Below, one piece after another: positions 1 to 64,000 of a DNA stretch of 64,000 nucleotides. The DNA lies in contig JAPOTE010000070.1 in the NCBI GenBank assembly GCA_026709335.1, positions 1-64,000 on the forward strand, read 5' to 3'. The stretch comes from Bacteroidota bacterium. Its GTDB lineage: Bacteria; Bacteroidota; Rhodothermia; Rhodothermales; Bin80. Below the pieces are notes generated by a model. That model did no database searches. It was not told the origin of the DNA and saw only the letters and a list, made by a program, of their open reading frames with translations. The position numbers and the translations under genes are program-made. The number at the start of each line of letters is the position of its first letter. Position 1 is the first letter of the stretch.

Positions 1-348
1 CATTGCCGCGGCTATTCGCGCACCCACTCGTCCGGAAAGAATGAATCCAGTCACAACTGCGGCTAATTCCATGGTTAGTGAAGGAACGACAACTGCACCA
101 ATGATTTTTGGCGGTATCAAAGGAGAGATCAACTGGTAGGCGGTTTGAACCGTTGTGACAGCTCCTGAAAATGCAGCAGCCAGTGAAACAATTGGAATGG
201 AATCAATTCCGATCCGTACCAACTGGGTCTGAAAATTTTCACGATAAGTCCCCATTTCACGTAGCGACATAAATGCCGATGACATGAGTATGGCAAAGCG
301 GCCAATGTTAATGAATGGCTGACTGAGATGAAGAGTGATCGGAGACAT
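1..348 (-). CDS. mlaE: MlaE-type ABC transporter permease, N-terminal part (runs off window)
   Basis: The minus strand is open from an ATG at 348 to the window edge, giving 116 codons of an MlaE/YrbE-family permease. The N-terminus has the family's amphipathic start, then a segment with SMSLREMG-like and FSGAVTTVQTAYQ-like stretches, followed by a hydrophobic region ending in ILSGRVGARIAA, which is typical of MlaE. In the family this inner-membrane subunit works with an MlaF ATPase and an MlaD lipid-binding protein to move phospholipids between inner and outer membranes. The partner genes would lie beyond position 1. It is divergent from radA with about 97 bases between them. The family assignment is confident; whether it is Mla proper or another Mce-type system cannot be told from this part. 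Confidence 0.85.
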   Translation of the reverse strand, partial: MSPITLHLSQPFINIGRFAILMSSAFMSLREMGTYRENFQTQLVRIGIDSIPIVSLAAAFSGAVTTVQTAYQLISPLIPPKIIGAVVVPSLTMELAAVVTGFILSGRVGARIAAAM

Positions 349-445
349 AACGATGTTAGAATCTGTATAGTTAATCAATTTTAGCCGCTCTTGTTTCTAT
401 TCTTACGATTCAAAGCCTATATTACGTGGTTACGATTTTGTAGTC

Positions 446-1789
446 ATGGCAAAAGCCAGAACACGATTCTATTGCCAGGAATGCGGTTATTCCTCACCAA
501 AATGGCTGGGAAAATGCCCGGGATGTAATTTTTGGGATACTATGGTGGAAGAAAAGGGGGCAAATCGCCGCCATATCATCACTCCGGCATCGATCCCGCA
601 GCCTATCGATGAGGTGGAGATTGGGGAGATGCCACGAATCGCAACAGGCTCACTAGAACTGGATCGTCTGATGGGAGGGGGGATTATGCGGGGCTCCATC
701 ATTTTGGTAGCAGGAGATCCAGGCATCGGGAAGTCTACACTTATGACAGAACTCGGACGTTATCTAGATCCACTCACAGTTTTGTATGTGTCGGGAGAAG
801 AGTCTGCAAGACAGGTAAAACTTCGTGCTCAGCGCCTTGATGCTGCCAGTAGTAATGTCCTTCTTTTAGCCGAAACGAATACGGAGGCAATCCTTGGAGC
901 AATTGAAGACTCTGTACCTGATGTAATTGTGATCGACTCAATTCAGACACTTTTTGACCCAAATGTCTCAAGCGCTCCCGGGAGTATTACACAAATTCGT
1001 GAGAGTGCCGCAGCTCTGATGCGGATCACAAAACAGATGAATGCCGCAACTTTTTTGATTGGGCATGTCACCCGATCTGGATCTATCGCCGGTCCGCGGG
1101 TACTTGAACACCTGGTGGATACGGTGCTCTATTTTGAGGGGGATCGTAATCACGGATACCGGATCTTGCGTGCAGTAAAGAACCGATTTGGATCAACCAA
1201 TGAAATCGGAGTTTTTGAAATGAGTAGTACTGGACTGAAAGAAGTATCTAATCCGAGTGAAATTTTTCTGTCTGAACGGCAATATGGGGCAACGGGATCC
1301 TGTGTCATTTGCGCCATGGAAGGTACCCGCCCTCTATTGATTGAGGTTCAGGCATTGGTATCCAGAACATCTTATGGTACCCCTCAGCGTGCATCGACCG
1401 GATTTGATCCTAAACGGCTACAGCTGTTATTGGCAGTCTTAGAAAAACGTGAGGGACTCGGACTCGGAGGCCATGATGTTTTCTTGAATGTTGCTGGGGG
1501 TATGCGTGCAGAAGAGCCGGCCGCGGACTTGGGTGTTGCAATTGCAATTGCCTCTTCCCTGCATGATATATCTGCTGACCAATGTGGTGTTTTGATTGGA
1601 GAAGTTGGATTAGGGGGAGAAGTAAGAGGAGTGAGCCGGCTTGAACTACGCCTCAAAGAATGTGAAAAACTTGGCTTTGAATCTGCTGTAGTGCCTGCTC
1701 GAAATCTTCAGGGATTTATTCCGCCACACAATATTCGTGTAGCAGGGGTTCAAACAGTCAGCGAAGTGCTTGAGCTTCTTCTGAGTTGA
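446..1789 (+). CDS. radA: DNA repair protein RadA
   Basis: A 447-residue RadA (Sms), the usual length. It carries an N-terminal C4 zinc finger (Cys10, Cys13, Cys24, Cys27), a RecA-like ATPase core with Walker A at about 90-98 (GDPGIGKST), the RadA-specific KNRFG motif at 245-249, and a C-terminal Lon-protease-like domain from about 340. RadA is a DnaB-like branch-migration helicase that processes recombination intermediates in the cytoplasm. The ATG at 446 is followed directly by the zinc-finger region, so the start is secure. It is divergent from the MlaE-like gene. The sigma-factor gene begins 56 bases after its stop, so the two may be cotranscribed. Confidence 0.97.
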   Translation: MAKARTRFYCQECGYSSPKWLGKCPGCNFWDTMVEEKGANRRHIITPASIPQPIDEVEIGEMPRIATGSLELDRLMGGGIMRGSIILVAGDPGIGKSTLMTELGRYLDPLTVLYVSGEESARQVKLRAQRLDAASSNVLLLAETNTEAILGAIEDSVPDVIVIDSIQTLFDPNVSSAPGSITQIRESAAALMRITKQMNAATFLIGHVTRSGSIAGPRVLEHLVDTVLYFEGDRNHGYRILRAVKNRFGSTNEIGVFEMSSTGLKEVSNPSEIFLSERQYGATGSCVICAMEGTRPLLIEVQALVSRTSYGTPQRASTGFDPKRLQLLLAVLEKREGLGLGGHDVFLNVAGGMRAEEPAADLGVAIAIASSLHDISADQCGVLIGEVGLGGEVRGVSRLELRLKECEKLGFESAVVPARNLQGFIPPHNIRVAGVQTVSEVLELLLS

Positions 1790-1845
1790 TCGTTGCAATA
1801 ATTCAAAGTATTTGTGCGTTAATTGGCACGAGTGACTTTGGTAAT

Positions 1846-2481
1846 ATGTGCACATCCCATTCTGACGACCAGCTATTAGCCGCTTATGCCGAGCGGGGGG
1901 ACCAATTTGCTTTTCAGCAATTGGTTCATCGTCACAAGGATCGTGTCTATGGTTTTATTCTGGGGATGGTTCATGATGCCGAGTTGGCAAATGATCTATT
2001 TCAGGATACCTTTTTGAAGGTCATTGATGTCATGCACCGCCGCCGGGGTGGCTACACCCCGCAAGGTCGATTTCTGGGGTGGGTCTTGATGATTGCTCGT
2101 AATGTAGTGTACGATCATAAGCGAAGTCGCAATAAGTGGAAGGATGTCGCAAATAGTGATGAAGAATACTGGGATCGACTTCCTGACAATGCAGAATCCC
2201 CCGACGAAGAACTTTATTCAAAACAGAGAAGTCAATGGTTGAATGCCTGCATTGAATCGTTGCCGCCTTCCCAGAGGGAGGTGGTATTGTTGCGACAGGA
2301 TGCAGGGTTAACATTCCGAGAAATTGCGGAGATCACAGGGGTATCGATTAACACTTCATTGGGGCGAATGAGGTATGCTCTGATTAATCTGAAGAAAATG
2401 ATGGATAAACAATCACGGCAGTATGCCCCCCAAGCTCAACAGATTGGGGATCAAAAAATGCCTGCAAGAACACATGCCTAA
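1846..2481 (+). CDS. ECF-type RNA polymerase sigma factor
   Basis: A 211-residue sigma-70 family protein of ECF type. Region 2 spans about residues 20-95 with the conserved FQDTFLKV and RFLGWVLMIARN stretches. Region 4 spans about 135-190 with LPPSQREVVLLR and the helix-turn-helix LTFREIAEITGVS. The open frame extends upstream to a TTG at 1786, but the ATG at 1846 gives a normal ECF N-terminus and is preferred. Its last codons overlap the next gene by 8 bases, a sign of translational coupling to the likely anti-sigma factor. The target regulon is unknown; the two exported proteins downstream are natural candidates. Confidence 0.93.
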   Translation: MCTSHSDDQLLAAYAERGDQFAFQQLVHRHKDRVYGFILGMVHDAELANDLFQDTFLKVIDVMHRRRGGYTPQGRFLGWVLMIARNVVYDHKRSRNKWKDVANSDEEYWDRLPDNAESPDEELYSKQRSQWLNACIESLPPSQREVVLLRQDAGLTFREIAEITGVSINTSLGRMRYALINLKKMMDKQSRQYAPQAQQIGDQKMPARTHA

Positions 2482-3046
2482 AAAAAATAAAATTCATACG
2501 GACGAAAAACTTCTTCTCATCCAGCATATTTATGGAGAACAGGTAAATGAAAATGAGTTGGGTGAGATTCTTTTGGTTCCCGAGAATCGGAAGGAATATG
2601 AAATATTGAAAAATGTGAAAGAAAAGTTGGAGAGTTCGTCTCTGCGTAAGCATACCTCTGTATCGGAGGAAGTCATAAAGCAAATCTTTTTGGCTGCTCG
2701 CCCCCAATCGCCACGTTATTGGTCCGGAATGACTCGTCGCCCAAGGCGACTTGTTCTACTGACCGGGATGGGAGCAGTCACCGCATGTGTACTTTTTATT
2801 TTATTTTCCAATAGGCCTCAGAGTGAGACCCCACGTCCAGAAATCAACCAGATATCTGATACAATAGAGTTGCAATGGGATGACACACAAGACCGTATAG
2901 AAATGCAACAGGCACTCAGTATCGTCCGTCAGCGAATCAATCCAGATTTATGGGATGAATCCGAAGTCATGAAGTTGGATTCGCTTCCAGATGTTTTAAC
3001 CAACACTCGCCGTGGTTTTGAAACTGCCAGTAACACTCCTCAATAA
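2474..3046 (+). CDS. Probable membrane-anchored anti-sigma factor
   Basis: A 190-residue protein with a charged N-terminal half (about 1-90), one transmembrane segment at about 93-112 (VLLTGMGAVTACVLFILF) preceded by Arg-rich RRPRR, and an extracytoplasmic tail of about 75 residues. The frame is open upstream to 2423, but the ATG at 2474 starts inside the sigma-factor stop region (ATGCCTAA) and is the natural coupled start. Topology and position match anti-sigma factors. No ZAS zinc motif (HxxxCxxC) is visible, so the role is inferred from context and layout, not from a recognised domain. The C-terminal tail would face the periplasm and could sense the exported proteins encoded next. Confidence 0.68.
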   Translation: MPKKNKIHTDEKLLLIQHIYGEQVNENELGEILLVPENRKEYEILKNVKEKLESSSLRKHTSVSEEVIKQIFLAARPQSPRYWSGMTRRPRRLVLLTGMGAVTACVLFILFSNRPQSETPRPEINQISDTIELQWDDTQDRIEMQQALSIVRQRINPDLWDESEVMKLDSLPDVLTNTRRGFETASNTPQ

Positions 3047-3061
3047 TCAATAATCAGTTCC

Positions 3062-3994
3062 ATGATGAAACAGATATTACCCATTTGTAACCTAATCTTG
3101 TTCATTGCATTTTTCGCCAGCAATGTTCACTCTCAATCCATTCTTTTTCAAAGTGACGGAGGCGAACTGAGTGTGAATGGGAATGTCATTGCTCTCGACG
3201 CCTTACCGAAAGATCTGGAATTTGGGGAGATAGATTTTAGTTTACAGGCCATTAGTACTTTTCCAATGCGAGTTGAAATCAATGGAAAGTCCTATGAAAT
3301 TTGGGAAGATCGAATTATTGCGGCGAGCGAAGCGGGGAATGTGCATTACAGGCTATCCATCGGTGCAGATGGCTCCTTTGTATCAGTAGAGTCAACAGGT
3401 GTTCTTGACTTCTATGGTATTGAGAACATACTATCTCGGCAAAATGGAGCCGTAATCTCTCCTGGAATGCAGATCTGGGATTCACTCGAGTATGTGGCCA
3501 ATTTACTTGCCCCAAGCCCTCCACCCCCCCCGACCCCTCTAAACCCTCCACCCCCCCCAACCCCTCCAAACCTCCTAGGGGCGGCACGCAAGTTTCAAGA
3601 TTTCGCTCTTTTTATACCTCAAAATATGGCTGCGTTACAACGGGGAGCAACAAAAATGCTACAATTTTCAAGTTATTTAACAAATGTCAGGGATGCGAGT
3701 GGAGAGTTATATGAATTACTTAGACATGAATGGAGGAAAGAAGCGGAGGCAATGGAGATGGCCAGAAAAGTTCGGATGATGCAACCAGGAGCCGAATACA
3801 ATGCAGCGATTGACGAGTTAGAGGAAAAGCTTACAGAAATATTTGTCATGAAACAGAAGAATCGGCGTATGGAGATTGAGCATCTGAAAGCGGAGCTGGA
3901 GGGAATGGAAGAGAGGTTAAAGGAACGACAGCGGGTCATGAGCCGTCTAATAGATGCGCGCTTGGATGAGCTCCTCTTGGATGCTAGACAATAA
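3062..3994 (+). CDS. Exported protein with proline-rich linker and C-terminal coiled coil
   Basis: A 310-residue protein of unrecognised family. It has a signal peptide (about 1-24, cleavage near NVHS|QS), an N-terminal domain (about 25-145) predicted to be beta-rich, and a short proline-rich linker at about 152-171 made of two copies of a nine-residue PPPPPTPxN unit. A strongly charged coiled coil follows at about 215-305. The last 80 residues resemble the end of the protein encoded at 4050-4733: ARKVR, IF..KQ, ELEgMEERlkeRQ and a terminal R.deLL pattern. It begins 15 bases after the probable anti-sigma gene, so it is likely part of the same transcript. Function is unknown; periplasmic location is inferred. 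Confidence 0.8.
   Translation: MMKQILPICNLILFIAFFASNVHSQSILFQSDGGELSVNGNVIALDALPKDLEFGEIDFSLQAISTFPMRVEINGKSYEIWEDRIIAASEAGNVHYRLSIGADGSFVSVESTGVLDFYGIENILSRQNGAVISPGMQIWDSLEYVANLLAPSPPPPPTPLNPPPPPTPPNLLGAARKFQDFALFIPQNMAALQRGATKMLQFSSYLTNVRDASGELYELLRHEWRKEAEAMEMARKVRMMQPGAEYNAAIDELEEKLTEIFVMKQKNRRMEIEHLKAELEGMEERLKERQRVMSRLIDARLDELLLDARQ
3517..3570 (+). repeat. Two tandem 27-base repeats with C8 tracts
   Basis: Two direct 27-base units (3517-3543 and 3544-3570) differ at two positions. Each contains a run of eight C residues. They encode the two PPPPPTPxN units of the exported protein at 3062-3994. A change in tract length would shift the frame before the coiled-coil domain. Confidence 0.9.
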
Positions 3995-4049
3995 ATAGAT
4001 TTCAAACAATCACTGTTCGTTTACTCTGTCACATCAATTCCATACAATC

Positions 4050-4733
4050 ATGAAATATCGATTAGTAGTCACGTTCACAGCATTGGCAGTCACTATATTT
4101 TTCTCCCATATTTTGGTTGCTCAGCATGATTCACTTGAAGTGAATTATGAAGTGGATTTCAGTTTAGAGGGAGATACCTTAATCATAAAGGAAGATACTT
4201 TAATCATAACCTATCCGGGGTACGGAGATTGGAGGAATGAGGAGAGGCACATGAATATAGAGCGTGAGATCATAGTCAAGCCCGACATGGATTCGATGAT
4301 CGTTATGGATTTGAGGCAGCATCCTCGGATGAAAATTCGTGTTCGCAGTCATGAAGAGCGGAAGATCCCAAGATTACTTCGGGACAGATCAAGGAATCAT
4401 GGACATGACGGACATAGGAAGGGACATCGTATAGTCACGGTTCATGGAGATTCACAGGAATTACGCAAAATGGAATCAGAGGCACGAAAATTGGCACGGG
4501 AAGTACGCCGAGCTGATGAAGATTCTTATGATGAGAAAAAAGCAATGCTTAGAGCGCAACTGGAGAAAATATTTGACTATAAGCAGGCTATGAAGATCAA
4601 GGAAATGGAACAAAAACGTAGCGAACTGGAAGAGCGGAGTAAAGTTATGCAGGAGCGTCAGAAAAACAGGGAAGCGATTATTGGAGATCGGGTAAATCAG
4701 CTTCTTGGTCGGGGATCATTGTATCGCTGGTAA
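4050..4733 (+). CDS. Exported charged coiled-coil protein
   Basis: A 227-residue protein of unrecognised family with a signal peptide (about 1-24, ending ILVA|Q). A short acidic region follows with an internal DTLII duplication, then a basic middle section rich in Arg and His (about 90-130). A C-terminal coiled coil occupies about 130-220 with the same pattern as the preceding gene product (ARKLAREVR, EKIFDYKQ, RSELEERskvmqeRQ, R.nqLL). It lies 55 bases downstream of that gene. The shared C-termini suggest the two exported proteins arose by duplication or bind the same partner. Association with the sigma/anti-sigma pair is from position only. Confidence 0.78.
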   Translation: MKYRLVVTFTALAVTIFFSHILVAQHDSLEVNYEVDFSLEGDTLIIKEDTLIITYPGYGDWRNEERHMNIEREIIVKPDMDSMIVMDLRQHPRMKIRVRSHEERKIPRLLRDRSRNHGHDGHRKGHRIVTVHGDSQELRKMESEARKLAREVRRADEDSYDEKKAMLRAQLEKIFDYKQAMKIKEMEQKRSELEERSKVMQERQKNREAIIGDRVNQLLGRGSLYRW

Positions 4734-4899
4734 TAGGATCAATGAATCCTGAATTGGATTAAATTTCGCAAAAGAGGGCGCTTCAAGTAGGGTTTTACAG
4801 GGATGGAAATTTTATATGCTGAAATAGATGCATAGATTTGATCAGTTTATTATGCAGTATCCGGTATTTATCCCTGCTTGATCCAGTCAAATACCAATC

Positions 4900-5427
4900 A
4901 TGAGACCTGTTCAAGTACTCAGATCCGCAATTCGCACGGTCCCAAACTTCCCCAAACCGGGAATTCAATTCAAGGATATTACTCCTATCCTCTCTGATAT
5001 TGATCTCTTAAAGTTGGCAGTTGAGCAACTGGCTCTCCCATTCAAAGAGAAAAGAATTACCAAGGTAATTGGCGTTGAATCAAGAGGCTTTATTATGGCG
5101 CCTATGATTGCACTTGAATTAGGAGCCAGTTTCATTCCTGTTCGTAAGGAGGGGAAGCTTCCGCGTCAGACACGCAGTGTCTCATATGATCTGGAATATG
5201 GCTCTGCAACAGTTGAAATGCATATAGATTCTGTGTGCTCGAATGATCGAATCTTGATTCATGACGATGTACTTGCTACTGGTGGCACTGCTGCTGCTGT
5301 AGAGGAATTAATTGAGCGGAGCGGCGGGAAAATTATCGGGCTATCGTTTTTGATTGAACTCTCCGAGTTGAATGGTCGAGCAAAGTTGAAACACAAGGAT
5401 AAGGCGTGCTCAGTGGTGATGGTTTAA
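4900..5427 (+). CDS. apt: Adenine phosphoribosyltransferase
   Basis: A 175-residue type I phosphoribosyltransferase of normal Apt length. The N-terminus has the Apt signature around FPKPGIQFKDITPIL (17-31), then GVESRGF (58-64), and the PRPP-binding motif ILIHDDVLATGGT at 118-130. It makes AMP from adenine and PRPP in purine salvage in the cytoplasm. About 166 bases separate it from the upstream coiled-coil gene, so it probably has its own promoter. A hairpin lies four bases after its stop codon. Confidence 0.96.
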   Translation: MRPVQVLRSAIRTVPNFPKPGIQFKDITPILSDIDLLKLAVEQLALPFKEKRITKVIGVESRGFIMAPMIALELGASFIPVRKEGKLPRQTRSVSYDLEYGSATVEMHIDSVCSNDRILIHDDVLATGGTAAAVEELIERSGGKIIGLSFLIELSELNGRAKLKHKDKACSVVMV

Positions 5428-5430
5428 GTT

Positions 5431-5450
5431 CTCGGACTTTGTCCGGGTTT
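5431..5450 (+). terminator. Hairpin after apt, possible terminator
   Basis: CTCGGAC (5431-5437) and GTCCGGG (5441-5447) pair over seven positions (one G-U) around a TTT loop, followed by TTTATA. It starts four bases after the apt stop. The T-run is short, so termination efficiency is uncertain. Confidence 0.45.
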
Positions 5451-5542
5451 ATACGGGGAAAATAAAGGAGATCATCGATTATCTGATTGCAATGCAGTCA
5501 ACGAATCGGTAGGGGCGGGTTGCAGTCTATCTATTTTAGCCA

Positions 5543-5698
5543 ATGCTGCAACCGAACGTGAACTTGACCGGCGAAACTCAGCAGCTTGATTCATCCCCAA
5601 GTGTGGGGATAGACACCCAACCATCATTTGGGGAGTTCAAGAACCTTGTATTGTATCTCGAGTCTTACTACAAGCTTGATAACCTTCGGATAATTTAG
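5543..5698 (+). CDS. Small open frame just upstream of the AlbA_2-domain gene
   Basis: A 51-codon frame from ATG 5543 to TAG 5696-5698. It ends six bases before the ATG of the broken AlbA_2-domain gene at 5705 and lies in the same reading frame as that gene's first part, with TAG TTA GAG between. The product has a polar N-terminal part and ends in LVLYLESYYKLDNLRII. No family was recognised. It may be a separate small coupled gene, or the original N-terminus of the downstream protein cut off by a stop codon. No convincing Shine-Dalgarno sequence is close to its ATG. Confidence 0.3.
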   Translation: MLQPNVNLTGETQQLDSSPSVGIDTQPSFGEFKNLVLYLESYYKLDNLRII

Positions 5699-5704
5699 TT
5701 AGAG

Positions 5705-6666
5705 ATGAAGAATGGAGTGAATGTGAAATACACCGATGCAGAGATTCGTCATCGCTTGGTAATTGGTGAGGATCAGCGCTGGGGATTTAAGCAGATCCAA
5801 TTTAAGGGGAATCGGCCAGACAGCCCCAAGCGTGCGGATCTTGCTGATGAAATTATCGCTTTTTCAAATGCAAATGGCGGCGTACTTCTTTGTGGAATTT
5901 TCGATGATGGCCAACTTCAAGGAATGTCACCAGAACAGTTGGTCACACTTAATCGTGCGATAGTCGAAGTATGTAGCGATTCCGTAGAACCATCCATACG
6001 AGTTCAGATTCATCATCGAATTCTTGATGAAAAAGTCTATATGCTCATAGAAACCCCCGAAGGACATTCTGTCCATGAGCGTTCTGGTCGCGCATTCATT
6101 CGAGTCGGTGGAAGCAAACGTCAGCTTAGCGGAGGTTACTGTAACTATTCACTCCGGTACTGAACCTATCCCAGGAGTTGATGTTGTGGTATTATTTTCC
6201 AATAAAACCTGGAAGCGTACAACTACTGACGAAGCTGGCGAAGCAGAGTTTGATCTACATTCTACCCATTTACCCATGACCGTCTTTGCCGCAGCCCCTG
6301 GGTATGGTGCCGGAATGGTAGATGAGTGGATTCCTCGCCAAGGAGGGGTATTGATGGAACTGACTCCTACTGAAACTGGTGGTTCGGTGATTTTCCCAGA
6401 TTCTAATGGGCGAATTCCCGGGTTATATGGTCAATTAAACCCGAAACGAGACAGTCACGATCGAACATATCTTTACGCTCAGAATATTGCAATTGAAGGT
6501 GGGGGCAGCAGCCAGTTTTTTCCGATTTGGTAAGCAGTTAAGCCTTGTGGGTTCTTATGGTGTTGAAATGTCAGTGGCCATATCAAACATTATCGAACAG
6601 GTGGCGCTGATTGAATACACGAGAATTGAAAAAAGCTATCAAGAAAACCTCTTGCAAAACCCCTGA
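5705..6666 (+). pseudogene. AlbA_2 (Schlafen-type) domain protein with carboxypeptidase-regulatory-like domain, broken by two frameshifts
   Basis: The first part (5705 to about 6130) encodes an AlbA_2/Schlafen-type putative nucleic-acid-binding domain: DEIIAFSNANGGVLLCGI, then ETPEGHSVH, then RAFIRVGGSKRQL. Near 6120-6135 the protein continues in the next frame (LAEVTVTIHSGTEPIPGVDV, HSTHLPMTVFAAAPGYGA, GGSVIFPDSNGRIPG). This is a beta-sandwich domain of the carboxypeptidase-regulatory kind. Near 6515-6522, in a T6 run, it shifts again to RFGKQLSLVGSYGVEM and VALIEYTRIEKSYQEN, ending at TGA 6664-6666. Both shifts are equivalent to one inserted base. Joined, the three pieces would make a protein of about 320 residues. 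It is therefore a decayed gene or one with two sequencing errors. The joined order is an inference from the continuing reading frames. Confidence 0.8.
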
Positions 6667-6817
6667 AATTGAGCATAAACATTGCTCTGAGAGAGCTTTT
6701 CAGACATCATGGCGGAGAATTCTATTGAGAAAATTTCCAAATAGAGCAATCAAAAGGGGACGTGCTCTCGTATACATGTGGTGTGTCATATGAGGACCAA
6801 TCAATAAAACAGAGAAC

Positions 6818-7630
6818 ATGGATCTTGGACTTGAAGGAAAATCAGCGTTTGTCGCGGGTGCCAGTAGTGGCTTGGGATTCGCTGCTGCCGCTGCATTGGC
6901 AGCCGAAGGCTGTAATATAACTATCTGTTCTCGCGATCAGACGAGAATTAATGATGCAGCAGAGTCATTAATAAAAAATCATCATGTTGACGTAAGAAAA
7001 ATTTTTCCAACAGTTTGCGATGTTACTCAGAAGTCGCAAGTCCAGCGTGCCATTCAAGAATCTGTTGAAAAATTTGGACATCTGCATATTCTACTGGCGA
7101 ATGCGGGCGGGCCCAAGACTGGACTCATAGATGACTTTAGTGAACAAGACTGGAGAGATGGTATTGAGCTTAATTTGATCAGCACGATTAATCTATGTCG
7201 ATACACTCTTCCACATCTGCGCAGAGCTGCACAACTGGATGGGCATGCCCGAATATTGATCCTCACCTCAATTGCGGCAAAGCAACCCATTGGTTCATTG
7301 TATCTATCGAATACATCCAGAGCCGGGGTACAGGGTTTTGCAAAAACATTGTCCGAAGAAGTCGGGAAAGATGGGATTACCGTTAACACGCTTCTACCAG
7401 GTTTCACTCGCACTGAACGATTGCAGCATTTGGTAGAATATCTGGTTGACCATGAAGGAAAAACAAAAGATGAGGTTGAGGTGGGGTGGGCATCGCAGGC
7501 TTCCCTGAAGCGTCTTGGAGAACCATGGGAATTTGCTGCTGCCGCTACATTTCTGGCCAGCAAACAGGCTGGGTTTATAACAGGTGTAGCATTGCCCATC
7601 GATGGTGGATACTCCAAACATATACTGTGA
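6818..7630 (+). CDS. Atypical SDR oxidoreductase (3-oxoacyl-ACP reductase-like, lacks catalytic Tyr-Lys)
   Basis: A 270-residue Rossmann-fold SDR. The nucleotide motif GASSGLG is at 14-20, NAGG at 95-98, and a serine at 151 occupies the catalytic Ser position. Where classical SDRs have YxxxK, the sequence around 161-170 reads LYLSNTSRAG, placing Ser164 and Arg168 at the Tyr and Lys positions. The LSNxxRAGV pattern defines a recognised BKR-like SDR subgroup with an imperfect active site. Substrate is unknown. The mnmA start follows one base after its stop, so the two genes are almost certainly cotranscribed. It is not FabG of fatty-acid synthesis as far as the active site shows. Confidence 0.88.
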   Translation: MDLGLEGKSAFVAGASSGLGFAAAAALAAEGCNITICSRDQTRINDAAESLIKNHHVDVRKIFPTVCDVTQKSQVQRAIQESVEKFGHLHILLANAGGPKTGLIDDFSEQDWRDGIELNLISTINLCRYTLPHLRRAAQLDGHARILILTSIAAKQPIGSLYLSNTSRAGVQGFAKTLSEEVGKDGITVNTLLPGFTRTERLQHLVEYLVDHEGKTKDEVEVGWASQASLKRLGEPWEFAAAATFLASKQAGFITGVALPIDGGYSKHIL

Positions 7631-7631
7631 G

Positions 7632-8762
7632 ATGAAGCCAAGAGTGTTGGTTGCAATGAGTGGCGGAGTTGATTCTTCGGTTGCTGCAGTACTTCTGCAT
7701 CAGCAAGGATATGAGGTGATTGGCCTTACGATGAAAACATGGGACTACAGCAGTAGCACACCACGCCGTAGTGGTAAAGAAGTTGGATGTTGTACACTGG
7801 ACTCAATGAATGATGCAAGACAAGTTGCTTTGATACACGGATTCACACATTTCATTGTGGATATCAGAGAAGAATTCGGAGATTGGGTCATTGAGCGATT
7901 TACGGACGAATATTTAGCTGGCCGAACTCCAAATCCTTGTGTTTTGTGCAATACACATATCAAGTGGGATGCATTACTACACCGGGCAGATGACTTAGGG
8001 TGTGCGTATATCGCTACCGGTCATTATGCTCGGGTTCGTGAAGAGGAAGAGCGGTTTATATTATCCTGCGGGCTGGATCTGAATAAAGACCAGAGTTATG
8101 CTTTGTGGGGGCTCCCACAGGGACATTTGGCACGTACTATTTTTCCTCTGGGCCAATATAGAAAGTCAGAGATTCGAGAACTCGCGGAAAAATTTGGACT
8201 TACCGCAATTGCTCAGAAACCAGATTCATATGAGATCTGTTTTATCCCGGATAATGACTACAGGCGTTTTTTGTCTGACCGTGTGCCTGGACTTGAACAG
8301 AGCGTGGATAATGGTCCAATCATCCTCTCGGATGGTACAGAAGTTGGCCGCCACAAAGGATATCCATTCTATACGATAGGACAGCGACATGGCCTCAATC
8401 TTGCACTGGGCTATCCGGTCTATGTCTCTGTGATTGATCCAAAATCCAATACGATTACAGTTGGTCCACGTGAAGAGCTACTAAAACAGATATTGATAGC
8501 AGATAAAATTAACCTGATCAAATATCCGGTCATCTCCGAGGAACGGCCTGCCTTGGCCAAGATTCGCTATAAAGATCCTGGTGCACCTTGTTTGGTGCGT
8601 CAAGCGAATGATTACGAACTTCAGGTATCTTTCATGAATTCGAGAAGTGCAATCACCCCAGGTCAATCTGTTGTGATCTATGAAGGAGAAGATGTACTAG
8701 CTGGCGGTTGGATTCAGCGTATTCTTTCAGAAAACAAGAATACTTCGGTAGCAGAAAGTTGA
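7632..8762 (+). CDS. mnmA: tRNA-specific 2-thiouridylase MnmA
   Basis: A 376-residue MnmA. The PP-loop SGGVDSS lies at 10-16. The catalytic cysteine pair is Cys103 (in TPNPCVLCN) and Cys203 (in SYEICFIPDNDY). The central YTIGQRHGL motif and the C-terminal beta-barrel are present. The enzyme makes the 2-thio group of the wobble uridine in tRNA for Lys, Glu and Gln. The frame is open upstream to 7602, but the ATG at 7632 begins directly before the PP-loop and follows the SDR stop. All key residues are present. Confidence 0.96.
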   Translation: MKPRVLVAMSGGVDSSVAAVLLHQQGYEVIGLTMKTWDYSSSTPRRSGKEVGCCTLDSMNDARQVALIHGFTHFIVDIREEFGDWVIERFTDEYLAGRTPNPCVLCNTHIKWDALLHRADDLGCAYIATGHYARVREEEERFILSCGLDLNKDQSYALWGLPQGHLARTIFPLGQYRKSEIRELAEKFGLTAIAQKPDSYEICFIPDNDYRRFLSDRVPGLEQSVDNGPIILSDGTEVGRHKGYPFYTIGQRHGLNLALGYPVYVSVIDPKSNTITVGPREELLKQILIADKINLIKYPVISEERPALAKIRYKDPGAPCLVRQANDYELQVSFMNSRSAITPGQSVVIYEGEDVLAGGWIQRILSENKNTSVAES

Positions 8763-8803
8763 TATGAGATATACCTTACTCGTCCTGGTTTACACCTTGG
8801 GAG

Positions 8804-9103
8804 ATGGGCTTCCAGATAACTAAGGCCTCCAATATAGAGATAGAAACTAATGGCGTCACAGAAGTTATGAATCAAGAAATTCGAGGAGAAGGAACGATCG
8901 TATGGAATGAGTTTGAAGGAGGTTTTTTTGGTATTCAATCCAAAAATGGCACAAAATATTATCCTATAAAATCTCTTGATAAGGATTTGAAAGTAAATGG
9001 TACAGTTGTAAAGTTTGTACTCAAGCCTCAGACTGGAGTCGTGACCACGGTCATGTGGGGGATTCCCGTATCTGTTATTAGTATCGAAAAGATAGGGTCG
9101 TAG
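8804..9103 (+). CDS. Small conserved beta-rich protein of unknown function
   Basis: A 99-residue protein with short beta strands and a pattern I recognise from a small uncharacterised family: GTI..NE.EGGFFGIQS.NGTKYYPI, then VKFVLKP, then MWGIPVSVISIEKI. No catalytic residues can be named. Upstream, in another frame, an ATG at 8764 starts a short hydrophobic run (MRYTLLVLVYTLG) two bases after mnmA stops. If one base were lost or gained, this would give the protein a signal-like N-terminus. The annotated ATG at 8804 is the first in the open frame, and the true start is uncertain. It is convergent with the pyrroline-carboxylate reductase-type gene. Confidence 0.6.
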   Translation: MGFQITKASNIEIETNGVTEVMNQEIRGEGTIVWNEFEGGFFGIQSKNGTKYYPIKSLDKDLKVNGTVVKFVLKPQTGVVTTVMWGIPVSVISIEKIGS

Positions 9104-9168
9104 CAGTATTTGATGAGAGGTGTCAAACGGAAGAACCAATTTGAGAATTTAAGCGCAGGTGCCACGGA

Positions 9169-10152
9169 TCACAATGTGACTACGGTGCCGAGATTTATCT
9201 CCCTTGCACGCTTCTCTATAAAGTTTGCAACCACGAGGTCTTGGATAGCATTTCCGACCGACTTGAAAAAAGTGATTTCAGAATCATCGGTACGGCCTTC
9301 AGCATCATTCATCAAGATCTCACCCAGTTCAGCATGAATATGGGATTCATTAAAATGTCCTTGCTGAATTGGTACGATTAGATCACCTGCCTCACAGAGA
9401 CATGCTTTGCGTTGATCTACGACTACTTTAGCTCGTGCAATCACTTCGGAGGAAATTTCTGTCATATCAGGTCGATAAGATCCAATTCCGTTGATATGTG
9501 TTCCCGGAGAAAGGTGCTTGTCTGCGAAGACAGGGGTTAGTGATGTAGTTGCAGTACAAACAATGTCAGCTTCTGTCAACACATCAGCTGATTTTGCTGC
9601 CACTATTTCAAGGTTATAGCGTTTGGCTATTTGTTTCACAAATATTTTTGTGTTCTTTGGGGAGCGTCCGAAAACGAGAATTTTTTTGATTGGACGGACT
9701 GCACAAACTGCCGCCACTTGTGTGTGTGCCTGAACACCTGTACCGAAAATTGCCAAGACAGATGACTTAGGGCGAGATAGAAGATCAGTCGCTAATCCTG
9801 CACCTGCACCGGTGCGCAGAGATGTGATAAATTCCCCGTCCATCAGGGCAAGGGGAATACCTGTTTGCGCATCATGAAGAGTTACAATTGCGTGTATGAA
9901 TGGAAGACCATTTGCAGGGTTAGTTGGGTTTACTGTCACCGATTTTAGTCCAACTTGGTCATGATTCTTAGAGTAAACAGGCATAAATAATGCTCGACCA
10001 CCATGCTCTTCAATGGACATGTTCACCCGCACGGGTACATCTGCGTGTCCAGAGGATAACGTGATAAATCCGTCCCTCATAAGTTGAATTGCTTCTTTCA
10101 TAGATATGACAGAAGCAATCTCTTTTCTTGACAATATTCGAAGCCCGGGCAT
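9169..10152 (-). CDS. lhpI: Ornithine cyclodeaminase/mu-crystallin family, probable delta1-pyrroline-2-carboxylate reductase
   Basis: A 327-residue ornithine cyclodeaminase/mu-crystallin family protein. It has [10 protein letters not shown] (113-122), the nucleotide-binding [11 protein letters not shown] (135-145), and a conserved Lys in GLKSV (68-72). Immediately upstream, and transcribed first, is a trans-3-hydroxy-L-proline dehydratase gene. In bacteria this pairing is known: the dehydratase makes delta1-pyrroline-2-carboxylate and this family reduces it to L-proline with NAD(P)H. The specific function rests on the neighbour; the family alone also includes ornithine cyclodeaminase and ketimine reductases. 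Only five bases separate the two genes. Confidence 0.82.
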
Positions 10153-10157
10153 ATGAG

Positions 10158-11231
10158 TTATCGAAGCAGGAAACCGTCCCGGAACGGATCTTGTGGGTTC
10201 AAGATGAATGTATGCTGGCCAGTTATAAATGCTTGGCCCTCAACTTCCGGGATGATGGCATTGTATGGCCCAAATGAGCATTCTTGAGTGACAGTTCCTG
10301 TAAAGGAACTATTGATGATGCTTTCAATTCGGATACTCTCCCTCAGTTTCAGGAATCCCTTTGCATGTAGCAGTGCAAGTCGCCCACTAACGCCGGTTCC
10401 GGTGGGGCTTCGGTCAACTTCACCATCTGCAAATACACATACATGACGACTATGAGCATCATCAGATTCTGCAGGGCCAACGAAGATCGTTCCATACAGG
10501 AAGCCGAGGTCAGGTTCGTAAGGATGGATAATGTTGCTACTGGCGGTGATAGATTTTTTGATCAGTTTCCCCATGCGAATCAACGCACTATAATGATCTG
10601 GACCCGTTGTTAAATCAATTTCACCGGCGTCTACATAAGCGTAGTATGCGCCCCCATATCCGATATCGTATTGAATTCGCCCTATGTCAGGCACATTGAC
10701 AGATTGGTCAATGGCATGCGCATAAGAAGGAACATTTTTGAAACGAACCGAGCGGACAGAATCATTTTCAATTCGTGCCCATGCAGTAACAAGGCCTGCC
10801 GGGGTATCAATCACTATTTGCGTTTCCGGGGATGATTTCGGGAGCATTCCTGTTTCTAATACCACTGTGGTCACAGCAATTATTCCGTGGCCACACATTG
10901 TACTATATCCTTCGTTGTGCAGGAAGAGCACGCCAAAATGCGCATCCTCACTCACTGGTTCCGTAATCAAGCACCCATACATATCTGCATGTCCACGAGG
11001 TTCCCACATCAGCGCTGTGCGGAACGCATCATATTTTGTCTCAAGCTCTTGGCGGCGAGCCAATATTGTATGTCCAGACGGTTGCGGATAGCCAGCGAGA
11101 ATTACACGCAGAGGCTCCCCTTCTGTATGCGAATCAATGCACTTGATGATATGAGATCCCTTTGGAAACCAGTTTTGGGAAAAGTCAAAATCAAGTTTTG
11201 TTGAATTCGAGGGATGGTTTAATCTTAGCAC
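10158..11231 (-). CDS. Trans-3-hydroxy-L-proline dehydratase (proline racemase family)
   Basis: A 357-residue proline racemase family protein. The first catalytic cysteine is present as Cys113 in STMCGHG. The second, normally in SPCGTG, is replaced by Thr277 (RSPTGTGVSGR). This Cys/Thr arrangement is the established signature of trans-3-hydroxy-L-proline dehydratases rather than proline or 4-hydroxyproline racemases. The reaction removes water from trans-3-hydroxy-L-proline, giving delta1-pyrroline-2-carboxylate. It is the first gene of a two-gene unit with the lhpI-like reductase. The N-terminus is about 25 residues longer than the core, so a start further in (near SHIIKCIDSHTEGE) cannot be excluded. 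Confidence 0.88.
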   Translation of the reverse strand: MLRLNHPSNSTKLDFDFSQNWFPKGSHIIKCIDSHTEGEPLRVILAGYPQPSGHTILARRQELETKYDAFRTALMWEPRGHADMYGCLITEPVSEDAHFGVLFLHNEGYSTMCGHGIIAVTTVVLETGMLPKSSPETQIVIDTPAGLVTAWARIENDSVRSVRFKNVPSYAHAIDQSVNVPDIGRIQYDIGYGGAYYAYVDAGEIDLTTGPDHYSALIRMGKLIKKSITASSNIIHPYEPDLGFLYGTIFVGPAESDDAHSRHVCVFADGEVDRSPTGTGVSGRLALLHAKGFLKLRESIRIESIINSSFTGTVTQECSFGPYNAIIPEVEGQAFITGQHTFILNPQDPFRDGFLLR

Positions 11232-11390
11232 TTACTGATTAGAATCTTAGCACCATAGAGGGCTGGTGTGGAGGAATTCGTAGCGATCGAAACGGGGAAT
11301 TATTATCTGATTAAGGAGAGCATTGTGGGCAAGAAAGTCGGAGGACTGAAGCAAAGTCATATCTCATACGACCATACATACAATATCAAA

Positions 11391-11466
11391 TGGAGCCAAC
11401 GGCCGGACTTGAACCGGCGACCTGCTCATTACGAGTGAGCTGCTCTACCAGCTGAGCTACGTTGGC
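11391..11466 (-). tRNA. tRNA-Thr (anticodon CGU)
   Basis: On the minus strand a complete 76-base cloverleaf can be drawn. The acceptor stem is GCCAACG/CGTTGGC, the D arm has AGCTGGTA, and the anticodon arm is GCTCA-CTCGTAA-TGAGC with anticodon CGT. The T arm is GCCGG-TTCAAGT-CCGGC. The discriminator base is T and the CCA end is encoded. It reads ACG threonine codons. It lies upstream of the hydroxyproline genes on the same strand but is separated from them by about 160 bases. Confidence 0.96.
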
Positions 11467-11883
11467 GAATCTTGGTTTCACGCACAGTTCACATACTGGT
11501 TTCTGAATTTATACTACTTGTTCCGGAAGGCCCCCGAGAGTTACGCGCCGTTCATAATAGGGGAATTTTGAGGTGCGTTGCCGGCATAAGGCGGATGCTA
11601 TGTCTTCTATAAAATTCCTGATTTGACCGGAAAAACCAACAAATTTATTCTACGTTGAGCTCAATGAATGACCCATATGTGTGTAGTTTGGGTCATCATA
11701 TCTTCCATGGGTATATGAGTAAAGTGAGGTAAATTGACAGGGTCAATATCTCCGCATATTTATTTTCGTGAGTATTCGGTATAGTTCCAATTCAACAATC
11801 ATCTGGAAATGGTTAAATTTATGCGATTGACCAGCGAGGATGAATTTCTTGCCAATTCTCAAAATGACTGATTCATTCCATTG
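11467..11883. other. 417-base intergenic region with an inverted repeat
   Basis: No gene is apparent between the tRNA and the carboxypeptidase gene. The sequence must hold the promoter of the tRNA (leftward) and of the carboxypeptidase (rightward). A perfect inverted repeat, ATGACCCA (11668-11675) and TGGGTCAT (11689-11696), is separated by 13 bases. It could be a protein-binding site or a hairpin. Nothing else stands out. Confidence 0.5.
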
Positions 11884-13398
11884 ATGAGTTCAACAAAAAA
11901 ATCTGATTTTGAAGAACTATTGGAAATAGTTCGTAAGGTTTGTGATCTTCGAGCTGCCGCATCAATGCTGGAATGGGATCAGGAAACATATATGCCCAGA
12001 GGAGCAGGGGAAGCTCGTGCTCGCCAGCTGTCTACGCTCTACTCAACATCACATGAAATCTTTATTCGAGACCGTACGGGTGAACTGATCGAGCGTCTGC
12101 GCGGAGAAGAATGTGATCCTATGGGATTCCAAGAGAGTCTTGTTCGTGTGACAGAGCGTGACTTTTCACGTGCATGTAAGCTCTCACCGGAGATGGTTGG
12201 AAAAATTGCCGAAACGACATCCAACGCCAAAGCTGCATGGGTGGAAGCCTTCAACGAGAATGATTTCGGGAAATTTTCAGGCGATCTGAGTAAGGTCATC
12301 GGGCTTTGTATTGAGAAAGCCGAGGCGATAGGTTATTCTGAACACCCTTATGATGCACTTCTGGATGAATACGAACCAGGTGCTACTTCGGGCCAGATCT
12401 CGAGAGTTTTCGATGATTTACGAGCATCATTGGTTCCAATTGTGCAGGCAATTGAATATGCCCCGCAACCAGTACATGATTTTCTTCAGCTTTCGTACGA
12501 TTCAGATATCCAATGGGATTTTGGTATGGAGGTTTTACGTGATATTGGATTTGATTTCAGAAGGGGGCGCCAAGATATTTCCACACATCCTTTCAGCACT
12601 GCATTTTCCACAAATGATGTACGCATTACGACACGTATTCATGATCGACATGTAGTATCTGGCCTGTTCAGTTCCTTGCATGAGGCAGGGCATGGAATGT
12701 ATGAACAGGGGATTAATCCAATGCTTGAGGGTACTTTTTTGGCGCAAGGAACCTCATTAGGGATTCATGAGTCGCAGTCGAGGCTATGGGAAAACCAAGT
12801 AGGTAGAAGCAAGGCATTCTGGACCTGTTACTACCGTGACTTACAACAGCGTTTCAAGAAGCAGCTAGGTGAAATTTCACGAGAAAAATTCTATCAGGCA
12901 ATTAACTGTGTTGCTGCCTCGCCAGTTCGTGTAGACGCGGATGAAGTCACCTACAATCTGCACATCATGCTCCGTTTTGAGCTTGAGATGATGCTCATAG
13001 ATGAAGAAATATCTGTACATGAATTACCAGAGCTTTGGACTGACAGGATGAGAAAATATCTGGGGGTTCAGCCAGAAAACGATACAAAAGGTGTTTTGCA
13101 GGATATACACTGGGCACTGGGTGCAATTGGGTATTTTCCCACCTATACACTCGGAAACCTGATGTCTGCCCAGATATTTTCTTGTGCCAAAACAGCATTA
13201 ATAGACCTAGATGACCAAATTGCACGGGGAGAATTTGCGCCTCTCCGTGATTGGTTACAAACCAATGTCTATCATTGGGGGCGTATGCTATCTGCCACTG
13301 AAATTATTGAGTGGCTGACAAAGGGGCCCATCAGTGCGGATCCATGGTTGCATTATATACGCCAAAAGTATAGTGCAATTTATGGAGATCTGCCTTAA
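11884..13398 (+). CDS. Carboxypeptidase M32 (Taq-type)
   Basis: A 504-residue M32 metallocarboxypeptidase, the usual length. The zinc-binding motif HEAGH lies at about 266-270, within SSLHEAGHGMYEQG, followed by the family motif GIHESQSRLWEN. The N-terminus (EILRKVCDL-like then MLEWDQETYMP) and the C-terminal HWALGAIGYFPTYTLGN region are also typical. The enzyme removes C-terminal amino acids from peptides in the cytoplasm. A TTG at 11881 directly precedes the ATG at 11884; the ATG is preferred. It has no obvious operon partner apart from the small gene 40 bases downstream. Confidence 0.95.
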   Translation: MSSTKKSDFEELLEIVRKVCDLRAAASMLEWDQETYMPRGAGEARARQLSTLYSTSHEIFIRDRTGELIERLRGEECDPMGFQESLVRVTERDFSRACKLSPEMVGKIAETTSNAKAAWVEAFNENDFGKFSGDLSKVIGLCIEKAEAIGYSEHPYDALLDEYEPGATSGQISRVFDDLRASLVPIVQAIEYAPQPVHDFLQLSYDSDIQWDFGMEVLRDIGFDFRRGRQDISTHPFSTAFSTNDVRITTRIHDRHVVSGLFSSLHEAGHGMYEQGINPMLEGTFLAQGTSLGIHESQSRLWENQVGRSKAFWTCYYRDLQQRFKKQLGEISREKFYQAINCVAASPVRVDADEVTYNLHIMLRFELEMMLIDEEISVHELPELWTDRMRKYLGVQPENDTKGVLQDIHWALGAIGYFPTYTLGNLMSAQIFSCAKTALIDLDDQIARGEFAPLRDWLQTNVYHWGRMLSATEIIEWLTKGPISADPWLHYIRQKYSAIYGDLP

Positions 13399-13438
13399 GT
13401 TACGGTCGAGATATCCAGTCACTAGCTCATCAAATCTA

Positions 13439-13801
13439 ATGGATTCTAATTCAAGTAAGCAGTCGCGTTCTCCTGAATTTTCAATTGAGTATTATGCGGA
13501 GAATGCTCATCTTCGTCAAAGAGATAAAGACACCATAGAAGCTCGCATCCATAAGCTGACTCGTGGGCACCGGGATATCTCGGGGGCATCGGTTGCCATA
13601 GAATGCGTGAGCGGAGCCAATAAGCGAGCAGAATACAAAGCCAGATTGGTTGTCTACTGCAGGCCAGCAAATATCGCTGCCTCTTGTACACACGACTCCG
13701 TTCAAATAGCTGTTAGTGAAGCCCTTGAAGCTATTGAGAGGCAAATTCGTGAACAACGTGAGCGTACGCGTGCGCGCCATCGAGTGGCTCGTAGTATGTA
13801 A
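13439..13801 (+). CDS. HPF/RaiA-family ribosome-associated protein
   Basis: A 120-residue protein matching the hibernation-promoting factor/RaiA (sigma-54 modulation) family in pattern: a beta strand, a helix with HKLTRGHRDI, two strands with ..EYKARLVVYCRPANI, then a DSVQIAVSEALEAIERQIREQRER helix rich in charged residues. It has no C-terminal HPF extension, so it is of the short type. Such proteins bind the 30S subunit and reduce translation under stress. The open frame extends upstream to 13334, inside the carboxypeptidase gene, but the ATG at 13439 fits the domain start. Divergence from model HPF sequences leaves some doubt about exact function. Confidence 0.8.
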   Translation: MDSNSSKQSRSPEFSIEYYAENAHLRQRDKDTIEARIHKLTRGHRDISGASVAIECVSGANKRAEYKARLVVYCRPANIAASCTHDSVQIAVSEALEAIERQIREQRERTRARHRVARSM

Positions 13802-14060
13802 AATCAGATTCAGCAATTCTCATATCGAGAGCAACTTGATTACTTTGATCTGCTATCGTCTTACGAAGCATTGCCAAATTTTCCGAGATATCCTGAAGTA
13901 GCTACCTGTCAACTTGGTACTTCTGCAGATCACCTTTTACTCCAAAACAGGAATTCAAGAGAAACGGTCATTCATATCATGCAAAGCATCTCTTGAATAT
14001 TTGTGCATAGAAACGATATGGAGTATATTTTCGTTGGATTGCCCTTTAATCTCTGATTGT

Positions 14061-15422
14061 ATGCAAAGCTTACGGGAAAAGTGGTCACCTGAATCTTGGC
14101 GGAAAAAGAATGCCGTTCAGCAGGTAGTCTATACGGACAAGGAGCATCTTACAGCCGTTCTCAGTCAGCTGCAGCAACATCCTCCTTTGGTTACTTCTTG
14201 GGAAATTGAAGCTCTTCGAAAGAAGCTTGCTGAAGCTGCTACTGGCCGCAGATTTTTGCTCCAGGGAGGAGATTGTGCAGAAAGCTTTGATGATTGTAAG
14301 GTAGAATTCATCAAGAATCGCTTAAAGATTCTACTCCAGATGAGTGTGATTCTGATCTATGGCATGCGGATGCCAATCATACGAGTCGGGCGCTTTGCTG
14401 GCCAATATGCAAAGCCCCGAAGTGCTTCGCATGAAACTCGCAATGGGATCTCACTTCCTTCGTATCGTGGAGACAATATCAATGCCCCTGAATTCACGCC
14501 AGAGGCTCGAGAACCTGATCCTCAGCGGTTGCTACATGCATATTATTGCTCGGCAATTCAACTGAATCTGGTTCGAGCACTTGGAGATGCCGGTTTTGCA
14601 GATCTTCATAACGCTGACAAATGGAATCTGAATTTTGCTGGACAGGCACCGTACATTCAGACTTATCAAGGGATTATCGGCAAGATTTATAGAGCCTTGG
14701 ATTTTGCCAAAACAGTTTCCGATCATCCGATCGGTGGATTAGGTCGGGTAACATTTTATTCCAGCCATGAGGCGCTCCACCTGCCTTATGAAGAAGCATT
14801 TACAAGAGAGGTTATCCATGCGAATGCGGTGTATAATCTGTCTACTCATATGCCCTGGATAGGAAAGCGAACCTTGTTTGAAGACAGCGCCCATGTAGAA
14901 TATATGCGAGGAATACGTAATCCAATAGGGATAAAAATTGGCCATGACATGGCGCCTAGTGATCTCAAAGGATTGATACGCCATCTGAATCCACTGAATG
15001 ATCCTGGTCGACTAACCATCATAACACGAATGGGAGCTACAAAGGTTGAAGATGTTTTACCGCAACTGATTGATACCGTGAAACGCTCAGGATTAAATGT
15101 ACTGTGGTGCTGCGATCCAATGCATGGAAATACGGAAACGGCATCCAGTGGTATAAAGACTCGAAAGTTCGGCAATATTCTTGCCGAACTAGAGGCGGTA
15201 ATTGATATGCATGCCAGAATGAAAACCGTTTTAGGTGGAGTTCATTTTGAATTGACAGGAGAAGATGTAACCGAATGTGTCGGAGGCGCAAGCGGGATAC
15301 GGGAAGAAGATCTGAACCGCCGATATCATTCCACTGTCGATCCCCGTTTGAATGTGAGCCAGTCGCTTGAAATGGCACTCAAGATTGCTCAGAGATACCA
15401 GAATATGGAAACGTCTAAATGA
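14061..15422 (+). CDS. 3-deoxy-7-phosphoheptulonate synthase, class II (plant type)
   Basis: A 453-residue class II DAHP synthase with clear motifs: FLLQGGDCAESF, RVGRFAGQYAKPRS, LPSYRGDNIN, FADLHNADKW, CDPMHGNTE, and GGVHFELTGEDVTECVGG near the end. It condenses phosphoenolpyruvate and erythrose 4-phosphate, the first step of the shikimate pathway. The frame is open upstream to 13914, but that extension has no family similarity. The ATG at 14061 (MQSLREKWSPESWR) matches the normal N-terminus. No other aromatic-biosynthesis gene is nearby. It is convergent with the RND permease gene at 15570. Confidence 0.95.
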   Translation: MQSLREKWSPESWRKKNAVQQVVYTDKEHLTAVLSQLQQHPPLVTSWEIEALRKKLAEAATGRRFLLQGGDCAESFDDCKVEFIKNRLKILLQMSVILIYGMRMPIIRVGRFAGQYAKPRSASHETRNGISLPSYRGDNINAPEFTPEAREPDPQRLLHAYYCSAIQLNLVRALGDAGFADLHNADKWNLNFAGQAPYIQTYQGIIGKIYRALDFAKTVSDHPIGGLGRVTFYSSHEALHLPYEEAFTREVIHANAVYNLSTHMPWIGKRTLFEDSAHVEYMRGIRNPIGIKIGHDMAPSDLKGLIRHLNPLNDPGRLTIITRMGATKVEDVLPQLIDTVKRSGLNVLWCCDPMHGNTETASSGIKTRKFGNILAELEAVIDMHARMKTVLGGVHFELTGEDVTECVGGASGIREEDLNRRYHSTVDPRLNVSQSLEMALKIAQRYQNMETSK

Positions 15423-15569
15423 TCTCAGTGTGACTGGTATCATGCATGTATGGATCAGTTTCGACTCATACAAGGCCATCAAATTCTGATTTGCAGGGAT
15501 TGTATCGGGATGTGGCGTGGCGATAGATGAGATAGGATGTGGATTTACCTGAAGAGTTAGCGCTAGCGA

Positions 15570-18500
15570 TCAAGTTTTATTCAAAAACTGTTTCCGCTTA
15601 AAGAGGGACAGCATTGAAACCGAAGCAAGAGGCGCCAACAATGTTGATGCAATGAGGCCAGCTGTGACTGTGACGGCCAGACCGCCCCAAAAATCATCGG
15701 CATTTGGGAAAACTAATAAAGGTAACATCGCTGCGCAACTGGTTAGAGTAGTGGTCCACATCGGGCGTAACCTTTCGCGGACCGCCAGTCGTGCCAAGAT
15801 TGAAGGTTTACCATAAGGGCGAAGGCGCTGCAATTGCCTGAACCGATCGGTTAATAAGATGCTATCGTTAACAGCAATACCAATCAGAAGCACCACCCCG
15901 ATAAACGCACCCTCAACGAAACTAATGTTTGTGAAGAGAAAGCCAAGACAGACACCAACAGCGGCGAGAGGGACACTAAGCATTACTACGAAGGGAAGGC
16001 GCCAGGATTCAAATACCGAGGCCGTTACCAGGAATACGAGTAAGAGCGTTGCCCCAAAAATCCAGCCAAAAGCCCGCTTCGTTTCTTCGGTAAAAAACCA
16101 ATCGTTCCCGTCTTCAATCCTGTACCCCGGTGGTACAGGAAAGGCATCAAGCGCAGCCTCCATAAACTTTCGCCGCATCTGAAACGGTCCGCGATAATCT
16201 ACGGACAGGTGTCGCACATATTGTTGATTTTCACGCTCAATTTCCGCCGCCATTTGAATGATTTTATAGTCTGCAACCCCTGTGAGTCGAAGCATGGAAC
16301 TGTCCCCAACAATTAAGGGGCGCTCTATAATCCGATCAATATCAAGTTCATCCGCTCGATCAACGATCAGGCGAATCGGGACTCGGGAATCACCTGCGAT
16401 GTCTGCCCGCCAGAGGGGGCGGGTTGTCTCGAAGTATGGCCTCATTCGATAATTAATCCAGGCTGCACTTGCCCCTGTTCTGGCAGTAGCATCTGCAGTC
16501 CAATTGAACTGGATTACCTGTCGGGCCTGGCTGCGAATCCATGAGCTTCGTGTTGCATTCAGGTCAACCCCCTGAACACGGCGGCTTCTGCGTTTGACAA
16601 ATTCCTCAAATTGATGAGCCAGCGCATCCAGATCTTCGTAGTTGGGGCCAAACAGGCGAACGCTTGCCCCACCCATTCCTCCACCGCCTCCACTGTAGTA
16701 CCCGGTTTGCGGAATAATCTCTCCCACAGAAACGGCCATTCCGCCCAGTAGAATTGCTCGACCAACTAGTCTTCGCTGAAGGATATAGGGGCCGGGGGTT
16801 GCCAGGGAGCCTTTCTTAAATTCAATATTCAGGAAGGCATAATCTTCGGTAATACGCACATCTGTTTGATAAACACTTTCTTCGGCTAATCCCATTCGTT
16901 CAAAATTCGCTATGAGCGAATCGCTGCGTTCAATCGTATTTCCTTTGGGAAAACGTAAGCTGACATAGATGCTTCTTCGTTCGGGGTATCCCCATGGCTT
17001 ATAAAACGATACATTTCTGAAGAAGGGTCTAAGTATTCCACCCAACATTGGGTCAAGAGTCCCTCTGGTATCCTGAATGAATGAACTGCCCAGTGTAGAG
17101 TTGTAAATATTTGCAAAACGCCCTTTGATCTCGTTTGACCACCCTAAACGAGGCTCGCTAATTTCTGTGGGGAGCTTCCAGAAAGGTGTTCCCAGTACTA
17201 AAATCAATGCCGTAAGAGTAATTTTGGGAAAACGAGCAACCACGGAGTAGGGAGTGGCAACCGCCCTTCGGAGCCATTTCCACTCCGGCTTTTCGACGTG
17301 TGAGGGTAAAAATCGTACGACGACAGGCACAAAGGTAATCGCGCTGATTAACGAAATAAGAAGCGTGAGGCTCACAAGAACACCAAACGGCAAAAACAAA
17401 TCCCGTAAGTCCCCGCTCAAATAAACCAGAGGAAGCATGACGGCCATGGTGCTTAATGTTCCGGCCAGAAGCGGTAGCCAAACTGCTTTTAACGCCTCTT
17501 GGGTTCGGACGATATGTAGCTCAAGCCCTTTCACTCCACGTGCGAGAAATTTTTGTTGTTGTAGAAGGAGTTGCTCAACCACCACTACGCTGTTATCAAT
17601 GAGTAGGCCAAAAACAAGAACTAGCCCAGCGAGTGTGATGATGTTCAGAGAAAGGTCAAAGAGTTTGAAAAGAGCAAGGGAAGGCGCAAGAGCTACAACT
17701 ACACTGAATAAAACAATCACCGTGGCTCGTATACTTTTGAGCATAAAGAGCAATACGAGTGTAACCAGAATCAACCCAATTCCACCACGTAGGGTAAGAT
17801 CATCAAGTAATTCTCTGACGTTTTCGGTGCGGTCAACTACAACAAGTAGTCGTCCTCCCTCCGGTAGAGATTCCCGAAGATCCTCAATCCGTTCGTGAAC
17901 AGTTTTCGCCACATCAATGATATGAGAGCCGCGAGTACGTTCCAAATCCAGAGCGACGGCATTGAATCCGTCAATCCGTCGAATACTATGGCGGGGGGCA
18001 GGCCCCAGCTCCAGTTTGGCAATCTGGTCAAGGCGAATGGGTAGTTTATCCGGATTACTCTGGCTGACAATAATAGAGGATAGGCGATTTAGATCAAGCT
18101 CGGGCTTATTGATCATCAGATAAGCTCTTCCGCGAGCATCCATTCGGCCAAAAGCATGATCACGCAATGCAGAAGTGATCTCGCTCATCACTTGTGAGTA
18201 GTCAATGCCGTAGGCATCCAGGCGATCCGGTTTCAGCGAAATCAGTAATTCTCGCTCACTGCCACCAGTGACTTCGACCAAGTCAATACCAGGGAGACTT
18301 TCGAACTTGGGTTTTAGGAGTTCATCCGCCGTTTTTCTCAGTTCATCAGGACTGTAAGGGCCAATAAACCTCAAGGTCATGAATCCTTGTACATCACGGA
18401 AAACTTCAGGAATTTGTTTAGTCAGACGGGGAGAAACATCTTCGGGTAGCTGATTTCTGAGTAGTGTCAGATTCTCCCCGATCTGGGTACTGAAAGTGCT

Positions 18501-18839
18501 CAGATCAATTTCCGGATCAACTTGAATTTGTATGTGTGAACGACCTTCCGATGAAAGACTGTTGATTTCAGCAATGCCGGGAACGGACTGAATCTCACGC
18601 TCAATAGGGGCAGTCACATACCGCTCAACTTGTCTGGGAGATGCCCCCGGCCAGTTCGCAGAAATACTTATACGGGGTAGTTCAGAGTTCGGAGAATATT
18701 CAATGGGGATGTCCAGGGCTGCCCAGATTCCGGCGAGAACAATAGCAGTGCACCAAGAAATTACAGCAATGGGTCTTTTCAGAAGTCCAGCCGTTCCTTT
18801 ACTGAGCATAGAGAGTGGGGCAGTTTTTGATTTCGACAA
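15570..18839 (-). CDS. RND-family efflux permease (AcrB/CzcA-like), orphan
   Basis: A 1089-residue inner-membrane RND transporter. It has the N-terminal transmembrane segment and IPIEYSPNSELPRISISANWPGASPRQVERYVTAPIE region, the TM4 proton-relay aspartate in GLLIDNSVVVVEQ, and the matching second-half motif GIAVNDSILLTDR near the C-terminus. RND pumps work with a periplasmic adaptor and an outer-membrane channel. Neither is adjacent on this strand; the adaptor at 20433 is on the opposite strand beside another permease. The central periplasmic part is unusually rich in Gly (YYSGGGGGMGGAS). Substrate cannot be predicted from sequence alone. Confidence 0.93.
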   Translation of the reverse strand: MSKSKTAPLSMLSKGTAGLLKRPIAVISWCTAIVLAGIWAALDIPIEYSPNSELPRISISANWPGASPRQVERYVTAPIEREIQSVPGIAEINSLSSEGRSHIQIQVDPEIDLSTFSTQIGENLTLLRNQLPEDVSPRLTKQIPEVFRDVQGFMTLRFIGPYSPDELRKTADELLKPKFESLPGIDLVEVTGGSERELLISLKPDRLDAYGIDYSQVMSEITSALRDHAFGRMDARGRAYLMINKPELDLNRLSSIIVSQSNPDKLPIRLDQIAKLELGPAPRHSIRRIDGFNAVALDLERTRGSHIIDVAKTVHERIEDLRESLPEGGRLLVVVDRTENVRELLDDLTLRGGIGLILVTLVLLFMLKSIRATVIVLFSVVVALAPSLALFKLFDLSLNIITLAGLVLVFGLLIDNSVVVVEQLLLQQQKFLARGVKGLELHIVRTQEALKAVWLPLLAGTLSTMAVMLPLVYLSGDLRDLFLPFGVLVSLTLLISLISAITFVPVVVRFLPSHVEKPEWKWLRRAVATPYSVVARFPKITLTALILVLGTPFWKLPTEISEPRLGWSNEIKGRFANIYNSTLGSSFIQDTRGTLDPMLGGILRPFFRNVSFYKPWGYPERRSIYVSLRFPKGNTIERSDSLIANFERMGLAEESVYQTDVRITEDYAFLNIEFKKGSLATPGPYILQRRLVGRAILLGGMAVSVGEIIPQTGYYSGGGGGMGGASVRLFGPNYEDLDALAHQFEEFVKRRSRRVQGVDLNATRSSWIRSQARQVIQFNWTADATARTGASAAWINYRMRPYFETTRPLWRADIAGDSRVPIRLIVDRADELDIDRIIERPLIVGDSSMLRLTGVADYKIIQMAAEIERENQQYVRHLSVDYRGPFQMRRKFMEAALDAFPVPPGYRIEDGNDWFFTEETKRAFGWIFGATLLLVFLVTASVFESWRLPFVVMLSVPLAAVGVCLGFLFTNISFVEGAFIGVVLLIGIAVNDSILLTDRFRQLQRLRPYGKPSILARLAVRERLRPMWTTTLTSCAAMLPLLVFPNADDFWGGLAVTVTAGLIASTLLAPLASVSMLSLFKRKQFLNKT

Positions 18840-19041
18840 AACGAATCATAGGGGTTAGGGTTCCGGAGGCTTATCGAAGGAGGGATATTCCTAAGCGATC
18901 TGAACCAGAATATCTTGGAAATATGAATTTCCAAGCAACTGTGTGATGAAGACAGAAGGATCTGAAATACAATGATCGCAACTAATTTTGAAAACTTTCC
19001 GCAGTACAAGGATGCTATAATCACAACAAAATCCGCAATCA

Positions 19042-20178
19042 ATGAAATATGTTGATCTTCACTCAATATGCATTTTTTCTGCTCTGTGTATTTTCGGTAC
19101 AGTACATGCTCAATTGACATTCTCCACTTTCGAGTTTACCGAAATATTTACAATTGGAGATGGGGCAGGTGAGGACAACATCCTGATTGAGAATCATGAA
19201 TTCTCAGATATAGCTGTGAATAGCATGAATCAGATATTCATTGGCGGATATTCCAAGATACCAGTGATGGCTTTTTCAAGTGAGGGGCGCTTTATCGGCT
19301 ATGTAGGAAGAGAGGGAGAAGGCCCCGGTGAATTTGAAGACAGTGGAAGTTTAATCATTGGGCCGGGGGATTTCATTTACGTATATGATACAACCATTGA
19401 TCATCTAGTGATATTTGAGCCCGAAAACTTCCGCTACGCTTACAGCATGAATACGATTGACAGGTATTTAAGCGCTTCTAGTCCGAATCAGTTAGTCGAT
19501 GTCACCGAGAGAGGGTATCTTTTTATACTCAGCACTCCATGATAGCCCCGGGGGATGAACCGGGCATAGAACCTGATGAGCAAAGATATCATGTACTCAA
19601 CTTGTTGGATCGTCACAGTTCCATAATCAAAGCTTCTTTAGCAAAACTGCCTAGCCTCAAGATGGCTGTGGCCACAACCTCCAACTCTATCAGAGTAATG
19701 CCACTTCCTTTTGGCAAAGATTCGTTTTTGGCCATAAAAATGATCTGCTGTATGCTGGATGGAATGAATTTATTGAAATTTTGGTGCTTTCAGAAACTGG
19801 TGAAGTGATACGAACTGTTAAGAGGCCACACGAAGCTGTGCCTGTTACGCGCAAAAAGATCTAGACTGTCATATCCGAGAGGAACTGATCTAGGAAAGAT
19901 CGCAGGGCAATTCTCGATCTAAAACCTGATACCAAACCTACTATGATGCACTGATCGTTGATGATAAGGGATATGCCTGGATCAGGGAATATCTCGACGC
20001 CGAGTTTGCGAAATGGCTGATTCTTGACTCGAACAGCAATCTTGTTGATGAACTGGAGTTACCTGCGAATCTGCTTCTGAAGTTAATCAAATCGAAACGT
20101 GCCTATGCGAGTATCAATTCCGAGACACAAGAGCCATATCTTACCGTATATTCCATCACGGGTAACGGCTTAAAATAG
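19042..20178 (+). pseudogene. Exported 6-bladed beta-propeller protein, decayed
   Basis: The first part (19042-19542) has a signal peptide (about 1-23, ending TVHA|Q) and beta-propeller repeats (AVNSMNQIFIGGYSKIPVMAF; GYVGREGEGPGEFED). This is the 6-bladed NHL-like exported family. The protein then continues in three further frames: PGDEPGIEPDEQRYHVLNLL (frame of 19539), GHKNDLLYAGWNEFIEILVL and VKRPHEAVPVTRK (ending at a stop at 19862), then ALIVDDKGYAWIREY to AYASINSETQEPYLTVYSI, ending at TAG 20176-20178. Several frame changes plus internal stops show real decay rather than one sequencing error. No function is retained. Confidence 0.85.
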
Positions 20179-20432
20179 GTCAGAAGAGTATAGAATGGCA
20201 CAATTCTTGCCAGTGAAACTTGTCATGACCTGATCATCTTTATGAGTGAATGGCTGGCCGTAATGGCATAGCATGACTTCTGTGGTATTGGCATTACTTG
20301 TCAGCATGACTGAAAAAGTGATTTCGTATAAAAATCCGATATTTTTGATCAAGTTTTATGAACCAAGCCAGCGTAGTCAAGTAAAGATGACATGGGGAAA
20401 TGGTGTGGAGGATTGCTTTCTGATTTAGATCT

Positions 20433-21710
20433 ATGCCGAATAAATCACGTTCATCTTCGCGCAAAGTCAAGCCATGGCACATTTTCGGTGTCGTATTGGC
20501 ATTGGCTTCGGCGGGTCTTGTAGTGTATGGTATATGGCCTGCCATAGTTGGGGAGGGGGAAGATGGAGACAGAGCTGTAACCGAAGAACCTGAAGCTGCC
20601 CGTGCTCCCGTTGAGGTATTGGTTTTGGAGCGCGGAGAGTTCCCGCTTCGTGCGGAGGCAACCGGACACCTTGCGCCTTGGCGACAATCAAAAATCAGTG
20701 CAGAGATTAGTGGACTGATTCTCGAACGGCCAATAGAAGAAGGGCAGCGCGTGCAGGCTGGGCAGGTTCTATTACGTCTGGATGACCGTGAATCCGAAAT
20801 CCTTTTGGCCGAAGCCGAGGCCGCTCTTCTTCAGGCACGGGCAGATTATGCTGTCCAGCTCAGCAATGCCGGAGAATTAGCCACAATGGATACGACTCAA
20901 CTTGCCGAAGCCAGAAAACAATTGAAACATGCCGAAATGGCATTCTCCGAGGGAACGATTACAGAGCCGGAGTTGAATCGTGCTAAGAGATACTTTGAAG
21001 CAATAGATGTATTGGTTGGGAATCGTCGCGGAGATGTAGCCGCTGTGGCTACGAATCTGACTCAGCGGGAACAACAGGTAGAAAAGGCGCGCTTGCAATT
21101 GGAGCGTACAAAAGTTGTTGCCCCGTTCAGTGGCCGAATCGCAGATCTTCAGGTGGAGAAAGGGCAACATGTAGGAGGTGGAACTCATCTTCTTACCCTG
21201 CTTGACGATAATCGTATGAAGGTATCCGTAGATGTTTTAGAGGGCGACTTGGTGCATATAACCCCTGGTGTCAGCGCGAATGTTGTCGTTCCAAGTTACA
21301 GTGATGAAGTTTTTCAAGGTTATGTGCATGCAGTAAATCCTTTGATAGATCCAAAGACAGGCTCTGGGCGCATTACCGTAGCTCTGCGAAATCCAGGTGG
21401 ACGACTTGTTTCAGGTCTGTATGCAGATGTGGCCTTAGAGACCAATCGCTTACAGGATCGAATAGTAGCTCCCTCGGAGGCAGTGATTGTTCGGCAGGGC
21501 AGGGATGTTGTTTTTCTGGTAAAGGGAGGTCGGTCGTACTGGATGTATGTGATCGTGGGTGAACGATCAGGAAATTTCACGGAGATCATTCGCGGAGATC
21601 CTCCTAGTATCGTAGAGCCGGGAGACTCTTTGATCGTTACGGGAAACTATGCACTGGCGCATGATGTCCCCGTCGACATTACAGGGATAGTTGAATTGGG
21701 GGTTCAGTGA
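20433..21710 (+). CDS. RND efflux periplasmic adaptor (membrane fusion protein, HlyD/AcrA-like)
   Basis: A 425-residue adaptor with one N-terminal membrane anchor (about 15-37), a biotinyl-lipoyl-like half (ISGLILERPIEEGQRVQAGQVLLRLDD), a coiled-coil hairpin (about 115-220), the second lipoyl half (VVAPFSGRIADLQVEKGQHVGGG), and beta-barrel and membrane-proximal domains. It links the RND permease to an outer-membrane channel. The permease starts 31 bases downstream. No TolC-type gene is found in the window. The first ATG after the intergenic region is at 20433 and fits the hydrophobic anchor. Confidence 0.93.
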   Translation: MPNKSRSSSRKVKPWHIFGVVLALASAGLVVYGIWPAIVGEGEDGDRAVTEEPEAARAPVEVLVLERGEFPLRAEATGHLAPWRQSKISAEISGLILERPIEEGQRVQAGQVLLRLDDRESEILLAEAEAALLQARADYAVQLSNAGELATMDTTQLAEARKQLKHAEMAFSEGTITEPELNRAKRYFEAIDVLVGNRRGDVAAVATNLTQREQQVEKARLQLERTKVVAPFSGRIADLQVEKGQHVGGGTHLLTLLDDNRMKVSVDVLEGDLVHITPGVSANVVVPSYSDEVFQGYVHAVNPLIDPKTGSGRITVALRNPGGRLVSGLYADVALETNRLQDRIVAPSEAVIVRQGRDVVFLVKGGRSYWMYVIVGERSGNFTEIIRGDPPSIVEPGDSLIVTGNYALAHDVPVDITGIVELGVQ

Positions 21711-21741
21711 GGTTCAACCGATCCGTCTATTCTGACCGGGT

Positions 21742-24700
21742 ATGAAATCCTTTATTTCTTCTTGCCTGAATCGTCCGGTTGCTGTCACTGCCTTTTATAT
21801 CTTGGCTATGGTATTGGCTGTCGTTGCCTATGTGCGGCTGCCAGTAGCCCTTCTTCCTGATTTGCGATATCCCGGACTGGTCGTATGGACTAGCTACCCC
21901 GATGTGCCGCCAGACAGAGTAGAACGGGCCGTGACAGAGCGGATTGAACAGGCCGTTGCTGGAACTGCAGGATTGACACGAATTACGTCCCGTACACTGC
22001 TTGGCGGTAGTCTTGTCCATATGCAATTCGGCTGGAATTCAGATTTGGATCTGGCGCTGCTGGATGTAAGGGAGAACTTGGATCGACTGGGAGATCTATT
22101 CCCGAGAGAAGCTTCTAGGCCGGCTGTACTTCATCTTGATCCAGGGGATCGCCCAATCATGGTGATTGCGCTCCGATCTAGGGATGATTTAGTCGGTGAA
22201 AATACCCCCGAGGATCTGGTAGAACTCAAGCGCAGGGGACGTGATTTGATTGCTCGACGCCTAGAGCAGCTTGGCGATGTCGCACGCGTTCAGGTTACGG
22301 GTGGGTTTGATCGGAGGATTGAGGTTGAGATTGATCCAGATCAGAAACTCGCATATGGAATTGGTTTGAGGCAGATTGCGAGTCAGCTTGAAGGATCCAA
22401 TGTAGCACTGCAAGGTGGGGTCATTCGTCGTGGCCCGTTTCGATATCCGGTTGAAATTAGTGGCGAGTTCAAGGATACCGAGGATATTGCAGAAACGATT
22501 ATTTCTACACGAAATAATATCCCGATCCGATTGCGGGATATTGCAAAGGTGCGGGATGGAGTTGCCGATCGGCGTGGAATGGTTCGACTGGATGGAGCTG
22601 AAACACTTCTACTCCTGGTTGAGCGGAAAGCAGATGCGAATGTAGTTCGAGCAGTTGAAGAAATTCGCATGGTTCTGGCCGAATTAGAGGAAGAGTATGA
22701 ACAGATTTCGCTGGAGGTGATCGTGGACGAGAGTGAATTCATCAAAGGAGCAATAGGAGGTGTGACTCAAGCTGTGCTTCTTGGAGGGATTCTGGCAATT
22801 TTCGTTTTGTTTACCTTCTTGAGACGTTTAAGAGCCCTTTTGGCTGCTGCTGTCGCTGTGCCGTTATCATTGGGTGTTACTCTTGTGTTTTTTGAACCAC
22901 TGGATGTAACCTTCAACATGATTTCGCTCAGCGGTTTGGCATTAGGGGCCGGGATGTTGGTTGACAATGCCATTGTTGTGATTGAGAATATTTCTCGACT
23001 ACGTGAGCAGGGACAGTCTTTGCTACAGGCTGCACGCAACGGTGCATCAGAAGTAGCCGGCGCCATCACTGCGAGTACGCTAACTACTATTGCAGTTTTT
23101 TTGCCGATCACACTTGTAGAAGGGCTTGCAGGTCGACTCTTCAGAGATCAATCTTTGGCGGTTGTTTGTTCTCTATTGGCATCGTTGCTTGTAGCATTGA
23201 CGGTTGTTCCTCTGATTGTTTCGCGAGGCAAATCGTCCTCTGCTTCAACTCTACATCAATCTGCCACAGGATCAAGGTGGCTGGCACGTTATGAGCGAGC
23301 CCTTTCTTGGAGTTTGGATCATCGCTGGGCGGTGATGATGTTTTGTACTCTTTTGCTAATGGGAGCTGGATTATTGATTATAAACCTGCCTCGTGAAGTG
23401 ATTCCCAAAACAGAGCAGGGGCGTGTTGATGTACGGATCACATTGCCTACGGATGCAGATCTTAGCATGGTTGCAGCACGCGCCGGAGATATTGAGACAC
23501 AGGCTAGATTCAGAGGTTGGGCTGAAAGAGTGCTGGCAGATCTCGGCGAGCGTGACCAAGCTCGCCTTGACCTAGATCCACGTCCACCTTATGAGGGAGA
23601 TATTACGTTATTATTGCCGTCAGGTCAGCGCGCGGACGAAACTCTTCTGAATTTACAATCTCTGAACTTGCCAAATGATGTTTCCATCAAGGCACAGCGT
23701 GTCGAAACCCAGCTTGAGCAACTGTTGACCGTGAGTGATGCGGATCTACTCATTGATTTGGTTAGTGAGGATCGGCGTGATGCAGAAGTAGTTGTAGATC
23801 GTGTACAGCAACTGCTGGAAACTCGCCCCGAATTGGCCAACGTACGTAGAACGGATGCAGCCTCGGTTCCGACATACCAGTTGACATTCAATCGAGGTGT
23901 AATGAATCGTTATGGTGTAGACGCCAGAACTCTTACCTCGTATATCGAGGCGGGTGCAAGAGGAAGTATTGCCACTACACTCAAAACCGTCAATGAAGAG
24001 GTCCCCATTGTTATTCGATCCCGCTACATTGACTCAATTGAACGATTATTGTCAGAGCAAATTCCTGTGCGTGAGGGACTCATGCCCCTCGGTGCTTTCG
24101 TTACGGCAGAGTCTATACCTCTCCCTGCTGCCCTCGTACGAGTAGGGCAGGCTTCTGTTGTCAGGCTAACCGCCGATATTGGACAGGGATATGATCTTGC
24201 GCTATCTATCAGGGCAGTAAATGAGGTCACAGAAAAAGTACTCCCGGTTACAGTACGGAGCCGTGTGGGTGGCTCGGTTGAAGTGTTCCAGCAAAGCCTG
24301 ATTGGTGTTGCCTGGAGTCTTGTGCTGAGTTTATTACTCGTATATCTGATCTTGGCAGCTCAATTCGAAAATCTTCTTCAACCATTGATTATCCTGATAT
24401 CCGTACCTCTGGCAGGTGCAGGGGTCGCTTTTGTTCTTGGGATCACAGGCCAGTCTATCAATCTGATGAGCCTTATGGGCACAGTTGTACTTGTCGGGAT
24501 TGTTGTCAATGACGCGATTATCAAGACAGATTTTATTAATCAGCGTCGTGCGGCAGGAATGTCAATTCGTGAGGCGATTCTTGCAGCAGGGCATGATCGT
24601 GTGCGGCCGATTCTCATGACGACCATTACAACCGTATTGGGATTATTACCTCTGGCGTTGGGATTTGGTCAAGGAGCCGAGCTACGTGCACCCCTGGCAA

Positions 24701-24789
24701 TTGCTATCGTCGGTGGTTTGACCAGTGCATCCCTGTTGACACTTTTTATTGTTCCAGTCTTGTATAGCATTGTTTCTCGCATGAAATGA
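21742..24789 (+). CDS. RND-family efflux permease (AcrB/MexF-like)
   Basis: A 1015-residue RND permease with the family N-terminus (SSCLNRPVAVTAFYILAMVL, then LPVALLPDLRYPGLVVWTSYP), the TM4 relay aspartate in GAGMLVDNAIVVIENISR, and GIVVNDAIIKTDFINQRR in the second half. It is somewhat shorter than AcrB. Together with the adaptor upstream it forms a two-gene efflux unit. The substrate is unknown; heavy-metal-type Met/His clusters are not evident. It is unrelated in close sequence to the orphan RND permease at 15570, so recent duplication is unlikely. Confidence 0.94.
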   Translation: MKSFISSCLNRPVAVTAFYILAMVLAVVAYVRLPVALLPDLRYPGLVVWTSYPDVPPDRVERAVTERIEQAVAGTAGLTRITSRTLLGGSLVHMQFGWNSDLDLALLDVRENLDRLGDLFPREASRPAVLHLDPGDRPIMVIALRSRDDLVGENTPEDLVELKRRGRDLIARRLEQLGDVARVQVTGGFDRRIEVEIDPDQKLAYGIGLRQIASQLEGSNVALQGGVIRRGPFRYPVEISGEFKDTEDIAETIISTRNNIPIRLRDIAKVRDGVADRRGMVRLDGAETLLLLVERKADANVVRAVEEIRMVLAELEEEYEQISLEVIVDESEFIKGAIGGVTQAVLLGGILAIFVLFTFLRRLRALLAAAVAVPLSLGVTLVFFEPLDVTFNMISLSGLALGAGMLVDNAIVVIENISRLREQGQSLLQAARNGASEVAGAITASTLTTIAVFLPITLVEGLAGRLFRDQSLAVVCSLLASLLVALTVVPLIVSRGKSSSASTLHQSATGSRWLARYERALSWSLDHRWAVMMFCTLLLMGAGLLIINLPREVIPKTEQGRVDVRITLPTDADLSMVAARAGDIETQARFRGWAERVLADLGERDQARLDLDPRPPYEGDITLLLPSGQRADETLLNLQSLNLPNDVSIKAQRVETQLEQLLTVSDADLLIDLVSEDRRDAEVVVDRVQQLLETRPELANVRRTDAASVPTYQLTFNRGVMNRYGVDARTLTSYIEAGARGSIATTLKTVNEEVPIVIRSRYIDSIERLLSEQIPVREGLMPLGAFVTAESIPLPAALVRVGQASVVRLTADIGQGYDLALSIRAVNEVTEKVLPVTVRSRVGGSVEVFQQSLIGVAWSLVLSLLLVYLILAAQFENLLQPLIILISVPLAGAGVAFVLGITGQSINLMSLMGTVVLVGIVVNDAIIKTDFINQRRAAGMSIREAILAAGHDRVRPILMTTITTVLGLLPLALGFGQGAELRAPLAIAIVGGLTSASLLTLFIVPVLYSIVSRMK

Positions 24790-25505
24790 GCCATACTGTT
24801 ACATCGGCAGAGATTGATGAATCTATTAAAACTTCGATATACATCCAAGTGAATTAACAGACGAAGCACTAGACACAGGTTGTCTTAATTCGCAAATTGT
24901 TGCGATACGGTTATTCTACTATGGTATCCTATGTACATTCCCCCCTCTTTCCCTTGTATTCTCTTGCTTTTTCTGGTTTCAATTATTCATGCATAAACCA
25001 TTGACCAGATTCTCCAAGCCGCAGAACATCTGAAACTAATACCCTCCAGTAAGTAAGACTCGAAACAAGGTATCGTAGATGTTGAGAAATTGTATCTATA
25101 GCAGTAGTAGCCCGTGGATAAAACCTGTTACAAAAATAGGGAAGCTTAATTAGCCAGAAAAATCCCCATTCTTATCCCAGAATGCTTGAAAATAGCCGTC
25201 TACAGTACATTTTTTCTATCAAAAATCAATACCAAAAACTGCTACCCAATTTTTTTGGACTTTGTCTGCGGGTTGCTATTCTCCCATGATACGACTACAC
25301 CATAAGGCCGCAAGATTAATTCGTATTAATTGGGTTGAATCGAAAAATCGTGAAGCTAAGTTGTTATTTCATCAACTCTTTAGGCCGAGTGAGGTTTTTT
25401 CCGTAAATCCATGAAAACGGAAAATCAACAAAAAAAGAAGTTTGACTATCAAAAGAATCGTTTATACCGCTTTAATTTGAAGTTATTGTCACCAAAAAGG
25501 ATAAC
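24790..25505. other. 716-base non-coding region, possibly with gene remnants
   Basis: No intact gene was found. A frame beginning at ATG 24931 reads as a signal-peptide-like run (PCILLLFLVSIIHA) and is then cut by several stops, so it may be the relic of an exported protein. An inverted repeat, TTTTCCGT (25397-25404) and ACGGAAAA (25417-25424), with a 12-base spacer lies about 80 bases before the dehydrogenase gene. It could be part of its 5' region. The rest is AT-rich and unremarkable. Confidence 0.45.
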
Positions 25506-26960
25506 ATGATCAAGGTACAACATTATATTGCGGGGACATGGCAATCGTCGGATACAGGAATAATGCTTCCTGGTGTCAATCCTGCCACCGGAGAAACCAT
25601 AAGCAGTATTCCGATGGCTTCGCGTGTAGAAGTCGATCAAATCGTACGAAAGGGGCAGGATGCTTTTGTTCAATGGCGACGCACCCCCGTAACCGAGCGA
25701 ATCCGATATCTGTTTGCATATCGTGAGAAGCTTGAGCATCATTTTGAAGATATCGCTCGATGCATGACGGAGGAATGCGGAAAAACTCTTTCCGAAAGCA
25801 GAGGAGAACTTCGCCGAGGAATAGAGAATGTTGAATTTGCATGTGGCGCTCCAAGCTTAATGCAGGGCTATAATAATGAAGATGTTGCGAGCGGCATTGA
25901 TGAGCATATTATTCGTCAACCGCTCGGTGTGGTAGTTGCAATCACTCCATTTAATTTTCCGGGGATGATTCCCCTGTGGTTTCTACCATGTGCCATCGCA
26001 ACTGGAAATTGTTTCATCCTAAAGCCGAGCGAAAAAGTGCCACAAACCGCAAGTTGGCTGATTCGACTGTTAGATGAGGTAGGGATACCAGCAGGCGTCG
26101 TACAAATGATTAATGGAGGCAGAGAAGTCGTAGATGCATTGATTGAACATTCAGGAACACAGGCAATCAGCTTCGTAGGATCTACCCCAATTGCTCGATA
26201 TGTTTATGCAAAAGCCGCCGAAAATGGAAAGCGTGTACAATGTCAGGGAGGTGCCAATAATGTAGTTGTGGTTATGGATGACGCAGAAATGGAAGTGACT
26301 TCAGAAATCATCGCGGAGTCGGCATATGGCTGTGCCGGTCAACGATGTCTTGCAAACAGCCTGGCTGTAACCGTAGGTGGAGCACGAAAAATGTTTACTG
26401 AGGCGATCGTGGAGGCCTCCCGTACACGCAAGGTTGGATATGGGTTGGATGAGGCCTCAGAAATGGGCCCCATGATTACACCCGAAAGCCGATCTAATAT
26501 TGAACAGTTTATAGGGGCAAGCGAGAAAGAAGGTGCACGGATTCTAGTTGACGGTCGGGGGAAGGTTGTTGATGGTTTTCAGAAGGGAAACTGGCTTTTT
26601 CCTACTTTAATAGATGGGGTAGATCCTGCCAGTAAGCTTGTCAGAACGGAGGCTTTTGGACCGGTATTTGGGTTAATACATACCGATAATCTAGATCAAG
26701 CGATCAAATTCATAAATTCCCAGCCTTATGGCAATATGGCCTGCTTATTTACCAAAAATGGCGCAGCAGCTAGAAAATTTAGATACGAAGTTGAAGCTGG
26801 CAATATTGGAATCAATTTGGGGATCGCCGTCCCAATGGCCTTTTATCCATTCGGAGGATATAAGGACAGCTTCTTTGGAACACTTCATGCAGAGGGAAAG
26901 CATGGGTTTGAATTCTATACGCAAACCAAGCTCATCGTAGAGCGCTGGTCAAACAATTGA
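25506..26960 (+). CDS. Methylmalonate-semialdehyde dehydrogenase-type aldehyde dehydrogenase (CoA-acylating)
   Basis: A 484-residue aldehyde dehydrogenase. ITPFNFPGMIPLWFLPCA (146-163) and GCAGQRCLAN (275-284, catalytic Cys281) are characteristic of the methylmalonate-semialdehyde branch (MmsA/IolA). At the position of the general-base glutamate of ordinary ALDHs the sequence has Gln (CQGGANN, 246-252). This loss of Glu is known in the CoA-dependent branch. The usual reaction oxidises methylmalonate or malonate semialdehyde to propionyl- or acetyl-CoA, in valine, inositol or beta-alanine breakdown. No inositol or valine genes are near, so the exact substrate is open. It is followed 35 bases later by the BNR-repeat gene. 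Confidence 0.88.
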   Translation: MIKVQHYIAGTWQSSDTGIMLPGVNPATGETISSIPMASRVEVDQIVRKGQDAFVQWRRTPVTERIRYLFAYREKLEHHFEDIARCMTEECGKTLSESRGELRRGIENVEFACGAPSLMQGYNNEDVASGIDEHIIRQPLGVVVAITPFNFPGMIPLWFLPCAIATGNCFILKPSEKVPQTASWLIRLLDEVGIPAGVVQMINGGREVVDALIEHSGTQAISFVGSTPIARYVYAKAAENGKRVQCQGGANNVVVVMDDAEMEVTSEIIAESAYGCAGQRCLANSLAVTVGGARKMFTEAIVEASRTRKVGYGLDEASEMGPMITPESRSNIEQFIGASEKEGARILVDGRGKVVDGFQKGNWLFPTLIDGVDPASKLVRTEAFGPVFGLIHTDNLDQAIKFINSQPYGNMACLFTKNGAAARKFRYEVEAGNIGINLGIAVPMAFYPFGGYKDSFFGTLHAEGKHGFEFYTQTKLIVERWSNN

Positions 26961-26995
26961 CCTTAAAATTCAACTAATCAATCACGGAAACTGAT

Positions 26996-29900
26996 ATGTT
27001 CAAGGATTGGCAAATAGAGAAACAGCTCACGGATCGAGGCTGGCGGGGAAGGGAACTACTGGTTACACTAAGCAAGGACCTATTGATTCTTATAGTAGTA
27101 GCCGGATGCATGCATATCAATACCACAGCAAAAGCTCAAACTGGTGAGCTGTTCAAGGATTTGGAATTTCGCTATATCGGGCCATCGCGTGGAGGAAGAG
27201 TAACAACCGTGACTGGGCATAGGAATACTCCGGATACCTTTTATATGGGGGCAACCGGTGGAGGAGTCTGGAAGACAGATAATTATGGAGCAGATTGGAA
27301 AAACCTTTCGGATGGATATTTTGAAACGGGGTCCATTGGATCGATAGATGTGGCAGACAGTAACCCTGAAATCATCTACGTAGGTACGGGTTCAGATGGA
27401 ATTCGCAGTAATGTGATTATTGGTCGAGGCATGTACAAATCTATCGATGGAGGTGAGTCATGGGAACATATAGGTCTTAAGGATGCCGGCCAGATTGGAT
27501 CGGTTCTCGTTCATCCAACAAATCCTCAGGTTGTCTATGCCGCAGCTCTTGGGAATCCATTCAGGCCCAATCCGCAACGTGGAGTCTTCAAATCGATTGA
27601 CGGTGGCGCAACTTGGGAGCATGTATTATTTGTTTCAGAGAAAACAGGAGCCGTAGACATTGAACTTGCCCCGGGAAACCCGGATATTGTCTATGCTGCA
27701 CTGTGGCGTGCCGAACGTAAACCGTGGACAATAATCAGCGGAGATGATGGCTCTGAAAATGGTATCTATGTTTCTCGTGATGCTGGAAAAACTTGGTCTC
27801 GCAGTACAGACGGATTACCGCAGGGGCTAATCGGTAAAATTGATTTTGCAGTTAGCCCTGCTGACCCCAGTCGAGTGTATGCACTGGTAGAAGCAATCCC
27901 CGAAGAGGAAGGGCTCTATCGTTCGAATGATATGGGGACTACATGGCATGTAGTCAGTACTGAAGATTATCTAATGACTCGCCCGTTCTATTATACCAAT
28001 GTAGATGCGGATCCTACCAATGCAGATGTGGTCTGGGTGAATAACTTGGGGCTCTGGAGATCAGAAAATGCAGGAAGAGAATGGGTGAGAGTAGGGACAC
28101 CACATGGAGATAATCATGATATGTGGATTAACCCCGACAACCCACTGATCATTGTGCAATCAAACGATGGCGGGGCAAACGTTACTCGTGATGGTGGAAA
28201 GACGTGGTCAACCCAGCATAATCAACCGACAGCCGAGCTTTATCAGGTTGATGTGGATGAACGATTTCCCTATTGGGCCTATGCAGGCCAGCAAGATAAT
28301 AGCACGATTGCTGTTCCAAGCTTCCCGCCAGATTTTCGTCCCGGAGGTTCTACTGCATATTGGGAGGCAATCGGAGGATGTGAGACGGGGCCATCTGTTC
28401 CCCATCCACTGGATCCAATGATTGTTTATAGTAATTGTAAAGGTACATTCAGACGATACAATCGTGCCACAGGTCAACAACAGGCTTACTACGTGGGCGG
28501 CGTTAATATGTATGGCGTCAATCCAAAGGAACTACCGTACAGGTTTCAGCGTGTTGTGCCGATTGAAATATCTCCCCATAATGCAAGCGTGATCTATCAT
28601 GGATCACAATATGTTCATCGTACCGAAAACGAAGGGCGTACATGGGAAACGATTAGCGGGGATTTGACTGCTTTTCGACCCGAGCGTCAAGTGGTTAGTG
28701 GTAGCCCAATTACACGAGATATTACCGGTGAGGAGCATTACAGTGCTCTTTATGTCATTGAAGTTTCTCAATTGAATGAGAATGTAATCTGGACCGGATC
28801 CAATGACGGTCTAGTGCATGTGACGCGTGACGGTGGCAAAACTTGGACAGACGTTACTCCACGAGGAATGCCCTCTGAAGGCCGCATCCAGACCATTGAT
28901 CCTTCTCCTCATGCTGAGGGGAAAGCTTATATAGCCGGGTACAGATATTTACTCGGTGATTTTCAGCCATACATCTATAGTACCACAGATTACGGGATAA
29001 CGTGGACACGGTTAACTGATGGGAAAAATGGAATTCCACATGATTTTCCAACCCGAGTAATTCGAGAAGATCCGGGTAGGGAAGGATTGCTCTATGCCGG
29101 AACTGAATTTGGATTGTTTGTATCACTTGATGACGGGATGACTTGGGAAAAATTTCAGCAAGGATTGCCGGTTACTCCAATCACCGATTTGAAAGTTCAT
29201 CGTGGAGATTTGGTTGTGTCCACAATGGGTCGGGGGTTTTGGATTCTGGATAATATCACGGCACTGCGTGAATTTACATCGGAGTTATCTCAATCTGAGG
29301 CTCATCTATTCTCAATTCGCGATTCATACAGGGCAAGGTATAGTTTGGGCGGAGGTGAACGCGCGGCACCTGTATATCCACGGCCAGGAATAATTATTGA
29401 TTATTATTTCAAAGAGCCACAAGACGAGAATTTATTTCTGGAGATCGTAAATAGTGAGGGGGTGGTCATCCGCAAGATTGACGCAGGTGAGCTTCAGAGT
29501 GCCCCGCCTTTGGTTCAGGGAATGCGTGAGCCCGTTGCGAGAAGGCTCGCTACACCAGTACTAGAGCGTGCCTCAGGTATGCATAGGTATGTATGGGATA
29601 TGAGGCACTCAGGTCTGGGTTCATCAGAAAACTGGACGCTTCGAGGGCCATTGGTGCCTCCGGGCACATATGAGTTCAGACTCAATGCAAAGGAGAAAGT
29701 TTTTACTCAGCGAGGTATACTACAGATTGATCCGCGTATAGCCGCTGATGGAGTTGATGTACACGATCTACAGGCACAGTTTGAATTCGGACTGGAGCTT
29801 CTCAATACCCGTGGCGATGCAGCAACCGCGGTCGAACGTATAGATTCAACGATGGAAATGGCCGCAGATGGGGCAGCACGGCAGGCACTAAAAACCCTAC

Positions 29901-30082
29901 GTTCACTTCTTGTCACTGCTACAGGAGACAGCTATCCTCAGCCTATGCTCATTGATCAATTGAGATATCTTGCCAGCTTTACATCTCAGGGAGATTTTCG
30001 TCCGGGGAAGGATGCGTATGAACGCCTTCTTGAACTGCAGGAAAAACTTAAAAAAATTATTCAGCAACTTGACGAATTATAG
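26996..30082 (+). CDS. Exported VPS10/BNR-repeat (sialidase-fold) beta-propeller protein
   Basis: A 1028-residue protein with at least nine Asp-box repeats (S.DGG.TW type, such as SIDGGESWEHIG, SRDAGKTWSRS, TRDGGKTWTDV and TTDYGITWTRL) spread over about residues 50-730. These form one or two beta propellers of the VPS10/sortilin-like kind. The C-terminal 250 residues are beta-rich then helical. The N-terminus begins with a charged stretch followed by a hydrophobic segment (LLILIVVAGCMHI, about 30-45) and AKAQ, which suggests export, although the start may lie further in. Homologues are common and uncharacterised in Bacteroidota; some are annotated as glycosyl hydrolases without proof. It is too large and repeat-rich to assign an activity. 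Confidence 0.85.
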   Translation: MFKDWQIEKQLTDRGWRGRELLVTLSKDLLILIVVAGCMHINTTAKAQTGELFKDLEFRYIGPSRGGRVTTVTGHRNTPDTFYMGATGGGVWKTDNYGADWKNLSDGYFETGSIGSIDVADSNPEIIYVGTGSDGIRSNVIIGRGMYKSIDGGESWEHIGLKDAGQIGSVLVHPTNPQVVYAAALGNPFRPNPQRGVFKSIDGGATWEHVLFVSEKTGAVDIELAPGNPDIVYAALWRAERKPWTIISGDDGSENGIYVSRDAGKTWSRSTDGLPQGLIGKIDFAVSPADPSRVYALVEAIPEEEGLYRSNDMGTTWHVVSTEDYLMTRPFYYTNVDADPTNADVVWVNNLGLWRSENAGREWVRVGTPHGDNHDMWINPDNPLIIVQSNDGGANVTRDGGKTWSTQHNQPTAELYQVDVDERFPYWAYAGQQDNSTIAVPSFPPDFRPGGSTAYWEAIGGCETGPSVPHPLDPMIVYSNCKGTFRRYNRATGQQQAYYVGGVNMYGVNPKELPYRFQRVVPIEISPHNASVIYHGSQYVHRTENEGRTWETISGDLTAFRPERQVVSGSPITRDITGEEHYSALYVIEVSQLNENVIWTGSNDGLVHVTRDGGKTWTDVTPRGMPSEGRIQTIDPSPHAEGKAYIAGYRYLLGDFQPYIYSTTDYGITWTRLTDGKNGIPHDFPTRVIREDPGREGLLYAGTEFGLFVSLDDGMTWEKFQQGLPVTPITDLKVHRGDLVVSTMGRGFWILDNITALREFTSELSQSEAHLFSIRDSYRARYSLGGGERAAPVYPRPGIIIDYYFKEPQDENLFLEIVNSEGVVIRKIDAGELQSAPPLVQGMREPVARRLATPVLERASGMHRYVWDMRHSGLGSSENWTLRGPLVPPGTYEFRLNAKEKVFTQRGILQIDPRIAADGVDVHDLQAQFEFGLELLNTRGDAATAVERIDSTMEMAADGAARQALKTLRSLLVTATGDSYPQPMLIDQLRYLASFTSQGDFRPGKDAYERLLELQEKLKKIIQQLDEL

Positions 30083-30170
30083 AGTTATTCCACGCACTTA
30101 TAGTCTTGTCACTTCAGTATGGCATTTGTCTTTTCCGAGTATGATGTGTTGAAAAGTCACTCAATCTTAG

Positions 30171-30641
30171 CTATTCTGATTGTGAATTGATCATTTCAAC
30201 AAGCGTCATCAAAAGGTCGTTGGGTACCGGTAAAGTGAGATGATATTGAACGATTTTCCATGACTCATTCTCGAGAATTAGTGCGCCGGTTCCACGTACC
30301 TCGCCGTATTGTTCATTCACGAGAACTTCGTCAAACCATCCCACCTTTCCATCTTCGGATACATAAATATTGCGGTCTGTCGGAACGTATGTCCACCCGC
30401 GGCCTTCATCAAAATGAGGCTTGGCGTATTCCTGAAATTCTTGTTTTGTCCATCGCTCTGACATATCTGTTCCAAAAAAGATACTTTCATCAGAGAGATG
30501 CCCAAAATAACGGTCATAGTCAGCCTCGGAAGCAGCAAGGTGAAAATCATCTAGAATTAAATTGATTTCAGCCTGCTGTGCTTGAGCGTATCCTCCAAGG
30601 AGGAAGCTATGAAGGAGAAGAGAAAAAAGAATTCGTGTCAT
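30171..30641 (-). CDS. Exported SnoaL/NTF2-like protein
   Basis: A 156-residue protein with a signal peptide (about 1-21, ending YAQA|Q) and a SnoaL-like cone-shaped NTF2 fold: LDDFHLAASEADYDRYFGHLSDESIFFGTD, then WTKQEFQEYAKPHF, then GTGALILENESWKIVQYHLT. Such domains bind small molecules or act as ketosteroid-isomerase-like enzymes; no catalytic residues can be assigned here. It is the last gene of the ten-gene operon, and its ATG overlaps the stop of the GMC oxidoreductase by four bases, so it is translationally coupled. Its export contrasts with the cytoplasmic enzymes upstream. Confidence 0.82.
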   Translation of the reverse strand: MTRILFSLLLHSFLLGGYAQAQQAEINLILDDFHLAASEADYDRYFGHLSDESIFFGTDMSERWTKQEFQEYAKPHFDEGRGWTYVPTDRNIYVSEDGKVGWFDEVLVNEQYGEVRGTGALILENESWKIVQYHLTLPVPNDLLMTLVEMINSQSE

Positions 30642-32113
30642 GGAAGTTGTTTGTTCATGTGGTCAGCAACCCGAAGTGCTTGGGCTGCTATGGTGAGTGC
30701 CGGATTCATCGCCCCGGAAGATGGAAAAAAGGATGCATCAACGATTCGGAGGTTTTTAGTTCCATGCATTCGGCAATGAGGATCAAGTACGCTGGTGCTT
30801 GGGTCAGTTCCCATTTTCAGAGTACCGCATTGATGGGAATTAGCTTCAATTCCCATCTCCTGGCTAAAAACGAATGGATAGCCGCCGCGTCTAAGCATGA
30901 TTCGTGCACGTTTTAATAAACGTCGGTGAGTCGCGAGATTGTTGGGCTTCCAATGAATACGAATTCTGCCTGCTCGCGAGATTGTAATGTGATTGTTTGT
31001 ATCGGGAAGATCTTCACTCATAGCCCACCATTCAATACTCCTGCTTGACAAGTACTTCAGCCATGACAATGGCAGATTGGGGCGTGCGGACTTGAGCATG
31101 ACGGCCTGTACCTTACCAATCATTTGGAGGTTCCCCATGGGCCAGGGCCATTTGTCGTCCCCGAGATACCAATCATTTACCGAAAGTGTCTTCTGAAACG
31201 TTGTTGTATTGAATTCCCATGGTCGAATTGCAATCAATGCGCTATTATTGTGGGCCATATAGTTGCGCCCAATCAGGCCGGAGAAATTTGGAACTCCTTC
31301 GGAGCGTAACAACAGAGCCGCGGAATTGACTGCACCACAACTGAGCACATAAGTGCCTCCACGAATCGTAACTTGCCCATCTCTGCGATCTAATTTCAAT
31401 GAATCCACTGCACCATTCCGCATTGTGAGTTGCGATACCGGAGAGTTTGTCCATATAGTAATATTCGGATTGGCCATCAATGGGCGAATAACGCATGCCT
31501 CTGCATCAGATTTTGCATGAATTTTGCAGGGAAATCCATCACATGTATGGCAACGAATACAGCGCTTTCCAAGGTCGATTCCTAGCGGTAAATGGGAGGG
31601 ATTCAAACCCTGTTTACGGAGAGAATCTGTGAGGCGGGCAATCTGGGGCTCATGCAGGATCTCCTGATAAGGGTAGTTTACCGAGCGTGGCGGCTCGGTT
31701 GGATCTTCGTCCACACATCCATGAACACGATATAATTTTTCGGCGCGATTATAATAGGGTTCCAGTTCGTCATATGTAATGGGCCAAGCGGGGCTCAGAC
31801 CCTGTTCATGTTCAAGCTCTTCAAAATCCTCCTTCCTGAACCGAGGCAGAGCAGCCCCGTATATTTTTGAATTTCCCCCGACACCGTAATGCACGCCGGG
31901 CGTAAAGAGATAGCCATCGCCAGTCTCCCAATACTCATTTGGTTTATAGCGATGTTCACCAAACACAGCTTCTGGGCTCCAATTCTGATGTTCTTGAGGT
32001 AGAAAGTCACCACGCTCAATCAGTAGAATACGTGCTCCGCTATTGCGCAATCCCCACGCCAGAGTGGCTCCTCCAATTCCGGTGCCTGCAATAATAATAT
32101 CGAAGTCTGTCAT
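30638..32113 (-). CDS. GMC-family FAD oxidoreductase with cysteine cluster (sugar dehydrogenase-like)
   Basis: A 491-residue GMC oxidoreductase. It has the N-terminal FAD-binding motif AGTGIGGATLAWGLRNSG (9-26), GGNSKIYGAALPRF, and the C-terminal FAD motif RIVDASFFPSSGAMNPALTI with catalytic His near HQCGTLKMG and Asn in MNPALT. A four-Cys insert (Cys185, Cys188, Cys191, Cys196, in CIRCHTCDGFPC) is typical of one bacterial branch that includes sugar or glycoside dehydrogenases. No signal peptide or Tat motif is visible, so it is probably cytoplasmic. It overlaps the upstream permease gene by four bases and the SnoaL-like gene by four. Substrate is inferred only loosely as a sugar or related alcohol from the transporter genes. 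Confidence 0.88.
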   Translation of the reverse strand: MTDFDIIIAGTGIGGATLAWGLRNSGARILLIERGDFLPQEHQNWSPEAVFGEHRYKPNEYWETGDGYLFTPGVHYGVGGNSKIYGAALPRFRKEDFEELEHEQGLSPAWPITYDELEPYYNRAEKLYRVHGCVDEDPTEPPRSVNYPYQEILHEPQIARLTDSLRKQGLNPSHLPLGIDLGKRCIRCHTCDGFPCKIHAKSDAEACVIRPLMANPNITIWTNSPVSQLTMRNGAVDSLKLDRRDGQVTIRGGTYVLSCGAVNSAALLLRSEGVPNFSGLIGRNYMAHNNSALIAIRPWEFNTTTFQKTLSVNDWYLGDDKWPWPMGNLQMIGKVQAVMLKSARPNLPLSWLKYLSSRSIEWWAMSEDLPDTNNHITISRAGRIRIHWKPNNLATHRRLLKRARIMLRRGGYPFVFSQEMGIEANSHQCGTLKMGTDPSTSVLDPHCRMHGTKNLRIVDASFFPSSGAMNPALTIAAQALRVADHMNKQLP

Positions 32114-32925
32114 GCTTTGACGGCTCCGGAAACCAATCCTCTGACAAAGAACTTCCCAAGCCCGATATAGATTAAAATCGTGGGTAGAGCAGCAAGGATT
32201 GCGCCAGCCATGACCACATTCCAGTCTACCGAAAACGATCCTGATAAATTGTTCAGAGCAATAGTAATTGGCTGAGCCTGAGGATTCGGTACGACTGTAA
32301 TTCCAAAAAGAAAATCATTCCAGATATTGGTGAATTGGAAAATAAGGGAAACTGCGAATGCAGGTAGCGATAATGGGAGAATGACGCGCCAGAAGGCTTG
32401 GATCATCCCGGCACCATCAACGGTTGCGGCTTCTACGATAGAGCTTGGAATATGGATATAAAAATTCCGAAAAATGAGTGTAGTAACAGAAATCCCATAG
32501 ACTACATGGGTCAGCACGAGTCCTGGAAGTGTGCCGTATAGATTGATCCATTGAAGGAAGCGTACAAGGGGAAGCAGGATGGCCTGATAAGGGATAAAAA
32601 ATCCAAAAAGCAGTAGAGCGAAAAGGATTTCCGATCCTCGAAAACGCCACTTGGAAAAAACATAACCATTCAATGCGCCAATGATGGAAGATAGCAGGGC
32701 CGCAGGAATCACCATCACGAGGCTATTCTGCAGATTTGGAGAAAGCATGCTCCAAGCCTGCGAGAACCCCATTATGGATATTTTTCCGGGAAGTTGCCAT
32801 ATCGTTTCAAGGCTTATGTTGGATGCGTCCCGAAAACTGTTTACGACCATTACATAAACAGGAAGCAGGTACAAAATCAATGCAAACCCTAGTCCAAGCC
32901 AGAGAAATAAACGCTTCATGTTCAT
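32110..32925 (-). CDS. ABC transporter permease, CUT1 sugar type (MalG-like)
   Basis: A 271-residue inner-membrane permease with six predicted transmembrane helices and the EAA loop VEAATVDGAGMIQAFWRVILPLSLPA, typical of MalG-type subunits. It pairs with the permease encoded just upstream: their stop and start share one base. Together with the binding protein they form a CUT1 importer for a sugar-like solute. No ATPase gene lies in the operon, so a shared MsmK/UgpC-type ATPase encoded elsewhere would be needed. That is known for other CUT1 systems. Confidence 0.92.
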   Translation of the reverse strand: MNMKRLFLWLGLGFALILYLLPVYVMVVNSFRDASNISLETIWQLPGKISIMGFSQAWSMLSPNLQNSLVMVIPAALLSSIIGALNGYVFSKWRFRGSEILFALLLFGFFIPYQAILLPLVRFLQWINLYGTLPGLVLTHVVYGISVTTLIFRNFYIHIPSSIVEAATVDGAGMIQAFWRVILPLSLPAFAVSLIFQFTNIWNDFLFGITVVPNPQAQPITIALNNLSGSFSVDWNVVMAGAILAALPTILIYIGLGKFFVRGLVSGAVKA

Positions 32926-33914
32926 TATTCGCGGTTTTTGAAGGTATGCATGAGGTAGGGTACAATAATCAGAGATGATGCAACAAGCATCACTATTGAG
33001 GCGGCAGCTCCAAGATTATAGCGAGCCGCTTTGAACATCATCTCAAATACGAAAATTGCAGGAACATCCGTCGCAAACCCTGGACCGACCCCCGACATCG
33101 AAAAAACCAGGTCAAAAATTTTCAGCGAAACATGAATCAGAATAATGAGAGTCGAAATTGTAATGGGATTCAACATCGGAATGATCACAGAGCGATATAG
33201 TCTAAATTCCCCTGCGCCATCAATACGGGCAGCATCTCTGAGATGAGGGCTGATGCCCCCAAGCCCTCCGAGGTACATGGCCATGACAAATCCTGATAAC
33301 TGCCAGGTTGCAGCGATTGCAACAGGAATCAGGGCAACAGGGATTCCCCATTCAATTTGAAAAGCATTACCGGAAGGCCAGATATGAGATAAAAGCTGAT
33401 TGACAGAAAAAACAATCGTTGGATCTGTCGTCCATCCAGGAGCCAGTGGGTCAAAGCCGGCTGCTTCAAGGGCTTGATTGATCCCCAGTATGTCAAAAAA
33501 CAGGTTGATTCCTGTTTCAGGATTGAAGATCCAGCGCCATACAACCCCTGTCACTATAAAGGACAGTGCGTAAGGGAAAAGAAAGGTATTCCGAAAAAAC
33601 CCTTTACCGGTAATCTGGCGATCCAGTAAAATTGCAAGTCCGAGACCTATGGTAATTGCAAAACCGATAAAAAGTATTGTAAATACAAGCGTGTTCCTGA
33701 GATCCGCTTGAAAACGAGGCATCGCTAGCATCTCTGCATAGGTCTGCCAGAGCGGGTCACGTAGTGATAAATCTACAGCAAGTGTACGCCAGTTCGTGAG
33801 GGAAAAAAAGAAGCTACTTCCAATAAATCCATAAATGAAGATAGCCGTCAATAGGAGTGAAGGTAGCAGAATAAGGATACCCTTATGTCGGGTGTACCAG
33901 TGCTTGTCAGCCAT
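32925..33914 (-). CDS. ABC transporter permease, CUT1 sugar type (MalF-like)
   Basis: A 329-residue inner-membrane permease with six or more transmembrane helices, starting with a hydrophobic segment (ILILLPSLLLTAIFIYGF) and carrying the EAA loop LRDAARIDGAGEFRLYRSVIIPMLNP. A longer periplasmic loop (about 140-190) is present, as in glucose-type permeases. Its start is three bases after the binding-protein stop. It forms a heterodimer with the MalG-like subunit. Similarity in layout is closest to glucose/mannose uptake systems, by family resemblance. Confidence 0.92.
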   Translation of the reverse strand: MADKHWYTRHKGILILLPSLLLTAIFIYGFIGSSFFFSLTNWRTLAVDLSLRDPLWQTYAEMLAMPRFQADLRNTLVFTILFIGFAITIGLGLAILLDRQITGKGFFRNTFLFPYALSFIVTGVVWRWIFNPETGINLFFDILGINQALEAAGFDPLAPGWTTDPTIVFSVNQLLSHIWPSGNAFQIEWGIPVALIPVAIAATWQLSGFVMAMYLGGLGGISPHLRDAARIDGAGEFRLYRSVIIPMLNPITISTLIILIHVSLKIFDLVFSMSGVGPGFATDVPAIFVFEMMFKAARYNLGAAASIVMLVASSLIIVPYLMHTFKNRE

Positions 33915-33917
33915 ATG

Positions 33918-35174
33918 TTAGGAGCCAAAACCGGAAACCTTGGCCTCATTTGCCAAGGTTTTCGCGAAGGCTTCTTTATTGCGTCGAACAACGAAATCGG
34001 TCAGTGCATCATTCAATGCCTGCTGAAAATCAGCAGGTGCAGCAGAGCCGTGAATCACCGTTGGCACCGCTACGCCCTTGGCATATTCGTCCATGGCCCA
34101 CTGCAAGTAGGGGCCGAATCGGGATCGATCACAGTCATTACGTGCACAGATGGAGCCCTTGAGGAGGTTGAAATCTTCCTGAACTACACGATCTCCCATA
34201 ACCCGGAGCATGTTAAGAGTCTCTTGGGGGTTAGGAGCATCTTTGGCCATGGTGAAACCATCGGTTACCAGAAGGTGAATTCCGTCAGATCCTGGATGAG
34301 CTACCCAGCCAAAGTCAATATTTTCCTGTAATCCATCACGAATGAACTCACCATAAGCCCAATCTCCCATAGAATAGAACACACAATCTCCACTGGCCAT
34401 TTTGTCGGCAGCCTGATCCCAGGAAAGCGCAGCATGGTCACTGTTGAGATAATCTAACAAACGATCATATATGCGAATTGCCTCCATCACATCGGTGTCC
34501 ATAAAACTCGTTGTTCCATTCCAGAGGCCAAGGTATCGATCGGGGCCAATGGTACCAAGCAGCGTATTTTCGAACATAATGCCGGTAGCCCAAATTCCGG
34601 TATCTCCCATGCACATGGGGGATACGTCTGTCGTATTGAGTTGCTCCAAAATTTCAAAGAGCTCGTCAATGTCTAGAGATTCTCCGATAGAAAACCCATA
34701 TTCAGTTAGGACCGGTTTGTTATACCACAGAGTATTACTGCGATGTAGATTCAGAACGACCAAATAGGGTTCACCGTCATTGCTGATCATGTCGATCAGA
34801 GAGGGTGAAAATAACTCATGCCAGCCTTCAGCAGCGTAGAGGTCCTTAAGAGATGCTGCAAACCCGGGCGCTACATATTGTCCCATCAGTTCGGCTCCAT
34901 GATGCGTCTGCCATGTATCAGGTGGGATCCCTCCAATAAGCCTGGTTTGAAGAACTGGGCGAGCAGCAGAGCCTCCTCCACCTGCAATGGAAGCGTTAAC
35001 CACTTCAACATCTGGATACAAGGCTCTATAGGTTTCAAGGACGGACTCCAAGGCAGCAGCCTCACTTCCCGAGGTCCACCAAGAGAAAACTTCCACCTGT
35101 TTTTTTAGATCAGCTTGATTGTTACTTTGGCAGGCAGATAGGAATAGAACTACAAGAAGTAGGTTGATGCGCAT
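33918..35174 (-). CDS. ABC transporter sugar-type substrate-binding lipoprotein
   Basis: A 418-residue family 1 extracellular solute-binding protein with a lipobox (LFLSAC, Cys15). The mature N-terminus VEVFSWWTSGSEAAALESVLETYRALYP, then NASIAGGGGSAARPVLQTRLIGGIPPDTWQ, resembles glucose/mannose-binding proteins of the CUT1 group. It should sit in the periplasm, lipid-anchored, and deliver its ligand to the two permeases downstream. The identity of the ligand is not proved by the family. It begins 12 bases after the aldehyde dehydrogenase stop. Confidence 0.92.
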   Translation of the reverse strand: MRINLLLVVLFLSACQSNNQADLKKQVEVFSWWTSGSEAAALESVLETYRALYPDVEVVNASIAGGGGSAARPVLQTRLIGGIPPDTWQTHHGAELMGQYVAPGFAASLKDLYAAEGWHELFSPSLIDMISNDGEPYLVVLNLHRSNTLWYNKPVLTEYGFSIGESLDIDELFEILEQLNTTDVSPMCMGDTGIWATGIMFENTLLGTIGPDRYLGLWNGTTSFMDTDVMEAIRIYDRLLDYLNSDHAALSWDQAADKMASGDCVFYSMGDWAYGEFIRDGLQENIDFGWVAHPGSDGIHLLVTDGFTMAKDAPNPQETLNMLRVMGDRVVQEDFNLLKGSICARNDCDRSRFGPYLQWAMDEYAKGVAVPTVIHGSAAPADFQQALNDALTDFVVRRNKEAFAKTLANEAKVSGFGS

Positions 35175-35186
35175 ATCAAAGGATAT

Positions 35187-36641
35187 TTAGAGCCACGAAT
35201 CCTTGGGTGGACCAACGTGAAGCTGAACAGTTTTGAGTTCTGTAAATTCATCTATGGAGAAACGTCCCAATTCACGCCCTAGTCCACTATCCCCATAGCC
35301 ACCAAAGGGAAGTTCTGCGTGGCCATCCATGAAACAGTTGATCCAGATTGTGCCGGCACGTATGGCGCGACTGACTTCAAAAGCTGTATCAATGTTTGAA
35401 GTCCAGAGGCCAGCACTCAACCCATAGATCGTGTCATTCGCAATTTGGATAGCTTCTGCCTTTGTCTTGAATGTCAGTATTGACAGCACTGGCCCAAAAA
35501 TTTCTTCCCGAGCAATAGTCATGGCCGGTGTCACCTGATCAAAAATAGTTGGTTCGAAAAAACGCCCTGAAGCCGTAGGAATTCTGCTTCCACCGATTCG
35601 AAGCCTTGCACCAGATCGAGATCCACTACCGACATAATGTTTAATTTTTTCCATCTGAGGCGAATTAATGATGGCACCGACTTTTACGTCTGGATTAAGA
35701 GGATCTCCGACAGGGACGGTATGTGCCAATTCAAGTACTCGTTCAGTAAATTCATGAGCAATGTTTTCCTGGATCAAGAGCCGACTCCCGCTATTACAGC
35801 ACTCTCCCATATTGAAATAAACCCCGAATACGACCGGATCGAGTGCGGCATCCAAGTCTGCATCTGAAAATATGATATGGGGGTTTTTTCCACCTAGCTC
35901 CAGAGAGCAACGTTTTAGATTCTTCCCGGCAGAAGCGGCAATTTTTCGTCCAACCTCAGTAGAACCGGTAAACGAAATCATGTCAATTTCTTTATGTTCA
36001 CTGAGGCATGATCCAGCCGGATCACCAAATCCGGTCACTACATTAATGACTCCTTCGGGAATCCCAGACTCGTGAGCCAAAAGTGCAAGTTTCAGCGTTG
36101 TTCCCGGAGTCAACTCGCTGGGCTTAATAACTGTGGTACAACCAGCTGCGAGCGCAAATGGCAGCTTCTGACTGATGATCAGAAGCGGGAAATTCCAAGG
36201 CGTAATCATTCCCACAACTCCTGCTGGTTCACGCATTACAAATCCGAGTTTATTTTCTCCCAGATTATTGTAGGTCTCCCCAGTTGTATGGCGAGCGAGA
36301 GTTGCTGCATATTGCCACAGGTCAACGGTAGTGTCTATTTCTGCTTCAGCTTGTGTAATGGGTTTCCCACTTTCAAGCGTTTCGAGTCTGGCTAAGTCAT
36401 TACGATTTAGTCGAATTTGGTCTGCTGTTTTATGTAGAATTTCTGAACGCTCTCGGCCAGACAGGTGCGGCCAGTGGCCAGAGTCAAATGCTGAACGTGC
36501 CGCCTGAACTGCGGAATGAATATCGTTGGCAGTTCCAAGGGCATACTCACCAACCGTTGTGTCATGTGCAGGGCTAACTGTTGTGAAGATATCACCTGTT
36601 TCACCACGAACGTGCTTTCCGTTGATCCAGTGCTTCCCCAT
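35187..36641 (-). CDS. NAD-dependent aldehyde dehydrogenase (betaine-aldehyde-dehydrogenase-like)
   Basis: A 484-residue aldehyde dehydrogenase with all key residues: ITPWNFPL (146-153), FTGSTEVG (224-231), general base Glu248 in LELGGKNP, and catalytic Cys282 in FNMGECCNSGSR (preceded by a second Cys, Cys281). The closest subfamily by motif is betaine/phenylacetaldehyde-type dehydrogenases, which are broad in substrate. It shares one base with the stop of the GMC dehydrogenase gene upstream. The pair therefore probably oxidises an alcohol to an aldehyde and then to an acid, as in choline to betaine, but the operon's transporter and CoA enzymes argue for a different substrate. Confidence 0.92.
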   Translation of the reverse strand: MGKHWINGKHVRGETGDIFTTVSPAHDTTVGEYALGTANDIHSAVQAARSAFDSGHWPHLSGRERSEILHKTADQIRLNRNDLARLETLESGKPITQAEAEIDTTVDLWQYAATLARHTTGETYNNLGENKLGFVMREPAGVVGMITPWNFPLLIISQKLPFALAAGCTTVIKPSELTPGTTLKLALLAHESGIPEGVINVVTGFGDPAGSCLSEHKEIDMISFTGSTEVGRKIAASAGKNLKRCSLELGGKNPHIIFSDADLDAALDPVVFGVYFNMGECCNSGSRLLIQENIAHEFTERVLELAHTVPVGDPLNPDVKVGAIINSPQMEKIKHYVGSGSRSGARLRIGGSRIPTASGRFFEPTIFDQVTPAMTIAREEIFGPVLSILTFKTKAEAIQIANDTIYGLSAGLWTSNIDTAFEVSRAIRAGTIWINCFMDGHAELPFGGYGDSGLGRELGRFSIDEFTELKTVQLHVGPPKDSWL

Positions 36642-38230
36642 CAGATCTCACCCTTGATCATTGCAGCCCCCTTTTCGCCAATCATAATGGAGGTTGCCTG
36701 GGTATTCCCGCTGATCAAACAAGGCATGATCGATGCATCAATCACGCGGAGGGATTCAATACCTCGCACTGAAAGTTGAAGATCTACAACAGATTGATTA
36801 TCTGTCCCCATTTTACATGACCCCACTGGATGATAATCATTTTTTGACCATTTCCGAATATAAGCCCTGATCTCTTCATCACTTTGTGTATCCGGTCCGG
36901 GTAAGATTTCATGAGCAATATATTTTTGGAAAGATGGCGCCGAGAGGATGCGCCGTCCCCATTTGAAAGCTTCCATGGATACATTCAGATCATAGGGATC
37001 ATCCAGGAAATTGGGGTCAATGGCAGGATCATCAAAAGGATCATTACTCTGCAGGGTTACGGATCCAATACTGCGAGGGCGCAGATTGCAAGTATTGATC
37101 GTGAGACCATGCCCTTTTATTTTCATGCGACCATGATCTACAACATATGCAGGAAGGCAATGGATCTGAATATCCGGTGAGCGAACTTCAGGTGTACTTT
37201 TCAGAAAACAGCCAGCTTCACATACAGATGCAGTGACTGGTCCTGTTTTATACAGCAGGTACTGGATCCCGTGTAAAATCGCTCTATTCCACCGGTCGTG
37301 TCCATTATAGCTTACGGGTTCTCTGGATTCAGCGGCCAAGTACACATCCATATGATCCTGGAAGTTTTTTCCTACGCCGGGCAACTCATGTTGTGCTTGA
37401 ATTCCCAAGGGTGTAAGTTCGTCTACAGGTCCAATCCCAGAGAGTAAAAGAAGCTTTGGTGAGTTGACAGCTCCGCCACTGAGAATAACTTCTCGCTCGG
37501 CAGATACTTGAATTTTTGCCCTGTCTTTGACATATTCTATTCCGGTTGCTCGTCCATTATGGAGAAGAATTCGAGTTGCAACTGCACGGGTTCGAATGGT
37601 CAAGTTAGGCTTTCGAGGTCTTAGAAATGCAGTAGCAGTACTTTCTCTACGCACATTACGTTGGGTTACCTGATAATAGCTCACCCCTGATTGTTGTGCG
37701 CCGTTGAGGTCAGGATTGTACCGTATTCCTATCTCTTGGGCAGATCGGACAAATGCCCGGGTTAATGGATTAGATTGTATCTGATCAGCCACATTGAGGG
37801 GCCCTCCCTGCCCATGGTATTCATCTACAAAGCGCTCGTTGTTTTCGGATTTTTTGAAATAAGGCAGGACATCTTCATATCCCCATCCATGGCATCCCAG
37901 AGCGAGCCACTCTTCATAATCAAGGCGGTGTCCACGGATATAGATCATTGCATTGATTGAAGTACTTCCACCGAGCGTACGTCCCTGTGGATAATGCATC
38001 TCTCTTCCATTAAGATGCTTTTGGGGAACAGTCTTGAAGCACCAATTGACATTTTTACCCGTTAGTTTGGCGAAGCCTGCGGGCATATGAATCAGTGGGG
38101 ATTTATCAGGTGGGCCAGCTTCTAGCAGTAATACGCGAACATCGGGGTCTTCGGCCAAGCGATGGGCAACAACGCAGCCTGCGGCTCCTGCCCCCACGAT
38201 CACATAATCAAATGATTCAACATGTGCCAT
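36641..38230 (-). CDS. GMC-family alcohol/choline dehydrogenase-like FAD enzyme
   Basis: A 529-residue GMC oxidoreductase of the BetA/AlkJ type. It has FAD motif VGAGAAGCVVAHRLAED near the N-terminus, the GMC signature HYPQGRTLGGSTSINAMIYIRG, a second signature SGGAVNSPKLLLLSGIG, and the catalytic His in DYHPVGSCKMG with Asn in GNTQATSIMIGEKG. It oxidises a primary alcohol to an aldehyde. The adjacent aldehyde dehydrogenase would take the next step. Choline cannot be excluded, but no bet regulator or choline transporter is present. It starts two bases after the enoyl-CoA hydratase stop. Confidence 0.92.
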   Translation of the reverse strand: MAHVESFDYVIVGAGAAGCVVAHRLAEDPDVRVLLLEAGPPDKSPLIHMPAGFAKLTGKNVNWCFKTVPQKHLNGREMHYPQGRTLGGSTSINAMIYIRGHRLDYEEWLALGCHGWGYEDVLPYFKKSENNERFVDEYHGQGGPLNVADQIQSNPLTRAFVRSAQEIGIRYNPDLNGAQQSGVSYYQVTQRNVRRESTATAFLRPRKPNLTIRTRAVATRILLHNGRATGIEYVKDRAKIQVSAEREVILSGGAVNSPKLLLLSGIGPVDELTPLGIQAQHELPGVGKNFQDHMDVYLAAESREPVSYNGHDRWNRAILHGIQYLLYKTGPVTASVCEAGCFLKSTPEVRSPDIQIHCLPAYVVDHGRMKIKGHGLTINTCNLRPRSIGSVTLQSNDPFDDPAIDPNFLDDPYDLNVSMEAFKWGRRILSAPSFQKYIAHEILPGPDTQSDEEIRAYIRKWSKNDYHPVGSCKMGTDNQSVVDLQLSVRGIESLRVIDASIMPCLISGNTQATSIMIGEKGAAMIKGEI

Positions 38231-38232
38231 GT

Positions 38233-38991
38233 CTATTGACCTTTGTATCGGGGCTGTCGATGTTCGATGAAACTGTCAATGCCCTCTTGGCCATCGGCTG
38301 TGTATGCACTGAGCGATCCTGCAATTGATTCAAGTGGTGCGCAATTTGTATTTAGCATTTGTTTTGCAAGTTGTACTGCGACAGGCGCATTGCCGGAGAT
38401 TATTTCAGCTAATTTATGGCCTGCATGGGCGAGTTGATCTGGAGGATGCATTTCAGTGATCAGGCCCCAGGCTAGTGCTGTTTGTGCGTCAATGGGGGCG
38501 CCTGTCAAGATCATTGTCTTCGCCCGGGCAACACCGATAATATTTGGAAGCCGTACGGTACCTCCCCATCCAGGAATAGTAGCAATCTTAACTTCAGGCA
38601 TTGCAAACGAGGCTGTATCGGCGGCAATCCTCAGATCGCAAGCAAGGGCCAATTCAAGTCCACCACCAAATGCATAGCCATTAAGAAGAGCAATGACAGG
38701 AGGACGGAGATTTTTCAGCCGGTTCATGACTCTCTGTCCGCGAGGGATCCATTCTGCCCACATCCCTAATGCATCCAATGCAGCCCAAGCCTTGATGTCT
38801 GCACCGGCACAGAAAGCTTTATCTCCAGTTCCTGAAAGGGTAACTACTCGAATCTCATTGTGTGACTCCACTTCGGCCAAATATTGTTCCAGTATCTCTA
38901 GCATGGAGGGGTCAATGGCGTTATGTTTTTCAGGGCGATTTAACGTAATTCGTGCCAGATGCCCCGAAATTTCAAGTAGCACTTTGCTCAT
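38233..38991 (-). CDS. Enoyl-CoA hydratase/isomerase (crotonase) family
   Basis: A 252-residue crotonase-fold enzyme. Both catalytic glutamates of hydratases are present: Glu113 in GGGLELALACD and Glu133 in MPEVKIATIPGWGG. The oxyanion-hole motif FCAGADIK is at 60-67. It would act on a CoA thioester, most likely adding water to an enoyl-CoA. Its ATG overlaps the stop of the CoA-transferase gene by four bases, so the two are made together. The acyl substrate may be the product of the transferase. Confidence 0.92.
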   Translation of the reverse strand: MSKVLLEISGHLARITLNRPEKHNAIDPSMLEILEQYLAEVESHNEIRVVTLSGTGDKAFCAGADIKAWAALDALGMWAEWIPRGQRVMNRLKNLRPPVIALLNGYAFGGGLELALACDLRIAADTASFAMPEVKIATIPGWGGTVRLPNIIGVARAKTMILTGAPIDAQTALAWGLITEMHPPDQLAHAGHKLAEIISGNAPVAVQLAKQMLNTNCAPLESIAGSLSAYTADGQEGIDSFIEHRQPRYKGQ

Positions 38992-40571
38992 TGCTTTGAA
39001 GGAAGCTGAAGGTTCATAGGTGTAGGATCAAAGAGTGGAGCGTCCATCACTCTTAAATCTGGGCTAATTCGAAGTGTCAAGGTTGCCTGTTTTAATATGT
39101 CGCGCTCCAGATCAATTCCAGGCGCAATTTCTGTCACGGTCAGTCCATCTGGCAGTAAGCGGAGCACACATCGTTCTGTTATGTAAGTGACATGCTGTCC
39201 TGAATGAAGCGCACGTTTTCCGCTGAAGGAAACGTGTTCCACTGCGGGAACCAGTTTTTGTACTCTTCCTTCCTGAAGGATGATAACCTTGCCATTTTCA
39301 ATAGCTAGACGCAGTCCTCCTGTTGTATAGGTTCCAACAAATATGAGAGCTCGGGCATTGGTCGTGATATCAATAAATCCACCAACACCTGCGGTAACAT
39401 GAGGACGGGCCGCTAGGCGTGAGACATTGACACAGCCATGTTGATCAATTTGCATAAACGACAACAGGCTTTTATCAAATCCACCACCTTGAAAGTAGGT
39501 GAACTGATCTGGCGATGACAGAATCGCCTGTGCACCTGAAGCGCAACCAAACTGAAAATCTAATAGTGGCATACCTCCAACTGGCCCCTGTTCAATAACC
39601 CAGGTCACAGCATCAGAGAGCCCTTCCTCATAAAGAATACGGGGGACTTGTGCAGATACACCAAATCCCAGATTCACTGCATCTCCAGTACATAATTCCA
39701 TAGAAGCACGGCGTGCCATGGGTTTGTAGGGGCCCCACTCCATAAGTTCATAGGTTTCTCCATCAGATGAGGCTTCACCGCTGATGGCAGGATCGTACAT
39801 CGTATTCGTGGTTTGCATCTGATCTGGCACAGTGACCACGTAATCAACGACCACGCCGGGAACTCGAACATTCTGCGGTTTGAGCGTTCCTGATTTGACT
39901 ACGCGTTTTACTTGGGCAATTACGATCCCGCCATTATTATGAGCTGCAAGTGCCTGATCGTATATGCCTAGACTGCTTCCTTCATGTTCAGTTGTGATGT
40001 TCCCTTTCTCATCAGCTGTCGTTCCTCGGATCAGGGCGACATCAACAGGAATCGATCGGTAGAAGAGCCATTCATCTTTATCGAACAGAACTCTCTCAAC
40101 TACATCCGAGGGGCTGCAGTCATTCATGCATCCGCCAAGTAATAGAGGATCAACAAAGGTGTCCATACCAACTTTTGTAAGAATTCCGGGTCTGTGAGCG
40201 GCAGATTCACGGTGCATATGGTATATGATACCGCTTGGTAGATTGTATGCTTCTATCCGATTTTCTCCAATCATTTGCCAAATCTTGGGAGAAGGCATTG
40301 AAGATGGGCCACTGGGTAAAGACCCGACAATTACCCGCTTGAGTAACCCATCATGAGCCAGGTGATCGATCCCATCAATTCCATACATATCACCTGCGGC
40401 AATGGGATGCAATGTTGTTAATCTGCGTGGGTGATTTGTATCGGCAAATCTTTTCCCGATCGCCGCGAGCATCGCGTCCGGGCAGCCAAGACCGCTTGAC
40501 GAACTGACGGTAATTATCGCATCATCATGAATTTTTTCTGCAGCAACAGCGAGTGAACAGAACTCAGGCAT
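38988..40571 (-). CDS. Acyl-CoA:carboxylate CoA-transferase (propionate/acetate type)
   Basis: A 527-residue family I CoA-transferase in which both halves are fused. The catalytic glutamate is Glu327 in VIEQGPVGGMP, the usual site for the covalent CoA thioester. N-terminal glycine-rich GLGCP (28-32) and central GTTADEKGNIT (183-193) fit the propionate/acetate CoA-transferase (Pct/YdiF) group. It would activate a carboxylic acid with CoA taken from acetyl- or propionyl-CoA, which fits an acid produced by the aldehyde dehydrogenase. It overlaps the Gfo/Idh gene by eight bases. Confidence 0.9.
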   Translation of the reverse strand: MPEFCSLAVAAEKIHDDAIITVSSSSGLGCPDAMLAAIGKRFADTNHPRRLTTLHPIAAGDMYGIDGIDHLAHDGLLKRVIVGSLPSGPSSMPSPKIWQMIGENRIEAYNLPSGIIYHMHRESAAHRPGILTKVGMDTFVDPLLLGGCMNDCSPSDVVERVLFDKDEWLFYRSIPVDVALIRGTTADEKGNITTEHEGSSLGIYDQALAAHNNGGIVIAQVKRVVKSGTLKPQNVRVPGVVVDYVVTVPDQMQTTNTMYDPAISGEASSDGETYELMEWGPYKPMARRASMELCTGDAVNLGFGVSAQVPRILYEEGLSDAVTWVIEQGPVGGMPLLDFQFGCASGAQAILSSPDQFTYFQGGGFDKSLLSFMQIDQHGCVNVSRLAARPHVTAGVGGFIDITTNARALIFVGTYTTGGLRLAIENGKVIILQEGRVQKLVPAVEHVSFSGKRALHSGQHVTYITERCVLRLLPDGLTVTEIAPGIDLERDILKQATLTLRISPDLRVMDAPLFDPTPMNLQLPSKQ

Positions 40572-41568
40572 AGTTCACTTTTATCTGTGTTCCTGTGTGG
40601 GCCGCTTCCATGACAGCCAGTGCAACGGCCAAGGATTGAAGTCCATCTTGTGCGGTTGCTGCTGGCTGTCCCTCTCCCCGAACAGCTTCATTAAAGCGGT
40701 CAACGGCCCTCTTATAGAGGTTAATTGCCTGAGGGAGCTGAATTTTTTCGATGTGATTTTCTCGTCGAAAGTTAATCTGCCCAATCGGGTGCTGAGTCAT
40801 TACATCTGTGGCTATGAGAGAGCCATCCGTGCCGTGAATCTCAAGTCCAGTTCCGGAGTGGCCGATTACAAATGAATCATGGAATTGTGCAAGTGTGCCG
40901 CGCCTAAATTGCATTACTCCCATCACTGTATCATCAATTTTATGCTCCCCAAGGCCTTGCGAAGAAGTTCGGGCAATCACAGATTCTACCTCATCATTCA
41001 GAATAAATCTGAGCGTATCTGTATCATGAACGGTAATGTCCAGAACCACGCCAGCCCCCTTTCCAGGATCTTTGATTCGCCATGTTCTAAGATGTGGAGG
41101 AAGGAGGACCGCATGAAATACACGAACTGCCAAAGGCTGTCCAATTGCACCGTTCTGAACTAGTTTACGAAGTTTGCGATGAGTGACAGCATTTCGGAGG
41201 TGATGATTGGTTCCCATAACAAGACCAGCGTTTGAACAGGCATTGACCATTTCTTTTGCGTCCGTAAGTGAAAGCGCAAGAGGTTTTTCGCAAAGAACGT
41301 GCTTTTTTGAAGCTGCAGCGGCAAGAGTCTGGGGCTTATGCAATTCATTCGTAGTGCCTACATAGACGATATCAATCTCAGTGTCTGCAAGGAATGCGCT
41401 CAGTTCAGTATAGATTCGATCAATTTTAAATTGTTTTTGAAACGCTTTCCCACGCTGCTGCGACTGGCTTAGAAGTGCAATTACCCGGCTTTTTGCGTTT
41501 GCATTGACCGCATCGATCATCCATTCCTTTGCAATGGTACTTGCCCCGATAATTCCCCAATTGAGCAT
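40564..41568 (-). CDS. Gfo/Idh/MocA-family NAD(P)-dependent oxidoreductase
   Basis: A 334-residue oxidoreductase with an N-terminal Rossmann domain (WGIIGASTIA, 4-13), the family motif CEKPLALS at 93-100, and a C-terminal alpha/beta domain with GVVLDITVHDTDTLRF, which holds the Asp/His pair used in catalysis. Members oxidise or reduce sugars, inositols and related polyols; several act on 1,5-anhydrofructose or 3-keto sugars. This is the first gene of the ten-gene operon. It is divergent from etfB across a 310-base region with palindromes. The substrate is not known. Confidence 0.9.
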   Translation of the reverse strand: MLNWGIIGASTIAKEWMIDAVNANAKSRVIALLSQSQQRGKAFQKQFKIDRIYTELSAFLADTEIDIVYVGTTNELHKPQTLAAAASKKHVLCEKPLALSLTDAKEMVNACSNAGLVMGTNHHLRNAVTHRKLRKLVQNGAIGQPLAVRVFHAVLLPPHLRTWRIKDPGKGAGVVLDITVHDTDTLRFILNDEVESVIARTSSQGLGEHKIDDTVMGVMQFRRGTLAQFHDSFVIGHSGTGLEIHGTDGSLIATDVMTQHPIGQINFRRENHIEKIQLPQAINLYKRAVDRFNEAVRGEGQPAATAQDGLQSLAVALAVMEAAHTGTQIKVNYA

Positions 41569-41878
41569 GATTTATAATGAATATCTGGCAGTGAATTTAA
41601 TGACTTCGTCCGAATTAATTCTCATAATTACCCGAAATGGATTGAATAATAATCCGAAACGGTGATGCCGTAGTTCCAGTGGAACAGTACATATAATCAA
41701 TCAACAGGGTATTCTCAGAAAGTAATGTATAACCTAGACATGGGTAGTTTTGAAATTAGGCAGTAAATCAAGAAAATTCAGCTCAAATCTTGAGCAATCC
41801 AGCGCGATTACGTGTATAACCGCTCGGTTTGCCCAATACCTTGGGTAGCTTCCTGAAATAAGATCAAACCCTACAGCA
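41569..41878. promoter_or_regulatory. Divergent promoter region with two perfect palindromes
   Basis: This 310-base region separates the ten-gene operon (leftward) from etfBA (rightward) and must hold promoters for both. Two short perfect inverted repeats stand out: GTTCCA-G-TGGAAC at 41673-41685 and GCTCAA-ATC-TTGAGC at 41781-41795. Each is the size of a dimeric repressor or activator half-site pair. No regulator gene is adjacent. Function as operators is an inference from symmetry and position. Confidence 0.5.
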
Positions 41879-42628
41879 ATGAATATTGCCGTTTGTGTAA
41901 AACAGACCGCCGATACTGAATCGCAACCAATTTTGAGCTCGGATCAATCTCGTATGATTGATGATGGATTGGTATGGATTATCAACCCTCATGATGAATC
42001 CGCGATTGAAGTAGCGATACAGCTCCGAGATGAGCATGGAGGAGCCATTACGTTGTTTGCACTTGGACCAGATCGAGTGGAAAGTGCTCTGAGGCAAGGA
42101 TTAGCAATGGGGGCAGACGAGGCTATACATCTTCGGTGTGATTCCATGCCGGATGATCAGAAAATAGTAGCCGATCTGCTTTCAGATAGTCTTCGGTCAC
42201 ACGATTTTGATTTAATTCTGGCGGGAGAGATGGCAATTGACGGGGCAGGGGCTCAGGTACCTCAAAGGTTAGGGGTATTGCTTGATTGGCCGAGTATTAC
42301 GGGTGTTGAAGAGTTGAACATCACACAAAATCAGTTGACCGCCAGACAGCCGGTTGAACAAGGTGATAGGATTCATGTATGTCAGCTTCCCGTAGTGATT
42401 GGAATCAACCGACGTATTATGGAGCCACGCTATCCTTCCTTCAAAGGAATCATGAAGGCAAAACGGAAAACAATCCATGTAGAAAATGTAGTATTGGACT
42501 CGTCACAACTGAATATTGAATCACTGGAGTTATCCAAATCGAGGTCAGGGGGAGAAATTCTGACTTATGAAGAGGGGGTTGCAGGGAAAGTTATTTCACT
42601 CATGCGTGAGCATACAAACGTTATCTGA
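41879..42628 (+). CDS. etfB: Electron transfer flavoprotein beta subunit
   Basis: A 249-residue EtfB of normal length: NIAVCVKQTADTES at the N-terminus, the AMP-binding-region pattern LRQGLAMGADEAIHL, ILAGEMAIDGAGAQVPQRLG, and VVIGINRRIMEPRYPSFKGIMKAKRK. The protein pairs with EtfA and carries electrons from acyl-CoA dehydrogenases and similar flavoenzymes to the quinone pool. The etfA gene begins four bases downstream. The pair is divergent from the GMC/CoA-transferase operon, so it could receive electrons from those flavoenzymes. That link is inference. Confidence 0.94.
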   Translation: MNIAVCVKQTADTESQPILSSDQSRMIDDGLVWIINPHDESAIEVAIQLRDEHGGAITLFALGPDRVESALRQGLAMGADEAIHLRCDSMPDDQKIVADLLSDSLRSHDFDLILAGEMAIDGAGAQVPQRLGVLLDWPSITGVEELNITQNQLTARQPVEQGDRIHVCQLPVVIGINRRIMEPRYPSFKGIMKAKRKTIHVENVVLDSSQLNIESLELSKSRSGGEILTYEEGVAGKVISLMREHTNVI

Positions 42629-42631
42629 TGA

Positions 42632-43581
42632 ATGTCAAAGATTCTCGTCATAGCTGAATCCAGCGGGCCGCATTTGACTACATCAACTCTTGAAGTATGT
42701 CAGGCAGCATTCAACCTTGCTACATCCATCAAAGGGAGCTGGAGTATCCTGGTTGATGAGTGTGCAGCGAATGCTGCTGTGAGGATCGCACCTGACGTGA
42801 TTTCATGTCCGATGGGAGAGGACGAAGCTCAAAGCCCTGGACTTTGGGCCTCCATTGTAGTGAAGACAGCAGGTTCTGCAGATATACTCATCATGGCTGC
42901 GACAAGTACGGGGAAAGATGTGATGGGTAGAGTCGCCCAATTATTCAATGCTCCACTTGCTCAGGATTGCACCGGCGTTCAGGTTGACTCTGATTCAGTT
43001 ATTTTTAGGCGCGAACTGTATGGAGGGAAAGTAATTGCCAAGACAAAATTGACGGCCAAGCCCACTTTAGCTACTTTTCGTCCTAGATCAATTACACCGA
43101 TCAGTCCGTCAAATACGCTTGTAGAGGCAACATCTTGTCCAGTACACAATTTTATCCCGAAGGCCAAGGTCACACTGCAGGCCAGATTCGGGAGCGCCCG
43201 GATGTAACAGAGGCGTCCATTGTTGTAAGTGGAGGGAGAGGTTTACGGGGGCCAGAGAACTGGCATATACTTGAAGATCTTCTAGATGCTCTTGGCCCAA
43301 ATGCTGCCTTGGCCTGTTCCCGACCGGTAAGCGATGAAAATTGGCGTCCCCATCATGAACATGTTGGTCAAACCGGTCGTGCGATTGCTCCAGATTTGTA
43401 CATTGCTGTTGGGATTTCGGGAGCGATACAGCATGTAGCTGGAATTGCACGTTCAAAATGCATTCTCGCAATTAACAAGGATCGAGATGCGCCGATTTTT
43501 CAGATAGCCGACTATGGAATTGTCGGAGATTTATTTGAAGTGGTACCAGCATTGACTGCCGCGATTCGTGAAGCAGCATAG
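42632..43581 (+). pseudogene. etfA: Electron transfer flavoprotein alpha subunit, split by a frameshift
   Basis: The N-terminal half (42632 to about 43180) is a normal EtfA N-domain (KILVIAESSG, ATSTGKDVMGRVA, ELYGGKVIAKT). It runs into a short tail and a stop at 43207. The FAD-binding C-domain continues in the frame that is one base earlier, from about 43185 to 43581: [62 protein letters not shown] single missing base near 43181-43192 explains this. All domain motifs are otherwise intact, so this may be a sequencing error or a very recent mutation. Without the second half EtfA cannot bind FAD, and the etfB partner would be useless. Confidence 0.85.
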
Positions 43582-43668
43582 CCGGGATTCTTTATTATTT
43601 TCGCAATCCAGGTTACGGCGGTCCAGCGATTGAGAGACATTCCCATTTGGAGGTTTACGAAATTCCAC

Positions 43669-44772
43669 TCAAATCAGCAATAAACCGAGGAGGGCTCCCC
43701 CGGCAATTAACCACACTGCATTTACCTTAAGGCGCAGGCTCGCGACGGTAGCGAGCAAAAAGATGAGCATGGATTCCCAGCCGGTCAATACACTGATCCC
43801 CAATCGGATGGTCACCACAAGCATCAGAGCGACCGCACTGACGTTCACTGCATCAAGAAATGTCCCCATAAGTGTTGATTTACGTAAGCGGGGAATGAGT
43901 GGATTCAAAATGCTCACAAACACAAAAGACGGTAAAAATATGGCAGCCGTAGCTATCAAACCACCTTGCCAGCCCCCTAGAAATACACCAATAAATGTTG
44001 CCGTGCTGAGAACTGGTCCAGGTGTAAATTGACCAATGGCGATCGCATCCAATAGTTGTTGTTGAGTCAACCATCCGTAGGTCTGCACCAAGCCACCTTC
44101 AAGAAAAGCAATCAATACATACCCACTCCCATAAAGAACTGCGCCAACCTTCAGAAAAAACCATCCGAGCGTCCAGATACTATACTCCACCTTGGGAGTC
44201 TGGAAAAATCCAAGAAGTAGAGGAGCGATCATGCCTATTGTCGATAGGTGGTGACGCCAGAGGTAAAGCCCTCCCAAGCCAAGTATGCCTCCCAGTAGCA
44301 TGGCGACTACTTCATTGATTCCGAGCAACAGCGCAATGGCTACTGCCACGCCAATAGGAACCAGAGACCATGCTTTGACAGCAGATTTTCCAAGGCGCCA
44401 GAGCGCGCCCAGAATAATTGCCAGTACAGCCGGCTTGATTCCACGAAGGAATGGCTCTACTTCGGGGATTTGGCCATATTCCCCATACAGCCATCCGAGA
44501 GTACCTGTCATCAAAGCAGCGGGTAGGATAAAGCAGAGGCCAGCGACCACCATACCACCAATTCCCCGGCGCTCATAGCCAACATGCATTGCCATTTCAG
44601 TGGAGTTCGGGCCAGGGATCAAATTGGTTGCTCCTACAAGGTCTAGGAAGTGTTCTCTAGTCAGCCACTTTCGTCGAGTAACAACCTCATCGTCGATCAT
44701 GGCAATGACAGCAGCAGGGCCACCAAAACCGATAAGACCTAATTTGAGAAAAAGTCGTATCAGCTCATTCAT
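43669..44772 (-). CDS. chrA: Chromate transporter family protein (long ChrA)
   Basis: A 367-residue CHR-family membrane protein with two homologous halves. The first has LIGFGGPAAVIAMIDDEVV then LVGATNLIPGPNSTEMAMHVGY; the second has FFLKVGAVLYGSGYVLIAFLEGGLV then AIGQFTPGPVLSTATFIG. Both halves carry the family's PGP motif. About ten hydrophobic segments are present. ChrA proteins export chromate, with sulfate as a competing ion, in those tested; others may carry different anions. It is divergent from the small DCC-family gene with about 14 bases between starts. Confidence 0.92.
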   Translation of the reverse strand: MNELIRLFLKLGLIGFGGPAAVIAMIDDEVVTRRKWLTREHFLDLVGATNLIPGPNSTEMAMHVGYERRGIGGMVVAGLCFILPAALMTGTLGWLYGEYGQIPEVEPFLRGIKPAVLAIILGALWRLGKSAVKAWSLVPIGVAVAIALLLGINEVVAMLLGGILGLGGLYLWRHHLSTIGMIAPLLLGFFQTPKVEYSIWTLGWFFLKVGAVLYGSGYVLIAFLEGGLVQTYGWLTQQQLLDAIAIGQFTPGPVLSTATFIGVFLGGWQGGLIATAAIFLPSFVFVSILNPLIPRLRKSTLMGTFLDAVNVSAVALMLVVTIRLGISVLTGWESMLIFLLATVASLRLKVNAVWLIAGGALLGLLLI

Positions 44773-44786
44773 GGATCTACGATTTG

Positions 44787-45116
44787 ATGGCGAAAAAGCC
44801 AGAGATTATTTATGACGGAGAATGTATATTCTGCAATGAGTCAATCAGTTGGCTGCGTAAGCATGATCACAAAGGCCAACTCTCGTATCAAACACTCTTA
44901 CCCGGAGCAACTTGTGTGAAGTTACGCGATGAAGAGGGAACCTGGGAGGCATCTACTGCAGTATTGCGAGCTCTGAGATACCTGGGAGGTGTATGGAGCT
45001 TTCTTGCAAGCGTTCTCATGTTGATCCCGAGGTCAATTCGTGATGGAATTTATCGAATCATTGCGCGGCACAGACACCGGCTTCCCCATTATTGGTTCTG
45101 GAGCAACTCAAAATAA
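44787..45116 (+). CDS. Thiol-disulfide oxidoreductase DCC family (DUF393)
   Basis: A 109-residue protein of the DCC family with the N-terminal YDGECIFCN motif (Cys13 and Cys16), which gives the family its name, and a C-terminal Arg/His-rich tail (RIIARHRHRLPHYWFW). Family members are small membrane-associated or soluble thioredoxin-like proteins with unknown partners. A TTG at 44784 precedes the ATG at 44787. The C-terminal end overlaps the convergent DUF4175 gene by 28 bases. The two cysteines suggest a redox role; nothing more specific can be said. Confidence 0.85.
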   Translation: MAKKPEIIYDGECIFCNESISWLRKHDHKGQLSYQTLLPGATCVKLRDEEGTWEASTAVLRALRYLGGVWSFLASVLMLIPRSIRDGIYRIIARHRHRLPHYWFWSNSK

Positions 45117-48100
45117 CGCTGAATGAGTGCTTGATAATCTTTTGTGTATCCGCTTTCAAGTGCATTCATCAACGCACGCCGCAACTCCTGCTGTGTCATG
45201 TTTTGTTCCAGTAATTCTGGAGGATCAGAGGGTTCAAATTCAGATCCGCGACGTCCTTCACGCGTTTGTTCTCGACCTCTTTCCTGAAGGCTTCGAGATG
45301 CATCAAGCAGTCGGGTCAGAATCTGCTGTTGCCGTTGTCTGGTTGGACGATTTACCTGGCCAGACTGAAATTCTTGAATAGATTCCTCCATTTGCTGTGC
45401 AATACGTTCAAGATCGCCTGCCAACTGATTCACCAGGTCACGTTCTTTAGCCATTTCAGTAAGTTGGCGGCGCATTGCTTCCTGTTGTGCAGCAATCTGC
45501 TGTAGGCGTTCCTGCATATCTGTGCTCAGTCGCTCGCCAGGCTCCATTCCCAATAGATCCTCAAGCGCCTGATTCAACTGATCCTGCTGACCGGCCATTT
45601 GTTGAAGTTGCTGAATCATCTGCTCCATAGACATTCCGCTACCACTGTTTGAAGATGAGGAATTCATCAATTGATTCAACAGGTCGCTCAGAAGAAGAGC
45701 CAGATTGTTCAGGCTGGTCATTGCCTGAGACGCATGAGATTCCGCAGCGTTATTGTTTCGTTCTGTGAGTGATTCTGTCGAGGCAGACATATTCAACATG
45801 GATTCTCCTGCAAGCTGTTGAATATTTCGCGAAAGCTGTGGCAAACTTCGAGCCAACGATTGTAGTGAATCCGCAATGACGGAGTTGCCAGTTGACAGAA
45901 TGGATTGTTCGCGTGCAAAGTCGCGCAATAACGGGCTTTCTCGAGTAGCCTCAGCAATCTGATGGCGCAAATTCTCCTGATCGTGAGAGAGTCTCAGAAC
46001 ATTACTTAAGATTAACTTGAGTGCAGCGGTATTAATCTGCATTTGCTGTCCGGTCATTCCGCTCTGAACGTTCTGGAGATCGGATTGCAGTTGTTGCATA
46101 CTCTGACTCATCTGCTCCTGTCCCTGATTCGCCTGTTGCATCTGGCCTGCTTGCATTTGCTGGGCATTTTGCTGCATACTCTCGGGAAGCTCCTGATTTT
46201 GTGTATCCTGATTCAGTTGATCCATCTGTGCCATAGGCGCGTTCTGGAGTTCCTTCATTCGATCAACGATTTCTTCCATTTTTGCCTCAAGTGAAGACAT
46301 TTCCTCGGAGGCCTGTTGCTGTTCTTCTATCAGTGTATCAAAATCATCAGAGGGTTCATCGGCCCCCGTCTCTTCTGCAAGCTTTTCCTGAACCTGTTGC
46401 AGGTCTTCTGCTCGTCTGGCAGCTTCTTCTAGTTGCTGTTGCACCTGAAAATTTTTGAATAGCTCCAAAGTTCGCTCCATACGCTCCCTGAACATTTCTT
46501 CATTAAATTCAAACTTATCCAGTGATTCCAGCATCGAGGCAGGATCAAGTTCAGAGAGTGATTCCTGTAATTCCTGAAGTGCTTCTATCAGTTCAGGGGA
46601 ATTGATTTCCTCAGTCACGTTCTGAAGTTCTTGGAATAGGTCAAGTAATTCATCACTGACTAAGTCATGCTCTTCCATCTGCTGGGCCGCTTCCGCCATA
46701 TTGCTAGCGAGTTCATCCACACGATTTTGCAATTCTTGTTGCGTTTGCTGAAGTTCTTCAAGATTTTGGCGATCATCCCAGCTGGCGTCCTGTTTTCTGC
46801 GTAATTCATCCCGCAACTCGTCAAATTGCTTCCGAACCTGTTCTGTATCATCCAGGAGAGATTCAAGGCCAGATTCCGTCTCGTCCTGTGTGGATTCAAG
46901 AGCTTCGTATCGTTCTGTAATTGAAGGAAGATATAATTCTTGTGTGCGGCTGGATGTTTTTTTTGGACCACTGTAGCCGTCATTGTCCCAAATCGTCACA
47001 AAATAACTGATTGCATCACCAGGCACGATGTCAAGTTTCGTAGTCAGATCCAAATCCCACAGGTACTGAACTTCCCCTGAGGCAGGGAGCGGAAGGATTA
47101 ATTCTTTAAAGGATTCCATTACATCTCCAAAGCGATTATCGGACAGACGCCAGGAAAGAGAAAATCGTGAAAAACCAAAGTCATCCTGAACACGAATCGT
47201 CAAGGGGGCGAGCAGATCAAAACCCAATTCCGTGCGCTCGGCTGGAGAGGTGATTTCAATTGAAGGAGAACGATCTGCGATTGGGGTGACCGAATAACTG
47301 ATTGGGTCAAGGTTACGGATATCATTGGGAGATTCAATCAAGATCCTGTAATTCATATCATGATGAACCACGAATGCCCCTGTCATATCATTCAGGATCA
47401 CATCGCTTAGGTTTGAATCGAAAGAGAGCCACGCACGGGAGTCGGGAATACTGGATCGAATCTGCATGTGCACACTTGTCCCCTGAAGTGCAGTGATATT
47501 GCCAATTCCAGGGGGTAACTGCTCATATGGAAGGCCAGTATAGTCAGGAGGGTGCAAGGTAATCTGAAGGTTTCGCATTACCGGTCGGTCAATCACGGAA
47601 ACCTGGTACCAATCAGATTCCACAGGACCGGACGTAACACGGTATCTGAAAGGGAAACGAAGATTGTTTTCCTGATGAAGAAACTTACCCGGCGAATCGG
47701 CCGCAACCGTTACTGATCGTGCCGTACGTTCTCCATGTACTCCGAGTTCAAAGATGATAGATTTCGGCAGATCGACTCCGATTGCCTCAGCACTAATTGC
47801 GAGGGAATCTCCTTTGGTTACCTCAGTATTCCCCGGCATAATGGTAAATGTGAATGGGGCAGGGCGCTCAAAGGTGGTTCCTGGCGAAAAAAGACGTACG
47901 GATGCGCCTCGAAAACCATTTGGAGCTGCAAGAACGAGGATTACAATGAGTCCAAGCGGAATCACAGTATATTGACTCCAGAACACAGATCGCCGCCAAT
48001 CAAATTTCTTTAAAAGTGAACGCTGTGATACTTCAGTATCAAGTATCTGTACAGCATGATCTACCAGCGGTTGTGGAGATGGGCTTCCAGAACCATCGCA

Positions 48101-48451
48101 TAATTCAAGTAGGCAGACTAATTGATTTTGAAGAACAGGTTGCTCTTTGGTCACAATCCGTGCAATTCTTCTGTAATTCGATCGCTTGAACCATCCCGTA
48201 AGCCAGGGGCGGATGACGAGCCAGACTAGGAGAAGGCTACTAGCAGTCACCCAAATCCAGAACAGTACGCTACGCCAACCCGTTGGCATCCAGAGGCGCA
48301 TCTCGATAAACAAGAGCAACGCAAACCCGCTCGCGACAGTAAGAATGAGTAAAGCAAATCCGGCGGCAATGTGTTCGGTAATCAGTCGATTCCAGCATAT
48401 TCGCAGCTGGGTCTGAATTTTATGCAGAATGTATCTGGACTCATTACTCAT
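45089..48451 (-). CDS. DUF4175-family membrane protein with long Gln/Glu-rich coiled coil
   Basis: A protein of about 1120 residues with three predicted transmembrane segments in the first 170 residues (about 28-50, 60-82, 150-168) and a large beta-rich region (about 200-500) with SVTPIADRSPSIEITSPAERTELGFDLLAPL. A very long stretch rich in Gln, Glu, Met and Leu follows (about 510-1090), predicted to be coiled coil. It ends in ALESGYTKDYQALIQRYFELLQN. This is the DUF4175 architecture found in Bacteroidota and Proteobacteria. Function is unknown; it is probably an inner-membrane protein with an extended periplasmic region. The frame continues six bases upstream through GTG-TTG; the ATG at 48451 is preferred. 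Confidence 0.82.
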   Translation of the reverse strand: MSNESRYILHKIQTQLRICWNRLITEHIAAGFALLILTVASGFALLLFIEMRLWMPTGWRSVLFWIWVTASSLLLVWLVIRPWLTGWFKRSNYRRIARIVTKEQPVLQNQLVCLLELCDGSGSPSPQPLVDHAVQILDTEVSQRSLLKKFDWRRSVFWSQYTVIPLGLIVILVLAAPNGFRGASVRLFSPGTTFERPAPFTFTIMPGNTEVTKGDSLAISAEAIGVDLPKSIIFELGVHGERTARSVTVAADSPGKFLHQENNLRFPFRYRVTSGPVESDWYQVSVIDRPVMRNLQITLHPPDYTGLPYEQLPPGIGNITALQGTSVHMQIRSSIPDSRAWLSFDSNLSDVILNDMTGAFVVHHDMNYRILIESPNDIRNLDPISYSVTPIADRSPSIEITSPAERTELGFDLLAPLTIRVQDDFGFSRFSLSWRLSDNRFGDVMESFKELILPLPASGEVQYLWDLDLTTKLDIVPGDAISYFVTIWDNDGYSGPKKTSSRTQELYLPSITERYEALESTQDETESGLESLLDDTEQVRKQFDELRDELRRKQDASWDDRQNLEELQQTQQELQNRVDELASNMAEAAQQMEEHDLVSDELLDLFQELQNVTEEINSPELIEALQELQESLSELDPASMLESLDKFEFNEEMFRERMERTLELFKNFQVQQQLEEAARRAEDLQQVQEKLAEETGADEPSDDFDTLIEEQQQASEEMSSLEAKMEEIVDRMKELQNAPMAQMDQLNQDTQNQELPESMQQNAQQMQAGQMQQANQGQEQMSQSMQQLQSDLQNVQSGMTGQQMQINTAALKLILSNVLRLSHDQENLRHQIAEATRESPLLRDFAREQSILSTGNSVIADSLQSLARSLPQLSRNIQQLAGESMLNMSASTESLTERNNNAAESHASQAMTSLNNLALLLSDLLNQLMNSSSSNSGSGMSMEQMIQQLQQMAGQQDQLNQALEDLLGMEPGERLSTDMQERLQQIAAQQEAMRRQLTEMAKERDLVNQLAGDLERIAQQMEESIQEFQSGQVNRPTRQRQQQILTRLLDASRSLQERGREQTREGRRGSEFEPSDPPELLEQNMTQQELRRALMNALESGYTKDYQALIQRYFELLQNQ

Positions 48452-48549
48452 CAACACGGTTTACCACTTTTGACTCTGGTGGTTTCGAGAATTTTTATGT
48501 TCGTTCATAGAGGATAACCCTATATTTCATTATTGATCACTAAATCCAA

Positions 48550-49812
48550 ATGCTTGACTGTATTTCAATTATTCTTGGAGGCGGCGCTGGTTCGCGTTTA
48601 TTTCCGCTCACATTGCTTCGTTCAAAGCCTGCCGTTCCCTTAGCAGGAAAATATCGATTGATTGATGTTCCGGTTTCAAACTGTATCAATTCCAATATCA
48701 ATAAAATCTTTGTACTGACCCAATTCAACTCCGCCAGCCTGAATCGGCATTTAGCTCATACCTATCGATTTGATAATTATCGTCGGGGATTTGTGACTGT
48801 TATGGCCGCAGAACAGACGCAGCGTTCTGCCAACTGGTTTCAAGGTACAGCTGATGCAGTTCGCCAGTGTATTCCGCACGTTTCAATTTATCGTCAGAAG
48901 TATGTATTGATCCTTTCAGGCGATCAACTTTATTCGATGGATTATCGAAAAATTGTAGAGCGCCATATCGCCAGCGAAGCGGCAGTTACCATTGCAACGA
49001 TTCCGGTTACAGCAGAAGATGCTCCCGGCTTTGGCATTTTGAAAACCAATGAAGAGCAAGTGATCACTGAATTTTGTGAGAAGCCTCAGGATCTTACAGG
49101 AAAAGCGAGCACGGTCAGTGAATCAATGAAAACTGCGGGACGTGTATATCTGGCATCTATGGGGATCTATGTATTTAACAGTGAGCTTCTATTTGAGGCG
49201 CTTGACATGTATCCGAATGATCATGATTTTGGGAAGCAAATCATCCCGCGAGCAATCAAAAAGGCTAAAGTGCTTAGTTATCCATTTGAAGGATATTGGA
49301 GCGACATAGGTACTATTCGATCGTATTATGATGCCAGTTTAATGCTTGCCGAGCCTCATCCCGGATTCAATATTTATGATCCCAACATGAGGTTGTACAC
49401 AAATGCTCGAATGCTTGGCCCAGCAAAAATGTCCGGAGCAAAACTTACCAACAGCCTTGTGTCTGAGGGAAGCATGATTGGCAATAGTGCTATCACCAGA
49501 TCTGTAATAGGAATTCGTTCGTACATTGGCGATCATACTACAATCCGCGATTCAGTTGTTTTAGGTGCAGATTATTATCCTTGGCATGGCACTGCTTCTC
49601 GCGAACGTGTTGAGGGTCCAGAGCATCCGGGCGTGGGAGATCATACATTTATTGAAGGTACGATTATAGATAAGAATGTTCGAATTGGTAATCAGTGCAT
49701 CATACGCAATAAGGAAGGCGTAGAAGAACATGATGGAGAGAATTATTACATCCGTGATGGGATCGTTGTAATTCCTAAAAATGTCACAATTCCAGATGAA
49801 ACTGTAATATGA
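48550..49812 (+). CDS. glgC: Glucose-1-phosphate adenylyltransferase
   Basis: A 420-residue ADP-glucose pyrophosphorylase. It has the nucleotide-binding GGGAGSRLFPLT near the N-terminus, KPAVPLAGKYRLIDVPVSNC, the GDQLYSMDY site, and the sugar-phosphate site around EFCEKP, with left-handed beta-helix repeats at the C-terminus. The length and N-terminus resemble the cyanobacterial/plant type. The enzyme makes ADP-glucose for glycogen synthesis. Its stop overlaps the start of the lipoprotein gene (ATGATG over TGA), so the three genes through the TonB receptor may be one transcript, although the others have no clear link to glycogen. Confidence 0.95.
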   Translation: MLDCISIILGGGAGSRLFPLTLLRSKPAVPLAGKYRLIDVPVSNCINSNINKIFVLTQFNSASLNRHLAHTYRFDNYRRGFVTVMAAEQTQRSANWFQGTADAVRQCIPHVSIYRQKYVLILSGDQLYSMDYRKIVERHIASEAAVTIATIPVTAEDAPGFGILKTNEEQVITEFCEKPQDLTGKASTVSESMKTAGRVYLASMGIYVFNSELLFEALDMYPNDHDFGKQIIPRAIKKAKVLSYPFEGYWSDIGTIRSYYDASLMLAEPHPGFNIYDPNMRLYTNARMLGPAKMSGAKLTNSLVSEGSMIGNSAITRSVIGIRSYIGDHTTIRDSVVLGADYYPWHGTASRERVEGPEHPGVGDHTFIEGTIIDKNVRIGNQCIIRNKEGVEEHDGENYYIRDGIVVIPKNVTIPDETVI

Positions 49813-50384
49813 TGCAACTGCTCGCGAGAACACATTGGTGGAGTCCAATGATCATTGGACTATTAGTTTTAACGGGGTGCAGAACTTACGGGGGTGGTAC
49901 AGATGATCAAGTTGCAGAAGCCTTGATCGTAATAACGCAGCAATTGGAAGCCGAGGTAAGTGGTATAGAAATCGAGTCAGATATGCTGGCAGAAGCCTCT
50001 GTACTTAATCCTGAATTAATTCCCTACACGGAACGTATGAAGTCCATTAGTTCCGAATATGTAGAGATGATCAAAAAACAGAAAAAGATCATCAAGGAGG
50101 CCACTTCGGTTGAAGATAATTTCCTGACCAATTGGGTTGGGCGTGATCGCTACCGAGAATTACATCGTACACTTGGTGCAATCATTAGTGAACGAGAGCT
50201 GAAGCAAATCAAGAGGCAATTGCTCTATCAGGATATGAGGGAACATATAGAAGATGTTAGTGCAGGCATGCAAGCAAGTGAAGAAGGCCGCTTGCAAATC
50301 AGACCGCACTATTATAATCGGCCGCAGATAGCTGTAGATTTTCGTAATTTGCTGGCCGATATAGACGTTGAGCCTACAGATTGA
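49809..50384 (+). CDS. Lipoprotein of unknown function
   Basis: A 191-residue lipoprotein with a lipobox at Cys24 (LLVLTGC). The mature part is mostly helical and charged (AEALIVITQQLEAEV, then YVEMIKKQKKIIKEAT, then RELHRTLGAIISERELKQIKRQLLYQDMREHI). No family was recognised. It begins inside the glgC stop (ATG at 49809 or 49812) and ends overlapping the possible TTG start of the TonB receptor. A role as an accessory lipoprotein of that receptor is possible from position only. Confidence 0.75.
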   Translation: MMQLLARTHWWSPMIIGLLVLTGCRTYGGGTDDQVAEALIVITQQLEAEVSGIEIESDMLAEASVLNPELIPYTERMKSISSEYVEMIKKQKKIIKEATSVEDNFLTNWVGRDRYRELHRTLGAIISERELKQIKRQLLYQDMREHIEDVSAGMQASEEGRLQIRPHYYNRPQIAVDFRNLLADIDVEPTD

Positions 50385-52399
50385 CCTCGAATCGCATACA
50401 GCTCATTGCTCTTGGACGCATGATCCTGAGGGTATTGCTTTGTTTGTGTGTTACTGGGATTGTTCAAGCCCAGACCCCAACCGACTCATTAATTCACTAT
50501 GAGTTGGGAGATATCATTGTGCATCCAGCGGGAGCCCCCTCTGATATTTCATCTACTTCCACGACCCAATATGTTCGCCTTGCAGGGATTTCGCAATCAG
50601 ATGCCCCTTCCATAGATCAAGTCTTTCGCCTGATTCCATCCGCTCATTTGCAGACGAATTCAAGGGGGGAGTCGCTGGTTTATTTGCGTGGATCAGGGGA
50701 GCGTCAAGTGAGTTTGTTTTTTGACGGAGCATTACTCAACATCCCTTGGGATAATCGTATGGATCTGAGCCTGATTCCTGCCGAGGTTGTGGGTGAAATT
50801 TCAATTTCCAAAGGAGTTCCATCGGTTCTTTATGGGGCGAATGTGTTGGGCGGAGCGATCAATATGACATCTAGGCAGCTTCGTAATCCAGGGAGGTTTT
50901 CGCAGGTATCTGGAATTCTGGGCTCACAAAATTCGCAGCAGGCTCGGATGACTTGGCTACGTAACACGCAGCGTTTTCAGACGACCTTTTTTGTGGGGAT
51001 TTCGAATCAAGATGGATACACCTTGCCGCATGACCTGGATTTACCATATAGCCAGGAATCAGAGGATCTTCGAACCAACACAGATCGACGGATGCGATCT
51101 GCATTCGGGCAATTTGCATTTAATGTTGAGAGGGGAGGGAAAATCGGGGTCTCTCTCTTTCGATTTGATGGCAAAAAGGGAATTGCGCCTGAGGGCCATC
51201 TTGATCCGGCAAGTGCTCATGTTCGGTATTGGAGATATCCGGACTGGGGGACAAGCATGGCGATTCTTAGTGGTGAGTTTCCCTTTGAGAATGGAACCTT
51301 GCGTGGTGCAGCATGGGTGAGTCGTTTTGGTCAGACTATCGCACAATACTCTGATAAATCGTATTCCATGCAACGTCAGACTCAGATGGATCAAGATGAT
51401 ACCTATGGAATGCGTCTTTCCTATTCGCATGGTTTTTCGAGTTCTCGCTCTCTTCAGGCAGCAGTTAATCTGATGTCTTCCAGCCATGAACAAGGAGATC
51501 TTGAAATTGGACAGCAAGGACTGTACAGGGATTTCTCACAGCGTATTATGAGCACGGGGCTAGAATATAGCATGGGTGGCCCGGTGAATTTGGTCGTGGG
51601 TGCGAGTATGGACGTTCTTACAACTCCAAAGACCGGTGATAAGCCCGAACGCGGCCCACAGATGAGTGTTGGAGCTACAATAGGTCTTTCTCACGAAACT
51701 TCTTCCGATGTAACTATTAGAGGCGTTCTGGGGAGAAAAACCCGGTTTCCAACTATGCGAGAGCTTTTTGGTGAAGCATTAGGGCGTTTTTTATTGAATC
51801 CAAACCTTAATCCTGAGTCTTCCATTTTATCAGAGCTAGCAATCAGGGTGGATCGCAATGAGATGGTAGTAGAGGCAATTGCCTTCTTTAACAGAACCCG
51901 CAATACGATTGGGCAGCAAATGGTAGTTCTTGAGGGAGAATCACGCGCTAGGCGCCAGCGGATAAATCTTAATGGTAGCCGGGTATTAGGACTTGAGACC
52001 ACATTCAATTTTCGTGTTATTCGCAATCTGCTGCTGGACTGTAGTTTGACTACAATGCATGCTCGAGAGTTGAATTCGAGGGGTACCAGACCACTTATTG
52101 AAAAACCTTCCTGGATCGGGATGTGTAATGTTAATTATCGACCTGGTGCGGGGTTTTCAATAATTCTTGAGAGCCAATATTCTGGTCGAGCATATGGATT
52201 GGGAAAAGGAAACGGATTGATCTCGCTTCCCAGCTCTCTTGTGACGAACACTCGTGTATCTTGGTTGATGTTGTATAGGCAGTATTCCGCAGAGTTATTT
52301 AGTAGAATCAATAACCTGACCGACGAGATCGTACTCCCACAACTAGGCCTCCCTGGCCCCGGTCGAACATTACATGTGGGATTTCAAGTTACATTTTAA
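50381..52399 (+). CDS. TonB-dependent outer-membrane receptor
   Basis: A protein of about 670 residues with a signal peptide (ILRVLLCLCVTGIVQAQ), a plug domain (about 45-165: IDQVFRLIPSAHLQTNSRGESLVYLRGSG, then NVLGGAINMTSR) and a C-terminal 22-strand barrel ending in an aromatic residue (LHVGFQVTF). The frame may start at TTG 50381, overlapping the lipoprotein stop, or at ATG 50420, which gives a more usual signal peptide. It brings siderophores, cobalamin or other large solutes across the outer membrane with TonB energy. No SusD or ABC genes are next to it, so the ligand is unknown. Confidence 0.9.
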   Translation: MTSNRIQLIALGRMILRVLLCLCVTGIVQAQTPTDSLIHYELGDIIVHPAGAPSDISSTSTTQYVRLAGISQSDAPSIDQVFRLIPSAHLQTNSRGESLVYLRGSGERQVSLFFDGALLNIPWDNRMDLSLIPAEVVGEISISKGVPSVLYGANVLGGAINMTSRQLRNPGRFSQVSGILGSQNSQQARMTWLRNTQRFQTTFFVGISNQDGYTLPHDLDLPYSQESEDLRTNTDRRMRSAFGQFAFNVERGGKIGVSLFRFDGKKGIAPEGHLDPASAHVRYWRYPDWGTSMAILSGEFPFENGTLRGAAWVSRFGQTIAQYSDKSYSMQRQTQMDQDDTYGMRLSYSHGFSSSRSLQAAVNLMSSSHEQGDLEIGQQGLYRDFSQRIMSTGLEYSMGGPVNLVVGASMDVLTTPKTGDKPERGPQMSVGATIGLSHETSSDVTIRGVLGRKTRFPTMRELFGEALGRFLLNPNLNPESSILSELAIRVDRNEMVVEAIAFFNRTRNTIGQQMVVLEGESRARRQRINLNGSRVLGLETTFNFRVIRNLLLDCSLTTMHARELNSRGTRPLIEKPSWIGMCNVNYRPGAGFSIILESQYSGRAYGLGKGNGLISLPSSLVTNTRVSWLMLYRQYSAELFSRINNLTDEIVLPQLGLPGPGRTLHVGFQVTF

Positions 52400-52475
52400 G
52401 GGGGTGGTGTTGGGTGGACAGCAATTGTCCATAAAATACCCGAGATAGCAAAACGTCCTGCTTGAAAAATCAACC

Positions 52476-52739
52476 TTAGGTTATGGTAGTCAATCGTTGC
52501 TGTCCATCAATGACAAGAAACCCCCAATTCCTTTGTTCATGAATCACCAAGGTTCCCATAAAGTGATGCTCTTGTGACCCGATAGATCTTAATTCAAGAA
52601 TGCCGTTCCATAGGTTTTCCCACTGCTCTTCGAACCATGAGTAATCGCGATGATATGGTGGTAAGCTGAAAGACTTACCGTTACCGATTAAGTCCTGATA
52701 GTTGATTGTGCCAGGATACAACACATTCGTTTTTGTCAT
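52476..52739 (-). pseudogene. N-terminal fragment of a DUF262 (GmrSD-type) protein
   Basis: An 87-residue open frame matching only the N-terminal part of DUF262 proteins: FSLPPYHRDYSWFEEQWENLW, then HHFMGTLVI, and the diagnostic VIDGQQRLTTI, after which it stops immediately. DUF262 proteins, such as the GmrS part of GmrSD, are usually 500 residues or more and act in restriction of modified phage DNA. The rest of the gene is absent from both flanks. It is a truncated relic of a defence-type gene and is unlikely to be active. Confidence 0.8.
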
Positions 52740-53015
52740 CAGAACCTCATCAAACTCTCTTTATGTGTTCAAATCCGGAACTTCCTGCTTTATGCAGAGA
52801 AAGGAAACTACGGTAAAAAGACAATGATATATAGCCTTCTTTATGAAGGTTCTACCTATGAAATAAGATTTCGCGCTCGAGAATAAATTTGTTTTCTGTA
52901 TGACATAAGGCAGAGTCGAAGTCACTACAGTAATCCGAATGGAATGTCAAGCGAGCGAATACCTAATGAATGCCATGAGTATGTAGAGGTGCTTGAAAAT
53001 CAGTTCAATAGATGA
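52740..53015. other. Intergenic region beside the DUF262 relic
   Basis: No gene is apparent in these 276 bases. The sequence contains no continuation of the DUF262 domain. A small CTTC-TTTAT-GAAG hairpin occurs near 52830-52850. The region may mark the edge of a deleted element, but no direct repeats or transposase remains were found. Confidence 0.3.
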
Positions 53016-53309
53016 CTAATTGGTTTGGTATACATAGTAGCTGTGAGCAATGGCGGAATCTGCGAAGAAGGGCTTCACCTGCTCCCAATTTGATTTGAAG
53101 AGGTCGGATTGCCGATAACGGTTCAGGCTTGATTCGGAATCCCACTCACTGTAAGTAGTAACTATATTCACTGATGTAGTATCAACCCATAAATCCAAGC
53201 GTTTACAACCATGAGTCTGCCTGATTTTCGGGGCAATTGCCTCGAAAATCTCATGAAATGATTGGGTAAACTCCTCCTGTAGGTGAAGTCGAACAATTCT
53301 AATCAGCAT
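53016..53309 (-). CDS. Small antibiotic-biosynthesis-monooxygenase-like protein
   Basis: A 97-residue protein from ATG 53309 with a beta-alpha-beta ferredoxin-like pattern: LIRIVRLHLQEEFTQSFHEIFEAIAPKIRQTHGCKRLDLWVD, then VTTYSEWDSESSLNRYRQSDLFKSNWEQVKPFF. This matches the ABM/dimeric alpha-beta barrel family, whose members range from haem degradation to quinone oxidation. The frame is open upstream to 53375, inside pyrF. The ATG at 53309 overlaps the pyrF end by eleven bases and gives the normal domain length, so coupled expression with pyrF is likely. Specific activity is unknown. Confidence 0.75.
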   Translation of the reverse strand: MLIRIVRLHLQEEFTQSFHEIFEAIAPKIRQTHGCKRLDLWVDTTSVNIVTTYSEWDSESSLNRYRQSDLFKSNWEQVKPFFADSAIAHSYYVYQTN

Positions 53310-54138
53310 GATCGTGGATTGCTTTGTTGAGAATATTCCGCAATTCCATGGCAGCTTTTGCAGCCATTTTGTCAAAATTTTCTCCTGCGGAGGCGTACAA
53401 GATCCCTCTGCTACTATTCACAAGCACAAGCCCTTTAGAATGTGCCACATTTCCAACAGTGGCTATGGATCCACCCTGTGCTCCAATGCCAGGAATCAGA
53501 AAAGGGGTATCAGGATACTCTTCACGTAGGTGAGTTAATTCTGCGGGATTTGTAGCACCTACTACAAATCCAACAGATCCAGGTAAATTTTCTCCCCATG
53601 TAAATGCAAGTCTGGCAACATGTTCGTAGAGCGAATGGCCATCAGCCATCAATGATTGAAGTTGATGGCTACTCGGATTGGATGTTCGAACCAAGATGAA
53701 TACGGCGCGCCCCTCATATGCCAAAAACGGCTCCACTGCATCCAATCCCATGTATGGTGCAACCGTGCACCCGTCTGCATCCAACAAATTGAATATGCTG
53801 TAGGCGTACTTAGATGCAGTATTACCGATATCGCCACGCTTTGCATCAATGATGCGAATTTTATCCTTTGGGATCGACTCAAGTGTAGTCTTCAACACAT
53901 CAAAGCCGCTCCCCCCCATACTCTCATAAAAGGCAGAATTGAGCTTGTATGCACAGGCATAGGGTGCGGTAGCCTGTATAATTGCCCGATTAAAGGCTGT
54001 CACGATTGCTTCGGGTGACTTGTATTGTTTACCTAAAAAATCGGGGATCTTCTCAAGATCGGGATCCAAGCCTACACAGACCAAACTGTTGGTAGCGATT
54101 TGTGCATTCCTGAGACGTTCAAAGAAATCCAGATTCAT
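53299..54138 (-). CDS. pyrF: Orotidine 5'-phosphate decarboxylase (type 2)
   Basis: A 279-residue type 2 OMP decarboxylase. The N-terminus has LVCVGLDPDLEKIP, and the catalytic motif IDAKRGDIGNTA at 97-107 carries the conserved Asp-Lys residues. PYMGLDAVEPFL and the phosphate-binding LIPGIGAQGG and NSSRGILYA are also present. It makes UMP from OMP, the last step of pyrimidine synthesis. It is transcribed with the small monooxygenase-like gene, which starts within its last codons. It is divergent from the GCS2-family gene at 54384. Confidence 0.95.
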   Translation of the reverse strand: MNLDFFERLRNAQIATNSLVCVGLDPDLEKIPDFLGKQYKSPEAIVTAFNRAIIQATAPYACAYKLNSAFYESMGGSGFDVLKTTLESIPKDKIRIIDAKRGDIGNTASKYAYSIFNLLDADGCTVAPYMGLDAVEPFLAYEGRAVFILVRTSNPSSHQLQSLMADGHSLYEHVARLAFTWGENLPGSVGFVVGATNPAELTHLREEYPDTPFLIPGIGAQGGSIATVGNVAHSKGLVLVNSSRGILYASAGENFDKMAAKAAMELRNILNKAIHDHAD

Positions 54139-54383
54139 ATTTGATCAAGAGTCAGACTCGCGAAAACGGTTCATGCTAATTATTTTAGTGTCAGAAATTT
54201 AGAATCGTCAATATAGAGTTTGATGAGTAGTAACTTGCGGGAAGAAAAGCAGATGAATTTAAAAATGAGTTTCATCAGTTCGACTATTATACTCTCACAT
54301 TAGAAGCGGATCATTATTCTTAAGTTACACTCCCATAATTATACTCAGATCTATAGTTTATCATTAATTAATCAGAAATATAC

Positions 54384-55538
54384 ATGTCCATTGCAAGTGA
54401 AATCCTGAAGATGCCCTCGCTCAGTCTAGGTATTGAAGAAGAATACCTGATTGTAGATCAAGATACGGGCAAATTAATCCGTGAAGCTTCTCCCAAGATG
54501 TTAATGGACGCCCGTCTGGCACTCGGCAAACAGGTTTCTCAGGAATTTTTTCAGTCCCAGATTGAAGTCGGCACAAGTGTCTGTAAAACTGTGAAAGAGG
54601 CTCGTGATGAGTTGATACGGCTACGCAGAACTGTATCCGATGTGGTTGAACCTTATGGACTCGCGATTATTGCTTCGTCAACACATCCGAATGCCTCCTA
54701 CTTTACCCAACGCCATACTCCTCGGGAACGCTATGAAATATTGGCTCAGAATATGCAGGTAATTGCCCGAAGAATGGTGATTTGTGGCATGCATGTTCAT
54801 GCAGGAATTGAAGATTCAAACTTGCGAATAGATCTGATGAATCAAGCCACTTATGTGTTGCCGCATCTGTTGGCTCTCAGCTCATCGTCCCCCTTTTGGG
54901 AAGGCTATGACACCGGCTTGATGTCCTATCGGATTGCAGTCTGGAATGAATTGCCCCGCACAGGGCTTCCTGAACACTTTGAGAGCTATGCAGATTTTGA
55001 AAGGCATGTCAGTATACTGGTACATGCCGGAGTGATCGAAGATAGCACAAAGATCTGGTGGGATATTCGACCGAGTCATCGCTTTCCAACATTGGAAATG
55101 CGCGTCGCAGATATTTGCACTAGAGTAGAGGACGCTGTTTGTATAGCCGCGTTGTATCAATGTTGGTTACATATGCTCTGGCGTTTAAGGCGAGAAAACC
55201 AGCGCTGGCGTAGCTATGCGAATATGCTTCTATATGAAAATCGCTGGCTCGCCCAGCGTTATGGGATTGATGGGCATCTGATTGATTACGGAAAAGGGGA
55301 GATGGTCCCATATCCAGAACTGATAGAAGAGTTATTATCTTTTATCATGCAGGATGCAGAAGATCTCGGATGTATGGAAGAAGTTGAACATGCACGGAAA
55401 ATCCTTGAGCGCGGAACCAGTGCACACTGGCAGCGAAATGCTTATCAGCAGGCAATTGCCGAAGGAGCTACTCCAGAGAAAGCAATCAAAGCTGTCGTAG
55501 ATCTGCTAATTGAGGAGACGATGAAGGGAGTTATCTGA
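54384..55538 (+). CDS. GCS2-family carboxylate-amine ligase (YbdK-like)
   Basis: A 384-residue glutamate-cysteine-ligase family 2 protein: LSLGIEEEYLIVD at the N-terminus, QSQIEVGTSVCKTVKEARDEL, ICGMHVHAGIED, and RPSHRFPTLEMRVADICTRVEDAVCIAAL. YbdK-type enzymes have weak gamma-glutamyl-cysteine ligase activity, and the physiological substrate is often unknown. The gene is flanked by a 245-base AT-rich region on the left. It ends two bases from the stop of the convergent DUF4249 gene, with no room for a shared terminator. Confidence 0.9.
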   Translation: MSIASEILKMPSLSLGIEEEYLIVDQDTGKLIREASPKMLMDARLALGKQVSQEFFQSQIEVGTSVCKTVKEARDELIRLRRTVSDVVEPYGLAIIASSTHPNASYFTQRHTPRERYEILAQNMQVIARRMVICGMHVHAGIEDSNLRIDLMNQATYVLPHLLALSSSSPFWEGYDTGLMSYRIAVWNELPRTGLPEHFESYADFERHVSILVHAGVIEDSTKIWWDIRPSHRFPTLEMRVADICTRVEDAVCIAALYQCWLHMLWRLRRENQRWRSYANMLLYENRWLAQRYGIDGHLIDYGKGEMVPYPELIEELLSFIMQDAEDLGCMEEVEHARKILERGTSAHWQRNAYQQAIAEGATPEKAIKAVVDLLIEETMKGVI

Positions 55539-55540
55539 CG

Positions 55541-56431
55541 TTATGAGTCGTCAGGTGGAAAGACCGTAAACAGGATGCTATCTCTGGCGACACTTCCGAA
55601 AATTCCGTGAGCGCCAGAGAGGCTCTGGATCACATTAGGGATGACACCAGGGCCAAAAACCCCATTCCCCCCCTGTTGCTCCTCTGCTGAACGAACAAAT
55701 TCTGTCAGGTTATCGTCAAGTGCATTCAAGTATATGATGTTACGGCCATAGAAATTGACTCCAATCCAAGGATAGATCAACTCAATTGTACCGTCAGAGA
55801 ATGTGACAAAATTACCCTCTGCAATGATAGGAGATCCACCAATTCTAAAATCTTCCAATGTAAGCTCATCATCATCTTCCAATGAAGCAGCTACGAATGG
55901 AACAGCAGAACTTATCCCTGCATCCAATGCTTGAGTCACGAGGGTGAAATTGCTTTGAACCTGATCTATACCGCGTCCAGGGGTGACCTTTAGTGTGAGT
56001 TGTTCGTCCGTCAAGTATGTACCCGATTCGCGAGATGCAGCAAGAATTTTTACCGACGAAGGTACGTTCGTCATCCCTGTAATGGGCTCTGACATACCAG
56101 GTATGGTAACACGCAGATCATAGCGTGTGCCGGGTTGTACGATATGTTTCTTCCCGAGATATTCATAAATGCCTGGATTCCCTTCGGAGGGCTCCATGAA
56201 TAGTTCAGTCGTTCCCGTAGTAAGAAGCACCTGGGCATTGGTAATAGCTAAATCCTTAAATTGATTCTTCTGATCAATACGCGCAAGTTCGCTCACCCGT
56301 GCCGATGGCAAGGGTTCATTTGCAATCAGTGTTAGTTCAACGACAAATTTGTTGTCCAGAACACTGAAATCCGCAGAATCACAGCCGGTAATTACAGCAA
56401 TCAGGCCCACGAGAAGAGATCGTAGTAGCAT
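55541..56431 (-). CDS. DUF4249 lipoprotein partner of the TonB receptor
   Basis: A 296-residue lipoprotein with a lipobox at Cys17 (AVITGC) and the beta-rich pattern of DUF4249: VELTLIANEPLPSARVSELARI, then ITNAQVLLTTG, then RYDLRVTIPGMSEPITGMTNVP. DUF4249 proteins are encoded next to TonB-dependent receptors with an N-terminal carboxypeptidase-regulatory domain in Bacteroidota, and are thought to sit on the outer membrane as an accessory. The start overlaps the receptor stop by one base. The ligand of the system is unknown. Confidence 0.88.
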   Translation of the reverse strand: MLLRSLLVGLIAVITGCDSADFSVLDNKFVVELTLIANEPLPSARVSELARIDQKNQFKDLAITNAQVLLTTGTTELFMEPSEGNPGIYEYLGKKHIVQPGTRYDLRVTIPGMSEPITGMTNVPSSVKILAASRESGTYLTDEQLTLKVTPGRGIDQVQSNFTLVTQALDAGISSAVPFVAASLEDDDELTLEDFRIGGSPIIAEGNFVTFSDGTIELIYPWIGVNFYGRNIIYLNALDDNLTEFVRSAEEQQGGNGVFGPGVIPNVIQSLSGAHGIFGSVARDSILFTVFPPDDS

Positions 56432-58746
56432 CAGAAATTGAGCGTGAACGAAAAATTGGGGAGAGGGACCGGAATCTGAGGAATCGTGTTTCGAGAGAGA
56501 GTTCCATCTTCTTCAAACTCATTAAAAATGAACCATATGTTCTCCCTTGCATAGGCGTTGATCACTTGTATCTGGAGTTCATAGTCCGCAAAACGCCCGA
56601 ATGAGCCACTCCAGGTGGCACCAAAATCAAGGCGATGGTAGCTCGGTAATCTGGCCTGATTCAATCCAGGGGAGACCAGTAGATTGGTCTCGTCAGATCC
56701 ATTAATAAGTTGCAGATCATAGGCGGTATAGGTAGCTTCGGGGCGTGTATATGCCTGTCCGGTAGCATATGTGAATACTGCTCCCAACTCCCATCGACGG
56801 GAAATTCTCCATTGTGCGACAACATTCAAGTCGTGCAATCGATCATTTCGCGGGATAAAACTTTGTGGTACTCCAAATGCGTCCTGATTCAGTCTAGGAA
56901 AGAACCGGTTCGTATGCGCTACCGTATATGCCATAAACCCGTTGATGCGGCCGCTCTGGCGAGATATCTGTATTTCTGCGCCTCTTGCCATCCCTTTTCC
57001 AAAAGCAAACAGATCAGCATATTCGATTCCCGCGAGTCCTGTAGTAAACGGGTCTTGGATAAAGAGTTGACGCATCGTCCTGTAATACACTTCGGCATCC
57101 AAGGTAATATCTCTCATAAGATTAGTCTTCAGCCCAAGGATAAACTGATCTCCATAAGCGGGCTTGACTCCCTCTCCGCTGGTTAACCAGAAATCAAATC
57201 CGGAAAAGGTCTCATTACTGATTAGAGTGAGGAATTGAAAATACCTTCCTCCACTTGCCTGAAGTCGAATGTCGGGGCCCAATTGGCGCTCAATAGATAT
57301 TCGCGGTGCTACAGTGAGATAACTTCCGAATCCATAGTAGGTAGCCCGCAATCCTGGTATGATCGACCAGTTTGGTGTTGGACGATATGTATCCTGAAAA
57401 TAGAGGGTAGCATGCTCTACTCGATTCCTGGTATTGAAAACTTCCCTGTCGTCAAAAAAATTGGTTAACGGTGCGTTAAAAATACCCGTCCAAAATCCAC
57501 CGATGATTTCATGTCTGGGGTTGGGGTAGTATTCAAAATCTGCCCGCACCGAAGTCTCGGTCACACGATTAACCTGTTTGAAGTTCGTACCACTAATGGT
57601 TGCTGTCGGGGTTGATTCATACCAGGTATAAGTAACGGTAGCATTCGTAAAAAACTGGTTGGACCATAAATGAGTCCAGTTCCCCGTAACTGTACGATTT
57701 CCGTAGAGCAGCTTGATTTCGATTCCATCAAGGAAGTTGGATCTCAGGTAGTCCATACCGGAATAGAGTGAAACGGAGAGCTTATCATTTGGGGATGCAT
57801 CAAAATTGATTTTCCCGTTAAAGTCATAGAAATAGAACGCTTTCGGGACTGCGTCAATATCTTGAAGAGCAGCAAGAATCGGTTCTAGCGTTGAACGTCT
57901 CAGTGCCACCATCCAGGAGCCACGAGAGTAAGGGCCCTCAGCAAAGGCACGTGAAGCCAACAATCCAATACTGAGTTTCCCGTGGGTTTCCCGCCGGTTG
58001 CCATCCTTGTTTTGCACATCCAGTACAGAGCCCAATACTCCGCCATATTTGGCTGGAAACCCTCCTTTGTAGAGGCGTACATCCTTAATCGCATCGGTAT
58101 TAAAGGTAGAAAAAAAGCCGAAAACGTGACTTGGGTTATAAATTTTCGTTCGATCCAGAAGAATCAACGTTTGACCAGGATCTCCTCCGCGGATATACAG
58201 GCCGCTAGAATAGTCAGAGGATTGCGCAACACCGGGTAAAAGCTGAAGCGAACGAAACACATCTGGTTCAAAAACCTGAGGCAGTTGCTGAATAGTTGCA
58301 ACACTGATTTGATTGACCCCTACAGAGCGGATTTCTTCTTCAGTAATTCGATCCGCGGACACCTCAACAGCATCAAGCAATTCCTGTTCGGGAGAAAGTT
58401 CAATGTCGAGGCGAACAGATTCCCCGGGTGAAAAGGTGATCTCACGTCTGACTGAAGTGTATCCGATATAGGAAAACCGAACAATGTAGGTCCCTGGCTC
58501 AATTCCTGAAACCGCATAATATCCAGAAAGATTACTGGTAGCTCCTCGGAGTGTGCCTTCAAGGAAGATATTTGCGGCGATGAGTGTTTCTCCATTGGAT
58601 GAATCCGTAATGAATCCGTCCAGCGCGGCGGGGGGGATTTGGCCATATAGTGAAGTAGGCAGAAACGCCAGTCCAATGAGAAAGGCAGTTTTTGGAAAGA
58701 TTGACTGTACACAAAAGGAGCGTGATCGGCAGAATATGTTGATCAC
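56431..58746 (-). CDS. TonB-dependent receptor with carboxypeptidase-regulatory-like domain
   Basis: A 771-residue receptor. A signal peptide (about 15-36, TAFLIGLAFLPTSLYG) is followed by a carboxypeptidase-regulatory-like domain (about 38-125: LDGFITDSSNGETLIAANIF, GYYAVSGIEPGTYIVRFSYIGY), a plug (about 135-240: LPQVFEPDVFRSLQLLPGVAQSSDYSSGLYIRGGDPGQTLILLD), and a barrel ending FSFTLNF. It is paired with the DUF4249 lipoprotein that overlaps its end. The layout is SusCD-like in idea but not in family. It lies 27 bases after serS on the same strand. Confidence 0.92.
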   Translation of the reverse strand: MINIFCRSRSFCVQSIFPKTAFLIGLAFLPTSLYGQIPPAALDGFITDSSNGETLIAANIFLEGTLRGATSNLSGYYAVSGIEPGTYIVRFSYIGYTSVRREITFSPGESVRLDIELSPEQELLDAVEVSADRITEEEIRSVGVNQISVATIQQLPQVFEPDVFRSLQLLPGVAQSSDYSSGLYIRGGDPGQTLILLDRTKIYNPSHVFGFFSTFNTDAIKDVRLYKGGFPAKYGGVLGSVLDVQNKDGNRRETHGKLSIGLLASRAFAEGPYSRGSWMVALRRSTLEPILAALQDIDAVPKAFYFYDFNGKINFDASPNDKLSVSLYSGMDYLRSNFLDGIEIKLLYGNRTVTGNWTHLWSNQFFTNATVTYTWYESTPTATISGTNFKQVNRVTETSVRADFEYYPNPRHEIIGGFWTGIFNAPLTNFFDDREVFNTRNRVEHATLYFQDTYRPTPNWSIIPGLRATYYGFGSYLTVAPRISIERQLGPDIRLQASGGRYFQFLTLISNETFSGFDFWLTSGEGVKPAYGDQFILGLKTNLMRDITLDAEVYYRTMRQLFIQDPFTTGLAGIEYADLFAFGKGMARGAEIQISRQSGRINGFMAYTVAHTNRFFPRLNQDAFGVPQSFIPRNDRLHDLNVVAQWRISRRWELGAVFTYATGQAYTRPEATYTAYDLQLINGSDETNLLVSPGLNQARLPSYHRLDFGATWSGSFGRFADYELQIQVINAYARENIWFIFNEFEEDGTLSRNTIPQIPVPLPNFSFTLNF

Positions 58747-58773
58747 GATAAGAGTAATCTGGTCATGGAGAAT

Positions 58774-60033
58774 TTAGGTCAAGTATGGTTCAAGGGCTGA
58801 CGGTAACTCGTACGAGCCATCTTCCTTTTGGTTATGCTCCAAGAGGGCTGCAACGACTCTAGGCAAGGCTAGTGCGCTTCCATTCAATGTGTGAACAAGT
58901 TGTGGCTTCCCACCTTGCATGGGGCGAAAACGTATATTCATCCGCCTGGCTTGGTAGTCTGTAAAATTGGAGATCGAAGATACTTCCAGCCAGCGCTGTT
59001 GCCCAGCACTCCATACTTCCAAGTCATACTGCTTCGTCTGGTTAAACCCTAACTCGCCTGCACACATCAGGAGGCATCTGTAGGGTAGTTTCAGGGCTTG
59101 TAGAAGTTTTTCCGCATGCTCACGCATCACTTCGAGGACCTGATAACTTTGTTCAGGATGGGTCAATTGTACAATTTCCACCTTATCAAACTGATGTAAT
59201 CGATTCAGCCCGCGGACGTGAGCCCCATAAGAACCTGCTTCTCTGCGCCAGCAAGGCGTGTGTGCACACAGTTTGACCGGCAAATCAGTATGAGATAATA
59301 TTTCATCACGAAAATAATTGGTCAGAGGGACCTCAGCAGTAGGGACAGGATAGAAGCCATCTTCTGTATGATACATTTGTCCTTCCTTGTCTGGAAGTTG
59401 ACCGGTTCCTTGGGCACTGGCTGCGTTTACAAACAGAGGGGGGCGAACTTCGGTATACTCGGGTTCTGCCGAATTGATGAAAAAATTGATTAGAGCACGA
59501 TGCAATTTTGCTCCGGCATTCATATAGAACGGGAAGCCTGCTCCTGCCACTTTTGCACCACGCTCAAAATCGATCAGTTGATGTCGCTCGGAGATCTCCC
59601 AATGGGGCAGGGGAGTAAAGTCAAAGGAGGGGAGATCTCCGTGGGAATGTATAATCACATTATCCTTTGTAGTCAACCCATCTGGAACGCTCTCATGTGT
59701 CACATTTGGAATTGCGAGGAGCAATTCGGAAAGCAATTGTTCTGAATCGGTAACTTGTTGCCCGAATGCCTTGATCTCTGCTTTTAGATCTTTCTGGCGT
59801 TCAATCACCTTTCTGGCAGCCTCCTGATTCCCTTCACGCATTAGTGTAGCAATGGAGCGGCTTTCTTGATTTAGGGTTTGTTGCCTAGTTTGTTGAAGTG
59901 TCAGTGTCTCTCGAAGAATTAGATCCTGTCGGATAATTTCATCGATCAGTTTGATACTCTCCAAAGCACCGCGGCGGGAGAGCGCCCGGCAAACTTCATC
60001 TGGATTAGAACGGATAAATTCAACAGCTAGCAT
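58774..60033 (-). CDS. serS: Seryl-tRNA synthetase
   Basis: A 419-residue SerRS of normal length. An N-terminal coiled-coil arm (about 30-105) is followed by the class II core: TAEVPLTNYF; motif 2 in PCWRREAGSYGAHVRGLNRLHQFDKVE (here Trp-Arg-Arg replaces the usual Phe-Arg-Ser/Ala); and motif 3 with LNGSALALPRVVAALLEHNQ. It charges tRNA-Ser. Its ATG lies 14 bases inside the end of the RmlD-type gene, so the two are translationally coupled. All expected active-site blocks are present. Confidence 0.96.
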   Translation of the reverse strand: MLAVEFIRSNPDEVCRALSRRGALESIKLIDEIIRQDLILRETLTLQQTRQQTLNQESRSIATLMREGNQEAARKVIERQKDLKAEIKAFGQQVTDSEQLLSELLLAIPNVTHESVPDGLTTKDNVIIHSHGDLPSFDFTPLPHWEISERHQLIDFERGAKVAGAGFPFYMNAGAKLHRALINFFINSAEPEYTEVRPPLFVNAASAQGTGQLPDKEGQMYHTEDGFYPVPTAEVPLTNYFRDEILSHTDLPVKLCAHTPCWRREAGSYGAHVRGLNRLHQFDKVEIVQLTHPEQSYQVLEVMREHAEKLLQALKLPYRCLLMCAGELGFNQTKQYDLEVWSAGQQRWLEVSSISNFTDYQARRMNIRFRPMQGGKPQLVHTLNGSALALPRVVAALLEHNQKEDGSYELPSALEPYLT

Positions 60034-60973
60034 CTTCAGAGAGATCGCGGGTTGAAGGGATTTTGACGTAAAATCGGAGATGTTCTAGAGCCTTCTTCAA
60101 GGGAAAGGGGCGATATCCAATCTCGGTTTCGGCTTTCAGTGTAACGAGCCCGGTATATTGAGGGCGTCGAGCAACTTGGGGATTTGAGTTCTGCACAGCC
60201 GGATGTATCAGGGTAGGATCAAGATCGAAAGCTTCGGCAATCAGCAGAGAAAATTCATACATGCTTAGAAATTCTCTGCCAGACAGGTTATACACACCAT
60301 TCTTTTGAAGGTGTATAAGACGTAAGATTCCCAGTGCAAGGTCATGGGTATATGAAGGTGTACGCCATTGATCGGTATAAATCTGGATTTTCTGTTTTTT
60401 GGAGAGATTCTCCAAAACCCAATGCACAAAATCCGGAGTCGGAATCCTACAAGCGTTGCCGTATACGACATTGGTTCGTACAATGGTCCACTTTCCAACG
60501 CCGGCGCCGCGTGCGGCGTTTTCACCGGCAAGTTTAGATTTACCATAAAAATTCACTGGACTGGGGCGATCATGTTCGCGATACGGCCCATTATTGCCAT
60601 CAAAGATGAAATCAGTAGACAACTGAATCAGATGTGCGCCATGGCTGTGACATTGATGTGCAAGAATTCCGACTGCTTCCGCATTTACCCGCCAGCAATC
60701 ATCTCGATGTGTTTCGCAATCATCTACTCTCGTCATAGCAGCACAATTGATCACCCATTCGGGAGAGAAATCATTGAATATATCCTGAACAGTATCTTTA
60801 TTGCATATGTCAAGAGATGCGTAGGGGTGGTTCGCAAGCTCTCGCAGACAAGGAATTGACGCACGCCCTGTAACCAACAGGTCGAATTCCCTTCGTTTTT
60901 GTACTATTTGTCGAGAGATTTCCTGCCCGAGAAGTCCATTGGCTCCCGTAATCAACAGGCGTGTTTTAGCCAT
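60020..60973 (-). CDS. RmlD-family NAD(P)-dependent sugar nucleotide reductase
   Basis: A 317-residue RmlD-type extended SDR. Nucleotide-binding ITGANGLLGQEI is at 8-19, CAAMTRVDDCE at 77-87, and the catalytic YGKSK at 143-147 (Tyr143, Lys147). The classical family member reduces dTDP-4-dehydrorhamnose to dTDP-rhamnose. The other rml genes are not in the window, so related reductases, including the methionine adenosyltransferase beta-like branch, remain possible. It starts 18 bases after the thioesterase stop and overlaps serS. Confidence 0.85.
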   Translation of the reverse strand: MAKTRLLITGANGLLGQEISRQIVQKRREFDLLVTGRASIPCLRELANHPYASLDICNKDTVQDIFNDFSPEWVINCAAMTRVDDCETHRDDCWRVNAEAVGILAHQCHSHGAHLIQLSTDFIFDGNNGPYREHDRPSPVNFYGKSKLAGENAARGAGVGKWTIVRTNVVYGNACRIPTPDFVHWVLENLSKKQKIQIYTDQWRTPSYTHDLALGILRLIHLQKNGVYNLSGREFLSMYEFSLLIAEAFDLDPTLIHPAVQNSNPQVARRPQYTGLVTLKAETEIGYRPFPLKKALEHLRFYVKIPSTRDLSEDASC

Positions 60974-60991
60974 GTACTCCGTAAATCACAT

Positions 60992-61531
60992 TTATCGGAG
61001 ATCTTTGCGAGAAATCTCTGCGATAAGATCATCTTTGAGGTGTGTTGTATTCTCGAGCGGCAGTCGCCCTTTCATGTATAGACGCATTTCCCGGCGTAAA
61101 GCTGCCTTTTCATAGCGCTCTTTTTCAAGGTCTGTCTCAGGATGGAGTGGAGGCACGGGAACAGGTTTTCCCCGTGCATTCACTGCTACAAATGTGAAGA
61201 AAGCCCGGTTGCATTGACGACGTTTTTTTTTGAGAATATTTTCAGCTTCCACCGAGATTTCCACTTCAAGGGATGTATTGAATACCCGGTTGACCCACGA
61301 CTCTAGCATGACTACCTCGCCCAGGTAGACAGGGGAAGTGAACTCTACCGAGTCTACCGCAACTGTAACACAGAGAATTTCAGAATGACGAGTAGCGCTA
61401 ATTGCTGCGCATTTATCCATCAGAGACATGAGTCTTCCGCCGAATATAGTCCCATGAGAATTGGTGTCGTTCGGAAGAACCACCTCAGACATCACACATC
61501 GAGAGTCATCGGGAGTTTTTCGGATGCTCAT
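60992..61531 (-). CDS. Acyl-CoA thioesterase, hotdog fold (YciA/BACH type)
   Basis: A 179-residue hotdog thioesterase. The signature NDTNSHGTIFGGRLMSLMDKCAAISATRH is near the N-terminus, with the catalytic Asn/Asp region, and VDSVEFTSPVYLGEVVMLESWVNRVFNTSLEVEISVEAEN follows. These enzymes release free fatty acids from acyl-CoA in the cytoplasm. It lies three bases after the AsnB-like gene, in the same transcript. The C-terminal 40 residues are helical and charged. Confidence 0.92.
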   Translation of the reverse strand: MSIRKTPDDSRCVMSEVVLPNDTNSHGTIFGGRLMSLMDKCAAISATRHSEILCVTVAVDSVEFTSPVYLGEVVMLESWVNRVFNTSLEVEISVEAENILKKKRRQCNRAFFTFVAVNARGKPVPVPPLHPETDLEKERYEKAALRREMRLYMKGRLPLENTTHLKDDLIAEISRKDLR

Positions 61532-61534
61532 CGC

Positions 61535-62797
61535 TCAAGTTTTCTGTTTTTTCTTTCGGGCCGCAGGGAAGAGGATATTATTTAGAATCAGACGATATCC
61601 TGGAGAGTTTGGATGCAGGCTCAAATCGGTTGGAGGATCGCCAACAAAATGCTGATAATCTTCCGGATCATGGCCTCCATAAAAGGTGAAAGTCCCCTGT
61701 CCATAAGAGCCATGTAAATATTTTACCTCTTCACGCTGAGGTGCTTCGGCAAGAATGACGACTTCGGGCTTGACAAAACGTTTATGGAATGCAGTTGTTT
61801 GGCCTATAAATCCTGCAATGGTTCCGACGTGATTTTGTGTCAACATTGAAGGAACAGGATCCCACTTGGCGCTGAATTCAAATAGCGTAAAATAATCCAA
61901 TGCGGGGTTTTGCAATTGTGGTGGAGGTGGGCCGGTATCAATATCAGAGTGCTCATATTCCGCAGCATTAAAACTGGGTGTAAAGTCCTCAAACGCAAGT
62001 GTAGCCGAGTAGTCCAGCTTCTTCAGGGCATCCGGGTCTACAGGGTCTCCATCGTATTCAACGGGAACGATATCAGTAGCAAATGCCGCCAAAGCAATAT
62101 CATACGTGTCGGTACCGGAGCACATGGCAAAGAGAAAGCCTCCTTCGGAAACATATTGCTGGATGGCTTGGGTTACGAGCAGTTTTAGTTGGCTCACCTT
62201 TCGGTGTCCGTGACGCTGTGCAGCCAACTCTGCTTCTCTTTGCTGTTCAATGTACCAAGGCATATTTCGATACTGATAAAACTTGCCATACTGCCCTGTA
62301 AAATCCTCATGATGGAGATGTAACCAATCATAAGCAGACAGGATACCGTTTAGAACATCATCATCATAAATCATGTCATATGGAACCTCTGCGTATTTAA
62401 GTGCCAGAAGAACTGCATCGTCCCAGGGTAACGTCTGTTCAGGGGCGTAGACCGCAATGCGAGGGGGAGTTTCAAGTCTCACCAGTGCGGTATTTGCCTG
62501 ATTGCTCTCAACTTCGGCAACTAGCTGTGCGACCTCAGTCCCGGACAACTGCACATGAGAAATTCCGCGGATTGCAAGCTCATTGCGGAATCCCGAAAAA
62601 TCTGCAACAAGGAACGAGCCTCCACGATAATTGAGTAGCCAGTCGACAGGCTCTCCTCTCTGGAGAGCCCAATACACAACCCCATATGATTTTAGGTGAT
62701 CAGTTTGACTCGCATCCATTGGAATCAGAACATCTTGTGCACGGGCCGGAGATGCCAGCACGAGGAGCAGGACCACAACTCTACATACTTGAATCAC
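61535..62797 (-). CDS. Bacteroidota AsnB-like conserved exported protein (not a true asparagine synthetase)
   Basis: A protein of about 420 residues with an N-terminal hydrophobic segment (VVVLLLVLASPARAQ) that looks like a signal peptide. The mature part begins DVLIPMDASQTDHLKSYGVVYWALQRGEPVDWLLNYRGGSFL and includes YAPEQTLPWDDAVLLALKYAEVPYDMIYDD, LHHEDFTGQYGKFY, MCSGTDTYDIAL and YGGHDPEDYQHFVGD. Databases often call this family asparagine synthetase B, but neither a glutaminase Cys at position 2 nor an AsnB PP-loop is visible. The frame is open to 62983, inside the TPR gene. A GTG at 62797 (VIQVCRVVVLLLV) gives the best signal peptide and overlaps the TPR stop by 17 bases. Confidence 0.75.
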   Translation of the reverse strand: MIQVCRVVVLLLVLASPARAQDVLIPMDASQTDHLKSYGVVYWALQRGEPVDWLLNYRGGSFLVADFSGFRNELAIRGISHVQLSGTEVAQLVAEVESNQANTALVRLETPPRIAVYAPEQTLPWDDAVLLALKYAEVPYDMIYDDDVLNGILSAYDWLHLHHEDFTGQYGKFYQYRNMPWYIEQQREAELAAQRHGHRKVSQLKLLVTQAIQQYVSEGGFLFAMCSGTDTYDIALAAFATDIVPVEYDGDPVDPDALKKLDYSATLAFEDFTPSFNAAEYEHSDIDTGPPPPQLQNPALDYFTLFEFSAKWDPVPSMLTQNHVGTIAGFIGQTTAFHKRFVKPEVVILAEAPQREEVKYLHGSYGQGTFTFYGGHDPEDYQHFVGDPPTDLSLHPNSPGYRLILNNILFPAARKKKQKT

Positions 62798-64000
62798 GGA
62801 GTGCCCAGATACGCTCACGTACTTTGCCGACCAACAGGGATCCTGGAAATTGGATAAGAAAATCATTATAGGCCTGCAGTGCTTTCGCGGTATCTCCGCG
62901 AACCGTCTCAAGAATTTCTGCATAATAAAAAAGGCTGTGATCGCGTAGTGGGCTTTGTGGGTGTAGCCGTGAAAACTCCTCAAATACTACTAATGCTTCA
63001 TCAAATTGTTTGTTGATTAAAAGGGCTTCAGCAAGGAGAAACTGAGTCTCGTCCGCAATCGGATACTGACCCCAATGTGAAAGTATATCCTGTGAAGCCT
63101 TCACGGTTTCATCTATTTTATGCTGACGCAAAAGCAATCGTGCTTTTGCATAGCTCATTAGAGCTTGATTTGTAGAATCTAACGGTGGATTTTCTAGGAG
63201 AAGAACCCTCAATGCGATTGCATCATTTGCGATTTCTTTGTCAGTACTCTGTCGAATACTACTGTTCAACAAAGATTGTGTTATTTCAAATTTGCCGGAA
63301 TAAAAGTAAATCAATGCTTCCTCAAATTTGGCGTGCGCGGATAATTCACCCTCAGCATGGTCAGACAGTTGTGAGAAAATCTCTTTGGCCCTGTCCAAAT
63401 TTCCTTCTTCTATGGCAAGGCGTCCAAGGTCAAACTGAGCTTGATGACCAACAGGAGAATCTGCATATTCCGTGGCCAACTTGGATAGCACATATCGAGC
63501 TGAGTCCCGGTTTCGAAAAATATCCTGATATAGGTGAGCAATCTGTGCCATCACGGAAGGGGTTTGATGATGTTCAGGAAAATCAGACAAAAAGTTTTCA
63601 TAGGCTTCCAGTGCCATTTGGTAATACTCAGAGGGCTGCGCAGATCTCTCACCCTGTAGTCGATACATAGTAGCTATACCAAGCCGTGCTTCAACTGAGA
63701 TGTCTTCTTCTGGGTATGTCCCGAGAACATTTTGGAATGCTTTTCCTGCCGTGCTATAAGCACCTGCCTCTGCAGCTCGAAGGGCAAACTGAAAAATGCC
63801 ATGACCGCTCGCTTCTGCTTCTGTTTCGAGGAAAAGGAGTTCGTTGTATGCAAGTTCAAAGTCTCCATTTTCTTCATATAGCCATGCCAGCAGGTTTCGG
63901 AACTGCTGTAACTCTGGTTCAATGGAAATGTATTTTTGTGTAACTCGAATCGCAGATTCAAGCGCGCCATCCTGTTGCAAATCTCTGGCAAGACGTCCCT
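62781..64000 (-). CDS. TPR-repeat protein, C-terminal part (runs off window)
   Basis: Open on the minus strand from the window edge to TAG at 62781-62783, about 405 codons. The sequence is a series of helical tetratricopeptide-like repeats (NLLAWLYEENGDFELAYNELLFLE; ALEAYENFLSDFPEHHQTPSVMAQIAHLYQDIF; FDLGRLAIEEGNLDRAKEIFSQLSDHA; QFLLAEALLINKQFDEALVVFEEFSRLHPQS; ALQAYNDFLIQFPGSLLV). The spacing resembles BamD/YfgL-type or TolA-associated repeat proteins of the periplasm, but the N-terminus is not visible. It is upstream of and coupled to the AsnB-like gene, a neighbourhood seen as conserved in Bacteroidota. Confidence 0.85.
   Translation of the reverse strand, partial: GRLARDLQQDGALESAIRVTQKYISIEPELQQFRNLLAWLYEENGDFELAYNELLFLETEAEASGHGIFQFALRAAEAGAYSTAGKAFQNVLGTYPEEDISVEARLGIATMYRLQGERSAQPSEYYQMALEAYENFLSDFPEHHQTPSVMAQIAHLYQDIFRNRDSARYVLSKLATEYADSPVGHQAQFDLGRLAIEEGNLDRAKEIFSQLSDHAEGELSAHAKFEEALIYFYSGKFEITQSLLNSSIRQSTDKEIANDAIALRVLLLENPPLDSTNQALMSYAKARLLLRQHKIDETVKASQDILSHWGQYPIADETQFLLAEALLINKQFDEALVVFEEFSRLHPQSPLRDHSLFYYAEILETVRGDTAKALQAYNDFLIQFPGSLLVGKVRERIWALRDSSM

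Follow-up and report, generated by a model that had tools for sequence, protein, structure and literature searches.

What do two exported proteins do at the end of an operon headed by an ECF sigma factor gene: do they act on the sigma factor switch, or are they simply among its products? The question is raised by a four-gene cluster in the window, the stretch of 64,000 nucleotides analysed here, which is part of a 2.8-Mb assembly and for which the order examined was Rhodothermales. The cluster lies on the forward strand between two genes that we take, by their sequence alone, to be radA-like (446-1789) and apt-like (4900-5427). It consists of a sigma factor gene (1846-2481, ATG start at 1846, stop at 2481), a gene for a protein with one transmembrane helix (2474-3046, ATG at 2474), and the genes of the exported proteins P3 (3062-3994) and P4 (4050-4733). 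The sigma gene and its neighbor overlap by 8 bases; this overlap and the cluster itself had been described in a sequence-only reading of the locus, and both hold after re-checking of the coordinates. The 211-residue sigma protein matches Sigma70_r2 (3.7e-12) and Sigma70_r4_2 (8.8e-12) in Pfam and sigma70-ECF (4.6e-29) in NCBIfam, and with regions 2 and 4 as its only Pfam regions it belongs to the ECF (group IV) sigma factors. In other genera, an N-acetylmuramoyl-L-alanine amidase gene is often found between the cluster and apt (for instance, L131:6922-8181).

P3 and P4 both start with an N-terminal signal peptide (ending in VHSQ and LVAQ, respectively) and finish with a helical-hairpin (coiled-coil) domain. 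In P3, this domain (3617-3982, residues 186-307 approximately, as delimited by alignment A1 and the AlphaFold2 helices) is preceded by an additional beta domain (residues 24-111) and a proline-rich linker (approximately 3509-3577), an architecture that the sequence-only reading had correctly picked out. In P4, a low-confidence, Arg/His-rich amino-terminal part precedes the hairpin (4443-4730, residues 132-227), which ends in Y-R-W, an instance of the conserved carboxy-terminal pattern [YLF]xW; the tryptophan is the invariant last residue in 20/20 aligned P4 sequences (alignment A2). The Arg/His-rich stretch, which had also been pointed out before, is indeed present, but it is local to the genus and falls outside the conserved core. 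The AlphaFold2 models, which are of monomers only and were built from 16-sequence alignments, give pLDDT values of about 70-88 for the P3 N-domain and 79-97 for its C-domain, with a low-confidence linker; the P3 helices span residues 171-212 (confident only in its later part), 214-238 and 244-309. The corresponding block in P4 comprises helices 132-154 and 157-218 at pLDDT 86-98. In some congeners the P4 orthologues are enlarged to 365-468 residues, and one of them (L093:3679-5085) has an apparent tandem duplication of the helical domain.

The C-domains of P3 and P4 are homologous. The two window sequences are 33% identical over 79 residues (blastp E = 3.5e-7 for this one pairwise comparison), and the order-wide profiles of the two domains align in hhalign with a probability of 99.6, an E-value of 2.2e-24 and a score of 129.9. 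When the columns of the P4 profile were shuffled in blocks of seven, a procedure that preserves the heptads, the score averaged 26.2 and did not exceed 40.6 in 60 trials; the likeness is thus not due to coiled-coil composition. A match between the C-termini, to be judged by HHalign, had been proposed from the window alone, and the profile similarity is there. The shared pattern had been assigned to the last 80 or so residues; the pattern is real, although the domain that carries it is larger, with about 90-110 residues folded into a short helix and one of about 60 residues. P3 and P4 have no credible family match in Pfam or NCBIfam, including to the RseB family or a peptidoglycan-binding domain, and the shared domain has no match in Pfam, nor among solved structures by sequence or by fold.

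The domain is widespread within the order and is almost always found near a sigma factor. P3 matches occur in 58/59 relatives from 15 families; some of these are to the N-domain, and C-domain matches are found in all families of the order. P4 matches occur in 42/59 relatives. A genome scan with a peptide pattern from P3 gave no match, whereas the C-domain fragment as query did. When 395 genomes of the phylum were searched by profile, 65 contained the domain: the 44 sampled Rhodothermales genomes without exception, two genomes belonging to a different family within the class, and genomes from three families in another class, with a small number of weak matches besides. Orthologues are also present in cultured bacteria with complete genomes, among them Roseithermus sacchariphilus (L174). 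Of the 123 domain-bearing open reading frames examined, 114 have an ECF sigma gene on the same strand less than 4.5 kb upstream of them; of the remaining nine, seven sit at a contig end, which leaves 116 testable copies with 114 linked to a sigma gene. Homologues occurring regularly away from sigma factors, a possibility raised at the outset, are therefore nearly absent. The two exceptions represent a single paralogue confined to one genus (L167:3909-5303 and L285:4021-5271), with proteins of about 416-464 residues that end in GKSLWDF.

The gene order is also conserved. Wherever the contig reaches, genomes of the order have the sigma gene, the single-transmembrane protein gene and P3, in some cases followed by P4; the other class has the sigma gene, a single-transmembrane protein gene and then one coiled-coil protein gene; and the plan recurs, with a miniature version of the second protein, in L164 and L165, which are from another family within the class of the window. 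P4 is missing in many genera, so P3 alone must suffice there.

The second gene of the cluster probably encodes an anti-sigma factor with a cytoplasmic N-domain, one transmembrane helix and a periplasmic tail. The cytoplasmic domain of the window protein matches no anti-sigma family in Pfam or NCBIfam, and has neither an ASDI model match nor a zinc motif. Our assignment draws on the 8-base overlap with the sigma gene, on syntenic orthologues and on syntenic counterparts in the other class: the HxxxCxxC motif of ASDI anti-sigmas is present in these transmembrane proteins at 7/15 loci, and one further protein (L163) matches zf-HC2. The ASDI zinc motif is known to appear and disappear within groups (PMC7406223). 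The assignment also draws on the tail, where a motif of the form LQWDD, helix, LWDE (2870-2959, residues 133-162) is conserved; W135 and W160 are invariant in alignment A4 (12 sequences from the order). Across lineages, [LIP]xW[DE] leads into an amphipathic helix, and the second tryptophan is kept within the order. In L164 and L165, the counterpart is 118-129 residues long and, unlike ASDI proteins, has hardly any cytoplasmic domain, but it retains the transmembrane helix and a tail in which LEW[DE] precedes a helix; the most constant part of the anti-sigma is therefore its periplasmic tail. Likewise, the anti-sigma profiles of the two classes align over the tail motif only, and weakly so (E = 0.0045, probability 7.8), with no alignment of their cytoplasmic parts. 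Retention of a tryptophan-acid-helix motif beside diverged cytoplasmic domains is as expected of a binding element.

Upstream of the cluster is a predicted ECF promoter (1796-1820) with CAATAA at 1796-1801, a 15-base spacer and CGTT at 1817-1820; CGT is the customary -10 box of ECF sigma factors (PMC8103513). Of 70 orthologous loci, drawn from two classes, 58 have the element CAATAA-N13-16-CGTT ahead of the sigma gene, where base shuffling of these upstream regions gives an expectation of 0.58; the 58 are related loci and not a count of independent events. A few loci have CAATAT or AAATAA in place of CAATAA, and the element is retained where the flanking DNA has diverged. These observations suggest autoregulation, with the operon probably transcribed from a promoter driven by its own sigma factor. 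In the window genome, exact matches number 8 versus 6 for a reversed control, and the sigma operon has the only one in a clear promoter position, so this operon may be the main target of the sigma factor. A regulon could not be derived from the other seven, which are inside or antisense to longer open reading frames or have no open reading frame after them (L188); the L186 element is 253 bases before an open reading frame, yet within another gene.

Taken together, we favor a reading, with a probability of roughly 0.6, in which the cluster is an autoregulated ECF sigma/anti-sigma module whose exported hairpins act on the anti-sigma tail. The sigma factor would transcribe its own operon from CAATAA-N15-CGTT, and the single-pass protein would retain it at the inner membrane. 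P3 and P4, once exported, would supply input and feedback from the periplasm: the hairpin domain common to both would bind the tryptophan-acid-helix motif of the tail, and this contact would control release of the sigma factor, by a conformational change or by gating proteolysis. The released sigma factor would then produce more of all four proteins, and because P3 and P4 are themselves sigma products, the unit would reset itself. From the features computed here (gene order and its conservation, C-domain homology, tail motif and promoter element) we infer anti-sigma activity, promoter use, binding of P3 and P4 to the tail, the direction of control and the signal. The steps of hairpin-tail contact and sigma release are modelled on the precedents of RseB and CnrX. 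The sequence-only reading had likewise seen a switch, apparently for envelope stress or surface sensing, in which the exported pair might bind the anti-sigma tail, and it finds partial support in the sigma linkage (114/116) and in the conserved tail motif, with the binding step and the kind of signal as predictions. The association of tail and coiled-coil proteins is a co-occurrence along one gene order, and as such it fits direct binding and co-regulation alike.

The closest parallel is the RpoE-RseA-RseB system of the Escherichia coli envelope stress response, in which an ECF sigma factor, a single-pass anti-sigma and a periplasmic regulator are encoded in that order in one autoregulated operon, and in which RseB binds the periplasmic domain of RseA (PMC8103513). 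Unlike RseB, P3 and P4 have an all-helical hairpin domain and, in many genera, occur as two related copies; the tail motif of the anti-sigma also differs, and the cluster has no adjoining gene for a DegS/RseP-type protease.

The main rival explanation is that P3 and P4 are output, namely helical periplasmic chaperones or scaffolds similar to Spy or Skp, which make no contact with the anti-sigma while some other signal releases the sigma factor. Since this operon has the sole clearly promoter-positioned exact site of the window genome, P3 and P4 may be the main products, and long periplasmic helical hairpins suit chaperones; Skp does appear when the P3 and P4 models are compared with the PDB by Foldseek, but only at E > 1 in a search that gave no significant match. 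CpxP and Spy are small exported helical proteins under an envelope regulator, and CpxP feeds back on that regulator; they belong to a two-component and not an ECF sigma system, and have no sequence or fold match to P3 and P4. We consider the output reading somewhat unlikely, because it leaves unexplained why the tail motif is kept while the cytoplasmic domains have diverged or shrunk, and why the domain is nearly absent away from anti-sigma genes. Another idea, that the coiled-coil proteins serve cell-wall maintenance and just happen to share a transcript with a sigma factor reporting on the wall, draws on the Amidase_3 gene found in at least 35 of 66 order loci, many of the others being incomplete. 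This is improbable, given that no amidase gene occurs in the window cluster or at any of the 16 loci examined in the other class while the core of sigma, anti-sigma and coiled-coil genes is kept, and that P3 and P4 lack a wall-binding domain (see above).

A far less probable explanation is metal sensing of the CnrX type, in which the exported helical proteins would bind metal and relay this to the anti-sigma. The arrangement does resemble the cobalt/nickel system CnrYXH of Cupriavidus, with its ECF sigma factor, membrane anti-sigma and helical periplasmic sensor (PMC7689651), the mini anti-sigmas of L164 and L165 recall the short CnrY in layout, and P4 has its Arg/His-rich stretch. However, CnrX is anchored in the membrane, binds metal and belongs to a different family, and the gene order differs, whereas P3 and P4 each carry a signal peptide and show no detectable similarity to it. 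No Metal_resist/LTXXQ family is among the Pfam families listed for 41 domain sequences, and CnrX, Spy, CpxP and ZraP are absent among the listed Foldseek PDB hits of the P3 and P4 monomer models. The histidine-rich stretch is limited to the window's genus, and the residues conserved in the domain are E, L, F, K, Q, N and R, without clusters of His, Cys or Met. Lacking a family signature and conserved ligands in P3 and P4, metal sensing was rejected.

A further and rather doubtful reading is a competition of tails, in which a single groove of the hairpin would be filled by the protein's own C-terminus or, alternatively, by the tail of the anti-sigma, and the state of the envelope would decide which partner is bound, thereby freeing or holding the sigma factor. 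The coiled-coil proteins end in [YLF]xW-COOH in the window lineage and in Y-L-x-W-[DE] in the other class, and the anti-sigma tails contain similar motifs: LQWDD in the window, LLDWE in the other class and LEW[DE] in L164 and L165. When scored with a matrix of the other-class C-termini, the first tryptophan of the anti-sigma tail is, at 10/15 loci, among roughly the best-scoring 3% when set against 382 background tryptophan sites, and the second is mostly unremarkable; since the scored sequences are related, the likeness is suggestive only. The terminal tryptophan is not found in every P3-only lineage. Competition of this kind, if true, would amount to control of a membrane anti-sigma by peptide mimicry. 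The C-terminal YxW was also considered as a DegS-like PDZ ligand and discarded, as one residue follows the tryptophan in most proteins of the other class and the neighborhood showed no gene of the HtrA type.

The combination of an ECF sigma factor, a membrane anti-sigma and a periplasmic partner is of a kind already known. We found no description of this operon in the open-licence PMC literature, which covers the field in part. Nor do the same literature, Pfam, NCBIfam and the PDB, taken at their incomplete coverage, seem to describe the partner domain, its strict association with sigma genes, the promoter motif or the tail motif. The unit looks like a hitherto undescribed means of monitoring the condition of the cell envelope. 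With it comes a widely conserved and apparently undescribed family of periplasmic domains that is linked to ECF signalling nearly without exception, and this in a phylum whose ECF sigma factors seldom lie beside recognised class I anti-sigmas (6% in Bacteroidetes; PMC7406223). Both the promoter and the binding motif proposed here can be tested.

The promoter element also occurs before other genes in relatives. CAATAA-N14/15-CGTT precedes GLPGLI/Porph_ging genes in three genera (L192:1500, L209:1500 and L210:1500), which are possible further members of the regulon; the readable GLPGLI genes of the window genome have the element in none. In two genera, it precedes a different ECF sigma gene, similar between the two (L217:1500 and L232:1230), and a sigma cascade is possible there. 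In addition, the beta N-domain of the P3 type heads a family of exported proteins of about 410-480 residues (L145:4150-5738, L146:3252-4493 and L147:3061-9289). One genome (G008) has four such proteins in tandem, and in another (G009) a decayed anti-sigma tail is found just 5' of one of the genes, which suggests that this family arose by duplication of the operon.
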